Shown in pieces: positions 1-45,936 of a DNA stretch of 45,936 bases (position 1 is the first letter of the stretch; each line of letters opens with the position of its first letter). The DNA is taken from positions 1 to 45,936 of IMG/VR virus record IMGVR_UViG_3300021963_000213, one strand, 5' to 3'. The translations under genes and the position numbers were made by a program. The notes under the pieces were generated by a model. The model saw only the letters and a list, made by a program, of their open reading frames with translations. It was not told the origin of the DNA and did not search any database. The stretch is from a virus.

Positions 1-2157
1 TTATTTAGAGACGCAACTGATAAGAAATTTAAGTTCTTTGATAATTATTCGGTAGAACCTGGTGACACAACTCTTGACACCGCACACCCAACATTCCGTC
101 TAGCAAATGTGGTTGCTACAACATTCGAAGGCAATGTAGTAGGTAATGTAACTGGCTTTGTTTCTTCAATTGGAAATTTCAGTACAACCGATTTAAATGA
201 AGGTACTAATTTATATTACACCAATGCTAGAGTATATTCAAATGTAATAAGTGTACTTAATAGCTACGCAACTGTTGCGAATTTAAATTTAAAAGCAAAT
301 GTTGTTGACTTAACAACTGCTAATGTTGTTGAATTAACAAATCTTTATTATACAAATGCAAGAGTTTACTCAAATGTTATTGATCTTTTAAATGCCAAGG
401 CCAATGTAGTTGATTTAACAACAAGTAACGTTGTTGAAGGTAGTAGTTTATATTACACAAATGCTCGTGTATATGCTAATGTTAGTCCATTACTAGATAA
501 TTATCAGACTCTTGCAAATGCGGCATTAAAAGCTAATATATCAGATCTAACAACAAGTAATGTTGTCGAGGACATTAATTTATATTACACAAATGCGCGT
601 GTTTACGCAAACGTAATTGGATTATTAAACGATAAGGTTAACCCGGCAGATTTAACAACAGCAAATGTTAGAGAATTAGCAGGTAACTTATATTATACAA
701 ATGCAAGAGTATACTCAAACGTAATATCTCTATTAAACGCAAAGGCTAATGTTGCTGATCTAAATACAAGCAATATAATTGAAGGAACTAATTTATATTA
801 TACAAATGCTCGTGTATATGCTAATGTTATTTCCTTATTACCAAATTATACCGGTAACATTACTGCAGGCAATGCCACAATTGGTGGAACATCTGGGGGA
901 TTTATTACTGGTGCTAATTTAATTAGTACTAATATCATTTCAGCAATAACTTGGATAGGTTTGTATGCTGCAAATGTTGCAGGATTAACAACTGCAAATG
1001 TAACTGAATTAAACAATTTATACTACACCAATGCAAGAGTTTATTCAAATGTAATTAGTTTATTAAATGCCAAGGCTAATGTAGCTGATCTAAATACAAG
1101 CAATATAATTGAAGGAACTAATTTATACTACACCAATGCAAGAGTTTATTCAAATGTAATTAGTTTATTAAATGCCAAGGCTAATGTAGCTGATCTAAAT
1201 ACAAGCAATATAATTGAAGGAACTAATTTATACTATACGAATGCAAGAGTCCTTGCAGGATTGGCAGATTCAAATTTAGTTGTTAATGACGCAACTATCA
1301 AAGGTAACCTATATGTTGAAGGCGACGTAGTTACCTTAAATACTGCAACCCTGGCAATTGAAGATAAAAATATAATACTTGCAAATGGCGCAATAAATTC
1401 TACAGCAGCAGATGGTGCAGGATTTAATATTGATGGGGCCCAAGCTAATTTAAAATATCACAATACTGGCGACAAATTTGAATTCAACAAATCGTTAGAT
1501 GTTTTGGGCACAGTAACGGCTACAACAATATATTCTAATACGTGGAATAATTTATTTACAAGTAATGTAATTGAAGGTGCAAATTTATATTATACAGTTA
1601 TTCGGGCAAATGCAGCAATTGATGATAGAGTAACCAAATCATTCATTGATAACTTAGGTGTAAGTAGTAGTTCTGCAGTATTTGCGGAAAATGCAAATGT
1701 AGCCAATACCGTTTTATCAATTAGTAATTTTACAACCTCCAATTTAATAGAAGGTGCAAATTTATATTACACAAATGCCCGTGTATATTCTAATGTAATT
1801 AGTTTATTGAACGCTAAGGCCGATGTAACCGACTTAACAACAAGTAATGTTGTTGAGGGCAATAATCTATATTATACTAATACTAGAGTTCATGCAAATG
1901 TTGTTGCATTGTTGCCAAGTGTTAACGTAAGCATTGTTTCTTCTTATCAACAATTTGTTTCGGATGGAGCAACAACAGTATATACATTATCTACAAGCGT
2001 ACCTAATGAATCTAGTATATTTGTTATAATTGACGGTTTAACGCAAATACCTTCATTAGATTATACTGCTTCAGGTACAACATTATCATTATTAACAGTG
2101 CCGGCAAATCAGTCAAATGTCGTGGTAAGATATTTTTCAGCGACCCTTTCACAATGA
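1..2157 (+). CDS. Repeat-rich tail fibre protein, 5' end outside the window
   Basis: The frame is open from base 1, so the gene starts upstream; the GTG at 109 is not a credible start. I see about twelve copies of a ~35-residue repeat centred on NLYYTNARVYSNVI followed by LLNAKANV-x-DLTTSNVVEG. A non-repeat insert near 1290-1540 (NLYVEGDVVTLNTATL) is of the kind found in fibre shafts. The C-terminus (about the last 75 residues) has the pattern VSDGATTVYTLST, then IDGLTQIPSLDYTASG, then VVVRYF, a small beta domain common at phage fibre ends. Such repeats are expected to form trimeric beta-structured shafts. Its first 227 bases match 7398-7624 of the next gene in two identical blocks. Role: virion host-recognition fibre, inferred from repeat type and context. 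It ends in TGA. Confidence 0.85.
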   Translation, partial: LFRDATDKKFKFFDNYSVEPGDTTLDTAHPTFRLANVVATTFEGNVVGNVTGFVSSIGNFSTTDLNEGTNLYYTNARVYSNVISVLNSYATVANLNLKANVVDLTTANVVELTNLYYTNARVYSNVIDLLNAKANVVDLTTSNVVEGSSLYYTNARVYANVSPLLDNYQTLANAALKANISDLTTSNVVEDINLYYTNARVYANVIGLLNDKVNPADLTTANVRELAGNLYYTNARVYSNVISLLNAKANVADLNTSNIIEGTNLYYTNARVYANVISLLPNYTGNITAGNATIGGTSGGFITGANLISTNIISAITWIGLYAANVAGLTTANVTELNNLYYTNARVYSNVISLLNAKANVADLNTSNIIEGTNLYYTNARVYSNVISLLNAKANVADLNTSNIIEGTNLYYTNARVLAGLADSNLVVNDATIKGNLYVEGDVVTLNTATLAIEDKNIILANGAINSTAADGAGFNIDGAQANLKYHNTGDKFEFNKSLDVLGTVTATTIYSNTWNNLFTSNVIEGANLYYTVIRANAAIDDRVTKSFIDNLGVSSSSAVFAENANVANTVLSISNFTTSNLIEGANLYYTNARVYSNVISLLNAKADVTDLTTSNVVEGNNLYYTNTRVHANVVALLPSVNVSIVSSYQQFVSDGATTVYTLSTSVPNESSIFVIIDGLTQIPSLDYTASGTTLSLLTVPANQSNVVVRYFSATLSQ
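1021..1230 (+). repeat. Perfect 105-bp tandem duplication inside the fibre gene
   Basis: Bases 1021-1125 and 1126-1230 are identical by eye. The unit is 35 codons, exactly one NLYYTNARVY repeat, so copy number can change without breaking the frame. A diverged copy lies just upstream at about 700-800. Confidence 0.9.
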
Positions 2158-2213
2158 CAATTAGTACACCAAAACGTAGAACAATAAATAATAGAAAAAC
2201 AGGGCAGTATTAA
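2154..2213 (+). CDS. Possible 19-residue basic ORF between two fibre genes
   Basis: An ATG overlaps the TGA of the upstream fibre gene (ATGA), and the frame runs to a TAA that directly abuts the ATG of the next fibre gene (TAAATG). The peptide begins MTISTPKRR and contains many Arg, Lys and Asn. The spacing is what a translationally coupled mini-gene would show. The length is too short to be sure, and the same 56 bases also contain an AATAAATAATA motif that may be a promoter. It may simply be a spacer. Confidence 0.2.
   Translation: MTISTPKRRTINNRKTGQY
2183..2193 (+). promoter_or_regulatory. Possible degenerate late promoter box AATAAATAATA
   Basis: This exact 11-mer occurs in three short intergenic gaps ahead of structural genes (2183, 10392, 18597), 13-20 bases before the next ATG. 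It resembles the T4 late box TATAAATA with the first T changed. Assignment as a promoter is inference. Confidence 0.3.
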
Positions 2214-5200
2214 ATGGCTACACAGTTAAATGTTGCGTATATAAAAACAAAAGGATCTAACACGTTTGATGTACTACGTGTTGGCGCAACCGGCAACTTA
2301 GAATATGCTAGTGTTGGTATTTTAGGTTTAACAACATCAAATGTGGCAGAAGGCAGTAATTTATACTATACAAATACAAGAGTTTATGCAAATGTAATAC
2401 CCCTATTAGATTTAAAGGCAAATGTTGTTGATTTAACAACAAGTAATGTTGTTGAAGGTACAAATTTATACTATACAAATACAAGAGTTTATGCAAATGT
2501 AATACCTTTATTAGATTTAAAGGCAAATGTTGTTGATTTAACAACAAGTAATGTTGTTGAAGGTACAAATTTATACTATAGTAATACTCGTGCAAATGCA
2601 GCAATCGATAATAGAGTAACAAAAGCATTCATTGATAACTTGGGCATAAGTGGTAGTTCTGCAGTATTTGCCGAAAATGCAAATGTAGCTAATACCGTTT
2701 TATCAATTAGTAATTTTACAACTGCTAATTTAATTGAAGGTGCAAATTTATACTATACTAATGCAAGAGTTTATGCTAACGTAATTGGTATATTAAACGA
2801 TAAAGCAAATGTTGTTGATTTAACAACTGCTAATGTTTCAGAACTAAACAATTTATATTACACGAATGCTAGAGTTTACGCCAATGTTATTTCCTTATTA
2901 CCAAATTATACCGGTAATTTAACTGCGGCAAATGCCACAATTGGTGGAACATCTGGGGGATTTATTACTGGTGCTAATTTAATTAGTACTAATATCATTT
3001 CAGCAACAACGTGGACAGGTCTATATGCCTCAAATGTTGTAGGATTAACAACTGCAAATGTTGCAGAAATAAACAACTTATATTACACAAATGCAAGAGT
3101 TTATGCAAATGTGATTGGATTACTAAATGATAGAGCAAATATTGGCGATTTAACAACATCAAATGTTGTTGAAGGTGCAAATTTATATTATACGAATGCA
3201 AGAGTAAGATCAACACTGTCATCTGGTACCGGTGTTAGCTATGATAACACAACCGGTCAAATTTCAATTGGTCAAAATGTAGATACACACGCTAATGTAA
3301 CATTTAATGAATTAACTATTACTGGCAATTTAAATGTCGTAGGTAATTTAGTTGGGTTCTACGCAAATACTTTAGTTATTAATGATCCATTAATACAACT
3401 AGGATACAATAATCCTTCGGATAGTATTGATCTTGGATTCCTTGGTCATTATAATGATTCGGGCACAGAAAGACACGCTGGGTTATTTAGAGACGCTAGT
3501 GATAAGAAATTTAAGTTCTTTGCTAACATTGTAGGTGTACAGGGCCCTGCAACTATTGATACTGCTAATGATAGTTTCCGTTTAGCAACCGTTGTTGCCG
3601 AAACATTCGAAGGCAATGTTACTGGATTTGTAAGTTCTATAGGCAACTTTACAACCAGTGATTTGACTGAGGGCAACCAACTATATTATACAAACGCAAG
3701 AGTTGATGCGTATGTAACACCAAAATTAACTACTGCTAATGTTTCAGAGCTAACAAATCTCTATTATACAAATGCCCGAGTATATTCTAATGTAATTGGT
3801 CTAATTGGGGACAAAGCTAACGTATCGGATCTAACAACTGCTAATGTATTAGAAGTTGGTAACAACATATTTTACACCAATGCAAGAGTTTATTCAAATG
3901 TAATTAGTTTATTAAATGCCAAGGCCAATGTATCGGATCTAACAACTGCTAATGTATTAGAAGTTGGTAACAACATATTTTACACCAATGCAAGAGTTAT
4001 TGCAAATGTTTTAGATTATTTTGCAGTAAATGAAATATCTTCAAATGTTGCGGCAGCTTTAGTTAATTTTGGCAGCAACATAATTAACACAACAGGCAAT
4101 ATTGCTGCAGGCAATATAATCGTAAATACAGTCACTTCTAATATTTGGACAAATTTATATACTGCTAACGTACTCGAAACATCTGGCAATTTATATTATA
4201 CTAACACACGAGTTCTTTCAAATGTTTTAGAATATTTAGCAGTAAATCAAACATCTTCAAATGTTGCAGCCGCATTGGTTAATTTTGGTAGTAACATAAT
4301 TAACACAACCGGCAATATTACCGCCGGTAATGTTTTTGCAAATACGATTATTGGAAATGGCGGCGGATTTATTGTTGGTGCTAATTTAATATCCACAAAT
4401 ATTATTTTAGCAACAACTTGGACAGGATTGTATGCAGCAAATGTAGTTGGGTTAACAACTGCTAATGTGTTAGAAGTTGGTAGTAACATATACTATACTA
4501 ATGCAAGAGTTCTTTCAAATGTTTTAGAATATTTAGCAGTAAATCAAACATCTTCAAATGTTGCGGCCGCATTAATTAATTTTGGTAGTAACATAATTAA
4601 CACAACCGGCAATATTACCGCCGGTAATGTTATTGCTAATAATTTTATACAACTTGGTACTGGCACTGGCGCAATTACATCCACATCTAATCTTAACATA
4701 ACAGCTGCCGGCAATATTAATCTTTTAAGCGGCAATGTTGTTATTAGTAATAGAGTAATTGTTGGTGGCGCAACTAGCAATATAGTTATAGATGGTAATA
4801 CCGGCAATATTTCTGTTACAAACACTTTAACAACAAACAATTTAATAATTAGAGGATTTGAATTATTCTCGAATAATGATATTTCTCTTAATAGAGTTAC
4901 AGCCAACATTTGGAATAATCTATATACTGGAAATGTAATAGAGAATCCTGCATCGGGCAATTTGTGGTATTCCAATGCGAGAGTTCTTTCTAACATATTG
5001 GCATATATTGCAGTAAATCCGCAAGGCACGACATATACTAATTCAAACGTAACGCATTTCATGAATATCTTTGGTAGTAACTCTATTGTTACTACTGGAA
5101 ATATAACTGCCGGCAACATAATAGTTACAACGAATTTAACTGTTCGCGGCACATTAACCGCGAATGCAATATCGGCCAATAGCGGTGGTGGATTTATTAC

Positions 5201-8200
5201 TGGTGCTAATTTAATTAGTACTAATACTCTTGCAGTTGGTAGAATACAAGGGGTTGTTGGTGCCGGGGGTATTACGGGCAACATCCATTTAACTGCGAAC
5301 GTCATGCCGCAAGGAAATGGTCTAATTAATTTAGGTAATGCAACTAATTACTTTGGTAACGTCTATGCTAAGGTTGTTTGGAGTACCGAATTAAGAACTT
5401 CGGGTAAAACTTTATACATTGGCGACACAGAAATTAGTGTAGATGAAGATAACAATTTAGTAATTACAAATCCTAATGGGGCTACAATTACACTTAGAGG
5501 AAACTTCTCAAGTAATACAGATTTAACAACAACTAATGTTACAGAATTAATTAATTTATATTATACCAATGATAGAGTTTATTCTAATGTTACCGAAATG
5601 TTGCCAACATATACTGGAAATATTCGTTCAGGTAACATAACAATTGGATATGGCACAGGCGGGTCGTTAATTGGCGCCAATTTAATTACTACAAATATTA
5701 TTTCTGCAACAACTTGGACAGGATTATATTCATCTAATGTTGTAGAAGGTACAAATTTATTCTATACTAATGCAAGAGTATCTTCTAATGTAATTGCTTT
5801 ATTGCCGACATTAGCTGGCCCTGGTATTAATATTGCTGCAAATGGTATTATTTCCACTTCAACAAGTGCACCATATGCAGCCGACATAATTGGATTGAAT
5901 ACTGCCAATGTTGCGGAAACAACTAATTTATACTATACTAATGCAAGAGTTTATTCTAATGTAATTGCTTTATTGCCGACATTAGCTGGCCCTGGTATTA
6001 ATATTGCAGCAAATGGCATAATATCTTCCGCAGCAAGTGCACCATATGCAGCCGACATAATTGGATTGAATACTGCCAATGTTGCGGAAACAACTAATTT
6101 ATATTACACCAATGCTAGAGTCCATGCAAACGTAATTGGTTTATTAAACGAAAAAGCTAATGTAACAGACTTAACAACATCAAATGTTACTGAAGGCAAT
6201 AACTTATATTACTCTAATGACAGAGTTTATGCGAACGTAATAGGGTTGTTAAATGCTAAGGCAAATGTTGCTGATCTAACAACTGCTAATGTCGCGGAAT
6301 TAAACAATTTATATTATACGAATGCGAGAGTTTATTCTAATGTAATTGTTTTATTACCAAATTATACCGGTAATATTTCTGCAGGTAATATATTTGCAAA
6401 TTCAATTTATGGTGGAAGCGGTGGTTCTATCACTGGTGCCAATTTAATTAGTACTAATATTATTTCAGCTACAACTTGGATAGGTATAACCGCTGCTAAT
6501 GTTACAGGATTAACAACTGCTAATGTGTTGGAAGTTGGTAGTAACATATACTATACCAATGCTAGAGTTCATGCAAACGTAATTGGTTTATTAAACGAAA
6601 AAGCTAATGTAACAGACTTAACAACTAGCAATGTTGCGGAATTAAACAACTTATACTACACGAACGCAAGAGTAAGTTCAAATGTAATTGCTTTATTACC
6701 AACCTTAGCAGGTCCTGGTATTAATATTGCAGCAAATGGCATAATATCTTCCGCAGCAAGTGTACCATATGCAACAGATGTGATTGGATTAAACACTGCC
6801 AATGTTGCAGAAACGACCAATTTATTCTATACTAATGCAAGAGTATCTTCTAATGTAATTGCTTTATTGCCGACATTAGCTGGCCCTGGTATTAATATTG
6901 CTGCAAATGGTATTATTTCCACTTCAACAAGTAATCCTTACGCAACAGATGTAATTGGTTTAAACACTGCGAATGTTGCAGAAACAACCAATTTATACTA
7001 TACTAATGCAAGAGTTTATGCAAACGTAATTGGATTATTAGATGCCAAGGCCAATGTTGTTGATTTAACAACTGCTAATGTTGCGGAATTAAACAATTTA
7101 TATTATACGAATGCGAGAGTTAGAACAGCAGTTTCTGCGGGCACAGGTGTAATATATGATAATACAACAGGTATTATTTCAATTGGTCAAAATGTAGATA
7201 CTGCTGCAAATGTAACATTCGGCACGGTAAATGTTACCGGCAATTTAAATGTTTTCGGAAATGTTGTAGGATTCTACGCTAATACTTTGGTCGTTAATGA
7301 TCCATTAATACAACTAGGATATAACAACCCTTCAGATTCAATTGATCTTGGATTCATTAGTCGTTATAATGATTCGGGCACTGAAAGACACGCTGGGTTA
7401 TTTAGAGACGCAACTGATAAGAAATTTAAGTTCTTTGATAATTATTCGGTAGAACCTGGCGCATCCGTAATAGATACTGCAAATATTTCATTCCGTTTAG
7501 CGAATGTTGTAGCAACCACATTCGAAGGCAATGTAGTAGGTAATGTAACTGGCTTTGTTTCTTCAATTGGAAATTTCAGTACAACCGATTTAAATGAAGG
7601 TACTAATTTATATTACACCAATGCAAGAGTTTACGCTAATGTGATTTCGCTATTACCGCAGTATAATGGTAATTTGAGAGTAGGAAATCTGGTTGTTAAC
7701 GGATTTGAATTCTTCTCTAATAATGATATTAGTGTTAATAGAATAACTTCTAATATTTGGACAAACTTATACACAGCTAATGTATTAGAAACTGCAAGTA
7801 ATCTTTATTACACCAATGCTAGAGTTTATGCTAATGTAATTTCACTATTACCAAATTATACTGGTAATCTAAGAGTCGGTAATTTAATAGTTAACGGATT
7901 TGAATTCTTCTCTAATAATGATATTTTAGTTAATAGAGTTACTTCTAACATTTGGGGCGGTCTATTTGCTGCAAATGTTATTGGATTAACGACTGCAAAT
8001 GTAAGAGAATTTGGTAGTAACGTATATTACTCAAATGCAAGAGCAAGAACAGCAATTGTTGCTGGCAATGGAATATCTTATAGTAATGTTACCGGTGTAA
8101 TTAGTCTTAATAATTTAGTTGTTTCTGATACTGCTCCGACTTCTCCTTATAATGGTCAAGTGTGGGTTGATACTAATTATGGAACTAGATATGAATACAT

Positions 8201-8651
8201 TGATGATGGCACTAGCGCACAGTGGGTAGAATTTGGTTCCGGTGGTGGCGGAGGCGGCGGAAGTACAGGGCTTTCTTCGAGAACAACTGTAACGGGTACA
8301 ACTGCTTCTATTGCGGCCAATATTACCGCAAACATACAAATATCAGGTTTTAAAGGGTATGCGTTATATAAAATTGGTGTTACCAACAATGCATGGGTGA
8401 GAGTATATACTACTCAAGCAGCTAGACTTGCGGATGCAAGTAGATCTTCTGGAACTGATCCGTCTGCTAACGCAGGTGTTATTGCTGAAATTATTACCAC
8501 AGGCAATTCAACGATTTCATTATCTCCTGCGGTAATGGGTTACAATGATGAGGCAACCCCTAACACAAGTATAGCAGTTGCGGTAACAAATCTTACTACA
8601 GGAACTACGTCATTTACGGTTTCTTTAACACTAGTACAGTTAGAATCTTAA
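2214..8651 (+). CDS. Giant repeat tail fibre protein, 2,145 residues
   Basis: The protein opens with MATQLNVAYIKTKGSNTFDV, then carries dozens of NLYYTNARVY-type repeats, often with the linker TTANVLEVGNNI or LLPTLAGPGINIAANG. A larger module (GTGVSYDNTTG, NDPLIQLGYNNPSDSIDLGF, YNDSGTERHAGLFRDA) occurs twice, at about 3220-3650 and 7130-7580, and a third copy lies at the window start in the preceding gene. The C-terminal ~200 residues differ: a DTAPTSPYNGQVWVDT segment typical of fibre ends, a run of glycines, then a compact beta-rich tail domain ending TLVQLES. There is no signal peptide or membrane segment. Most likely a long trimeric fibre or lateral tail fibre. It is much longer than common fibres (T4 gp37 is about 1,000 residues). 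It ends in TAA, two bases before the protease gene. Confidence 0.88.
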   Translation: MATQLNVAYIKTKGSNTFDVLRVGATGNLEYASVGILGLTTSNVAEGSNLYYTNTRVYANVIPLLDLKANVVDLTTSNVVEGTNLYYTNTRVYANVIPLLDLKANVVDLTTSNVVEGTNLYYSNTRANAAIDNRVTKAFIDNLGISGSSAVFAENANVANTVLSISNFTTANLIEGANLYYTNARVYANVIGILNDKANVVDLTTANVSELNNLYYTNARVYANVISLLPNYTGNLTAANATIGGTSGGFITGANLISTNIISATTWTGLYASNVVGLTTANVAEINNLYYTNARVYANVIGLLNDRANIGDLTTSNVVEGANLYYTNARVRSTLSSGTGVSYDNTTGQISIGQNVDTHANVTFNELTITGNLNVVGNLVGFYANTLVINDPLIQLGYNNPSDSIDLGFLGHYNDSGTERHAGLFRDASDKKFKFFANIVGVQGPATIDTANDSFRLATVVAETFEGNVTGFVSSIGNFTTSDLTEGNQLYYTNARVDAYVTPKLTTANVSELTNLYYTNARVYSNVIGLIGDKANVSDLTTANVLEVGNNIFYTNARVYSNVISLLNAKANVSDLTTANVLEVGNNIFYTNARVIANVLDYFAVNEISSNVAAALVNFGSNIINTTGNIAAGNIIVNTVTSNIWTNLYTANVLETSGNLYYTNTRVLSNVLEYLAVNQTSSNVAAALVNFGSNIINTTGNITAGNVFANTIIGNGGGFIVGANLISTNIILATTWTGLYAANVVGLTTANVLEVGSNIYYTNARVLSNVLEYLAVNQTSSNVAAALINFGSNIINTTGNITAGNVIANNFIQLGTGTGAITSTSNLNITAAGNINLLSGNVVISNRVIVGGATSNIVIDGNTGNISVTNTLTTNNLIIRGFELFSNNDISLNRVTANIWNNLYTGNVIENPASGNLWYSNARVLSNILAYIAVNPQGTTYTNSNVTHFMNIFGSNSIVTTGNITAGNIIVTTNLTVRGTLTANAISANSGGGFITGANLISTNTLAVGRIQGVVGAGGITGNIHLTANVMPQGNGLINLGNATNYFGNVYAKVVWSTELRTSGKTLYIGDTEISVDEDNNLVITNPNGATITLRGNFSSNTDLTTTNVTELINLYYTNDRVYSNVTEMLPTYTGNIRSGNITIGYGTGGSLIGANLITTNIISATTWTGLYSSNVVEGTNLFYTNARVSSNVIALLPTLAGPGINIAANGIISTSTSAPYAADIIGLNTANVAETTNLYYTNARVYSNVIALLPTLAGPGINIAANGIISSAASAPYAADIIGLNTANVAETTNLYYTNARVHANVIGLLNEKANVTDLTTSNVTEGNNLYYSNDRVYANVIGLLNAKANVADLTTANVAELNNLYYTNARVYSNVIVLLPNYTGNISAGNIFANSIYGGSGGSITGANLISTNIISATTWIGITAANVTGLTTANVLEVGSNIYYTNARVHANVIGLLNEKANVTDLTTSNVAELNNLYYTNARVSSNVIALLPTLAGPGINIAANGIISSAASVPYATDVIGLNTANVAETTNLFYTNARVSSNVIALLPTLAGPGINIAANGIISTSTSNPYATDVIGLNTANVAETTNLYYTNARVYANVIGLLDAKANVVDLTTANVAELNNLYYTNARVRTAVSAGTGVIYDNTTGIISIGQNVDTAANVTFGTVNVTGNLNVFGNVVGFYANTLVVNDPLIQLGYNNPSDSIDLGFISRYNDSGTERHAGLFRDATDKKFKFFDNYSVEPGASVIDTANISFRLANVVATTFEGNVVGNVTGFVSSIGNFSTTDLNEGTNLYYTNARVYANVISLLPQYNGNLRVGNLVVNGFEFFSNNDISVNRITSNIWTNLYTANVLETASNLYYTNARVYANVISLLPNYTGNLRVGNLIVNGFEFFSNNDILVNRVTSNIWGGLFAANVIGLTTANVREFGSNVYYSNARARTAIVAGNGISYSNVTGVISLNNLVVSDTAPTSPYNGQVWVDTNYGTRYEYIDDGTSAQWVEFGSGGGGGGGSTGLSSRTTVTGTTASIAANITANIQISGFKGYALYKIGVTNNAWVRVYTTQAARLADASRSSGTDPSANAGVIAEIITTGNSTISLSPAVMGYNDEATPNTSIAVAVTNLTTGTTSFTVSLTLVQLES
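2361..2570 (+). repeat. Near-perfect 105-bp tandem duplication at the fibre N-terminus
   Basis: Bases 2361-2465 and 2466-2570 differ at two positions by eye. The unit is again exactly one 35-codon fibre repeat, the same length as the duplication at 1021-1230 in the neighbouring gene but of different sequence. Confidence 0.85.
7398..7624 (+). repeat. Long direct repeat shared with the neighbouring fibre gene (copy of 1-227)
   Basis: At a fixed offset of 7,397 bases, 1-62 matches 7398-7459 and 121-227 matches 7518-7624 exactly by eye. The central ~58 bases have diverged while keeping the frame. This looks like recent exchange between the two fibre genes. The match probably extends left of the window. 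Confidence 0.85.
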
Positions 8652-8652
8652 T

Positions 8653-10377
8653 ATGTCTTTAAAAGAATACGTAGTTACTGCAAAATCAATGGATGAGTTG
8701 GAGTCATTGTATAATGACTTGGAGACTGCTGGCGGCACAGACGCAGTTCCTGATAGAGTAGTTCCGGTATATCGTAGAAGACCTATAAGTCAAAGTACTC
8801 ATTATATGTTAACAGATGAGGAAGCTATTACATTAAGAAATGATCCAAGGATTCTAAATGTTGAACCAATGGAATTAATTCGTGGAAGCGTTAAATTACA
8901 TTCGTATAAGCAAACCGGCACATTTAGTAAAACAACTTATACTACAAGTATGGATGCTTCGTGGAAAAATTGGGCTCTGTTAAGATGCCTTGAAGGTTCT
9001 CAAAGAAGTAATTGGGGTGACGATGGCACAACAACTCAAAATGCAACTATTGATGTTGGCCCAACAGGTAAAAACGTTGATGTAATTATTATGGATGGTA
9101 TCTGCGGTGTGCCAGATCATCCGGAATTTGCAGTAAATGCAGATGGTACTGGCGGAAGTAGATATGTTCAATATGATTGGTATCAATTAAATTCTATTGT
9201 ATCATCTATTGACGATGACGCATCCACATTGCTAAGCGGAAGTTATTCATATGCCGCGTCTGCGTCTATTACTGATGCAAACCACGGAGCACATACTGCA
9301 GGAACCGCTTGCGGCAATACACAAGGCTGGGCAAGAGACGCAAACATATACCAAATTAATCCTGTATCGGGCGGAGTCGATGCTTTAATTATATGGGATT
9401 ATATTAGAGCGTTTCATAGAACAAAACCAATTAATCCTGAAACGGGTCGCAGAAATCCAACAATATGTAATTGTAGCTTTGGCAACAGTTTAACGTTCCC
9501 TAATAATGCATTAACTCTTAGCGCAGTTAAACAAGCAAATCGTAGAGGAACTACCGTTGGTCCTTTTGGAAGTAGTCCATATACTGCATTTACTTCCGCA
9601 CAACTAAATAGTGTTGGTATGTATAATACTACAACCTCCGGTACAGTATATGCAAATGTTCCATATTATATTGATGCAAATGCAGCAGATGTTGCTGCAG
9701 CTATTGCCGAAGGAATCATTGTTGTTGGAAGTTCCGGCAACGAAAGTTATTACGTAGATAACTCTACAGGAGTTGATTACGAAAATTGGTTTATTGCCTC
9801 ATATGGTGCGGTAACAAGTTATTATTTGTGGTATCAGCATAAAGGATCTTCACCTGCGTGTGTTCCCGGGGCAATATGTGTAGGTGCAATAGATGCAGGC
9901 AAAGTAGAACGAAAAGGTTTTTATAGTAACACCGGGAATAGAATAGATATTTTTGCTCCTGGTACATGGATTACAAGCGCATGGGCAGGATCAACCCCTG
10001 GGAGTTGGGGTGATGTAGCAGCTGATAGTAGAAACGGTAGTTATTACATGAGCAGAGATATTGGCACCAGTATGGCAGCTCCTCAAGTCACGGGCGTATT
10101 GGCGTGTATACTTGAATTGTATCCAAATATGTCACCTGCAGAAGCAACAGCATACATAAAGTATTATGCCAAATTAAATCAATTGACAGATGCATCTGGA
10201 TTATCAAGTCCAGGATGGACATCTAATACTCAAAGTCTGCAAGGCGCAACCAATAGATTTTTATTTCTGCCAAGAGAAAAGGCATTATCCGGCGCAACAT
10301 ATCCTAAGGTAAATTATAATATTAGACCAACATCTGGAAGCGTATATCCCAGAGTTAAGCGTCGTATAAGAGGTTGA
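8653..10377 (+). CDS. Subtilisin-like serine protease (peptidase S8) in the fibre cluster
   Basis: The catalytic triad of the subtilase family is complete: Asp148 in VIIMDGICG, His211 in NHGAHTAGT, Ser473 in GTSMAAPQVTG, with the oxyanion Asn363 in GSSGNE. Residues 1 to about 80 look like an I9-type propeptide (ThyMLTDEEAITLRNDPRILNVEP-like region near 51-72), which in other subtilases folds the enzyme and is then cut off. There is no signal peptide, so the protein is probably a virion component or acts in the cell. The gene lies two bases after the giant fibre gene and is probably cotranscribed. Two roles are possible: processing of fibre proteins, or digestion of host surface proteins during adsorption. 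Both are inferences; the enzyme class is well supported. The basic C-terminus (VKRRIRG) is unexplained. It ends in TGA. Confidence 0.9.
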   Translation: MSLKEYVVTAKSMDELESLYNDLETAGGTDAVPDRVVPVYRRRPISQSTHYMLTDEEAITLRNDPRILNVEPMELIRGSVKLHSYKQTGTFSKTTYTTSMDASWKNWALLRCLEGSQRSNWGDDGTTTQNATIDVGPTGKNVDVIIMDGICGVPDHPEFAVNADGTGGSRYVQYDWYQLNSIVSSIDDDASTLLSGSYSYAASASITDANHGAHTAGTACGNTQGWARDANIYQINPVSGGVDALIIWDYIRAFHRTKPINPETGRRNPTICNCSFGNSLTFPNNALTLSAVKQANRRGTTVGPFGSSPYTAFTSAQLNSVGMYNTTTSGTVYANVPYYIDANAADVAAAIAEGIIVVGSSGNESYYVDNSTGVDYENWFIASYGAVTSYYLWYQHKGSSPACVPGAICVGAIDAGKVERKGFYSNTGNRIDIFAPGTWITSAWAGSTPGSWGDVAADSRNGSYYMSRDIGTSMAAPQVTGVLACILELYPNMSPAEATAYIKYYAKLNQLTDASGLSSPGWTSNTQSLQGATNRFLFLPREKALSGATYPKVNYNIRPTSGSVYPRVKRRIRG

Positions 10378-10391
10378 TGTGTTTAAGAGTT

Positions 10392-10402
10392 AATAAATAA
10401 TA
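10392..10402 (+). promoter_or_regulatory. Possible degenerate late promoter box AATAAATAATA
   Basis: Second copy of the 11-mer seen at 2183 and 18597. It lies in the 44-base gap between the protease and the next fibre gene, 19 bases before the ATG. Promoter function is inferred from resemblance to TATAAATA and from repetition. Confidence 0.3.
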
Positions 10403-10421
10403 AGAATAAACATAAGTAAAA

Positions 10422-11606
10422 ATGCCAACAATAAATTTTCCTTCATCTCCCAATCCAAACGATCTTTATACGTTTGGTGGAAAAACATGGCTGTATAACG
10501 GCACTGCTTGGCAATTGCAAGCACCTGTTACGTACACAGCTAATGTATTGGAGTCTGAAAGTAATCTTTATTATACAGATACTAGAGTTTACGCTAATGT
10601 TATAAATTTATTACCCACATTAGCCGGCAACAACATTAGTATTGCAGCAAATGGTCAAATTTCCGCAACAGGAACTTCTTCGGGCAGTTCATATGCTGCA
10701 GACATTATTGGTCTTAATACTGCCAATATCATTGGTCTTAACACTGCTAATGTTTCAGAATCGGCAAGCAATCTTTACTATACAAATGCAAGAGCAATAC
10801 TAAATGTTATTCCTGCAGTAACAGAGTTATTAGTTACTGCTCCTGGGATGTATTATAGTATAGATCAGTATAGTGGAAACAATCCTGCTATAGATGTAAG
10901 AGCAGGTGAAACTATAGCATTTGGTCTCAATACTTCAGGCCACCCATTCATGATCCGTGTGTCAGATGGTGGTTCTAATTATGATACTGGGTTAATTCAT
11001 GTTGATACAGACGGCACAGTCTCAACAGGATCAGCTGCTCAAGGAAAAGAATCTGGTAGATTATTTTGGAAAATACCATATAGTTTAGCTGGTAATACTT
11101 ACGTATACCAATGTTCTGTTCATAGTGGAATGGTAGGAAGTATTGTCATTTCCAAATCAGTTAGTTCTACAACAGATGTAAGCGAAGGCAGCAATCTATA
11201 TTATACCAATGCTCGTGTTTATGCTAATGTTGTTGCATTGTTACCTACCTTGGCTGGAAATAATATCAGTATTGCAGCCAATGGCCAAATTTCTGCTTCT
11301 GCGGGTAGTGTGTATGCTGCAGACATTATTGGTCTTAATACTGCAAATATTTCCGAATTAACCAATCTATATTACACAAACGCAAGAGTTTATACTAATG
11401 TTGTTGCATTGTTACCTACCTATACCGGTAATATTTCTGCAGATAATATATTTGCAAATTCAATTTATGTTGGAAGCGGTGGTTCTATCACTGGTGCCAA
11501 TTTAATATCTACTAATATTATTTCAGCTACAACTTGGACTGGATTATATGCCGCAAATGTTGTTGGATTAACAACTAACAATGTTACCGAATTAACCAAT
11601 CTATAG
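10422..11606 (+). CDS. Tail fibre with embedded cupredoxin-like domain, ends at in-frame TAG
   Basis: The N-terminus (MPTINFPSSPNPNDLYTFGGKTW) is a common phage fibre start. NLYYTNARVY repeats follow. Residues ~138-250 form a separate domain with a cupredoxin pattern: His174 in SGHPFMI, then Cys231, His234 and Met237 in YQCSVHSGM. The C-x2-H-x2-M spacing is that of amicyanin-type copper sites. The reading frame then returns to fibre repeats and stops at TAG 11604-11606, exactly where the repeat NLYYTNARV would need its first Tyr (TAT or TAC). The same frame stays open to 13046. So this is either a truncated fibre, a leaky amber, or a point mutation or sequencing error. Host adhesion is the likely role; copper binding is not shown. 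Confidence 0.82.
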   Translation: MPTINFPSSPNPNDLYTFGGKTWLYNGTAWQLQAPVTYTANVLESESNLYYTDTRVYANVINLLPTLAGNNISIAANGQISATGTSSGSSYAADIIGLNTANIIGLNTANVSESASNLYYTNARAILNVIPAVTELLVTAPGMYYSIDQYSGNNPAIDVRAGETIAFGLNTSGHPFMIRVSDGGSNYDTGLIHVDTDGTVSTGSAAQGKESGRLFWKIPYSLAGNTYVYQCSVHSGMVGSIVISKSVSSTTDVSEGSNLYYTNARVYANVVALLPTLAGNNISIAANGQISASAGSVYAADIIGLNTANISELTNLYYTNARVYTNVVALLPTYTGNISADNIFANSIYVGSGGSITGANLISTNIISATTWTGLYAANVVGLTTNNVTELTNL

Positions 11607-13046
11607 TATACCAATTCAAGAGTAAGATCAAACGTAATAACATTGTTGCCTACTTTAGCTGGTGATAATATTACTATTGAAGCAAATGGTAGAATTTCAG
11701 CTAGTGCTCCGGCATCTGGTACAGTATTTGCTACAAGTGTTATTGGGCTAAATTCAAACATCTATTCAAACGTAATAACATTGTTGCCTACTTTAGCTGG
11801 TGATAATATTACTATTGAAGCAAATGGTAGAATTTCAGCTAGTGCTCCGGCATCTGGTACAGTATTTGCTACAAGTGTTATTGGTCTTAATACTGCTAAC
11901 ATTATTGGGCTTAACACCGCTAACGTAACTGAATTAGATAATTTATACTATACCAATGCCCGTGTTTATGCCAATGTTATTGGATTGTTAAATACCAAAG
12001 CAAATGTAGGTGATTTGGATGCTAAAGCAAATGTAGGTGATTTAGATGCTAAAGCAAATGTAGGTGATTTGGATGCTAAAGCAAATGTAGGTGATTTAAC
12101 AACATCCAATGTTGCTGAAGGAACAAATCTATATTATACCAATGCCCGTGTTTCCGCTAACGTAATTTCATTATTGCAGACGCTTGCAGGCAATAACATT
12201 AGTATTGCAGCAAATGGTCAAATTTCTGCAAATGTAGATGGCGGCGGTGGCGCCACAACATTAACTGGGTTAACAGACGTTAATGTTGTTGGAACTCCGG
12301 GTGACGGACAAGTATTAAAATATGATAGTGCATCGGGTAAGTGGGTAAACGGCACTGACGCAACAGGCCCCGGCGGTAGTGGTACTTATGGTAATGCAGA
12401 TGTAGCAGCATATTTAACAGTAAATACTGGTAATATACGTGCAGGAAATGTCATAGCAAATACCTTTATATCAGGCGGTACTGGTTCCGGTGGATCTATT
12501 ACTGGTGCCAATTTAATTTCCGCAAATAATATCATTGCAAATAACATTATATCTGGCGGAAGCACCGGCGGATCTATTACTGGTGCTAATTTAATTAGTA
12601 CAAACAATATATCATCTGTAAACTGGATTGGACTATATACATCGAATGTAATTGAAACTGCTGGTAATTTATTCCTTTCAAATTCCTCATTAAGAACTGC
12701 GGTATTAAATCTTACAGATGGCACTCTTGCAGTAGATGCTAATGGTAGAATTGGTGTTAACTTCTATGCTAATTCGCAAATAATTACAGGATCATCTTCT
12801 TATGTAAATTATAATTTAAATTACGCAAATACAACTAATTCAAGTATTTTCGTAGCTATTGAGGGAATAGTACAGATTCCAGGAGTAGATTATTATGTAA
12901 GTGGTCAAACATTAACATTAACTTCGGCTCCTGACACAGGCGCAAATATTGAGGTACGATATATGGGATTAAAACAATCTCAAGGTCCTCAAACTCCTTC
13001 AACATCAATGGACACAATAAGCGCATTCTTATTAATGGGGGCGTAA
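11607..13046 (+). CDS. In-frame continuation of the fibre gene beyond the amber codon
   Basis: The frame of the preceding gene continues without another stop for about 480 codons. The first nominal start is a TTG at 11643 with no ribosome-binding site, and I see no good internal ATG until near the C-terminus, so independent translation is unlikely. It encodes fibre repeats (YTNSRVRSNVITLLPTLAGD), a perfect 118-bp duplication, four DAKANVGDL units, a GGGATTLTGLTDVNVVG-type segment, and the small C-terminal domain NSSIFVAIEGIVQIPGVDYYV that also ends the first fibre gene. Together with the upstream part it would make an 874-residue fibre if TAG is read through or reverted. Otherwise this half is a pseudogene remnant. 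It ends in TAA. Confidence 0.65.
   Translation, partial: YTNSRVRSNVITLLPTLAGDNITIEANGRISASAPASGTVFATSVIGLNSNIYSNVITLLPTLAGDNITIEANGRISASAPASGTVFATSVIGLNTANIIGLNTANVTELDNLYYTNARVYANVIGLLNTKANVGDLDAKANVGDLDAKANVGDLDAKANVGDLTTSNVAEGTNLYYTNARVSANVISLLQTLAGNNISIAANGQISANVDGGGGATTLTGLTDVNVVGTPGDGQVLKYDSASGKWVNGTDATGPGGSGTYGNADVAAYLTVNTGNIRAGNVIANTFISGGTGSGGSITGANLISANNIIANNIISGGSTGGSITGANLISTNNISSVNWIGLYTSNVIETAGNLFLSNSSLRTAVLNLTDGTLAVDANGRIGVNFYANSQIITGSSSYVNYNLNYANTTNSSIFVAIEGIVQIPGVDYYVSGQTLTLTSAPDTGANIEVRYMGLKQSQGPQTPSTSMDTISAFLLMGA
11628..11883 (+). repeat. 118-bp perfect direct repeat just after the amber codon
   Basis: Bases 11628-11745 recur at 11766-11883 (offset 138), identical by eye and in frame. 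They encode SNVITLLPTLAGDNIT followed by EANGRISASAPASGT. The first copy begins 22 bases after the TAG, which points to a recent recombination event at this place. Confidence 0.9.
11991..12098 (+). repeat. Four 27-bp tandem units encoding (D/N)(A/T)KANVGDL
   Basis: Units start at 11991, 12018, 12045 and 12072. The last three encode DAKANVGDL and the first NTKANVGDL; they differ by single silent changes. This is short in-frame expansion within a fibre linker. Confidence 0.9.
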
Positions 13047-13053
13047 AAGAAAA

Positions 13054-13383
13054 ATGACAATCGCATATAAAATTTTAGGACAATCAAATCCAATTGCGAA
13101 TACAGAAACAACGCTGTATACCGTTCCTGCAAATACCAGTGTTGTTGCATCTACATTAAACATTTGTAATCAATCATCTTCATCTGCAACATTTAGAATT
13201 GCAGTAAGACCCGGTGGCGAAACACTTGCAGCAAAACATTATATTGCATACGATACAGTAATTCCGGCATTAGATATTATTAGTTTAACAATTGGCATGG
13301 CATTGGCAACAACAGATGTTGTAACGGTTTATGCAAGCGCAAACACAATGAGTTTTAATTTATTTGGATCTGAGATTACGTAA
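13054..13383 (+). CDS. Small virion-associated protein, paralogue of 18257-18598
   Basis: A 109-residue protein beginning MTIAYKILGQSNP and containing TLYTVPANTSVV, ICNQSSSSATFRIAVRP and HYIAYDTVIPALD. It aligns along its whole length with the product of 18257-18598 (YKVLGQINP, ICNQSSANTTF, HYIVYNASLPAND). The alternating hydrophobic pattern suggests one small beta domain. There is no signal peptide or membrane segment. The two paralogues flank the LamG protein gene and probably decorate or connect the fibre or tail tip. The last base of its TAA stop is the first base of the next gene's ATG (TAATG), so translation is probably coupled. Function unknown; a structural role is inferred from context only. 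Confidence 0.7.
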   Translation: MTIAYKILGQSNPIANTETTLYTVPANTSVVASTLNICNQSSSSATFRIAVRPGGETLAAKHYIAYDTVIPALDIISLTIGMALATTDVVTVYASANTMSFNLFGSEIT

Positions 13384-16300
13384 TGGCATTAACAGGATTT
13401 GCTACCAATAAGTTAAGTACATCTAGACCTACACTAACGAGTAGAGCTATTAATTCTAAACGATTTACTAACATCCGTGGCAATTATTCAAGGTTATCAA
13501 ACCCCACAATCCCTCTCCCATATTTTGTACTGTCAACTGTTACTCCAAATGTAGTTGAGGGACAATCTCTTGCTATATCCGCGAGGGGTTATAATCTCCC
13601 AGCGGCAGATCAAAACGGATTATATTACTGGACTATTGAATCAAATGCAGGAGATTTTGGCACAACTTCTGGCAATTTTACTATGACATGGAATGGTGAT
13701 GCGTATGGATATTCGTTTGGTACTTTTTACGTGGCACCTACAAGCGATGCGGTAATAGAAGGAACCGAATATTTTACTGTTGCTTTAAGAACAGGTTCAA
13801 CTAGTGGTACTATTGTAGCAACTGCTTCATTATCAATAAATGATCCTACCACATATTTCACATTCACATCCACTCCTAATCCTGTAACAGAAGGAAGTAC
13901 TACAACAATTACTGTTCAAGGGTATAATCTTGCTATTGAAAGTGGAACATACTATTGGACAATTGAAACAAATGCTGTTGATTTCGGCACAACTTCTGGT
14001 AGTTTCACATTAACAAGCGGAGCAGGTTCATTTACGGTAAGTCCAACTTCAGATTTTGTAATAGAAGGAAATGAACCGTTTACTATTGCTATTAGAACTG
14101 GCTCTACAAGCGGGCCTATCATATCAACTTCTTCGTCATTAACAATACAAGATCTATTAGGTGAAACCTATTTTAAATTTAATACCGCACTAATATCCGC
14201 TGAACCAGTTTCGGCAAATACTTTTATTTCAACGGTAAGGCCTGTTAGTAATGTGATAACTACAGGTGGGAATACTCGTCCAAGTAAATTTAATCCTTAT
14301 ACCCCGGGATATTATAGTAGTGATTTTAGTTCAGGAAGTTACCTTCAAATAACCGACAATGTTTTATTTGATTTCGCAGGTGATTTTACTGTTGAGATGT
14401 GGATGAAAATGGGATCATTTTCCGTTGATGGCGGCGCATCGCCAGCAATAATAAGTGGTACTAACGATTCAGGTAGTTGGCTAATATTAGTTGGCGCTTC
14501 TGCTATTACGTTATACTATAATCTATCACAGGTTTTTTCCAGTACGACTACTATTGCAGTTGGAGAATGGTTTCATTTTGCATGGAGCCGTTCTTCGGGC
14601 ACTATGAGAATGTTTAAGAATGGTACTCAAATTGGATCACATACTGCATCCACCACCTATACGTGTAATGGTGATTTGTATGTGGGTGTACAAAAACCAG
14701 GAGCAGGTAGAACATATGGCGAAGTATCTAATCTTAGAATTGTAAATGGTACGGGATTATATACCGCAGCATTCACTCCAAGCACCGAGCCGTTAACCGC
14801 AATACCAAATACTGTGTTGTTGACGTGTCGCTCAAATAGAGCAAATGTTGATATTTCTTCATACAATCATCCCGTTTCCTCACAAGGGACCGTGGGAATA
14901 AAATCCTTTACTCCACTAAATCCTAATCCACTTTACAATGACTATGGAAGTGCTTGGTTCTTTACAAACGGCGGGTCAAACAACGGTGATTATATAGGTG
15001 GATTTATTTCACCTACATTGGGTACTTTAGACCACACGATTGAATTTTGGTATTACAACGATGGTGCTTTACAAACTTATGGCAATCCTTGGACATATAA
15101 TGGATCGGCAACACAACAGGCCACAAATAATTACTATCTTTCTATAGGTGCTGCTGGTTCTGGAGTATTGTTGGGAAGCGGTTCAGCATCTTGGACTTTT
15201 AATATGGGATTTACAACCCCTCCTATTAATACGTGGAATCATATTGCGTTGACACGCGCTGGTAGCACATTTAGAATTTTTGTTAATGGTATACAAGCAG
15301 GCACTGCTACAACAAGTCAAGCAATCGGCGCACCAAACGGACAAATGTTATTAGGTACTTATGCAATAGGTGCAGCAAACGGAAATTGGATTAATGGATA
15401 TATAAGTGATTTTAGATATGTTATAGGTACTGCAGTATATACCGGAAACTTTACTCCGCCTACTGCACCGTTGTTGCCTGGAGGCACAGCAGTAACTTAT
15501 CCAAGTACTGCAAATGTTAATTCAACATTTTCTGCAGCAAATACTGCGCTATTACTTTGTCAGGGCAATAAAGCTGTAACAAATAATGCATTTTTAGATA
15601 AAAGTAATAATGCTTTTGCAATTACCCGCAATGGAAATTCTACTCAAGGCACATTTAGTCCACATGGTAGTAATTGGAGTAATTACTTTGACGGTACTGG
15701 AGATTATTTAAGTTTACCAATAGGGGCATACTCTGATTTTGGTAGTGGCGCATTTACTATTGAAATGTGGATTTATCCTACTCTAACAGCAACCCAACAA
15801 GTTATAGCATTCCACGGTTGGTCTGGCTCTGGTGCATTGAATTTTGGTTGGAATATACAGATTAATACCAGTAATCAAATGGCATTTTATGCAAATGGTT
15901 CGCTGCAAGCATTCACTGATCTAGTTGCAACTATAAACGCATGGAATCATATTGCATTTGTCGGCACAGGGGGGGTATTATCTGCATACAGGAACGGGAT
16001 AAAAAGTGCAACAACTTTAACATATACTGCTATAGTAGATAGATCAACTATGACTACGGTAATTGGTGGTTGGAATGACAACAATGAATTAATTGCTGAA
16101 CGATATTTTTATAGAGGATACGTATCCAATTTTCGGGTTGTTAAGGGTACTGCAGTATATACATCTAATTTCCCTGCACCCAATGTAACCCCATTAACAG
16201 CAATAACCAATACTAGTTTTTTAACATGTCAGTCTAATCGTCTTATTGATACTTCTACAAATAGGTTTACTATTACAAAAAGTGGCGATACAAAAGTACA

Positions 16301-18254
16301 GCGTTTTTCCCCTTACGCACCAAGCACCGTTTACTCGCCTAGTACAATTGGAGGTTCGGTATACTTTGATGGTACTGGAGATTATTTAAACACCGCATCA
16401 CAATCTTCGGTCCCGACAATATCAAATGCCCACACATTCTTAGCTGGTACAGATTTTACAATTGAAGCATGGATATATCCAACAGCAGCAGTTGCATATC
16501 AAGAAGTGATTGGTATTTATTCTGGTGCCACAACTGGAAGGTGGATTATTAGAACAAATGCAGATGGCATAACATTAGGTTTTTATCAATATCCAAGTAT
16601 TTCTGATGTTGCAATGGGTGCAGCATTAAAATTAAATACGTGGAATCATATTGCGTTAGTTCGTTCAGGTTCAACAATAACTGGATATATTAATGGTATA
16701 GGAACAACAGTGTATAATGGATCAATTAATCTTGACGGTGGCGCTGAAGCACTCTATATCGGACAAGCTTATCCTGGCAGAACACCTTGGAATGGATATC
16801 AAAGTGATTTACGAATTGTTAGGGGCACTGCAGTATATACTGGTAATTTTACACCGCCAACTGCACCATTAACAGCAAACGGGAATCCAACTTTATATAC
16901 AAGTACTGCAAATGTTAACACCACATTTTCTGGCGGCAATACAAATTTATTGTTAAATTTTGCGGAAGCCGGAATTTATGATTCTACAATGCTTAACAAT
17001 TTTGAAACTGTGGGTGATGTAAAAATAGTACCTACAACCACTGCATATGCGGCAAATAATTACTCTAATTATTTTAATGGTTCACAATTTTTACAGTCAT
17101 CCGATTCTTTAGCAGCAATACTTGGTACTGCTTATTTGGATACTACCACAGTAGTTACAATTGAATTTTGGGTATATCAAACTCAAAGAAACAATGTTCA
17201 AGCACCTTCAATTATAGGCGAGTTTACTCCTAGCGGCGGAACAAATAATTGGTCGTTTGGTATAGATAATTCAGGAAAAGCTACATTGTTTTGGTGGACA
17301 GGTTCGGGAAATTATGCAACCGGCGGAACTACTATACCTTTATATACTTGGACACACCTTGCATTAGTAATAAATGCTAGCAATATAAAAATATTCGTTA
17401 ATGGTAATTTAGAAACATTAACAGGACAAACTACTTTTACAAACACAAGTCGAGGAGATACCCCATATATTGCAATTGGTAGATGGAATAACGGTGGTTT
17501 GGGTTATGCGTTTTATGGACATTTAAGTAATTTGCGATTTGTAAAATCTGCACTATACTCTGGTAATTTTACTCCATCAACAACACCATTGACAGCAATA
17601 ACTAATACTAGTTTGTTAACGTGCCAATCTAATCGTTTTAAAGATAATAGTATAAATAATTTGTCTTTTACGTCAAGTAGTTCACCTGAGGTCAATTCTT
17701 TCAATCCATTCCAAACAAGTACTGGTAGTAGCATATACTTTGATGGCACAGGTGATTATTTAACTACTCTTGGCAATGATGTATTTGCTTTAGGGACAGG
17801 AAGTTTTACTGTAGAAGCATGGATTTATCCAACAGCTGCACGGGGAGTTACATTAGTATCATCTAATTATAATTATTCAACTGGTGATGGAAATTGGAGC
17901 TTATATTTTACTGTGGGATCAGCCAGCACTATTTACTTTAACGCTGGGAATTCTACCGGATTTGCAAATCATGGTTCTAGTACAACAGTTACAATACCTA
18001 TAAATGCATGGACGCACATTGCATATTCTAGATATGGGGGAAATGGATATTTTTATATTAATGGCGTGCAACTTGGTACTGCAGTAGCCGATACCTCAAA
18101 TTATGTAGGAAGCAGTGGCCTTCTTTATATAGGCAGACAAAATGATGGTACTAGCCAATTTATGGGGTATATCCAAGATTTTCGTATAACCAAAGGCTAT
18201 GCTAGATATAGTGCAAATTTTACACCCCCTACAACAGCATTTATTAAACAATAA
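13383..18254 (+). CDS. Giant lectin-like adhesin: Calx-beta-like repeats and six LamG modules
   Basis: The 1,623-residue product has a basic N-terminus, then two ~105-residue Calx-beta-like units (STVTPNVVEGQSLAISARGY and STPNPVTEGSTTTITVQGY, ~50-265). Six concanavalin A/LamG-type modules follow, at about 14170, 14950, 15600, 16300, 17040 and 17660. Each has a core like FTIEMWIYPT, a central NHIAFV or NHIALVRSG strand with GYINGI, and a closing motif like SDFRYVIGTAVYTGNFTPPTAPL. LamG-type domains usually bind glycans or proteins, so this is probably a multivalent carbohydrate-binding tail adhesin. No catalytic motif was seen. The sixth module ends the protein (TTAFIKQ). Assignment to the fold is strong; ligand and exact virion position are unknown. 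Confidence 0.88.
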   Translation: MALTGFATNKLSTSRPTLTSRAINSKRFTNIRGNYSRLSNPTIPLPYFVLSTVTPNVVEGQSLAISARGYNLPAADQNGLYYWTIESNAGDFGTTSGNFTMTWNGDAYGYSFGTFYVAPTSDAVIEGTEYFTVALRTGSTSGTIVATASLSINDPTTYFTFTSTPNPVTEGSTTTITVQGYNLAIESGTYYWTIETNAVDFGTTSGSFTLTSGAGSFTVSPTSDFVIEGNEPFTIAIRTGSTSGPIISTSSSLTIQDLLGETYFKFNTALISAEPVSANTFISTVRPVSNVITTGGNTRPSKFNPYTPGYYSSDFSSGSYLQITDNVLFDFAGDFTVEMWMKMGSFSVDGGASPAIISGTNDSGSWLILVGASAITLYYNLSQVFSSTTTIAVGEWFHFAWSRSSGTMRMFKNGTQIGSHTASTTYTCNGDLYVGVQKPGAGRTYGEVSNLRIVNGTGLYTAAFTPSTEPLTAIPNTVLLTCRSNRANVDISSYNHPVSSQGTVGIKSFTPLNPNPLYNDYGSAWFFTNGGSNNGDYIGGFISPTLGTLDHTIEFWYYNDGALQTYGNPWTYNGSATQQATNNYYLSIGAAGSGVLLGSGSASWTFNMGFTTPPINTWNHIALTRAGSTFRIFVNGIQAGTATTSQAIGAPNGQMLLGTYAIGAANGNWINGYISDFRYVIGTAVYTGNFTPPTAPLLPGGTAVTYPSTANVNSTFSAANTALLLCQGNKAVTNNAFLDKSNNAFAITRNGNSTQGTFSPHGSNWSNYFDGTGDYLSLPIGAYSDFGSGAFTIEMWIYPTLTATQQVIAFHGWSGSGALNFGWNIQINTSNQMAFYANGSLQAFTDLVATINAWNHIAFVGTGGVLSAYRNGIKSATTLTYTAIVDRSTMTTVIGGWNDNNELIAERYFYRGYVSNFRVVKGTAVYTSNFPAPNVTPLTAITNTSFLTCQSNRLIDTSTNRFTITKSGDTKVQRFSPYAPSTVYSPSTIGGSVYFDGTGDYLNTASQSSVPTISNAHTFLAGTDFTIEAWIYPTAAVAYQEVIGIYSGATTGRWIIRTNADGITLGFYQYPSISDVAMGAALKLNTWNHIALVRSGSTITGYINGIGTTVYNGSINLDGGAEALYIGQAYPGRTPWNGYQSDLRIVRGTAVYTGNFTPPTAPLTANGNPTLYTSTANVNTTFSGGNTNLLLNFAEAGIYDSTMLNNFETVGDVKIVPTTTAYAANNYSNYFNGSQFLQSSDSLAAILGTAYLDTTTVVTIEFWVYQTQRNNVQAPSIIGEFTPSGGTNNWSFGIDNSGKATLFWWTGSGNYATGGTTIPLYTWTHLALVINASNIKIFVNGNLETLTGQTTFTNTSRGDTPYIAIGRWNNGGLGYAFYGHLSNLRFVKSALYSGNFTPSTTPLTAITNTSLLTCQSNRFKDNSINNLSFTSSSSPEVNSFNPFQTSTGSSIYFDGTGDYLTTLGNDVFALGTGSFTVEAWIYPTAARGVTLVSSNYNYSTGDGNWSLYFTVGSASTIYFNAGNSTGFANHGSSTTVTIPINAWTHIAYSRYGGNGYFYINGVQLGTAVADTSNYVGSSGLLYIGRQNDGTSQFMGYIQDFRITKGYARYSANFTPPTTAFIKQ

Positions 18255-18256
18255 AA

Positions 18257-18598
18257 ATGGCAACAACATACAAAGTTTTAGGACAGATAAATCCAGCATC
18301 AAATACGTTAACCAACGTATATGTAGTACCTTCGTATTATAATGCTGTTATCAGTACAGTCGCAATTTGCAATCAAAGTTCGGCAAATACAACGTTTAGC
18401 CTTGCAGTTCAACCCAAAGGAAATACGTTAGTTACACAACATTATATAGTATATAACGCAAGTTTGCCTGCAAATGATACTATTCCTTACACTATTGGTA
18501 TTACGTTAGGCCCAGGCGACATACTTTCAGCAAATACTTATTCATCTAATGTAAGTATTACGGCATTTGGCATGCAAGCCGACAGTATTTCACCCTAA
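18257..18598 (+). CDS. Small virion-associated protein, paralogue of 13054-13383
   Basis: This 113-residue protein starts MATTYKVLGQINP, two bases after the LamG gene's TAA. It shares full-length similarity with 13054-13383, including ICNQSS, HYIVYN and the IGITL segment. A beta-rich single domain is likely. Duplicated genes on both sides of one giant adhesin suggest that each product partners with an adjacent fibre protein, or that the LamG gene was inserted between copies. Function not recognised. Confidence 0.68.
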   Translation: MATTYKVLGQINPASNTLTNVYVVPSYYNAVISTVAICNQSSANTTFSLAVQPKGNTLVTQHYIVYNASLPANDTIPYTIGITLGPGDILSANTYSSNVSITAFGMQADSISP

Positions 18599-18607
18599 TA
18601 AATAATA
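18597..18607 (+). promoter_or_regulatory. Possible degenerate late promoter box AATAAATAATA
   Basis: Third copy of the 11-mer (see 2183 and 10392). It overlaps the TAA stop of the preceding gene and lies 13 bases before the next ATG, with an AAGG ribosome-binding motif between. Function inferred. Confidence 0.3.
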
Positions 18608-18620
18608 AAAAAGGTAACAG

Positions 18621-19007
18621 ATGTCAACCCGTAGAATTAATATACCATCGCAAGTAAACGTAACATACCCTACAGTATGCGACGATATTAGCCCAGAATT
18701 TGATGGGCTAAGATGCGTATTTCAATTAAAGTTGGATCAAGACTATATAAATACTATAGCAGATTCAAAAAATTTACAAATTATCATGGGCAGGCAAGTT
18801 TTGTCTCCTTATGTTAAAGAACAAAGGTATCCTTGGTTTACAGAGTATGACTCACACAAAGGGTTTCGAGTAAGAGGAAGTAATGTAACGATATATAATG
18901 CACCCGATGTAGGAGATTACGCAGTTACCACTGTAATTGGCGCAAATCCAACTCCCCAAGTAAGAAAATATCCATATTCCGCCAGCACTATCGCATTAGG
19001 AGATTAA
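18621..19007 (+). CDS. Hypothetical structural protein, 128 residues
   Basis: The start ATG follows an AAAAAAGG ribosome-binding stretch. The protein begins MSTRRINIPSQVNVTYP and has a mixed composition with several aromatic residues (YPWFTEYDSHKGF) and no membrane segment. It lies between fibre genes and four bases before the next gene, so it is probably a virion or tail-tip component. I do not recognise a family. An exact TATAAATA at 18746 lies inside the coding sequence and may be chance. Confidence 0.65.
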   Translation: MSTRRINIPSQVNVTYPTVCDDISPEFDGLRCVFQLKLDQDYINTIADSKNLQIIMGRQVLSPYVKEQRYPWFTEYDSHKGFRVRGSNVTIYNAPDVGDYAVTTVIGANPTPQVRKYPYSASTIALGD

Positions 19008-19011
19008 GACA

Positions 19012-22000
19012 ATGGCAAAGCATATAATCGCAGAAAGTTATACTTTCAACCCAGCAACAAAAACAATAACGATTGACAACAAATTGGTTCGTCAAGAACA
19101 GTTGCTGTTAATTACCAACGTGACACGCGGAACTGTTTTATACAACTTCAGCGATCCTGCTCTTGGTGCCGCAAGTTATACAACAAGTGCAAATGTAACA
19201 AATGGTGAAGTAAAAACAACGATCTTGTTAAATTACGCAACAGGATCAATGTCCTCAACTGATAAGATTAGTATTATTGTTGAAGAGACTAACGAATCGT
19301 TCCAACCTTCTCAGGAATACACAGATCCTGTTAACAAGTTTAGAACATCTAGTCCTCAAGCGTTAATTGATACCGACTTTGAATATGGTACTCAATCGAC
19401 AAAGTGGGAAACATTGGCCATGGTAAATAATAGACCGTTTGCCTTTTATGATGTAACGCGTCCAATGAATATTTCTAATGTGTATTCAGCAGGACCAAAT
19501 ACCAGATCATTTATTGCTAACACGTTCCCATCTATTCCTCCTGTTCAAGGTTCTCCATTCTTTATTCAAGATACAACATTTGCAGGCGCGGATGGGGTGT
19601 ATATTGCAGAATATTCAAACTTAGCAGCAAACCTTGTACAGTATACCGGCAAGGTTCAGTATACTGGCACTGCTGCAAATCTATTTACATCAAATGTTAC
19701 TGCAGCATTCTATGGCAACATTTATAGTAATGTTATAATTACCATGGCCAATATTGCATTCAGAGGAAATATAATTGATGTATCAACTGCAATACCGCAT
19801 GGATTGCTAATTGGTAACGAAATTGCATTAGTACTTGCAACCGGCGGTGGCGGGTTTGCTCCTAATGGTTCATGGACAGTTGCTACAGTAACAAACAATA
19901 CATCATTTAGTTTCTTTGCTAATAATACCCCAACAGGTTCTATCATAGGCGGTAACTTATATGTTAGACCAACAGGGCAGTCATTGCATAGAGCATTTGA
20001 CGGCGGTGTTATATTTAGTACAAACTCTGCAAGTCATAACAATCAGCTAATTAGACAGACACGTAGATATTTCCGTTATCAATCTGGTAAAGGTATTCAG
20101 GTAAGTACTGGTTCTATAATGAAACCAAACTTTAATGTTGATAGAATTTCTGCAGTTGGTACTACGGTAACAGTGGTTTCAAAACAACCACACAACTTAA
20201 TTCCGGGTGCAGGTATTACTGTTGCAGGATGTAATGAGGCAGGATACAATGGTTCTTTCCAAGTAGAAAGTGTTATTGATGCTTATAGATTAACATATAA
20301 TGCAACAACATCTGGTATGGCATCGCCTGCAAGTGGCAATTATGTTGTATCTGTTTCTACTTGGTATGGTGCAACAAATCGTCTTGGTATTTTTGATTCT
20401 CAAAATGGGTTATTCTTTGAATATGACGGTACAACATTATATGCAGTACGTCGTTCATCTACATATCAATTATCTGGATTCTGCAGTATTTCCCCTGGTA
20501 GTGAAATTGTTACCGGTGTATCTGTTAATGGTGTATCCCCTATATATTCTAAACAATTAATTCCTGGTGATTTTGTTGTAATTAAAGGAATGTCTTATAA
20601 AGTAGATAGTATTCTATCTGACAATCAATTCGTAATTATTCCTTCATACAGAGGTATTGTTCCTATAACGAATGCAATTGTAAGTAAAACAATAGATTTA
20701 AAGATTCCGCAATCTCAATTTAATTTAGATAAGTTGGATGGAACGGGTTCATCGGGTATAAATGTGGATCTAACAAAAATGCAGATGTTCTACATCGACT
20801 ATTCTTGGTACGGTGCAGGCTTTATTCGTTGGGGAATGAGAGGACAAAATGGCGATTGTATATATGCGCATAAGTTAATGAATAATAATGTTAACTATGA
20901 AGCATATATGCGTTCTGGTAATTTACCAGCAAGATATGAGACTGCTACATTCCCTACAGATACTTTACTAACTGCTAACGTAACTGCTGCAGAAGTAGGT
21001 ACAATTTTTGTTCATGATACTACAGGATTCCCACCTGTAGGATCAGCGGTGTTAAGAACTGCAAATGCATATGAATATTTTAATTATACTGCAAAAACGG
21101 CAAATACATTTACAGGGTTGACTAGAGGACAAACAGGAAATCTAAATTTACTTGTTACATCAACTTCTACTGAAAATCCTGTTCTAACTACTGTTAATAC
21201 TACAGGGATACAAATTGGCCAATATGTAGACAATAAAGATTTTGTTGATGCTGGCGCATTTGTTACAAATCTAGTCTCAAATACATCTATTACACTATCA
21301 CAAGCACCTAATAAAGTAGGAACGTTTGGACTTAAAGTTGCTCCGATGGGATTAACTGCACAGGTATGGAATTATTCTGGAACTGTTCCTATTGCAGTTG
21401 AACATCACGGTCCAATTTTTGCACCAACCCTTTCACACTGGGGAACATCTGTAATTATGGACGGTAGATTCGATGACGATAAATCATTCGTGTTTACACA
21501 AGGTACACAAAGTGGTATCTCTGTACCGGCGAACGGAGGAAGATCATGTATTCAAAGCTTCCGCGTTTCTCCTAGTGTAAGCAATGGTGTTGCCGGCGGT
21601 GGCCTAGGCATTAGAGAAATTATCAATCGCATGCAGATGGTTTTACGACAGATTGACTTGTTTGCGAATGGTTCAGTTCTTGTTAGTATCATACTAAATG
21701 GTACAGTATCTCCTGGTACTCCTAATTGGCAATCTGTAGGTGGTTCAAGCTTAGCGCAATATATTAACCATACGCCAGGGACAAGAATAGACGGCGGTGA
21801 AGTTATTTACGGTTTCTACTTAAATACTACAGGTGTTGCAACACAATTTAATACTACCCAGCAAGATTTGAACTTGGTTCGAGATTTGGGTACTAGTATT
21901 TTAAGCGGTGGAACATCTGCGTTATCAAACGTTGATGTTTATCCAAACGGCCCTGATATGGTAACAATTGTTGCACAAAACATTGGTCCGGTTGTAGCAA

Positions 22001-22041
22001 ATATTAATTCTCGTATGTCCTGGACAGAAGCACAAGCTTAA
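19012..22041 (+). CDS. Large tail-associated structural protein, 1,009 residues
   Basis: It begins MAKHIIAESYTFNPATKTITI and contains long segments not built of the YYTNARV repeat, such as SSPQALIDTDFEYGTQSTKWE, HNNQLIRQTRRYFRYQSGKG and MQMFYIDYSWYGAGFIRWGM. Large proteins of this kind are found next to tail fibre genes in marine T4-like phages, sometimes labelled VrlC-like; I am not certain of that match. A segment near residues 660-740 (TTGFPPVGSAVLRT, EYFNYTAKTANTFTGLTRGQ) looks like a structural beta insert. There is no signal peptide. It is probably part of the baseplate periphery or the fibre attachment site. Well spaced from its neighbours, it ends in TAA. Confidence is high that it is a gene, moderate that it is structural. 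Confidence 0.75.
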   Translation: MAKHIIAESYTFNPATKTITIDNKLVRQEQLLLITNVTRGTVLYNFSDPALGAASYTTSANVTNGEVKTTILLNYATGSMSSTDKISIIVEETNESFQPSQEYTDPVNKFRTSSPQALIDTDFEYGTQSTKWETLAMVNNRPFAFYDVTRPMNISNVYSAGPNTRSFIANTFPSIPPVQGSPFFIQDTTFAGADGVYIAEYSNLAANLVQYTGKVQYTGTAANLFTSNVTAAFYGNIYSNVIITMANIAFRGNIIDVSTAIPHGLLIGNEIALVLATGGGGFAPNGSWTVATVTNNTSFSFFANNTPTGSIIGGNLYVRPTGQSLHRAFDGGVIFSTNSASHNNQLIRQTRRYFRYQSGKGIQVSTGSIMKPNFNVDRISAVGTTVTVVSKQPHNLIPGAGITVAGCNEAGYNGSFQVESVIDAYRLTYNATTSGMASPASGNYVVSVSTWYGATNRLGIFDSQNGLFFEYDGTTLYAVRRSSTYQLSGFCSISPGSEIVTGVSVNGVSPIYSKQLIPGDFVVIKGMSYKVDSILSDNQFVIIPSYRGIVPITNAIVSKTIDLKIPQSQFNLDKLDGTGSSGINVDLTKMQMFYIDYSWYGAGFIRWGMRGQNGDCIYAHKLMNNNVNYEAYMRSGNLPARYETATFPTDTLLTANVTAAEVGTIFVHDTTGFPPVGSAVLRTANAYEYFNYTAKTANTFTGLTRGQTGNLNLLVTSTSTENPVLTTVNTTGIQIGQYVDNKDFVDAGAFVTNLVSNTSITLSQAPNKVGTFGLKVAPMGLTAQVWNYSGTVPIAVEHHGPIFAPTLSHWGTSVIMDGRFDDDKSFVFTQGTQSGISVPANGGRSCIQSFRVSPSVSNGVAGGGLGIREIINRMQMVLRQIDLFANGSVLVSIILNGTVSPGTPNWQSVGGSSLAQYINHTPGTRIDGGEVIYGFYLNTTGVATQFNTTQQDLNLVRDLGTSILSGGTSALSNVDVYPNGPDMVTIVAQNIGPVVANINSRMSWTEAQA

Positions 22042-22059
22042 TTTTTAATAAGGTTAGTA

Positions 22060-22704
22060 ATGAGCAGTAGAGATTATCTAAAGCATACGGTTTCTACTAC
22101 TCAACCCCCAAGACATGGTAATTTGGGGGATGAGTGGTATAATCCGACAACTAATAAGTTATACAAGTTAGCTGCTACTTCCGGTACTGCTGTACAATGG
22201 CTTGAAATATTGTCTCAAACTACGGCAACAAGTACAACAAGTACAACAAGTACAACAAGTACGGCACCTGCCGTAGTTACGTCGTTAGGAACATTAACTT
22301 CTTTGACCGTGGCTGGTCCAGTAGTATTTACTGGATTATCTACATTACAACAATCAACTGAACCAACAACAACATTAACAGGTGCAACAGGTGTAGTTAC
22401 CCATAATTTTTTATTGGGTGCAGCATTCCATCATATAAGCCCCTCAGCTAGTTGGACTGCTAATTTTACAAATGTACCAACTACCCCCGATCGTGTAATT
22501 TCAATTGTTCTTATAGTTTCCCAGGGCGGCACTGCTTATATTCCTAATGCGGTTCAGATAGATGGATCAGCACAAACTATTTCATGGTCAAACAACACGG
22601 CTCCAACTGGCGGTGCCAATAAAACAGATGTGTTTGGATTTACACTACATAGAACGGCCGCAGGGACCTGGTCTGTGTATGGTAGTTATGGATCTTACGG
22701 TTAA
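22060..22704 (+). CDS. Short tail fibre protein with Thr/Ser repeat linker
   Basis: An AAGGTTAG ribosome-binding site precedes the ATG. The N-terminus MSSRDYLKHTVST continues into GNLGDEWYNPTTNKLYKL, a pattern repeated in many phage fibre proteins. A linker of repeated TST units (22231-22260) follows, then a ~100-residue beta-rich C-terminal domain (FTNVPTTPDRVISIVLIVSQ and VFGFTLHRTAAGTWSVYG). It sits directly before the glycine-rich tip gene and is likely its shaft partner. Receptor specificity unknown. Confidence 0.75.
   Translation: MSSRDYLKHTVSTTQPPRHGNLGDEWYNPTTNKLYKLAATSGTAVQWLEILSQTTATSTTSTTSTTSTAPAVVTSLGTLTSLTVAGPVVFTGLSTLQQSTEPTTTLTGATGVVTHNFLLGAAFHHISPSASWTANFTNVPTTPDRVISIVLIVSQGGTAYIPNAVQIDGSAQTISWSNNTAPTGGANKTDVFGFTLHRTAAGTWSVYGSYGSYG
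22231..22257 (+). repeat. 9-bp tandem repeat (agtacaaca)x3
   Basis: Three exact 9-bp units encode the Ser-Thr-Thr linker of the short fibre. Such a tract can slip in frame and change linker length. Confidence 0.85.
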
Positions 22705-22712
22705 AATTTATT

Positions 22713-23525
22713 ATGTTTACATTATCATCAACAACAAGTATGCACACTGCTGGACGCAGCTTGACCCTTGGGTCAAAGACTTTTAATGTGGCAACAGGCG
22801 GCACAATTACTGAAAATGGAAATTGGAGAATACACGAGTTTACTACAACTGGTACGTTTTCATTAACAAAATTGGCAGGCAGTCCTGCTGATCAAACATT
22901 ATATTATCTTATAACAGGCGGTGGCTCGGGCGGCAACAATAGTACCGGCTACCAAGGCGGTGGCGGCGGTGGTGTAAGAACAGGGACAATACCTGCTCCA
23001 ACACCAACCTATAGTATAACTGCTATAGGTGCCGGTGGCGCAGTGGGTAGCCCAACTCATCCTCCTGGAGGAACGAGTACTTTTGCCGGGCTATCTGCTT
23101 CAGGCGGTACAACCGCAGGATCATCCGGCTCTCAACCAGGGCCGCCTTATGCTGCAGGTGCTCCAATCACACTTACATATTTTCTAGGCGGTGGCGGCGG
23201 TGGTGCAGGTGGCGCAGGAGGCCGAGGCTACTCAGGAGGACCACAAACCAGATATCCGGGAGATGCGGGAAGTGCAGTAGGATTGAATGCACCTGATGGA
23301 ACACCGCTCGCAGTAGGTGGGTCTGGCGGAGGTGGAGGTACTAGTTCTCGAGGAGGCACAACAATATGGATTTTCCATACCTATTGGTCAGCTATGCAAT
23401 ATGGAAGAGGCGGCGGAGGTGATGCATATAGAAATTCATCTAGCGCACCTCAAATTGGTTTACCTGTATTTCCGGCAACGGCAGGAAACCCAGGCGCAGT
23501 ATATGTTGCCTATAAATTTAAATAA
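22713..23525 (+). CDS. Glycine-rich tail-tip adhesin
   Basis: The 270-residue protein has an N-terminal segment (TFNVATGGTITENGNWRIHE, FTTTGTFSLTKL) of the glycine-rich domain type, followed by several poly-glycine stretches: GGGSGGNN, GGGGGGVRTG, GGGGGGAGGAGG and GGSGGGGG. The gp38 adhesins of T2/T6-type phages and of Salmonella phage S16 also use glycine-rich motifs as a receptor-binding core, so a tip role is reasonable. The similarity is in composition and position, not in clear sequence alignment. The end sequence (GNPGAVYVAYKFK) is typical of glycine-rich phage tip domains. It lies eight bases after the short fibre gene. Confidence 0.75.
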   Translation: MFTLSSTTSMHTAGRSLTLGSKTFNVATGGTITENGNWRIHEFTTTGTFSLTKLAGSPADQTLYYLITGGGSGGNNSTGYQGGGGGGVRTGTIPAPTPTYSITAIGAGGAVGSPTHPPGGTSTFAGLSASGGTTAGSSGSQPGPPYAAGAPITLTYFLGGGGGGAGGAGGRGYSGGPQTRYPGDAGSAVGLNAPDGTPLAVGGSGGGGGTSSRGGTTIWIFHTYWSAMQYGRGGGGDAYRNSSSAPQIGLPVFPATAGNPGAVYVAYKFK

Positions 23526-23555
23526 TAACTTATATTACAAAGGAGACAGTATAAA

Positions 23556-24044
23556 ATGGAATGTATTATTAAAATCGTTGACGGTGTTCCTATTGATCAT
23601 CCAATACTTTTAGATAATTTTATAAGTGCATACCCTGACATAGATTTAAATAATTTACCCGCGCAATGGGCAAAATTTGAGAGACTTGCGGAACCTGAAG
23701 AAATTTTACCAGGTGAGACTCCATATCACAAACGAGAACAAACTTATACATTCGATGAATCTATTAATAAATGGAAAGATACTTGGAATGTAGTTGAAAT
23801 GAATGCTGAAGAAAAAGCAATTAAACGAGCAGAAGGTGATGCAATAGTAGAGGAATACCGACAGGGTATGCTACAATATGGTGAAGAAAAAATTGCACAA
23901 GTAGAAGAAAGATTTAAACCTGTTTGGCAAACCTGGATAGATCAAATGAAAGCATATACATATGACGATCCTTGGCCTTTGCAAAACCTTAAGTGGCCAA
24001 GACAGCCGCCTGCAGTAATTATCCAATACCCCGATCCGGAATAA
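23556..24044 (+). CDS. Putative tail fibre assembly or attachment protein
   Basis: A strong AAAGGAGA ribosome-binding site lies 10 bases before the ATG. The 162-residue product is acidic with many Trp, Pro and Glu residues. It has a VDGVPIDHPIL N-terminus, a central TFDESINKWKDTWNVVEMNAEE segment and a helical stretch rich in Glu/Lys, ending in a proline-rich tail. Small proteins with this layout often follow fibre tip genes and act as fibre chaperones. No family match is certain. Position directly after the glycine-rich tip supports the inference. Confidence 0.6.
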   Translation: MECIIKIVDGVPIDHPILLDNFISAYPDIDLNNLPAQWAKFERLAEPEEILPGETPYHKREQTYTFDESINKWKDTWNVVEMNAEEKAIKRAEGDAIVEEYRQGMLQYGEEKIAQVEERFKPVWQTWIDQMKAYTYDDPWPLQNLKWPRQPPAVIIQYPDPE

Positions 24045-24047
24045 AAA

Positions 24048-24488
24048 ATGGCAAAATTAAAAATTTCAGAGTTAGCAGCTGCCACAGAAACAAATCCTGG
24101 CGATTTATTGTATTTAGTACAATCAAATGCAAGTAAGAGTATCACTGTTGCAAATTTTCTTGCAGATTTAACTGATCCTACATTAAAAGGCAATATTAAA
24201 ATTGCCGGCACCCCTCAGACATTAACATCAGGCGGCGCTGTAGATTTATCAACACCTACTACTTATTTAAGTGTTGGCGCAGGTGCAGATAATGTATCTA
24301 TTCCAAATGGTGCAAATGGTCAGATAAAAATATTGTTGACCACTGCAACTGCTGGCGGAACGTATTCTTTATCCTCAAACGTTGCTAATAGTGCAAATAT
24401 TCTTTTTGCTAATGTTGGTGATACCGCAACAATGATGTACACGAATCATAAATGGTTCATGATTGGCGGAACAGCTAGGGTATTATAA
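24048..24488 (+). CDS. Small tail fibre or tip protein
   Basis: It begins MAKLKISELAAATETNPGDL followed by LYLVQSNASKSITVANFL. This KISELPAAT-type opening is common in short phage fibre proteins. The rest (146 residues total) is a glycine- and serine-rich beta domain with GANGQIKILLTTATAGGTY and ends NHKWFMIGGTARVL. The TAA stop overlaps the next gene's ATG by one base (TAATG), so it is translationally coupled to the collar-like protein and probably assembles with it. Confidence 0.72.
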   Translation: MAKLKISELAAATETNPGDLLYLVQSNASKSITVANFLADLTDPTLKGNIKIAGTPQTLTSGGAVDLSTPTTYLSVGAGADNVSIPNGANGQIKILLTTATAGGTYSLSSNVANSANILFANVGDTATMMYTNHKWFMIGGTARVL

Positions 24489-25750
24489 TGCCTTTATCAT
24501 TATCAGGTGGTCTTAGTTTATCGAAGGTTAGCTTCAGCAGCACCGATCAACACGTAATACCGGCCGGTTCAATTATCATGTACAATGGTACAGATCCTGG
24601 TCTGCCTGGTTGGTCTCAGTATTTTAGAGCAAACGGTAGATACATTAAAGGTACTACCAATACCGCAAATGTTCAAGCACTTACTAATGCTTCAGGTACT
24701 GCTTCTGCCTCAATTACATTTTCGCCCGGCGGCACCCATGGATCAGTAGGGTCATCATATAATTCTACATATACTGCATTTCCTGGTACGTTTGGATCCA
24801 CACCCCCTTATGGCGGTGCTCCTGCCGGCGATCATAATCATACAGCAACAGTTGGTCCTTCCCCGACAGTTGGAACTTTGCCATGGACATCAGATGTTAT
24901 ATTTCTTTTATCATGGTTAGATCAAACATCTTTTCCACCTAATACCATTCATATAAGAGATACTGCCGCCTCAGGTTGGACACAAAAATTAGCAACCGAT
25001 CCGGGATCTCCCACTTTATTTAATAGTGTTCGTAACATTCGAGCAGCTCCTGGTGCTCAAGGAGTTGCAGATGTTAGCGCGGCCGCAATTAGTTTTGGAG
25101 TAACCTCATCCTCTTCAAACGGTTACCATAGTCACATTACAGAGTTACAAACTCAAATTAATCCTGCAACCGGGACATATTTAGGTGGCTCATCTTTTAC
25201 GCCCCCTGCGCCCACACAACCTTCATATTCTGCCCCAGGATTAACTTGGATTGGGACTCAAACTCTTGCACCGCCTGGAGGCGAAAATCATTCGCACGGA
25301 GTTACCTCGTCAATTTACATAAGAAATTTAGAATCTAAAGCATTAAAACTTTGGGTAGCTGCGTCTGAAAGTGGGTTATTGACAAATACGATGGTTATGT
25401 TTGCGGGCGATATTACTAAATTGCCATCTTATTGGAAACTATGTGACGGTACAAATGGTACTATTGATATGAATCAGTTTTTTCTATCACATGCATCATC
25501 CGCAGGCACTGCACACGGGGCACCTGTTAGTAAAAGCGCGGTAGTATCTGGCAGCGCATCGCCAGTCACTTGGACACATAATCATGGTTATGGCACGGGC
25601 GGTGCACCTGGGCCTGGGGCAGCACAACGAAACATTTATTATCATACATCTGGGTCTGCTCCACACGGACACTCCGTATCAAGCTCAAGTGTAACAGATA
25701 ATAATATTCCGCCTACGATAGAATTGGCTTTTATACAATACATACCTTAA
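24488..25750 (+). CDS. Tail-collar type fibre tip with His-x-His motifs
   Basis: The 420-residue protein has two collar-like segments, IPAGSIIMYNGTDPGLPGW near residue 23 and MVMFAGDITKLPSYWKLCDG near residue 303, as in phage tail-collar domains. Histidine pairs recur: GDHNHTA, YHSHITE, NHSHGVT, THNHGYG and PHGHSVS. In T4 gp12 such histidines bind a metal ion along the trimer axis. So a trimeric, metal-stabilised short tail fibre or tip is likely. The first gene (24048) overlaps its start. The gene ends the first adhesin cluster; a late promoter box follows. A similar His-x-His tip is encoded at 37363-38952. Confidence 0.8.
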   Translation: MPLSLSGGLSLSKVSFSSTDQHVIPAGSIIMYNGTDPGLPGWSQYFRANGRYIKGTTNTANVQALTNASGTASASITFSPGGTHGSVGSSYNSTYTAFPGTFGSTPPYGGAPAGDHNHTATVGPSPTVGTLPWTSDVIFLLSWLDQTSFPPNTIHIRDTAASGWTQKLATDPGSPTLFNSVRNIRAAPGAQGVADVSAAAISFGVTSSSSNGYHSHITELQTQINPATGTYLGGSSFTPPAPTQPSYSAPGLTWIGTQTLAPPGGENHSHGVTSSIYIRNLESKALKLWVAASESGLLTNTMVMFAGDITKLPSYWKLCDGTNGTIDMNQFFLSHASSAGTAHGAPVSKSAVVSGSASPVTWTHNHGYGTGGAPGPGAAQRNIYYHTSGSAPHGHSVSSSSVTDNNIPPTIELAFIQYIP

Positions 25751-25759
25751 TTAATACGA

Positions 25760-25767
25760 TATAAATA
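25760..25767 (+). promoter_or_regulatory. T4-type late promoter box TATAAATA
   Basis: Exact match to the T4 late promoter consensus in the 51-base gap before the 2OG oxygenase gene, 35 bases upstream of its ATG. Supported by further exact copies in other gaps (26365, 36115, 39708). Confidence 0.55.
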
Positions 25768-25801
25768 ATTAGTGTTTATTATACCTTGATGAAAGTAGAT
25801 T

Positions 25802-26362
25802 ATGAAGAATTTAACAGATTATATTACAGTATACAAAAATGGTATACCCAATGACTTATGTGATAGAATATTAAATGAGTATAAAAAATCCAATAGTTGG
25901 GAAGAGGCGAGAATTGGCGGCGGGGTGGTTGATAAAGATATGCGCAATGTGAGAAATGTAAATGTTTCTCACCCTGAAATTATATCTGAAAATCAAGAAG
26001 TACGTAAAAAATTAGATACAGATTTATATGAGGTTGTTGCAAAACTATTAGCAGAATACACAAAAATTGCACCGTATACTACAATTGTAAATGACAGTGG
26101 ATATACGTTATTGGAATATTCAGAAGGATGTTTTTATAAACAACATACAGATCATTTTATAACAGAACCAAGATCTATATCGTGTTCACTAAATTTAAAC
26201 GATGATTATACTGGCGGAGAATTTACATTTTTTGACGATGAGTTATCTTATAATTTAGGTAAAGGAGATGTAATAATGTTTCCATCTAATTTTATGTATC
26301 CTCATGCAATTAAACCTGTTTTGTCTGGTACAAGGTATTCTATTATAACTTGGTTCAATTAA
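25802..26362 (+). CDS. 2OG-Fe(II) oxygenase
   Basis: The 186-residue protein has the 2-oxoglutarate/iron double-stranded beta-helix signature: His115 and Asp117 in KQHTDHF, distal His168 in YPHAIKP, and Arg178 in SGTRYSIITWF for the 2OG carboxylate. The layout resembles prolyl-4-hydroxylase-like enzymes. Members oxidise proteins or small molecules using 2-oxoglutarate and O2; the substrate here is unknown. Such genes are frequent in marine T4-like phages. It has its own TATAAATA box and is followed by a second, unrelated-looking oxygenase gene with its own box, so both are probably expressed late, with virion genes. That makes a virion or host-surface protein a plausible substrate (inference). 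Confidence 0.85.
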   Translation: MKNLTDYITVYKNGIPNDLCDRILNEYKKSNSWEEARIGGGVVDKDMRNVRNVNVSHPEIISENQEVRKKLDTDLYEVVAKLLAEYTKIAPYTTIVNDSGYTLLEYSEGCFYKQHTDHFITEPRSISCSLNLNDDYTGGEFTFFDDELSYNLGKGDVIMFPSNFMYPHAIKPVLSGTRYSIITWFN

Positions 26363-26364
26363 GT

Positions 26365-26372
26365 TATAAATA
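26365..26372 (+). promoter_or_regulatory. T4-type late promoter box TATAAATA
   Basis: Exact match two bases after the TAA of the first oxygenase gene and 29 bases before the ATG of the second. Confidence 0.55.
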
Positions 26373-26400
26373 AATGAAAGTTACAGTATAAGGATATATT

Positions 26401-26937
26401 ATGAATAAAGAGTTAGCAAAAAATAGTTATATAAAAATTCCAAAATTTATTACAAAAACTCGTGCTGCAAAGTTAAGAAAAGAATTTACTGAATTCTGCA
26501 AAAAAGAAAATATGCAGGGCGATCAACAGGCTCCAAATTCTGCGGCAACATATAATTATTTAGGTTTTTTGGAATTGTTATGCGAGAAAGTTCCTGAACT
26601 ATCTAAAATTGTGGAAACAACTTTGTTACCAACTTATACGTATGCAAGAGTTTATGGCGAAAAAAGTGTTTTGGTAAAACATAAAGATAGGCATGCGTGT
26701 GAAATAAGTATTACATTGCATTTAGGTGGTGATGCTGAATGGCCTATTTATATTGAAACCCCTGCAGGTGTTCATGCAAAAGTTGATATGGAACCAGGAG
26801 ATGCAATGGTATATCTTGGATGTGATGCTTTTCATTGGAGAGATGAATTTCAAGGTAAAGAATATTGCCAAGCATTTATGCATTATGTTCAAAGTAAAGG
26901 ACCTAACGCCTGGGCATATTTTGATAGACAAAGATGA
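26401..26937 (+). CDS. Second putative 2OG-Fe(II) oxygenase-like protein
   Basis: Residues His94 and Asp96 in VKHKDRHACEI and His145 in CDAFHWRDEF fit the iron-binding triad of the 2OG oxygenase fold, preceded by LPTYTYARVYG and followed by CQAFMHYVQS. The usual 2OG-binding Arg or Lys is not obvious after the last histidine, where Gln157 sits, so substrate binding may differ. The 178-residue length fits small phage oxygenases. It overlaps the next gene by four bases (ATGA). Role unknown; hydroxylation of a protein or nucleic acid component is possible. Confidence 0.72.
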   Translation: MNKELAKNSYIKIPKFITKTRAAKLRKEFTEFCKKENMQGDQQAPNSAATYNYLGFLELLCEKVPELSKIVETTLLPTYTYARVYGEKSVLVKHKDRHACEISITLHLGGDAEWPIYIETPAGVHAKVDMEPGDAMVYLGCDAFHWRDEFQGKEYCQAFMHYVQSKGPNAWAYFDRQR

Positions 26938-27323
26938 CATTTGAATTGACCGAAGAAAACTTTATCATGTATGCAATGAAATACTATGATAATCCCTCCT
27001 GTAAAGGTATGGCAGAATTCCTAGATGATATAAAGAGATTTAAATACATCAAACGACTTTTGGGAAAGTACACAAGCGGAAAAGAATTAAAAGAAAGATT
27101 AATCATTAACCATATGATTGTTCTTAATAATTTATTTGGTGTTGAGGCAACAACAAAGATGTTGTTCTTTAAGATAGATAAAAAGTTTTGGCCTCAGTTA
27201 AAAACATTCTTAGTGTTTTTAAATTATATGCCAGAGAAAATTATATTAAACAAGGGTGTTGCTATAATAGAGTCAGAAATACCTTTAGACGACAAAATAG
27301 TAGAAATTTTAAGAAAAGTATAA
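26934..27323 (+). CDS. Conserved T4-like phage protein, 129 residues
   Basis: It begins MTFELTEENFIMYAMKYYDN and contains FLDDIKRFKYIKRLL, KERLIINHMIVLNNLFG and FFKIDKKFWPQLKTFLVFLN. This recognisable all-helical pattern occurs in many T4-like marine phages as a protein of unknown function (I associate it with the DUF7207-type family, from memory). The ATG overlaps the preceding TGA. No catalytic motif is visible. The context suggests a virion or replication accessory role, but I cannot decide between them. Confidence 0.75.
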   Translation: MTFELTEENFIMYAMKYYDNPSCKGMAEFLDDIKRFKYIKRLLGKYTSGKELKERLIINHMIVLNNLFGVEATTKMLFFKIDKKFWPQLKTFLVFLNYMPEKIILNKGVAIIESEIPLDDKIVEILRKV

Positions 27324-27325
27324 AA

Positions 27326-27874
27326 ATGGGAAAATTTGTAGATTCCGTTATAGCGTACAGAATACTTAAATTGCTTGTAACGCCATTTAATAAAACAGAT
27401 GCGTTCAAATTAGGTATCATTGACGATAAGGGCAATGAACTAATTAAGATGCAAGATTTAAATACTGTACAAGAAAGAGATGCATACACTCTTTTACACA
27501 GATTAGTGTATAGATTAAAGAAAATCATTGAAAAAGTGCCTATTGCAAATAAACAACTTGTTTCATTGGCTGCTGCGTATGCTTTGATAAAAGAGGCATT
27601 GGAAGAGGGAAAAGAGCCGATTGACCTAGAATTTAAATATATAAATAAAGTTAAGTCTGAGTTAAATGAAGAACTTGTATTGGTTGAGGAGTATCTCAAT
27701 GACCGTAAAATGTTCACATTCAAACAGTTTTCTGAAGAAGGCGAAGGAGCCGTTGCAGCAAATAACGCTGCAGTAACTCCTGGAATTGCGGGTCTACCAC
27801 CAGATCAGGTCCCAATTAGCAAAAAACGTCAGAAAAAATGGGTTGATTCAAATAGTATTTTTAGGAGAAAATAA
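27326..27874 (+). CDS. Conserved T4-like phage protein, 182 residues
   Basis: I chose the ATG at 27326, three bases after the previous stop codon; the frame extends further upstream only through the coding region of the neighbouring gene. The product begins MGKFVDSVIAYRILKLLVTP and continues FNKTDAFKLGIIDDKGNEL, then a mostly helical body (YTLLHRLVYRLKKIIEKVP) and a low-complexity Ala/Pro/Gln tail ending in a basic SKKRQKKWVDSNSIFRRK. Similar proteins are widespread in T4-like marine phages with unknown function. It overlaps the next gene by one base (TAATG). A TATAAATA at 27640 lies inside it and may serve the downstream genes or be chance. Confidence 0.72.
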   Translation: MGKFVDSVIAYRILKLLVTPFNKTDAFKLGIIDDKGNELIKMQDLNTVQERDAYTLLHRLVYRLKKIIEKVPIANKQLVSLAAAYALIKEALEEGKEPIDLEFKYINKVKSELNEELVLVEEYLNDRKMFTFKQFSEEGEGAVAANNAAVTPGIAGLPPDQVPISKKRQKKWVDSNSIFRRK

Positions 27875-28236
27875 TGGAAATTATCATCGTAGCAGTCGCA
27901 ATTCTTGCAGTAGCAGGTTACTTTATCATGAGAAGAAGTAAAGATATTCCTGAGTCTGTTGTTAAAACAGAACAGGCATCACCTGCTCCTGTAGTGGAGC
28001 CAGTACCGTTGGGTACAGAAGCATCTGTAGTCACAGTTTCAGCTGACACAAAACCAGTTGAGACAAAATCAGATACAATCACATTTGTTCCACCTGTAAC
28101 AACAGCTGTTCAAGAAGCAAACATTCTTGATTTGAATAATGATGGCAAAGTTAATTTGGATGATGCCAAAGAAGCGGTTAAAAAGACTGTTGCTAAAGCA
28201 AAGACTGCAACCTCTAGAGCTAAGAAGAAAAAATAA
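27874..28236 (+). CDS. Membrane-anchored protein with EF-hand/dockerin-like loop
   Basis: Residues 1-19 form one transmembrane segment (EIIIVAVAILAVAGYFIM) followed by RRSK, which places the C-terminus in the cytoplasm or, if processed, outside. A Pro/Val/Thr-rich linker leads to a calcium-loop motif at residues 86-97: Asp86, Asn88, Asp90, Gly91, Asn94, Asp97 in LDLNNDGKVNLDD. This is the EF-hand/dockerin pattern. A basic Lys/Ala tail follows (KKTVAKAKTATSRAKKKK). Function unknown; the loop suggests calcium-dependent protein contact. Starts and stops overlap both neighbours by one base, so it is part of a coupled operon. Confidence 0.72.
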   Translation: MEIIIVAVAILAVAGYFIMRRSKDIPESVVKTEQASPAPVVEPVPLGTEASVVTVSADTKPVETKSDTITFVPPVTTAVQEANILDLNNDGKVNLDDAKEAVKKTVAKAKTATSRAKKKK

Positions 28237-28541
28237 TGGCTACTTCGCAAGAAAGAATCGGCATACTTGAGACTAAGGTTGAGGGTATCAATGAAAAAAT
28301 TGATACCTTAAAAACCGATGTTAAGGAGATGCATGACTGTTTGGATAAAACACGTGACGACCTTAGCGCCAAACTCGATAAGATGTACGATGCTTCTTGC
28401 GCACAGCATGCGGCACTTAATGACAAAATTGAGTCAATCGAAAAATTAAAAGACAAATGGACATATATGGCATGGGGTGGGTTAGCCGTAGTTGGCTTCC
28501 TAGCTGGCCATATTGATAAGATTCAACCACTTTTCTATTGA
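28236..28541 (+). CDS. Coiled-coil protein with C-terminal membrane segment
   Basis: The first ~70 residues are heptad-rich (ILETKVEGINEKIDTLKTDV, ESIEKLKDK). A transmembrane segment follows near residues 77-92 (YMAWGGLAVVGFLAGHI). The layout, coiled coil then one C-terminal helix, is that of XhlA-type holin accessory proteins, but many small phage membrane proteins share it. It follows another membrane protein gene. The TGA stop lies inside the -35 element of the primase promoter. Holin function is only a possibility; spanin genes are 2 kb downstream. Confidence 0.6.
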   Translation: MATSQERIGILETKVEGINEKIDTLKTDVKEMHDCLDKTRDDLSAKLDKMYDASCAQHAALNDKIESIEKLKDKWTYMAWGGLAVVGFLAGHIDKIQPLFY

Positions 28542-28566
28542 CCTTATAGCCTGTTTATAATATAAT
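28538..28566 (+). promoter_or_regulatory. Sigma70-type promoter for the primase gene
   Basis: TTGACC at 28538-28543, 17-base spacer, perfect TATAAT at 28561-28566. The predicted start near 28573 lies inside the following inverted repeat, so this transcript would lack the 5' arm. Confidence 0.65.
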
Positions 28567-28588
28567 AAGACTCTCCTGGAGTCTTATT
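28564..28588 (+). promoter_or_regulatory. 10-bp hairpin covering the primase ribosome-binding site
   Basis: Perfect inverted repeat aataagactc / gagtcttatt with a 5-base loop. The 3' arm and loop contain GGAG at 28578-28581, seven bases before the GTG start. No T run follows, so it is a poor terminator. Longer upstream transcripts could hide the Shine-Dalgarno; transcripts from the local promoter could not. Confidence 0.65.
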
Positions 28589-29605
28589 GTGTCTTTATTT
28601 CTTGATCTTAAATACTTAAAATTAATCAGCAATCGTTTACCTCTGTTCAAACAGAAAAACGATCATCTGTATAACTGTCGTTGTACCATTTGCGGAGATT
28701 CTTCTACCAAAAAGAATAAAACGCGAGGGTACTTTTATGCCGTTAAAAACGATTTGTTTTATAAATGTCATAATTGTGATGCATCATTACACTTTGGTTC
28801 ATTCTTGAAACAAATGGATTCATTGATGTATAATCAATATACGATGGAAAGATACAGCGAAGGTATGCCATTGAATAAACCTCACCAAAAAGTTGAGGAT
28901 AAATTTAAAATGGAACAACCTGTATTTGAACCGAAAAATATATTAGATGAATTACTTGATCGTTTAGATAACTTGCCCGAAGACAATGAAGCGGTGCAGT
29001 TTTGTTTAAAAAGAAAAATCCCAAGAGAAAAATTTAAACAGTTATATTTTGTAGATGATATTAGAAAGATAGAACAATTATCTGACAAGTATAAAGATAC
29101 ATTAAAGACTAAAGAACCAAGATTGGTCATTCCTTTCTATGATGAAAAGGGTTTATTAGTTGGTGTAACTTGTAGAGCATTGCGAAATGAATCTTTAAGG
29201 TATGTTACTATTAAGATCAATGAGGATAAGCCGTTTATATTTGGATTAGATTTTATTGATAGGAATAAAAAGGTTTACGTTGTTGAGGGACCTATTGATA
29301 GTTTATTCATTCCAAATTGTATTGCAGTTGCGGGTACAGCATTTGGTAAATTAGATTCATTGGGCATTCCAAAAGAAAGATTGATCGTTATATTTGACAA
29401 TCAACCTAGGAATAAAGAAGTTTGTAAAATTATAGACAAGACCATCAATAGCAATTATAATATTGTTATCTGGCCACAGACGTTAGAAGAAAAAGACATT
29501 AATGATATTGTGTTAACGGGCAAAGAACCATTGAACATAATTAAAAAGAACATATATAATGGCCTAGAAGCAAAAATGAAATTCGTATCATGGAAGAGGT
29601 GTTAA
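28589..29605 (+). CDS. 61: DNA primase, T4 gp61-like
   Basis: The 338-residue protein has an N-terminal zinc-binding domain (Cys32, Cys35 in CTICGDSS; Cys60, Cys63 in YKCHNCD) and a TOPRIM catalytic core with Glu233 in VYVVEGPIDSLF and Asp270 in LIVIFDNQPRN. T4 gp61 has the same order and length and makes RNA primers for lagging-strand synthesis together with the gp41 helicase. The start is a GTG, preceded by GGAG in a hairpin (28564-28588). It is followed without a gap by thyX. The C-terminal ~60 residues include NDIVLTGKEPLNIIKKNIYNG, a regular phage primase ending. No helicase gene is in this window. Confidence 0.9.
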   Translation: MSLFLDLKYLKLISNRLPLFKQKNDHLYNCRCTICGDSSTKKNKTRGYFYAVKNDLFYKCHNCDASLHFGSFLKQMDSLMYNQYTMERYSEGMPLNKPHQKVEDKFKMEQPVFEPKNILDELLDRLDNLPEDNEAVQFCLKRKIPREKFKQLYFVDDIRKIEQLSDKYKDTLKTKEPRLVIPFYDEKGLLVGVTCRALRNESLRYVTIKINEDKPFIFGLDFIDRNKKVYVVEGPIDSLFIPNCIAVAGTAFGKLDSLGIPKERLIVIFDNQPRNKEVCKIIDKTINSNYNIVIWPQTLEEKDINDIVLTGKEPLNIIKKNIYNGLEAKMKFVSWKRC

Positions 29606-30295
29606 ATGAAATGTAAGTTAATTAGTTATAGCAGACCGGCACGTGAATTAGTGTCAGATGGTTTGTATGACGTACAAGATCTAGTAGCATTTTGTGCAAG
29701 AGTTTCTAATCCAGCAAACCAATATAACACAGAAACATCTGAGAAATTGATTAAGTATTTGATTAAACATCAACACTGGTCACCACTTGAGATGACATCT
29801 GCGTGTATTGAGATTGAAACAACAAGAGATATTGCCCGTCAGATTCTTCGTCATAGAAGTTTCTCTTTTCAAGAGTTTAGTCAACGATATGCGGATCCTA
29901 CACAGGATTTAGATTTTGTTATTCGTGATGCGCGTCTACAAGATACTAAAAATCGTCAAAATTCTGTTGATCTAGATTTACAAAATGATGAACAACGACA
30001 GATTGCATATCAATGGCAAAATTTACAGCGAGATCTTATAAATAAAACCCGGGATGTATATTCTTGGGCAATCTCTAAAGGTATTGCTAAAGAACAAGCA
30101 CGAGCAGTGCTTCCTGAAGGATTAACAGTCAGTAGACTTTATATGAATGGTACCTTAAGAAGTTGGATCCACTATATAATGCTACGAGCTGGCAATGGAA
30201 CTCAGAAAGAACATGCTGAGATTGCTCTAGCTTGCGCTGAAGTGATTGCAGAAATATTCCCTATGACTAAGGATTTGATAAATGAACAGTTATGA
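29606..30295 (+). CDS. thyX: Flavin-dependent thymidylate synthase ThyX
   Basis: The ThyX signature RHRSFSFQEFSQRY is present at residues 82-95. The 229-residue length is normal. ThyX makes dTMP from dUMP using folate and a flavin, replacing ThyA. The N-terminal AFCARVSNPANQYNTE and the KHQHWSPLEMTS segment (about residues 54-64) are also typical of the family. The ATG directly follows the primase stop. The C-terminal coding region overlaps the next gene by 14 bases. It forms part of the phage nucleotide-supply operon with nrdA/nrdB and dCMP deaminase. Confidence 0.95.
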   Translation: MKCKLISYSRPARELVSDGLYDVQDLVAFCARVSNPANQYNTETSEKLIKYLIKHQHWSPLEMTSACIEIETTRDIARQILRHRSFSFQEFSQRYADPTQDLDFVIRDARLQDTKNRQNSVDLDLQNDEQRQIAYQWQNLQRDLINKTRDVYSWAISKGIAKEQARAVLPEGLTVSRLYMNGTLRSWIHYIMLRAGNGTQKEHAEIALACAEVIAEIFPMTKDLINEQL

Positions 30296-30659
30296 TGATG
30301 TAAGAAGTTTTATGCGTGCTGGAGATCAGCAAGTATATAATACTCCGGGTGTTTCAGATGATAGAGTTGCCCAAGGCACTCTTTATATGAAGTTAATTTC
30401 AGAAGAGTTTACAGAACTAGCGCTTGCGTGGACAGAAGAAGACATTGTTGAAATCGCAGACGCATGCGCAGATCTAAAATGGGTTATTGAAGGCTTAGAA
30501 CATTCATTAGGCATTCCGCAACAAGCAGTATGGGATGAAGTTGCGCGATCTAATATGTCTAAGTTAGTTGATGGTAAGTTGATCAAAAGGGATGATGGCA
30601 AGGTGTTAAAACCTGATACATTTGTTCCGCCAAATATTAAAAAAATTCTAGAATCTTAA
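30282..30659 (+). CDS. MazG-like nucleotide pyrophosphohydrolase
   Basis: A 125-residue all-alpha protein with the motif SEEFTELALAW, IADACADLKWVIEGLEHSLG and WDEVARSNMSKL, typical of the all-alpha NTP pyrophosphohydrolase (MazG/PRA-PH-like) superfamily. These enzymes hydrolyse NTPs or dNTPs to monophosphates plus pyrophosphate, using Mg bound by EExxE and ExxD residues. The tail DDGKVLKPDTFVPPNI is usual in this phage branch. Possible roles are control of the dNTP pool or of (p)ppGpp; neither is proven. It overlaps thyX by 14 bases. Confidence 0.82.
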   Translation: MNSYDDVRSFMRAGDQQVYNTPGVSDDRVAQGTLYMKLISEEFTELALAWTEEDIVEIADACADLKWVIEGLEHSLGIPQQAVWDEVARSNMSKLVDGKLIKRDDGKVLKPDTFVPPNIKKILES

Positions 30660-31085
30660 ATGTGGTATCTATCTCTATTACCTAATGCTTTCTTTCATGC
30701 TATTGTTGTAGCAGGAGTTGTTGCCGTACTAGGTAGTATGTTTTTGAAGATGATTACATTTGTGAGTAAGTATTACATTCCTCTAAGAATAATTGGATTT
30801 GTAGTATTCACATTTGGTATTTACTTTGAGGGCGGCCTTGCCAATGAAGAGCAATGGATAGCTAAAGTAAAAGAGATGGAAGCAAAAGTTGCTGCAGCTG
30901 AAGCTGAGGGCAAAAAGGAAACTATTAAGATTCAACAAAAGGTTGTAGTACAGCAAAAAGTTATTCGTGAAAAAGGCGAAGACATTGTGAAATATATAGA
31001 TCGAGAAATAGTTAAGTATGATAATTCTTGCATCATACCTAAAGAAGTAATCGAGACTCACAATAAAGCAGCGAAAAAAGAATGA
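30660..31085 (+). CDS. Putative inner-membrane spanin (Rz-like)
   Basis: Residues ~10-30 and ~40-58 are hydrophobic (FFHAIVVAGVVAVLGSMFL; RIIGFVVFTFGIYF), followed by a long coiled coil (WIAKVKEMEAKVAAAEAEGK, then IKIQQKVVVQQKVIREKGE). Membrane anchor followed by a periplasmic coiled coil is the i-spanin layout. The next gene overlaps it by four bases (ATGA) and encodes a small lipoprotein, as in Rz/Rz1 pairs. Spanins fuse inner and outer membranes in the last step of lysis, so the host is probably Gram-negative. Two transmembrane segments are unusual for Rz and leave the topology uncertain. Confidence 0.7.
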   Translation: MWYLSLLPNAFFHAIVVAGVVAVLGSMFLKMITFVSKYYIPLRIIGFVVFTFGIYFEGGLANEEQWIAKVKEMEAKVAAAEAEGKKETIKIQQKVVVQQKVIREKGEDIVKYIDREIVKYDNSCIIPKEVIETHNKAAKKE

Positions 31086-31336
31086 GATACCTATTACTAT
31101 TATTGTTACTAACAGGATGTAAAGCAGTGCCAGTCGTTGCTAAATTTCCTGAAGCACCTGAAGCAATTATGGTTAAGTGCCCTGACCTAGCACAATTAAA
31201 AGATGACGCAAAATTGAGTGATATCGCAAAGACTGTCACATTAAATTATACTGCATACTACGAATGCGGTGTGAAATTGGATGCGTGGATCGAATGGTAT
31301 CAAGTACAAAAGAAAATATTCGAAACAGTAAAATAA
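31082..31336 (+). CDS. Putative outer-membrane lipoprotein spanin (Rz1-like)
   Basis: The start MRYLLLLLLLTGC is a lipoprotein signal with a lipobox LLTGC (lipidated Cys13). The mature part begins KAVPVVAKFPEAPEAIM and is ~70 residues with a proline-rich start and two further cysteines. An overlapping start with the upstream i-spanin gene (ATGA) supports a two-component spanin pair. The C-terminal helix (KLDAWIEWYQVQKKIFETVK) could contact the coiled coil of the partner. Confidence 0.78.
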   Translation: MRYLLLLLLLTGCKAVPVVAKFPEAPEAIMVKCPDLAQLKDDAKLSDIAKTVTLNYTAYYECGVKLDAWIEWYQVQKKIFETVK

Positions 31337-31354
31337 AAACAAATTGGAGTAAAG

Positions 31355-33166
31355 ATGACGCAAGAAATTGTGCATGGGATTAAAGTCGATTATACTAAAG
31401 ATAGTCTATTCGACGAGTTAGGTCTAAAAAGATTAAAAGAAAGCTATATGAAGGAGGATGAGGTCTCGCCACAAGAAAGGTTCGCATATGTTTCCAAGAC
31501 GTTCGGGTCGAATCCAGAACATTCGCAAAGACTTTATGAATATAGTAGTAGACATTGGTTGTCATATTCTACTCCTATTCTCAGTTTTGGGCGTTCTAAG
31601 CGTGGCCTTCCTATATCATGTTTTTTACCTTATCTACATGATAGTGCGGAAGGGCTTGTCGATTGTCTTGCCGAAGTAAACTGGTTGTCCATGATGGGCG
31701 GAGGAGTTGGAATTGGAATCGGAATTCGTTCTTCAGATGATAAAAGTGTTGGGGTTATGCCTCATCTTCGTACTTATGACGCTAGCAGTCTGGCATACAG
31801 ACAGGGGCGGACGAGGAGGGGGTCTTATGCTGCTTATCTTAATATATCTCATCCCGATATTCTTATCTTTTTAGAGATGAGAAAACCAACAGGCGACCCC
31901 AATATGCGTTGCTTGAATCTACATCACGGTATTAATATCACTGATGACTTTATGCATCTAATTGAACGTGCAATGATTGACCCAGAGTTAGATGATACCT
32001 GGGAATTAAAAGACCCTCACAATGGCGAAGTTAGAGACAAAGTATCAGCAAGAGAATTATGGCAACGTATTTTAGATATGCGTATGCAAACAGGTGAACC
32101 TTATCTACATTTTATTGATAGTAGTAATAAGGCAATGCCTGAGTTCCAAAAGAAATTGGGACTAAGTATCAAACAATCTAATTTGTGCAGTGAAATTATT
32201 TTACCAACGGATAAAGATCGTACTGCGGTATGTTGTTTATCCTCTTTGAATTTGGAGTATTACGATGATTGGAAAGATGACAAACTTTTTCTTCGGGACG
32301 TTGCAGAGATGCTCGATAACGTCTTGCAGTATTTCATTGATAATGCTCCTGACAGCATATCGAGAGCACGATTTAGCGCTAGCCGCGAACGGTCTATTGG
32401 TATTGGTGCTCTCGGTTGGCATGCTCTTCTACAAAAGAACAACATCCCGTGGGAATCAGCATCAGCAACAGGATTGAATCATAAGATATTTGGACACATT
32501 CGCAAGGAGCTAGATAATGCAAATATTCAATTGGGTACCGAAAGAGGCGAAGCACCCGATGCGACAGGTACTGGACGCCGCTTCTCTCATATGCTTGCTG
32601 TTGCTCCAAACGCTTCTTCTTCTATTATTATGGGTAACACTTCCCCTTCTATTGAGCCCTTACGTGCGAACGCGTATAGACAAGATACTCTTAGCGGTTC
32701 TTCGTTGAATAAAAACAAATGGCTTAATGCAGTTATTGAGAAACATCTTGCGGGTGATGGAGAGGTAGTATCACAAAATGACTACAATGATATCTGGTCT
32801 TCAATCATTGCAAACGATGGATCAGTTCAACATCTTACTTGGATGGATGATTGGACAAAAGATGTATTTAAAACATCTATGGAAATAGATCAGCGTTGGG
32901 TAATTCAACACGCTGCCGATAGACAGCAATATATAGATCAAGCACAATCTGTTAATCTATTCTTTAGACCAGATAGCAATATTAAGTATATTCATGCTGT
33001 TCATTTTCAAGCATGGAAACAGGGATTGAAGACATTATACTATTGCCGTTCTGAAAAGATTGGCAAAGCAGATAAGATATCAAAGAAAATAGAGCGACAA
33101 GTCATGGAAGAGATTGACTTGAAAGCATTAGCAACCGAAGACGTTTGTTTGGCGTGTGAAGGATAA
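31355..33166 (+). CDS. nrdA: Ribonucleotide reductase class Ia large subunit NrdA
   Basis: A TTGGAG ribosome-binding site precedes the ATG. The 603-residue protein carries Cys89 (PISCFLPYL) and Cys293 (TAVCCLSSLNL) as the redox pair, and radical-site Cys278 with Asn276 and Glu280 in SNLCSEI. The GGGVGIGIGIRSS loop and the C-terminal CLACEG (Cys598, Cys601) for thioredoxin exchange are also present. It is much shorter than E. coli NrdA (761) because the N-terminal ATP-cone, the overall-activity site, is absent, as in some other phage enzymes. It probably makes dNTPs without dATP feedback. nrdB and a thioredoxin gene follow directly. Confidence 0.95.
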   Translation: MTQEIVHGIKVDYTKDSLFDELGLKRLKESYMKEDEVSPQERFAYVSKTFGSNPEHSQRLYEYSSRHWLSYSTPILSFGRSKRGLPISCFLPYLHDSAEGLVDCLAEVNWLSMMGGGVGIGIGIRSSDDKSVGVMPHLRTYDASSLAYRQGRTRRGSYAAYLNISHPDILIFLEMRKPTGDPNMRCLNLHHGINITDDFMHLIERAMIDPELDDTWELKDPHNGEVRDKVSARELWQRILDMRMQTGEPYLHFIDSSNKAMPEFQKKLGLSIKQSNLCSEIILPTDKDRTAVCCLSSLNLEYYDDWKDDKLFLRDVAEMLDNVLQYFIDNAPDSISRARFSASRERSIGIGALGWHALLQKNNIPWESASATGLNHKIFGHIRKELDNANIQLGTERGEAPDATGTGRRFSHMLAVAPNASSSIIMGNTSPSIEPLRANAYRQDTLSGSSLNKNKWLNAVIEKHLAGDGEVVSQNDYNDIWSSIIANDGSVQHLTWMDDWTKDVFKTSMEIDQRWVIQHAADRQQYIDQAQSVNLFFRPDSNIKYIHAVHFQAWKQGLKTLYYCRSEKIGKADKISKKIERQVMEEIDLKALATEDVCLACEG

Positions 33167-33168
33167 AA

Positions 33169-33417
33169 ATGAAAAAAGTAATAAGATTTACAGCATCATG
33201 GTGCCAGCCATGTAAAGCAATGGCAAGTATACTTGAAGAAATTGATACTAATATTCCTATAGAAGTCGTTGATATAGACAAACAACAAGATGTTGCAATT
33301 GAATATGGTATTCGCGGAGTACCTACTCTTGTTAAGGTAGATGATAACGGGAATGTTACAGATAGAATGGTGGGCATTAGGGCAAAAAATTTAGTAGAAG
33401 AGTTCCTCAATGATTAA
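33169..33417 (+). CDS. Thioredoxin-like reductant for ribonucleotide reductase
   Basis: The 82-residue protein has the active site WCQPC (Cys12, Cys15) and the cis-proline GVPTL (Pro52), both thioredoxin features; the length is close to glutaredoxin. It lies between nrdA and nrdB, overlapping nrdB by eight bases. The likely role is recycling the NrdA C-terminal CxxC disulfide. T4 has a comparable protein, NrdC, but the active-site sequence differs (CVYC in T4). Confidence 0.9.
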   Translation: MKKVIRFTASWCQPCKAMASILEEIDTNIPIEVVDIDKQQDVAIEYGIRGVPTLVKVDDNGNVTDRMVGIRAKNLVEEFLND

Positions 33418-34396
33418 AAAGACAAAATCGAATCTTACAGATACACGAGATTCGTTCAAGCCATTTAATTATCCATGGGCATATGATGCCTGGTTGAAGC
33501 ATGAACAATCTCATTGGATGCATACAGAAGTACCAATGGTAGAAGATGTTAAAGATTGGAAAAAGAAGTTAAATGCAGAAGAAAAACAATTCTTAACACA
33601 CATCTTTAGATTCTTTACTCAAGGCGATATTGATGTTGCTGGTGGATATGTTAATAATTATCTTCCATATTTTCCGCAACCTGAAGTGAGAATGATGCTA
33701 TTGGGATTTGCAGCACGCGAAGCTCTACACATTGCAGCATATTCACATTTGATTGAGACATTGGGATTGCCTGAGACAATGTATAATGAGTTCTTAGCCT
33801 ATGAAGAAATGAAAGCTAAGCATGATTATGTTTTAAATATATCTCAACAAAATACCACAAAAGAAAACACAGCAAAACATATTGCTATCTTCTCAGCATT
33901 TACAGAAGGCATGCAGTTGTTTAGTTCTTTTATTATGTTGTTGAATTTCCCCCGCCATGGTAAAATGAAGGGCATGGGGCAAATTGTTACTTGGTCTATT
34001 GTGGATGAGACTCAGCACTGCGAAGGAATGATTAAGTTATTTAGAACATATATACAAGAGAATCCTGAGATATGGAACGATGAATTAAAAGGTCAGTTGT
34101 ATACAATTGCTGAACAAATGGTTCTATTAGAAGATAGGTTTATTGATTTAGCTTTTGCTATGGGTGCTATGGAAAATTTATCAGCAGCAGATGTTAAACA
34201 ATATATTCGCTATATCACTGATCGTCGACTTATTAGTCTTGGTCTTAAGGGTATTATGAAAGTTAAAAAGAATCCTTTACCGTGGGTTGAAGAAATGATT
34301 AACGCACCTATTCACACAAACTTCTTTGAGAATAGAGCGACCGATTATGCTAAAGCTGCGCAAACTGGTTCTTGGGAAGATGTGTGGGCAAAATGA
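33410..34396 (+). CDS. nrdB: Ribonucleotide reductase class Ia small subunit NrdB
   Basis: Diiron ligands are Glu104, His107, Glu166, Glu200 and His203 (REALHIAAYSHLIE, FTEGMQL, DETQHCEG) with an Asp in QGDIDVAG. Tyr111 sits at the radical position (E-x2-H-x3-Y), so a tyrosyl-radical enzyme is expected. The length of 328 residues fits phage NrdB. It overlaps the thioredoxin gene and, by an ATGA, the small cysteine protein gene. It works with NrdA to make dNTPs for phage DNA synthesis. Confidence 0.95.
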   Translation: MIKKTKSNLTDTRDSFKPFNYPWAYDAWLKHEQSHWMHTEVPMVEDVKDWKKKLNAEEKQFLTHIFRFFTQGDIDVAGGYVNNYLPYFPQPEVRMMLLGFAAREALHIAAYSHLIETLGLPETMYNEFLAYEEMKAKHDYVLNISQQNTTKENTAKHIAIFSAFTEGMQLFSSFIMLLNFPRHGKMKGMGQIVTWSIVDETQHCEGMIKLFRTYIQENPEIWNDELKGQLYTIAEQMVLLEDRFIDLAFAMGAMENLSAADVKQYIRYITDRRLISLGLKGIMKVKKNPLPWVEEMINAPIHTNFFENRATDYAKAAQTGSWEDVWAK

Positions 34397-34605
34397 AATC
34401 ATTTAAAGAAGTGATGGCACCTAGGCATTATGCTGATGGTGCCTTAATATCAGCAAAACTACCACCTGCTTATGAAAAAGCTAAAGGTGATAAGAATTGT
34501 GCCAACTGCGGTGCGTATGTACCTGGCACAAAGTATTGTAAAACTTGGGATGCTAAGGTGCGTCCAGAATATTATTGTAAAAAATGGGTGAAGATAGAAA
34601 AATAA
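34393..34605 (+). CDS. Small four-cysteine protein, 70 residues
   Basis: I chose the ATG at 34393, which overlaps the nrdB stop as ATGA; an upstream in-frame start would lie inside nrdB. The product begins MKSFKEVMAPRHYADGAL and has the cysteine pattern C-x2-C-x8-C-x11-C in NCANCGAYVPGTKYC followed by YYCKKW. Four cysteines suggest zinc or an Fe-S cluster; the spacing and the final CKKW recall HiPIP proteins, but this is a weak hint. Placement between nrdB and dCMP deaminase suggests a nucleotide-metabolism or redox accessory role. Confidence 0.7.
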   Translation: MKSFKEVMAPRHYADGALISAKLPPAYEKAKGDKNCANCGAYVPGTKYCKTWDAKVRPEYYCKKWVKIEK

Positions 34606-34760
34606 CCTTTACTGAAAAACGTAGAGAGATTTGTAACGACTGTGAACACCTTACTACCATGATTGGTGTTAAGGTATGTGAAGCATGTGGATGTTCTATA
34701 TGGGCAAAGACAATGTTACCTATTGCAAAATGTCCTAAAGGAAAATGGGATGCCGAATAA
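34584..34760 (+). CDS. Small zinc-binding protein, 58 residues
   Basis: An ORF of 59 codons that overlaps the previous gene by 22 bases and the next by 11. It begins MGEDRKITFTEKRREIC and has Cys17/Cys20 (ICNDCEH), Cys32/Cys35/Cys37 (VCEACGC) and Cys50 (AKCPKGKW). The pattern RxxICxxCEH ... CxxCGC ... CPxGKW is found in small zinc-binding proteins of many phages (DUF6171-like, from memory). The compact overlaps and the conserved-looking motif make it a real gene. Function unknown. Confidence 0.75.
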   Translation: MGEDRKITFTEKRREICNDCEHLTTMIGVKVCEACGCSIWAKTMLPIAKCPKGKWDAE

Positions 34761-35217
34761 ATTTGATTATGCGCATATGATTGTCGCTGAGACCTATGCT
34801 AAATTATCATCCGCTAAACGATTACAGGTTGGTGCTGTTGTTGAGAAAGACAATAGAATTATATCTATTGGATATAACGGTACTCCTGCTGGCTGGGATA
34901 ATACTTGCGAAGATACATTTGAAGAACATTCAACGTATATAATTGACCCAGGAGGCCCTGAGTACCCCACAACTATTATTAGTACAAAGACAAAGCCAGA
35001 AGTTATCCATGCTGAAATGAATGCTATTGGTAAATTGGCACAGTCCAATGAATCAGGAGCAAATGCTACAATGTATATTACCCATGCACCTTGTTTTGAT
35101 TGTGCAAAGCTTATACATATAGCAGGCATTAAAAAAGTATTCTATAGAAATAGCTATAGAAATAATGATGGTATAGAATTTTTAAATAAATGTAACATTG
35201 AAGTGGAGAAAATATGA
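34750..35217 (+). CDS. cd: dCMP deaminase
   Basis: The start at 34750 overlaps the small zinc protein by 11 bases; a farther upstream start would lack a ribosome-binding site. The 155-residue protein has zinc ligands His87 (with catalytic Glu89) in HAEMNAIG and Cys115/Cys118 in PCFDCAK, plus the N-terminal SSAKRLQVGAVV and GYNGTPAGWDN used by dCMP deaminases. It turns dCMP into dUMP, the substrate of ThyX. The fit with thyX, nrdA/B and MazG in one operon is strong. Confidence 0.93.
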   Translation: MPNKFDYAHMIVAETYAKLSSAKRLQVGAVVEKDNRIISIGYNGTPAGWDNTCEDTFEEHSTYIIDPGGPEYPTTIISTKTKPEVIHAEMNAIGKLAQSNESGANATMYITHAPCFDCAKLIHIAGIKKVFYRNSYRNNDGIEFLNKCNIEVEKI

Positions 35218-35705
35218 GTGCAAATAAAAAAATTGGAATTACTTGTTCTACTTTTGATCTGTTCCATGCAGGTCATGTAATTATGTTGGAAGAAGCAAAG
35301 CGTCAATGCGATTATTTAATTGCAGCGATTCAAGTTGATCCAACACTAGATAGACAAACTAAAAACAAACCTGTTCAGTCTATTATTGAAAGACAGATTC
35401 AGGTATCAGCGTGCAAGCATGTTGATGAGATTATAGTATATTCTACAGAAAAAGAACTTGAAGATATCTTCATGGCTTTACCTATTGATGTTCGCATCTT
35501 GGGGGAGGAATATAAAGATACAGAATATACCGGCAAAGAGATTTGCATGAAACGCGGAATAGAATTATATTTTAACAAACGAGATCACTTCTTCAGCTCA
35601 TCTGATTTACGTCAGCGAGTATTTGACGCAGAAGCTAAGAAAAGAGGAGCACAATGGCAAGAAAAATCTTCGAATGCGTCGAATGCGATGCAGTCTTCAA
35701 GATAA
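35214..35705 (+). CDS. Cytidylyltransferase-like nucleotidyltransferase
   Basis: The motif FDLFHAGHVIML (His18, His21; HxGH) and the C-terminal FFSSSDLRQRV are the marks of the TagD/RfaE-C type cytidylyltransferase superfamily, which joins CTP to a phospho-alcohol or ATP/CTP to a sugar phosphate. The ATG overlaps the dCMP deaminase stop (ATGA). The substrate here is unknown. Phages could use it to modify lipids, envelope sugars or pyrimidine nucleotides. The last 52 bases overlap the next gene in another frame. Confidence 0.85.
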   Translation: MSANKKIGITCSTFDLFHAGHVIMLEEAKRQCDYLIAAIQVDPTLDRQTKNKPVQSIIERQIQVSACKHVDEIIVYSTEKELEDIFMALPIDVRILGEEYKDTEYTGKEICMKRGIELYFNKRDHFFSSSDLRQRVFDAEAKKRGAQWQEKSSNASNAMQSSR

Positions 35706-35803
35706 GTCATTCACTTGACGAAGACTATTACACAGTAACTAACTGTCCTTTCTGCGGTGCAGAGATAGAGGATAAAGAAGAGGATGACGAAGACTTGTCC
35801 TAA
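35654..35803 (+). CDS. Small zinc-ribbon protein, 49 residues
   Basis: A 50-codon ORF starting inside the end of the cytidylyltransferase gene, with the strong ribosome-binding site AGAGGAG before the ATG. Cys8/Cys11 (FECVEC) and the CPFCGAE pair form a classic zinc ribbon, and an acidic tail follows (KEEDDEDLS). Similar 50-residue zinc ribbons are common in T4-like marine phages. It overlaps the next gene by 20 bases. Function unknown; protein or nucleic-acid binding is likely. Confidence 0.78.
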   Translation: MARKIFECVECDAVFKISHSLDEDYYTVTNCPFCGAEIEDKEEDDEDLS

Positions 35804-36119
35804 ATGCGGTACTGCTCATAACAAGCCCGGAACTTTCTGTTCTCGGGCTTGTGCCAATTCCAGACAATGGAATGAAGAGCAAAAGAAAGTCTTTTCAGAA
35901 AAGCAAGCAGCCTATATGGCCAGCGAGGAATCTGAAGAGCATAGATATAAGAAATCTATACAAACTCAAATGCTACGAAAAGCTGGCATTATGGGTACCG
36001 GCGAACTAGCTGAAGACGCCGAAGATATAATGACAAATCCCGATGATTACTTCTTTGTGCCGCCAAGGGATGAGGGTGACAATTTTTCCGACGGAAACGA
36101 CTATTGGGAAGCTGTATAA
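35784..36119 (+). CDS. Zinc-finger protein, 111 residues
   Basis: The N-terminus is a four-cysteine finger with an extra His (TCPKCGTAHNKPGTFCSRACA), followed by a charged helical region (NEEQKKVFSEKQAAYMASEE) and an acidic tail rich in Asp and Asn. The CPKCGxxHxKPGxFCSRxCA form occurs near homing-type endonucleases, and a SegE-like GIY-YIG gene follows here. It may be a DNA-binding helper of the nuclease or an unrelated regulator. The stop codon overlaps a TATAAATA box. Confidence 0.7.
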   Translation: MTKTCPKCGTAHNKPGTFCSRACANSRQWNEEQKKVFSEKQAAYMASEESEEHRYKKSIQTQMLRKAGIMGTGELAEDAEDIMTNPDDYFFVPPRDEGDNFSDGNDYWEAV

Positions 36120-36122
36120 ATA
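36115..36122 (+). promoter_or_regulatory. T4-type late promoter box TATAAATA
   Basis: Exact box overlapping the end of the zinc-finger gene, 23 bases before the ATG of the GIY-YIG gene and upstream of the second adhesin cluster. Confidence 0.5.
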
Positions 36123-36144
36123 CTAATTTAATATTGGTATTTAG

Positions 36145-36546
36145 ATGTGGTTATATAAAGAAAAGCCCTTAGAAACTGTTCCTGACGACGCTTATGGTTA
36201 TGTGTACTTGATTACTAATACTGCCACGAATCGCAAGTATATAGGTAAAAAGTTGTTTTGGTTCCGTAGAACAAAAGTAGTTAAGGGTAAGAAGAAAAGA
36301 TTAAAAGTTGAGTCAGATTGGAAAGATTATTGGTCTTCATCTGATGAGGTTAAAGCTGATGTAGAGAAACATGGCGCGGATAGTTTTATCAGAGAGATAC
36401 TGCATATATGCCCTAACAAGGGATTATGTAATTACTTAGAAGCAAGAGAACAAATGGATAGACGAGTTTTAGAGACAGAAGATTACTATAATGGACAGGT
36501 TCAATGCCGTGTCCACAAAACTCATATCAAGAATTTAAAGGCATGA
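36145..36546 (+). CDS. SegE-like GIY-YIG protein
   Basis: The motif YGYVYLITNTATNRKYIGKK (residues ~17-36) is the GIY-YIG core of the SegE-type phage proteins, followed by a basic segment (RRTKVVKGKKKRLKVE), SDWKDYWSSSDEV and the C-terminal NYLEAREQMDRRVLETEDYYN helix holding the expected catalytic Glu. GIY-YIG enzymes cut DNA; the T4 Seg proteins are homing endonucleases, but many phage copies are not mobile. At 133 residues it lacks a separate DNA-binding domain. Nothing around it shows an insertion scar. Confidence 0.78.
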   Translation: MWLYKEKPLETVPDDAYGYVYLITNTATNRKYIGKKLFWFRRTKVVKGKKKRLKVESDWKDYWSSSDEVKADVEKHGADSFIREILHICPNKGLCNYLEAREQMDRRVLETEDYYNGQVQCRVHKTHIKNLKA

Positions 36547-36547
36547 A

Positions 36548-37273
36548 ATGCAATTAACCGGAATGTCCTTGTTAGGCGGAATGCAATTCATTAAAGAATA
36601 TGAATCACCTCCTACATTAGCAGGCAGTTTGTCATTCAATGGAACAACTGCAACTATGACAATGTCTCCGGGCATTTATCCAAGCACAGGTGCATTTACA
36701 ATAGAGGGCTGGTTCTATAATAATTCAAGCTTAGCAAACGTGGGGATATTAGGTACAGATCAAACCGATGGTCTAAGTTTATTTACTGTAGATGATACCA
36801 CAATTACTTTAGACAGATATGGCGGCGGCGGACAGATAAGTTATATATGGGATACGTCCACAATAAAAACAAATACATGGCAATACATAGTTTTGAATCG
36901 AGATATAGACGGAGCAGAAACTATGTGGATTGGAGATTACGGATCATCTTTTGCGTATAGAGCAACCGAAGCCGCAGGCGGAACACCTATTAATCAGGGT
37001 GTGATAACAGATACATACGATTGGGGTATTTCAGATTATATTGGCAATTACTATGGTGGATATTTCCCTGGCAACATGACCAACATGAGGATTACTGTGG
37101 GTGATGCAAAATATAATAGTATGTCATCTACAATTAATATACCAATAGCTGCGCTTGAAGCAGATGCCTATACAAAATACTTAATGTTAGGTGCAGCTGT
37201 TACAACCGATAGTTCTGGTAATCAGACAATTACTAATAGCAACGTAACACAATCTGGAACTAAACCGTTCTAA
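36548..37273 (+). CDS. LamG-like tail adhesin, 241 residues
   Basis: The N-terminal tag MQLTGMSLLGGMQF precedes one LamG-type module (FNGTTATMTMSP, GAFTIEGWFYN, NTWQYIVLNRDIDG, GNMTNMRITVGDAKYN). The pattern is the same as in the six modules of 13383-18254, with only one copy here. It is the first gene of the second adhesin cluster and lies one base after the GIY-YIG gene. Likely role: glycan-binding tip of a fibre. The tag resembles the N-termini of the Kelch-like proteins at 40402 and 41414. Confidence 0.75.
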   Translation: MQLTGMSLLGGMQFIKEYESPPTLAGSLSFNGTTATMTMSPGIYPSTGAFTIEGWFYNNSSLANVGILGTDQTDGLSLFTVDDTTITLDRYGGGGQISYIWDTSTIKTNTWQYIVLNRDIDGAETMWIGDYGSSFAYRATEAAGGTPINQGVITDTYDWGISDYIGNYYGGYFPGNMTNMRITVGDAKYNSMSSTINIPIAALEADAYTKYLMLGAAVTTDSSGNQTITNSNVTQSGTKPF

Positions 37274-37280
37274 GTAAAAA

Positions 37281-37319
37281 ATGAGAATAAAAAACGTTTC
37301 TAATGGATACATAATATAA
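37281..37319 (+). other. 12-codon start-like remnant resembling the next gene's N-terminus
   Basis: ATG AGA ATA AAA AAC GTT TCT AAT then a stop gives MRIKNVSNGYII. The gene at 37363 begins MRISNVAYG after a similar AAAAAATGAGAATAA. It looks like a truncated duplicate of that gene's 5' end, possibly left by replacement of a tip gene. It is probably not translated to a useful product. Confidence 0.3.
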
Positions 37320-37322
37320 ATT
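37315..37322 (+). promoter_or_regulatory. Possible late promoter box TATAAATT
   Basis: One mismatch to TATAAATA in the 89-base gap, 41 bases before the ATG of the tip gene, which has its own AAAGGAAA ribosome-binding site. Confidence 0.4.
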
Positions 37323-37362
37323 TACTAGCAGCGGATTAATTACATTTTAATTAAAGGAAAAA

Positions 37363-38952
37363 ATGAGAATAAGTAATGTAGCGTATGGCGGCGCAGGCAA
37401 AGTAACATGGAATATTCTTAATGATGCTGTTACTCCCCCGGTTAATACTGTTGCGCCTGTTGTAACTGCGGATGGTAATTTTTCATTTACAACTACAGAT
37501 GGAACATGGGACCCAGGATTTCCGGGCATTGTGGCATTTTCTTATCAATGGCAAAGATTTTCTGGCGGATCATGGGTAGATGTTTCAGATGAAAGATATC
37601 AAACCTATATTTGTAGAGATGCAGACAACGGAACTACAGTAAGATGCCGTGTGGGCGCAATACATCATTCCGGTACAGTTTCAGCTAATTCTAATGCATC
37701 ATCCACAATAACAGGATCAAACGTATTTGTAATATCTGCAGGAATGGTTATTTTATATCCAGGTAATTATACCGGACCGATAGACGGTTGGGAATTATAC
37801 TCATTGGGTTTAGATAAATTAATTTCTGGGGCAGGTGATTCTGTCAACCTTGAAGGTACGACAGCCGGCGAGACAGGGTCTTCAAACTCCACAACATTTG
37901 GATCAATTGCATATGGCGGTAATCATGCGCCAGCAAGCGTTACCCCTGTAAACTCTCCCGGAGGATACTTTTCAACCCCTACAGTATGGTATGGCGGCCC
38001 TGGCGGCCAGCATTTGCATGTAGGTGCCAATTGTTCGCCTGCTACTGGTTTAAGCACGCCTATTAAACCTAGACATACTAAATTTACGTTATTAACAAAT
38101 CCATCGCCGGCTAATTTTTTACCAGCAGGATCTATACAAATGAATGAAGATAACGTATGGGCAGATGGCGAAGCATTTTATGCGCCCCTTGACGAAACAG
38201 GTGCCGGCCGTGCGGCATTTGTTGTAGGATCTAATAAGTTTGAATACGTTGCAGCAAATTCAAGTGCTCATACATTTACGTGGACAACTGGAAAAGCTTT
38301 GAATGTACCACATTCGCATGCCAGATCAACATCCCCTGCACAAGGTTCATATAGACCCACGGCCTATCCATCTCCTTTGGCACCTGTTAACTATGGGCTT
38401 GAAACATATTTAGACAATACTACACCAACGGGCGGACATCAACATACGCAGACAAGAAGCGTGACTATAAGTAATATGTCAGGAAAATTATTAAAATTTT
38501 GGAAAATTAAAGGCAGAAGTATTCCAAAAGGAAATTCTGTCATGATGCATACTTCCAAAAGTAGTTTATCTGGTAGCATATGGGCATATTGCAATGGCAC
38601 CAACTCTACTATAGATATGAGAGAAAAGTTGCTGGCGATTCCGGATGAAGGATGGTTAACACGATATCCCTTGTCTGGTAGCCCAGCTGGATACCCTGCA
38701 CATGGTGCGCCAACATTTGCCACAAATCCTGTAGACTACACCCTTACAAACCCAGTAGCTACAAATAATGGGAATTGGCCGCATTATCATGCTCGTACAG
38801 CATTTAATAATTTGCAATATGGGTCTAACCAAGCAGGACATACTGTAGAAAATATTACACATTCGCATGGGGTGTCGGGAGGCACACTGACAACAAACTA
38901 TACTCCAGGTGTTATATTTCTTTCATTTGTACGATATATCGGACCACAATAA
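37363..38952 (+). CDS. Tail tip adhesin: Ig-like domain plus His-x-His collar region
   Basis: The 529-residue product begins MRISNVAYGGAGKVTWNI, then a bacterial Ig-like module (PPVNTVAPVVTADGNFSF, SYQWQRFSGGSWVDVSDERY, VRCRVGAIHHSG). The rest has collar-like segments (FVISAGMVILYPGNYTGPID; FLPAGSIQMNEDNVWADGEA; GNSVMMHTSKSSLSGSIWAYC) and repeated histidine pairs (GGQHLHVG, VPHSHARS, GGHQHTQT, WPHYHART, THSHGVSG). This matches the design of 24488-25750 and of T4 gp12-like metal-stabilised tips. The tail assembly chaperone gene follows, 16 bases downstream. Confidence 0.78.
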   Translation: MRISNVAYGGAGKVTWNILNDAVTPPVNTVAPVVTADGNFSFTTTDGTWDPGFPGIVAFSYQWQRFSGGSWVDVSDERYQTYICRDADNGTTVRCRVGAIHHSGTVSANSNASSTITGSNVFVISAGMVILYPGNYTGPIDGWELYSLGLDKLISGAGDSVNLEGTTAGETGSSNSTTFGSIAYGGNHAPASVTPVNSPGGYFSTPTVWYGGPGGQHLHVGANCSPATGLSTPIKPRHTKFTLLTNPSPANFLPAGSIQMNEDNVWADGEAFYAPLDETGAGRAAFVVGSNKFEYVAANSSAHTFTWTTGKALNVPHSHARSTSPAQGSYRPTAYPSPLAPVNYGLETYLDNTTPTGGHQHTQTRSVTISNMSGKLLKFWKIKGRSIPKGNSVMMHTSKSSLSGSIWAYCNGTNSTIDMREKLLAIPDEGWLTRYPLSGSPAGYPAHGAPTFATNPVDYTLTNPVATNNGNWPHYHARTAFNNLQYGSNQAGHTVENITHSHGVSGGTLTTNYTPGVIFLSFVRYIGPQ

Positions 38953-38968
38953 CATTTAAGGAAAAATA

Positions 38969-39475
38969 ATGTTAATACAACATACAATTATAAATTTAGA
39001 TTTTTACAACGAATCAATTAGTTGCAAAATCAACGGAACCAATCATGTGTTCTCATCTGTTGAAAGTTTTGTGACTAAAACAAATTATCCGTTTGCTTCT
39101 TCAGTCGGACTTTGTGTATATGAGCCTACTAGAAATATTTTTCTAATTGAGGAAATAGGCGGCCATGGCAAACAAGGTGCAGACTTACCAGAAATAGTTT
39201 GGTGTAAAGATAATTTATCTGTTATGGAAAATGCTGCGATAGAGGACAGAAGAGAAACTAGTCCAACATTGACAGCAAGAATGCAGGCAACTGAATTGTT
39301 ATACATGACAGATTGGGTATCAACAAGATGGCAAGAAGAAACTTTGCTTGGTATTCCGCATTCTATTAGTCAAGAAAAGTTTAATGAATTTTTACAATAT
39401 CGTCAAGCATTAAGAGAATTACGAAGTGATACACCTGCGATGCAAGTAACATGGCCAACTAATCCATTAGGTTAA
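38969..39475 (+). CDS. Tail assembly chaperone-like protein
   Basis: An AAGGAAAA ribosome-binding site precedes the ATG. The C-terminal half has the signature LLYMTDWVSTRWQ, NEFLQYRQALRELR, then VTWPTNPLG, the pattern SDW...YRQALRD...WP of phage tail fibre assembly chaperone families (Phage_tail_APC-like). The N-terminal half (MLIQHTIINLDFYNESISC) is different. These proteins help fold or attach fibre tips, so it likely serves the tip gene just upstream. Confidence 0.72.
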   Translation: MLIQHTIINLDFYNESISCKINGTNHVFSSVESFVTKTNYPFASSVGLCVYEPTRNIFLIEEIGGHGKQGADLPEIVWCKDNLSVMENAAIEDRRETSPTLTARMQATELLYMTDWVSTRWQEETLLGIPHSISQEKFNEFLQYRQALRELRSDTPAMQVTWPTNPLG

Positions 39476-39485
39476 GGAAAACAAA

Positions 39486-39698
39486 ATGATAGAACAAAAT
39501 ATAACTCCCCCAACAGCTGAGGAAATTGCCGAAATCAGAGAGAATGCATATAATGCAGATCATCCCGCTACTTGGATATGGAACGAAGCGGCAGTATCAT
39601 GGGTTGCCCCAGTAGATCCACCCAATGACGGGTTTCCTTACATCTGGGATGAAACAACAAATAGCTGGATCCCATTCCCTGGTTATCCTAGAGATTAA
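39486..39698 (+). CDS. Small Trp/Pro-rich protein after the tip chaperone
   Basis: A 70-residue acidic protein beginning MIEQNITPPTAEEIAEIREN with WIWNEAAVSWVAP and PPNDGFPYIWDETTNSWIPF. Five or more Trp residues in such a small acidic protein are unusual. It starts 10 bases after the chaperone-like gene. It may be a chaperone partner or a small fibre component. No family recognised. Confidence 0.6.
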   Translation: MIEQNITPPTAEEIAEIRENAYNADHPATWIWNEAAVSWVAPVDPPNDGFPYIWDETTNSWIPFPGYPRD

Positions 39699-39707
39699 AT
39701 CTCAGCA

Positions 39708-39715
39708 TATAAATA
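39708..39715 (+). promoter_or_regulatory. T4-type late promoter box TATAAATA
   Basis: Exact box in the 47-base gap, 31 bases before the ATG of the coiled-coil protein gene. Confidence 0.55.
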
Positions 39716-39745
39716 TAATTTTAAACATTGTTATGAGGAATCATT

Positions 39746-40405
39746 ATGGCTTCAAATTTAAATTCAGAATTTAATTATCGTTATCAAGTTATCGGCTCAA
39801 CTCCTTGGGAAAAAATTAAAACACTTCAAGGGTTTTTAGTTGGAAGAACAAGAGCAGCAGTACTTGAAGAATGTGCAGAATTAAAATATCAAGCTAAACT
39901 TGAAGAGCTGAAACATTTAAAAACAGTTCCAGCATTACCACATATTATTCTTAATCTTAAAGCTGAGATAATTGAGTTAGAATCTCATTTGGAAGATCAA
40001 AAACACGCGTTTGAACTTAATCGTAAAGAGATTAAGATTCTAGAAAAGCTTTTAAATGAACTGTATACTGAAGTTGAACCAACTAGACTTAAGCATGAAG
40101 ATGGCACACCTTATACAGATGATGAAATGTTTGAGGCCAATGCTAATTATGAGTTTACAGTAACAGTTGGTCGTGAGATACAATCCGAAATCATTGCAAT
40201 GGGTAGACCAAGCCCAGCTAAGTTACTTAATGCAATGAGTAATCCACAGACATTAGAAGCACTTAAAATGGTTGGTCTTGTTCCTAAAGAAACAGTATTG
40301 TTAGAGCAGAAAGATATTATGCTACAACTTACTAACGAAACAAAACCCGCACTTGAGACAACAAAAGAATCCACAGTAGTTTCCATCAAGAAAAAGAAAA
40401 AATGA
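39746..40405 (+). CDS. Coiled-coil protein, 219 residues, unknown function
   Basis: A GAGGAATC ribosome-binding site precedes the ATG. The protein starts MASNLNSEFNYRYQVIGSTP and has a long helical coiled-coil region (IILNLKAEIIELESHLEDQK, HAFELNRKEIKILEKLLNEL), then a globular part with GRPSPAKLLNAMSNPQTLEA and a basic C-terminus (SIKKKKK). Conserved proteins of this layout are seen in T4-like marine phages; function unknown. It overlaps the first Kelch-like gene by four bases (ATGA), so they may be coupled. Confidence 0.68.
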   Translation: MASNLNSEFNYRYQVIGSTPWEKIKTLQGFLVGRTRAAVLEECAELKYQAKLEELKHLKTVPALPHIILNLKAEIIELESHLEDQKHAFELNRKEIKILEKLLNELYTEVEPTRLKHEDGTPYTDDEMFEANANYEFTVTVGREIQSEIIAMGRPSPAKLLNAMSNPQTLEALKMVGLVPKETVLLEQKDIMLQLTNETKPALETTKESTVVSIKKKKK

Positions 40406-41376
40406 TATTAAACGGAGTAAATATAGAAGGAGGCAACGGACCGATTGTTAGATGGTCTATGGGTGATACTCTTTCTTCAAGCGAAGGGGGTGTCGTAAGT
40501 AACACCAAAAAAGCTATATTTGGTTATGGATTTAGTAGTAATTATATGTCAATAACCAATTTAGTATCAGATACCGGAGTGGTAGCAAGTAATACAACAG
40601 GTGTTGGTACTGCTAGAACTTTTCTAGCGGCCGCAGGTTATGGTGGTGATAAGGCTATATTTGGATATGGAAATAGTGGATCACTTACATCAATAACCAA
40701 CCTAGTATCAAACACTGGTGTAGTTGCTAGTAATACAACGGGGGTAGGTACTGCTAGAGATAGACTTGCGGCCGCAGGTTATGGTGGAGATAAAGCTATT
40801 TTTGGTTATGGATTTAACAATCCCACGGTATATTCCCTGACTAATTTAGTTTCTAATACAGGCACGGTTGCTTCTGATACTACAGGAGTTGGTACTGCTA
40901 GAAGTGGACTTGCAGCCGCGGGGTATGGTTCATCTGGCCAGGCCATATTTGGATATGGTTTTACCGGAGCTTACCCAGCCTTATCAATGACCAACCTAGT
41001 ATCAAATACAGGTGTTGTTGCCACAGATACAACAGGTGTTGGTACTGCTAGAACTTTTCTAGCGGCCGCAGGTTATGGTACCGACAAAGCTATCTTCGGC
41101 TATGGCGCTACCGCCGGGCAAACTAATACAGCTATAACTAACTTAGTATCAAACACAGGAGTTGTGGCAACAGATACTACTGGTGTTGGTACTGCTAGGA
41201 GACTAATTGCTGCCGCAACTTATGGCACAGACAAAGCTATATTTGGATATGGATCAAGTGCCTCAGGTCTGGTATCATTAACTAATTTAGTAAGTAACAC
41301 TGGTGTAGTCGCTACAGATACCGCAGGTGTTGGTACTGCTAGAAGTGGACTTGCAGCCGCGGGGTATTCATTATAA
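40402..41376 (+). CDS. Kelch-like six-repeat adhesin A
   Basis: Tag MILNGVNIEGG, then six ~47-residue repeats of the form KAIFGYG-(loop)-TNLVSNTGVVA-x-(D/N)TTGVGTAR-xxL-AAAGYGGD, from 40507 to the end. The conserved frame with aromatic-glycine and AAAGYG strands resembles the Kelch-type repeats found in other phage fibre proteins and would fit a six-bladed beta-propeller. The loops after IFGYG (7-10 residues) and the two residues after GTAR vary between repeats. A tandem paralogue follows. Probable role: receptor-binding propeller on a tail fibre; the fold is inferred. Confidence 0.72.
   Translation: MILNGVNIEGGNGPIVRWSMGDTLSSSEGGVVSNTKKAIFGYGFSSNYMSITNLVSDTGVVASNTTGVGTARTFLAAAGYGGDKAIFGYGNSGSLTSITNLVSNTGVVASNTTGVGTARDRLAAAGYGGDKAIFGYGFNNPTVYSLTNLVSNTGTVASDTTGVGTARSGLAAAGYGSSGQAIFGYGFTGAYPALSMTNLVSNTGVVATDTTGVGTARTFLAAAGYGTDKAIFGYGATAGQTNTAITNLVSNTGVVATDTTGVGTARRLIAAATYGTDKAIFGYGSSASGLVSLTNLVSNTGVVATDTAGVGTARSGLAAAGYSL
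40507..41373 (+). repeat. Six tandem ~144-bp repeats with variable loops
   Basis: Repeat units of about 141-147 bases, identical in stretches (ataaagctatatttgg and the GTTGGTACTGCTAG region), with variable loop segments. Some repeats share exact runs, for example acttttctagcggccgcagg in units 1 and 4 and agaagtggacttgcagccgc in units 3 and 6. Confidence 0.85.
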
Positions 41377-41413
41377 TCATGAGTATAATTGACCATTGGA
41401 TTAAAGAAAACAA

Positions 41414-42391
41414 ATGATATTAAGCGGAATAACTATAGGCGGTGGCACACCTGGTACTTTTTTAACAGTGCAGACTAGCGACACTATTCAGACTGACAAT
41501 ACACCAGCTGGAACTAAAAAGGCTATATTTGGATATGGATTAGCTTTTACCGGAGTGTCATCACTAACTAACCTAGTAAGTAATACGGGTGTAGTCGCTA
41601 CAAATACCGCAGGTGTAGGTACTGCTAGACGGGCATTAGCAGCCGCAGGTTATGGTACAGATAAAGCTATCTTTGGTTATGGCGACACCGACGGAGGATT
41701 TGGGGTAAATATGGTCAATCTTGTATCAAACACTGGTGTAGTGGCAACTGATACCGCAGGTGTTGGTACCGCTAGAACTATATTAGCAGCCGCAGGCTAT
41801 GGTACTGATAAAGCTATATTTGGATATGGAGCTACTCTCTCACCAACTACTAGCGTATCAATGACCAATCTAGTATCAAACACTGGTGTAGTATCATCTG
41901 ATACGGCTGGGGTTGGTACTGCTAGATATAGACTTGCAGCGTCTGGGTATGGAACTGATAAGGCTATATTTGGATATGGAGTTGGCTCTTTAGGTTCCTC
42001 AGCAATAACCAACTTAGTAACCAATACAGGTGTAGTTGGTAATGATGTTGCAGGTGTAGGTACTCTTAGAAGTTATCTAGCAGCCGCAAGTTATGGTGGA
42101 GATAAAGCTATTTTTGGTTATGGTATTGGATTAGAAGTATATTCAATGACCAACCTAGTATCAAACACCGGAGTTGTTGCTACTGATACTACCGGTGTAG
42201 GTACTACTAGGCATTCATTAGCAGCCGCAGGTTATGGTGGTGATAAAGCCATATTTGGGTATGGTAATAATAATGTGAGCGCACAATCAGTAACCAACCT
42301 AGTAAGTAACACGGGTGTTGTGGCCACAGATACCGCAGGTGTCGGTACTGCTAGACAACAACTAGCAGCCGCAGGATATTCATCAACTTAA
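41414..42391 (+). CDS. Kelch-like six-repeat adhesin B
   Basis: Tandem paralogue of the preceding gene: tag MILSGITIGGG, then six repeats (KAIFGYG-loop-TNLVSNTGVVATDTAGVGTAR-xxL-AAAGYG) from 41516. Repeat 4 is the most diverged (VTNTGVVGNDVAGVGTLRSY). Loops again differ between repeats while the frame is nearly constant, in DNA as well as protein, which suggests recent expansion and exchange. The same six-bladed propeller model applies. It is probably an alternative or partner receptor-binding protein to A. Confidence 0.72.
   Translation: MILSGITIGGGTPGTFLTVQTSDTIQTDNTPAGTKKAIFGYGLAFTGVSSLTNLVSNTGVVATNTAGVGTARRALAAAGYGTDKAIFGYGDTDGGFGVNMVNLVSNTGVVATDTAGVGTARTILAAAGYGTDKAIFGYGATLSPTTSVSMTNLVSNTGVVSSDTAGVGTARYRLAASGYGTDKAIFGYGVGSLGSSAITNLVTNTGVVGNDVAGVGTLRSYLAAASYGGDKAIFGYGIGLEVYSMTNLVSNTGVVATDTTGVGTTRHSLAAAGYGGDKAIFGYGNNNVSAQSVTNLVSNTGVVATDTAGVGTARQQLAAAGYSST
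41516..42388 (+). repeat. Six tandem repeats with variable loops, paralogous to 40507-41373
   Basis: Repeat period 141-150 bases; variable segments are the loops after IFGYG and the two residues before L(A)A. Confidence 0.85.
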
Positions 42392-42401
42392 AAATATAAC
42401 T

Positions 42402-42725
42402 ATGAGTATACTTGAAATTATAATCATTGCATTTGTAATACATATGCTATTGAATTACTTCTTATTCAGAAGTAAACGGGCAGTTCTACAATATAGATTG
42501 CAAACAGTAATGGAACAGATTGAGAAAAACACAGTAATATGTTCCATTGAGATGTACGATGGCTTGATATATCTATGGGAAGATCAAACTAAAAAGTTTA
42601 TAACCCAAGGCGCAACTATCAAAGAGCTGAAAGAAAATTGCTTAAAGTATTTTCCTAATACAGCATTTGTAATATCAGGCGATGAGATTACGGTTGCGGA
42701 TGCAGAATCTGTAAAACAACCATAG
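42402..42725 (+). CDS. Small membrane-anchored protein, 107 residues
   Basis: The N-terminus (SILEIIIIAFVIHMLLNYFLF) is a single transmembrane helix followed by RSKRAV. The rest is a soluble alpha/beta domain with no motif I recognise. It ends in TAG, one of the few normal TAG stops here, which argues against a general TAG reassignment. It is the last plus-strand gene of this block; the next genes are on the other strand, converging. Function unknown. Confidence 0.65.
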   Translation: MSILEIIIIAFVIHMLLNYFLFRSKRAVLQYRLQTVMEQIEKNTVICSIEMYDGLIYLWEDQTKKFITQGATIKELKENCLKYFPNTAFVISGDEITVADAESVKQP

Positions 42726-42766
42726 CAATTGTAATTGCGCTTACTAAAAAATAATATAAAGCTGAT

Positions 42767-43024
42767 TTAACCATAAAATCTATCTTTGATTGCTTTGATT
42801 GCTTTGACTTTAGATGCCTGTGCTATTGTAACAGTAAATGATGTAGCTGCATGATGTGTATCTGATTGTTCCACAGCATCAACGCATTCAGCAACGATTA
42901 GCTCTACAAAATCCTCAAGTGATTTAGTGTAATCGCAAGCCCAATCAATGCCTTCGCCAATTTCATTCTCGTCCCAAAATATAAAGCCGGCTTCTTTTGC
43001 AAGTTCTTTAGTTAGTTTGTTCAT
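42767..43024 (-). CDS. Hypothetical early protein, 85 residues
   Basis: It begins MNKLTKELAKEAGFIFWDEN and continues EGIDWACDYTKSLEDFVELIVAEC. This ELAKEAGF-xxW and FVELIVxEC pattern is found in small proteins of many T4-like marine phages. The ATG directly follows the TAA of the preceding gene of the minus-strand operon. Function unknown. Confidence 0.72.
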   Translation of the reverse strand: MNKLTKELAKEAGFIFWDENEIGEGIDWACDYTKSLEDFVELIVAECVDAVEQSDTHHAATSFTVTIAQASKVKAIKAIKDRFYG

Positions 43025-43540
43025 TTAAAATTTCATCCTATCTTTTGTATGTTTAATACTATCGAGTATATCAATAGTTTTAAGTAAATCATCTTTGTAT
43101 AGAATAGCAATACCATTGCCCTTCTCATACCAATCTTCAATATTGGAAACTCTGTCATCGATTAAGATGTCTCCAGGTTTACACCATTTCCATTTATCAG
43201 TACTAAACGGACCGAAGTTGACTTTATAAGTTGGAAAGTATTTTTTAATCCAACGTGTTTTATCATCTTCAGCTTCAGGCATTGTTGTCTTACTGGGCAA
43301 CGCAGTTAAAAACTCTACATTGTATTTTGGTTCAATGCTTGAGCAATAACCGACAAGCGCAGTAGCATTAGCAAGCAATGGCAAGCGCCAATACAAATCA
43401 CCAATGGCAGTTAGCTCAGCCCATTCTGATTTTGTAATTGTTCTGTCTGTCCAATGCACAGACCTGCCTAGTTGTTTACTGACATAGCCATCAAAATCAG
43501 CAACGACCCCATCCATATCAATGTATATTGTACTACGCAT
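43025..43540 (-). CDS. HAD-family phosphatase, 5'-nucleotidase-like
   Basis: I chose the ATG at 43540 rather than the upstream TTG at 43549; it overlaps the previous TAG stop by eight bases. The product begins MRSTIYIDMDGVVADFDGYV, the DxDGVVADF nucleophile motif of HAD phosphatases of the NT5C/deoxyribonucleotidase type. Later motifs are FLTALPSK (Thr as motif II) and GDILIDDRVSNIEDW (acidic motif IV). At 171 residues it is near the usual size for phage 5'-nucleotidases. It may remove phosphate from dNMPs or related substrates during host DNA recycling. Confidence 0.82.
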   Translation of the reverse strand: MRSTIYIDMDGVVADFDGYVSKQLGRSVHWTDRTITKSEWAELTAIGDLYWRLPLLANATALVGYCSSIEPKYNVEFLTALPSKTTMPEAEDDKTRWIKKYFPTYKVNFGPFSTDKWKWCKPGDILIDDRVSNIEDWYEKGNGIAILYKDDLLKTIDILDSIKHTKDRMKF

Positions 43541-43817
43541 ATCGGTCAAAATTCATTCCAACAAATAATAATCTTTTATAATCATAATACTCCTGTCGTT
43601 TATCCGACGCGGTATATAGATTTAATTCTTCTAATTCTTTTTTACGCAAATAGTTTATATTCGCTTGTATATTCGCATCTACTTTTTCTAAACGCTGTTT
43701 ATTATGCTCATCTGATCTAAAAGCATCTAATCTTTTAATATCTTCGATTTGTCTGTCTACACGATTGTGTTTAGCATTAAAATCTACAATTGGTTGTGGG
43801 ATATTATTTACAATCAT
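43533..43817 (-). CDS. Hypothetical early helical protein, 94 residues
   Basis: Starts MIVNNIPQPIVDFNAKHNRV and is mainly charged helix (RQIEDIKRLDAFRSDEHNKQ). Its ATG overlaps the TGA of the 48-residue gene upstream (ATGA). It ends with TAG. Codon overlaps on both sides support a real gene in a tight operon. Function unknown. Confidence 0.62.
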   Translation of the reverse strand: MIVNNIPQPIVDFNAKHNRVDRQIEDIKRLDAFRSDEHNKQRLEKVDANIQANINYLRKKELEELNLYTASDKRQEYYDYKRLLFVGMNFDRYA

Positions 43818-43960
43818 AGTGTTAAATCGTTTCTATAATAGTATACATATAGTTTTAAATAGTAATTGAATAACGCTGGATAATGGACAGGCGAGGGGAT
43901 ATTATCCCCGAATACTTCTCGCATATGATTAGCAATTGATTCTACTTCTGTGTCGTCCAT
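43814..43960 (-). CDS. Small early protein, 48 residues
   Basis: An ORF of 49 codons, starting MDDTEVESIANHMREVFGDN with IPSPVHYPALFNYYLKLYVY following. It overlaps the preceding gene by 19 bases and the next by an ATGA. The PSPVHYPxxFxYYxKLY pattern is one I associate with small proteins of T4-like marine phages. The helical N-terminus and Tyr-rich C-terminus suggest a small folded or membrane-associated protein. Function unknown. Confidence 0.65.
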   Translation of the reverse strand: MDDTEVESIANHMREVFGDNIPSPVHYPALFNYYLKLYVYYYRNDLTL

Positions 43961-44175
43961 TTAGTAAATACTTCGTTATATTGTTTTCTATGTTCATCAA
44001 TATCAAATTCGATTTTAGTATCCTTTATCTTAGCAATAACAGGATGCATTAACTTTGCAGTTAACGATTTAGACATAGTTTCTAAGACAGTATCTACATC
44101 TTTACCAGATTTAATATCTTTAAGGGCAGCATTTAATGCCTTTAATCTAGCTTCTTCTGCCCAGTCATTATTCAT
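43942..44175 (-). CDS. Hypothetical early protein, 77 residues
   Basis: Begins MNNDWAEEARLKALNAALKD, a helical and charged protein with KSGKDVDTVLETMSKSLTAK. Its ATG overlaps the upstream stop (ATGA) and it ends in TAG inside the next gene. No recognised family. Operon position suggests an early function. Confidence 0.62.
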   Translation of the reverse strand: MNNDWAEEARLKALNAALKDIKSGKDVDTVLETMSKSLTAKLMHPVIAKIKDTKIEFDIDEHRKQYNEVFTKWTTQK

Positions 44176-44378
44176 TTAAAATAGTGTTTCAATGTCAAGA
44201 GTTTATTCTCATACTCTGACATTTTAGCAATCTCATTATCAAATGCTTGAGTAATATTTTCGCCCAAACCAACAGCAACTACATGATTAAGAATAACCTC
44301 TGCATTGATTCGATGTTGCTCGATTTTTGTCTCATAATGACGTCGAGTAACATCAATAATCTCTGTTCTAAAATCCAT
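44172..44378 (-). CDS. Hypothetical early protein, 68 residues, first gene of operon B
   Basis: Preceded by an AAGGAAC ribosome-binding site and a perfect-spacing sigma70 promoter, so this is the operon's first gene. It begins MDFRTEIIDVTRRHYETKIE, a helical protein with QHRINAEVILNHVVAVGL and MSEYENKLLTLKHYFK. Function unknown. Confidence 0.65.
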   Translation of the reverse strand: MDFRTEIIDVTRRHYETKIEQHRINAEVILNHVVAVGLGENITQAFDNEIAKMSEYENKLLTLKHYFK

Positions 44379-44396
44379 ATTGTTCCTTGTGAATCT

Positions 44397-44510
44397 TTAT
44401 ATTATAACGCATTTAGTTAAGTAAGTCAATACTGATATGACAAAGCATAATTCAAATGACATTACAATGGATAAGAATATCCAATCAGCTTTAGTTAAAT
44501 CGTACCACAT
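44397..44510 (-). CDS. Possible 37-residue membrane protein
   Basis: A 38-codon ORF beginning MWYDLTKADWIFLSIVMSFE with one likely transmembrane helix (IFLSIVMSFELCFVISVL). It overlaps the end of the preceding gene by 20 bases in another frame and its 3' end contains the operon B promoter. The ribosome-binding site is weak. Real-gene status is uncertain, but otherwise the 97 bases between the two operons would be unused. Confidence 0.4.
   Translation of the reverse strand: MWYDLTKADWIFLSIVMSFELCFVISVLTYLTKCVII
44401..44429 (-). promoter_or_regulatory. Sigma70-type promoter of operon B
   Basis: Read on the minus strand: TTGACT (44429-44424), 17-base spacer, TATAAT (44406-44401). Expected start ~44394, 16 bases before the first ATG. 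One mismatch to consensus in the -35. Confidence 0.85.
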
Positions 44511-44730
44511 CTTTGTGTTTAGTGATAATGATACGATGTATTTTGTCTTCAAATCTAATAGGCAAATCTAAATGCACAGTAATTTCAGGTCCGTCAATAA
44601 GATTAACTAAACGATCATTGCCTACACTACCAACAAAGGGTATGCCATTCCAAAGACCCATTATCCTATCACCTAAATCGTAGGTATGTTTATAACCATT
44701 AGCAATAAACCAATCGGATTGTCTACCCAT
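44491..44730 (-). CDS. Hypothetical early protein, 79 residues
   Basis: Starts MGRQSDWFIANGYKHTYDLG, with MGLWNGIPFVGSVGNDR and IHRIIITKHKDVVRFN; a mixed alpha/beta pattern. Its ATG overlaps the upstream stop codon by one base (TAATG). No family recognised. Confidence 0.62.
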   Translation of the reverse strand: MGRQSDWFIANGYKHTYDLGDRIMGLWNGIPFVGSVGNDRLVNLIDGPEITVHLDLPIRFEDKIHRIIITKHKDVVRFN

Positions 44731-45089
44731 TATGTCTCAATACGATCTATAAGATTGTGTAAACGATAAGTACAATGATTAATGGATTCATTGATTTGTT
44801 TTGCCATAGCTACAGCAGTAGACATTGGTCCTGTTTTTTCTGTGGGTAAAGAGTCTTTTGCTGTTTCTTCCGGATATAGTAAATGATATAGTTTATTTTC
44901 TAATGTTGAAATCATATCATGCAATTCATCTAGACTTTTAAATGTAGATTCTTGCGAATTAAGTAATGACCTTACTGGAATATTTCCTGCCGTTGGTGTT
45001 TGATAATCAGTTTTAGCATATGCTCTATCATATTCTTGAGTATATGGTTCAGGTTGTTCTATGTGTCCAAGTTTTCTATTATAGTCCAT
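44730..45089 (-). CDS. Hypothetical early protein, 119 residues
   Basis: Begins MDYNRKLGHIEQPEPYTQEY, then a low-complexity Ser/Thr/Gln region (TPTAGNIPVRSLLNSQES) and a helical C-terminus (ELHDMISTLENKLYHLLYPE, MAKQINESINHCTYRLHNLI). It overlaps the upstream gene by 11 bases. No family recognised; coiled-coil type regions suggest oligomerisation. Confidence 0.6.
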   Translation of the reverse strand: MDYNRKLGHIEQPEPYTQEYDRAYAKTDYQTPTAGNIPVRSLLNSQESTFKSLDELHDMISTLENKLYHLLYPEETAKDSLPTEKTGPMSTAVAMAKQINESINHCTYRLHNLIDRIET

Positions 45090-45309
45090 TTTGACCTTTC
45101 AAAGTAAATTTATGTAATAATGATTTAGCATCATCTAAATCGTTAACGGGTTTTTCTAATTGATGCATCATGTCAATTGCACGTTTTGCTTTAAATAGAC
45201 TTAATGCATAATCATAATCATCTGGCGTTGCACGCAAACACCATTGCTCAAATTCTTCATTAGAAGCATTCATTAGAAACTTTAAGTTATTTATGTCTCG
45301 ACTATTCAT
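45079..45309 (-). CDS. Hypothetical early protein, 76 residues
   Basis: Starts MNSRDINNLKFLMNASNEEF, a helical protein with YDYALSLFKAKRAIDMMHQL. GGAGAAAGAGA precedes the ATG. It is the second gene of operon A after the GIY-YIG gene, 34 bases downstream. Function unknown. Confidence 0.62.
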   Translation of the reverse strand: MNSRDINNLKFLMNASNEEFEQWCLRATPDDYDYALSLFKAKRAIDMMHQLEKPVNDLDDAKSLLHKFTLKGQNGL

Positions 45310-45343
45310 AATCTGTCTCTTTCTCCATCCGCTTTTTTCATGA

Positions 45344-45649
45344 TTAATGTGAATTCAATGTTGGCGCCAACTCACCTATTAGTGATCTTTCCAAAGCATG
45401 CGCTTCACGCTTGCCCCTGATGACAGCAAGCTCTTGTGCAACAAACGCTGAGACCCCGTAGGACCGTATAGCGTCGCATAACGCCCAGGACTTACCCTCA
45501 GTCAATGCTCGTCTAATGTGCTTTTGTACGCGTATTTTGAGGTCTCTTTTTCTGAAACCCTGAGTAATACCAATATAGAAGTCGCCTGTCTCGACGTTAG
45601 TCAGACAGTAGACAATGTGCTTACGATCAATGCGTTTTTTCCTAATCAT
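45344..45649 (-). CDS. GIY-YIG domain protein with probably leaderless start
   Basis: I chose the ATG at 45649, directly behind a sigma70 promoter; a further upstream ATG at 45718 would lie outside the promoter's transcript. The 101-residue product begins MIRKKRIDRKHIVYCLTNVE, then FYIGITQGFRKRDLKIRVQK and HALERSLIGELAP, the GIY-YIG core (VYxLTN ... YIGIT ... E). The Arg/Lys content suits DNA binding. It could be a small endonuclease that helps degrade host DNA or a homing relic. It is the first gene of operon A. Confidence 0.78.
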   Translation of the reverse strand: MIRKKRIDRKHIVYCLTNVETGDFYIGITQGFRKRDLKIRVQKHIRRALTEGKSWALCDAIRSYGVSAFVAQELAVIRGKREAHALERSLIGELAPTLNSH

Positions 45650-45655
45650 GTCCCA

Positions 45656-45684
45656 ATTATAACACCTTTTAGTATCCGTGTCAA
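45656..45684 (-). promoter_or_regulatory. Perfect sigma70 promoter, operon A, start on ATG
   Basis: Minus-strand TTGACA (45684-45679), 17-base spacer, TATAAT (45661-45656), then TGGGAC and ATG at 45649. Expected +1 is the A of the ATG, so the transcript would be leaderless. Confidence 0.88.
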
Positions 45685-45728
45685 CCGTAAGGTTATTCAA
45701 AAGACCATGATTTGACAAGGGTTTTTGG

Positions 45729-45757
45729 TTGACAGGTGGTGCAAAATGTGCTATAAT
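45729..45757 (+). promoter_or_regulatory. Perfect sigma70 promoter, start on ATG
   Basis: TTGACA (45729-45734), 17-base spacer, TATAAT (45752-45757), then TACGGC and ATG at 45764. The same geometry as the opposite-strand promoter 45 bases away: TATAAT plus six bases plus ATG. Confidence 0.88.
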
Positions 45758-45763
45758 TACGGC

Positions 45764-45936
45764 ATGAACACAAGAAAACAGTCAAATAATGCAAATGCAA
45801 ATGCAAATAAAATGCAAAAGACCCAGCGCAGTAAAGGGTCTTTGCTTGACGAAGTGTCCAAAAGCACTTATAATAATGACATTGTAGCGCAAAACACAGG
45901 AGCTAATATGCGTGTAAAAGTAACATTTAACAAAGC
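45764..45936 (+). CDS. Rightward early gene, 3' end outside window; start uncertain
   Basis: The frame is open from ATG 45764 to the window end. Two starts are possible. ATG 45764 lies six bases after a TATAAT (leaderless) and gives a 48-residue Asn/Ala/Gln-rich lead (MNTRKQSNNANANANK). ATG 45908 has a strong AGGAG ribosome-binding site five bases away and its own promoter (45846-45874) and begins MRVKVTFNK, like many small phage early proteins. I favour 45908 for the main protein. The sequence between holds a hairpin and could instead be a short untranslated or small-RNA segment. Confidence 0.5.
   Translation, partial: MNTRKQSNNANANANKMQKTQRSKGSLLDEVSKSTYNNDIVAQNTGANMRVKVTFNK
45791..45808 (+). 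repeat. Three 6-bp units (gcaaat)
   Basis: Perfect (gcaaat)x3 in the short ORF after the 45764 ATG, encoding alternating Ala and Asn. Possible slippage site. Confidence 0.8.
45817..45843 (+). other. 8-bp hairpin between two promoters
   Basis: AAAGACCC and GGGTCTTT pair around an 11-base loop, 3 bases before the next -35 box. There is no T run, so terminator function is weak; it could act as a transcript pause or small-RNA end. Confidence 0.4.
45846..45874 (+). promoter_or_regulatory. Sigma70-type promoter, third of the intergenic set
   Basis: TTGACG (45846-45851), 17-base spacer, TATAAT (45869-45874). Expected start ~45881, upstream of the AGGAG site of ATG 45908. It lies inside the reading frame that begins at 45764. 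Confidence 0.78.

Follow-up and report, generated by a model that had tools for sequence, protein, structure and literature searches.

The tail-fibre-like gene and its cupredoxin-like domain

The window, by which we mean the whole stretch of DNA analysed, is a virus record of 45,936 bases. On its plus strand lies a tail-fibre-like gene (10422–13046, 874 codons) that is interrupted by a single TAG (11604–11606, plus strand) and that was intact in near-identical relatives. A single in-frame stop had been pointed out in a preliminary description of this DNA, and the 874-residue translation agreed with it, the only internal stop being residue 395. As also described, the TAG replaced the first tyrosine of an NLYYTN repeat, with NL*YTNSRV (the asterisk marks the stop) in place of the NLYYTNARV of other copies. 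Among the 35 NLYY copies compared at the codon level in the window, 34 had TAT or TAC at the equivalent position and one had TAG. Beyond the TAG, the frame was open to 13046 and kept the good C-terminus noted earlier. This C-terminal part of the fibre (12750–13046, plus strand) was identical to that of the near-identical contig L010 and would be lost if translation stopped at the TAG. Close to the stop, the only candidate start codons in frame were TTG codons, and the first in-frame ATG was at 12963. An internal restart 3′ of the TAG was therefore rejected, in keeping with the earlier remark that no credible start lies downstream.

The two neighbouring frames of 2,145 and 1,623 codons, previously said to be free of in-frame TAG, were both open and contained no stops. 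Neighbouring genes matched a subtilase-type protease, Laminin_G_3 repeats and virion structural proteins, as well as a primase, thymidylate synthase and both ribonucleotide reductase subunits. Since this gene content fits a T4-like aquatic phage, the window probably derives from one. Apart from its stop, the fibre gene is an ordinary, repeat-rich gene for such a phage.

Upstream of the stop (10782–11171, plus strand), the gene encodes a predicted cupredoxin-like domain with the ligand set His-Cys-His-Met (H174, C231, H234 and M237). Such a domain had been proposed in the preliminary description, and the proposal was backed by the ligand set, a fold model and marginal profile matches. Residues 121–250 were modelled with AlphaFold2 at a mean pLDDT of 89.0, and the best PDB matches of the model were rusticyanin, amicyanin, plastocyanin and laccases, with TM-scores of just ~0.4–0.55. 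Support from the sequence was marginal: the match to Pfam PF00127 (E = 0.006) was below the cut-off of that profile, and a plastocyanin profile matched with E = 0.0056. The putative domain resembled type-1 copper cupredoxins (plastocyanin, amicyanin and rusticyanin) in its His and Cys-x2-His-x2-Met ligands and in its beta-sandwich model, but differed from them in these low TM-scores, in its marginal sequence similarity and in being embedded in a virion protein; copper binding is predicted.

The four type-1 copper ligands were invariant in 25 viral homologues, and viral matches to the fold included several annotated tail-fibre and baseplate proteins. Fibre residues 74–246 matched phrog_677, which, like gp10 of cyanophage P-TIM40, belongs with the tail-fibre proteins and baseplate wedge/tail-fibre connectors of T4-like cyanophages. 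P-TIM40 gp10 shares the ligand motifs and has the cupredoxin-like domain at its C-terminal end, whereas in the window the domain stands among NLYYTN repeats, with a long distal part beyond it. Identity to the cyanophage isolates was just 35–44% over part of the domain. Many uncultured phage contigs and some cyanophages also had a cupredoxin-like domain with invariant type-1 copper ligands in their tail-fibre or baseplate proteins (homologues L012–L087; L221, 2765–4240). The domain is a module that these phages have in common, and the window contig is not exceptional in having it. In the library of papers searched, none joined cupredoxin, tail fiber and phage.

The site of the stop in related contigs

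Viral contigs were searched with the upstream half of the fibre gene, and three of them matched with a best segment of 100% amino-acid identity. These were the IMG/VR contigs L009 (3300008108_001643), L010 (3300032093_000090, 69,939 bases; contig G002) and L011 (3300021429_000930), all of the same phage, with nucleotide identities of 99.4–99.96% to the window over the main aligned blocks around the gene. A comparison with related genomes had been suggested as a check on the stop, and it gave a clear outcome: TAT, a tyrosine codon, was present at the site in all three contigs. When the whole collection was scanned with the 35-base context of the site, leaving the variable base open, the matches were L009, L010 and L011 only, all with TAT and all otherwise identical to the window over the 35 bases (sample identifiers 3300008108, 3300032093 and 3300021429, respectively). 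Measured from stop to stop, the fibre frame had 876 codons in L010 and 830 codons in L009, with a common C-terminus. In L011, the frame was open past the site and continued to the end of the contig, which falls inside the gene. Annotated phage records yielded no match to the fibre gene with blastn.

There was no sign that the stop recurs elsewhere. The 108 frames taken from the window and the fetched relatives held 1,033 repeat motifs, and just one of these, in the window, had an internal stop. A scan of the collection for NL-TAG-YT, which covered one codon spelling, gave 41 matches, all outside fibre frames and none in a fibre repeat. Interrupted repeat frames in L017 and L024 were considered as second cases and rejected, as they look like true gene ends with new genes after them.

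Within the fibre gene, the window and G002 differed at six bases, five of them in a 40-base patch at 10800–10839 and the sixth at 11606. In coding terms, four of these were synonymous, one replaced an amino acid and one created the stop. The TAG base was the sole difference between the two sequences from 10839 to 14770. All four sequences covered 5,005 positions, at 17 of which the window had a private base: eight in a patch at 7338–7379, five in the patch at 10800–10839 and four isolated ones, including that of the TAG. The other genes compared between the window and G002 held no further internal stop on the window side; stop differences at 30750 and 30951 were on the side of the relative, in divergent, gapped alignment. 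The idea that the base had been copied from a different repeat of the window was rejected, because no k-mer of at least 11 bases spanning it was present at a second place in the window. The base is thus private and isolated, in a gene that is intact in the relatives.

Origin of the stop

As computed for this gene, approximately 4.2% of single substitutions create a stop, so that, with a handful of changes, a single nonsense change is no statistical surprise. At the level of sequence comparison, the informative point is that the stop was missing from every near relative found. The TAG is very probably a private single-base change in the window assembly, due to nonsense mutation or to an error in the consensus rather than to any programmed use of a stop. 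Between a private nonsense allele and a base-calling or assembly error we see roughly even chances, which is a judgement and not a computed value. We infer that the stop has no function. A recent nonsense mutation, or a wrong consensus base, would have created the TAG in this one assembled sequence. If the base is real, the fibre would be 394 residues long, with the cupredoxin-like domain still present but the distal repeats and the C-terminus missing; if it is not, the consensus base would simply be wrong.

The preliminary description had left four options, namely strain truncation, readthrough giving two fibre lengths, a phase-variable population and sequencing error. The TAT in all three relatives speaks for the first and the last, while readthrough and phase variation were unsupported, because no recurrence of the stop was seen, the relative had no suppressor tRNA and the downstream RNA had no unusual structure. 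Under readthrough, whether programmed or merely tolerated, a real UAG would be partly suppressed in the natural host, and one population would carry two forms of the fibre, a full-length one and a short one that stops after the cupredoxin-like domain. On the basis of dN/dS, internal stops in bacterial genes have been proposed to be read through (PMC7918605), and both the TTG-only restart codons near the stop and the fully preserved downstream frame would suit it. The preservation is uninformative, however, since the near-identity of the strains is enough to explain it, and it carries no information on selection after the stop arose. Against readthrough, the near relatives encode tyrosine at the site, so the stop is not conserved. 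A CUA-anticodon tRNA was found neither in the window, a fragment of its phage's genome in which no tRNA genes were found, nor among the 21 tRNA genes of G002 (all 21 by ARAGORN, 20 also by Rfam); a suppressor may still be encoded in the rest of the window phage's genome or by its host. A second tRNA-Tyr reported by ARAGORN (L176, 1976–2054) was rejected as a suppressor: its reported anticodon is GTA and not CTA, it is missing from the Rfam list and it folds poorly. Folding of the RNA 3′ of the TAG was no better than that of shuffled sequences (z = −0.56 and −0.07). We therefore regard partial suppression, and with it the coexistence of two fibre lengths in one population, as very improbable.

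Reassignment of TAG to an amino acid in this phage has in its favour that the one in-frame TAG falls on a conserved tyrosine. Under recoding, long genes would be expected to contain several TAG codons in frame, but all long frames together held just this one. The relatives have TAT, no CUA-anticodon tRNA was found in G002, and TAG terminates an ORF at 42725, as had been noted for a normal terminator near 42723; the triplets at 43533 and 43942, putative further gene ends, are also TAG, on the minus strand. The earlier view that general recoding is unlikely was supported, and the probability of reassignment is negligible.

The TAG might also be a minority or local-majority allele in a mixed population, held under selection, for example where host range or the receptor favours loss of the distal fibre. 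A precedent exists in kayvirus 812K1/420, a spontaneous host-range mutant with a premature tail-fibre stop caused by a 77-bp deletion (PMC6445280). In its orf119, as in the gene of the window, a premature stop interrupts a fibre gene in one variant, and the gene is whole in close relatives. The kayvirus data come from sequenced isolates, whereas the TAG of the window results from a single substitution, in a contig of an uncultured virus, that may be a consensus error. The TAG was present in no second contig, and a single case is uninformative on selection; a selected allele is very unlikely. If the base of the private change favoured here were confirmed, the window would carry a tail-fibre nonsense variant of the ordinary kind, which might affect host range. 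Spontaneous nonsense and truncation alleles of phage tail-fibre genes are already known. The case is mainly a cautionary one: when one contig of an uncultured virus shows a lone in-frame stop, comparison with a few near-identical contigs can settle the matter before readthrough or recoding is invoked.

Other differences between the contigs

The patches at 7338–7379 and 10800–10839 held 13 of the 17 window-private bases in the region shared by the four contigs, and look like short recombination or assembly patches. Directly 3′ of the TAG, a tandem pair of 138-bp (46-codon) units (11628–11903, plus strand) varied in copy number between the near-identical contigs, with two copies in the window, L010 and L011 and one in L009, which accounts for the shorter fibre frame of L009. 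The tRNA genes of G002 (L176, 1–9188) were concentrated in one cluster (19 of 21), whereas the window fragment was without any. In L009, the subtilase gene lacked approximately 126 bases (around 2882; window 9783–9908) and its protein matched in two pieces with stops, possibly the result of a real deletion or of an assembly fault.
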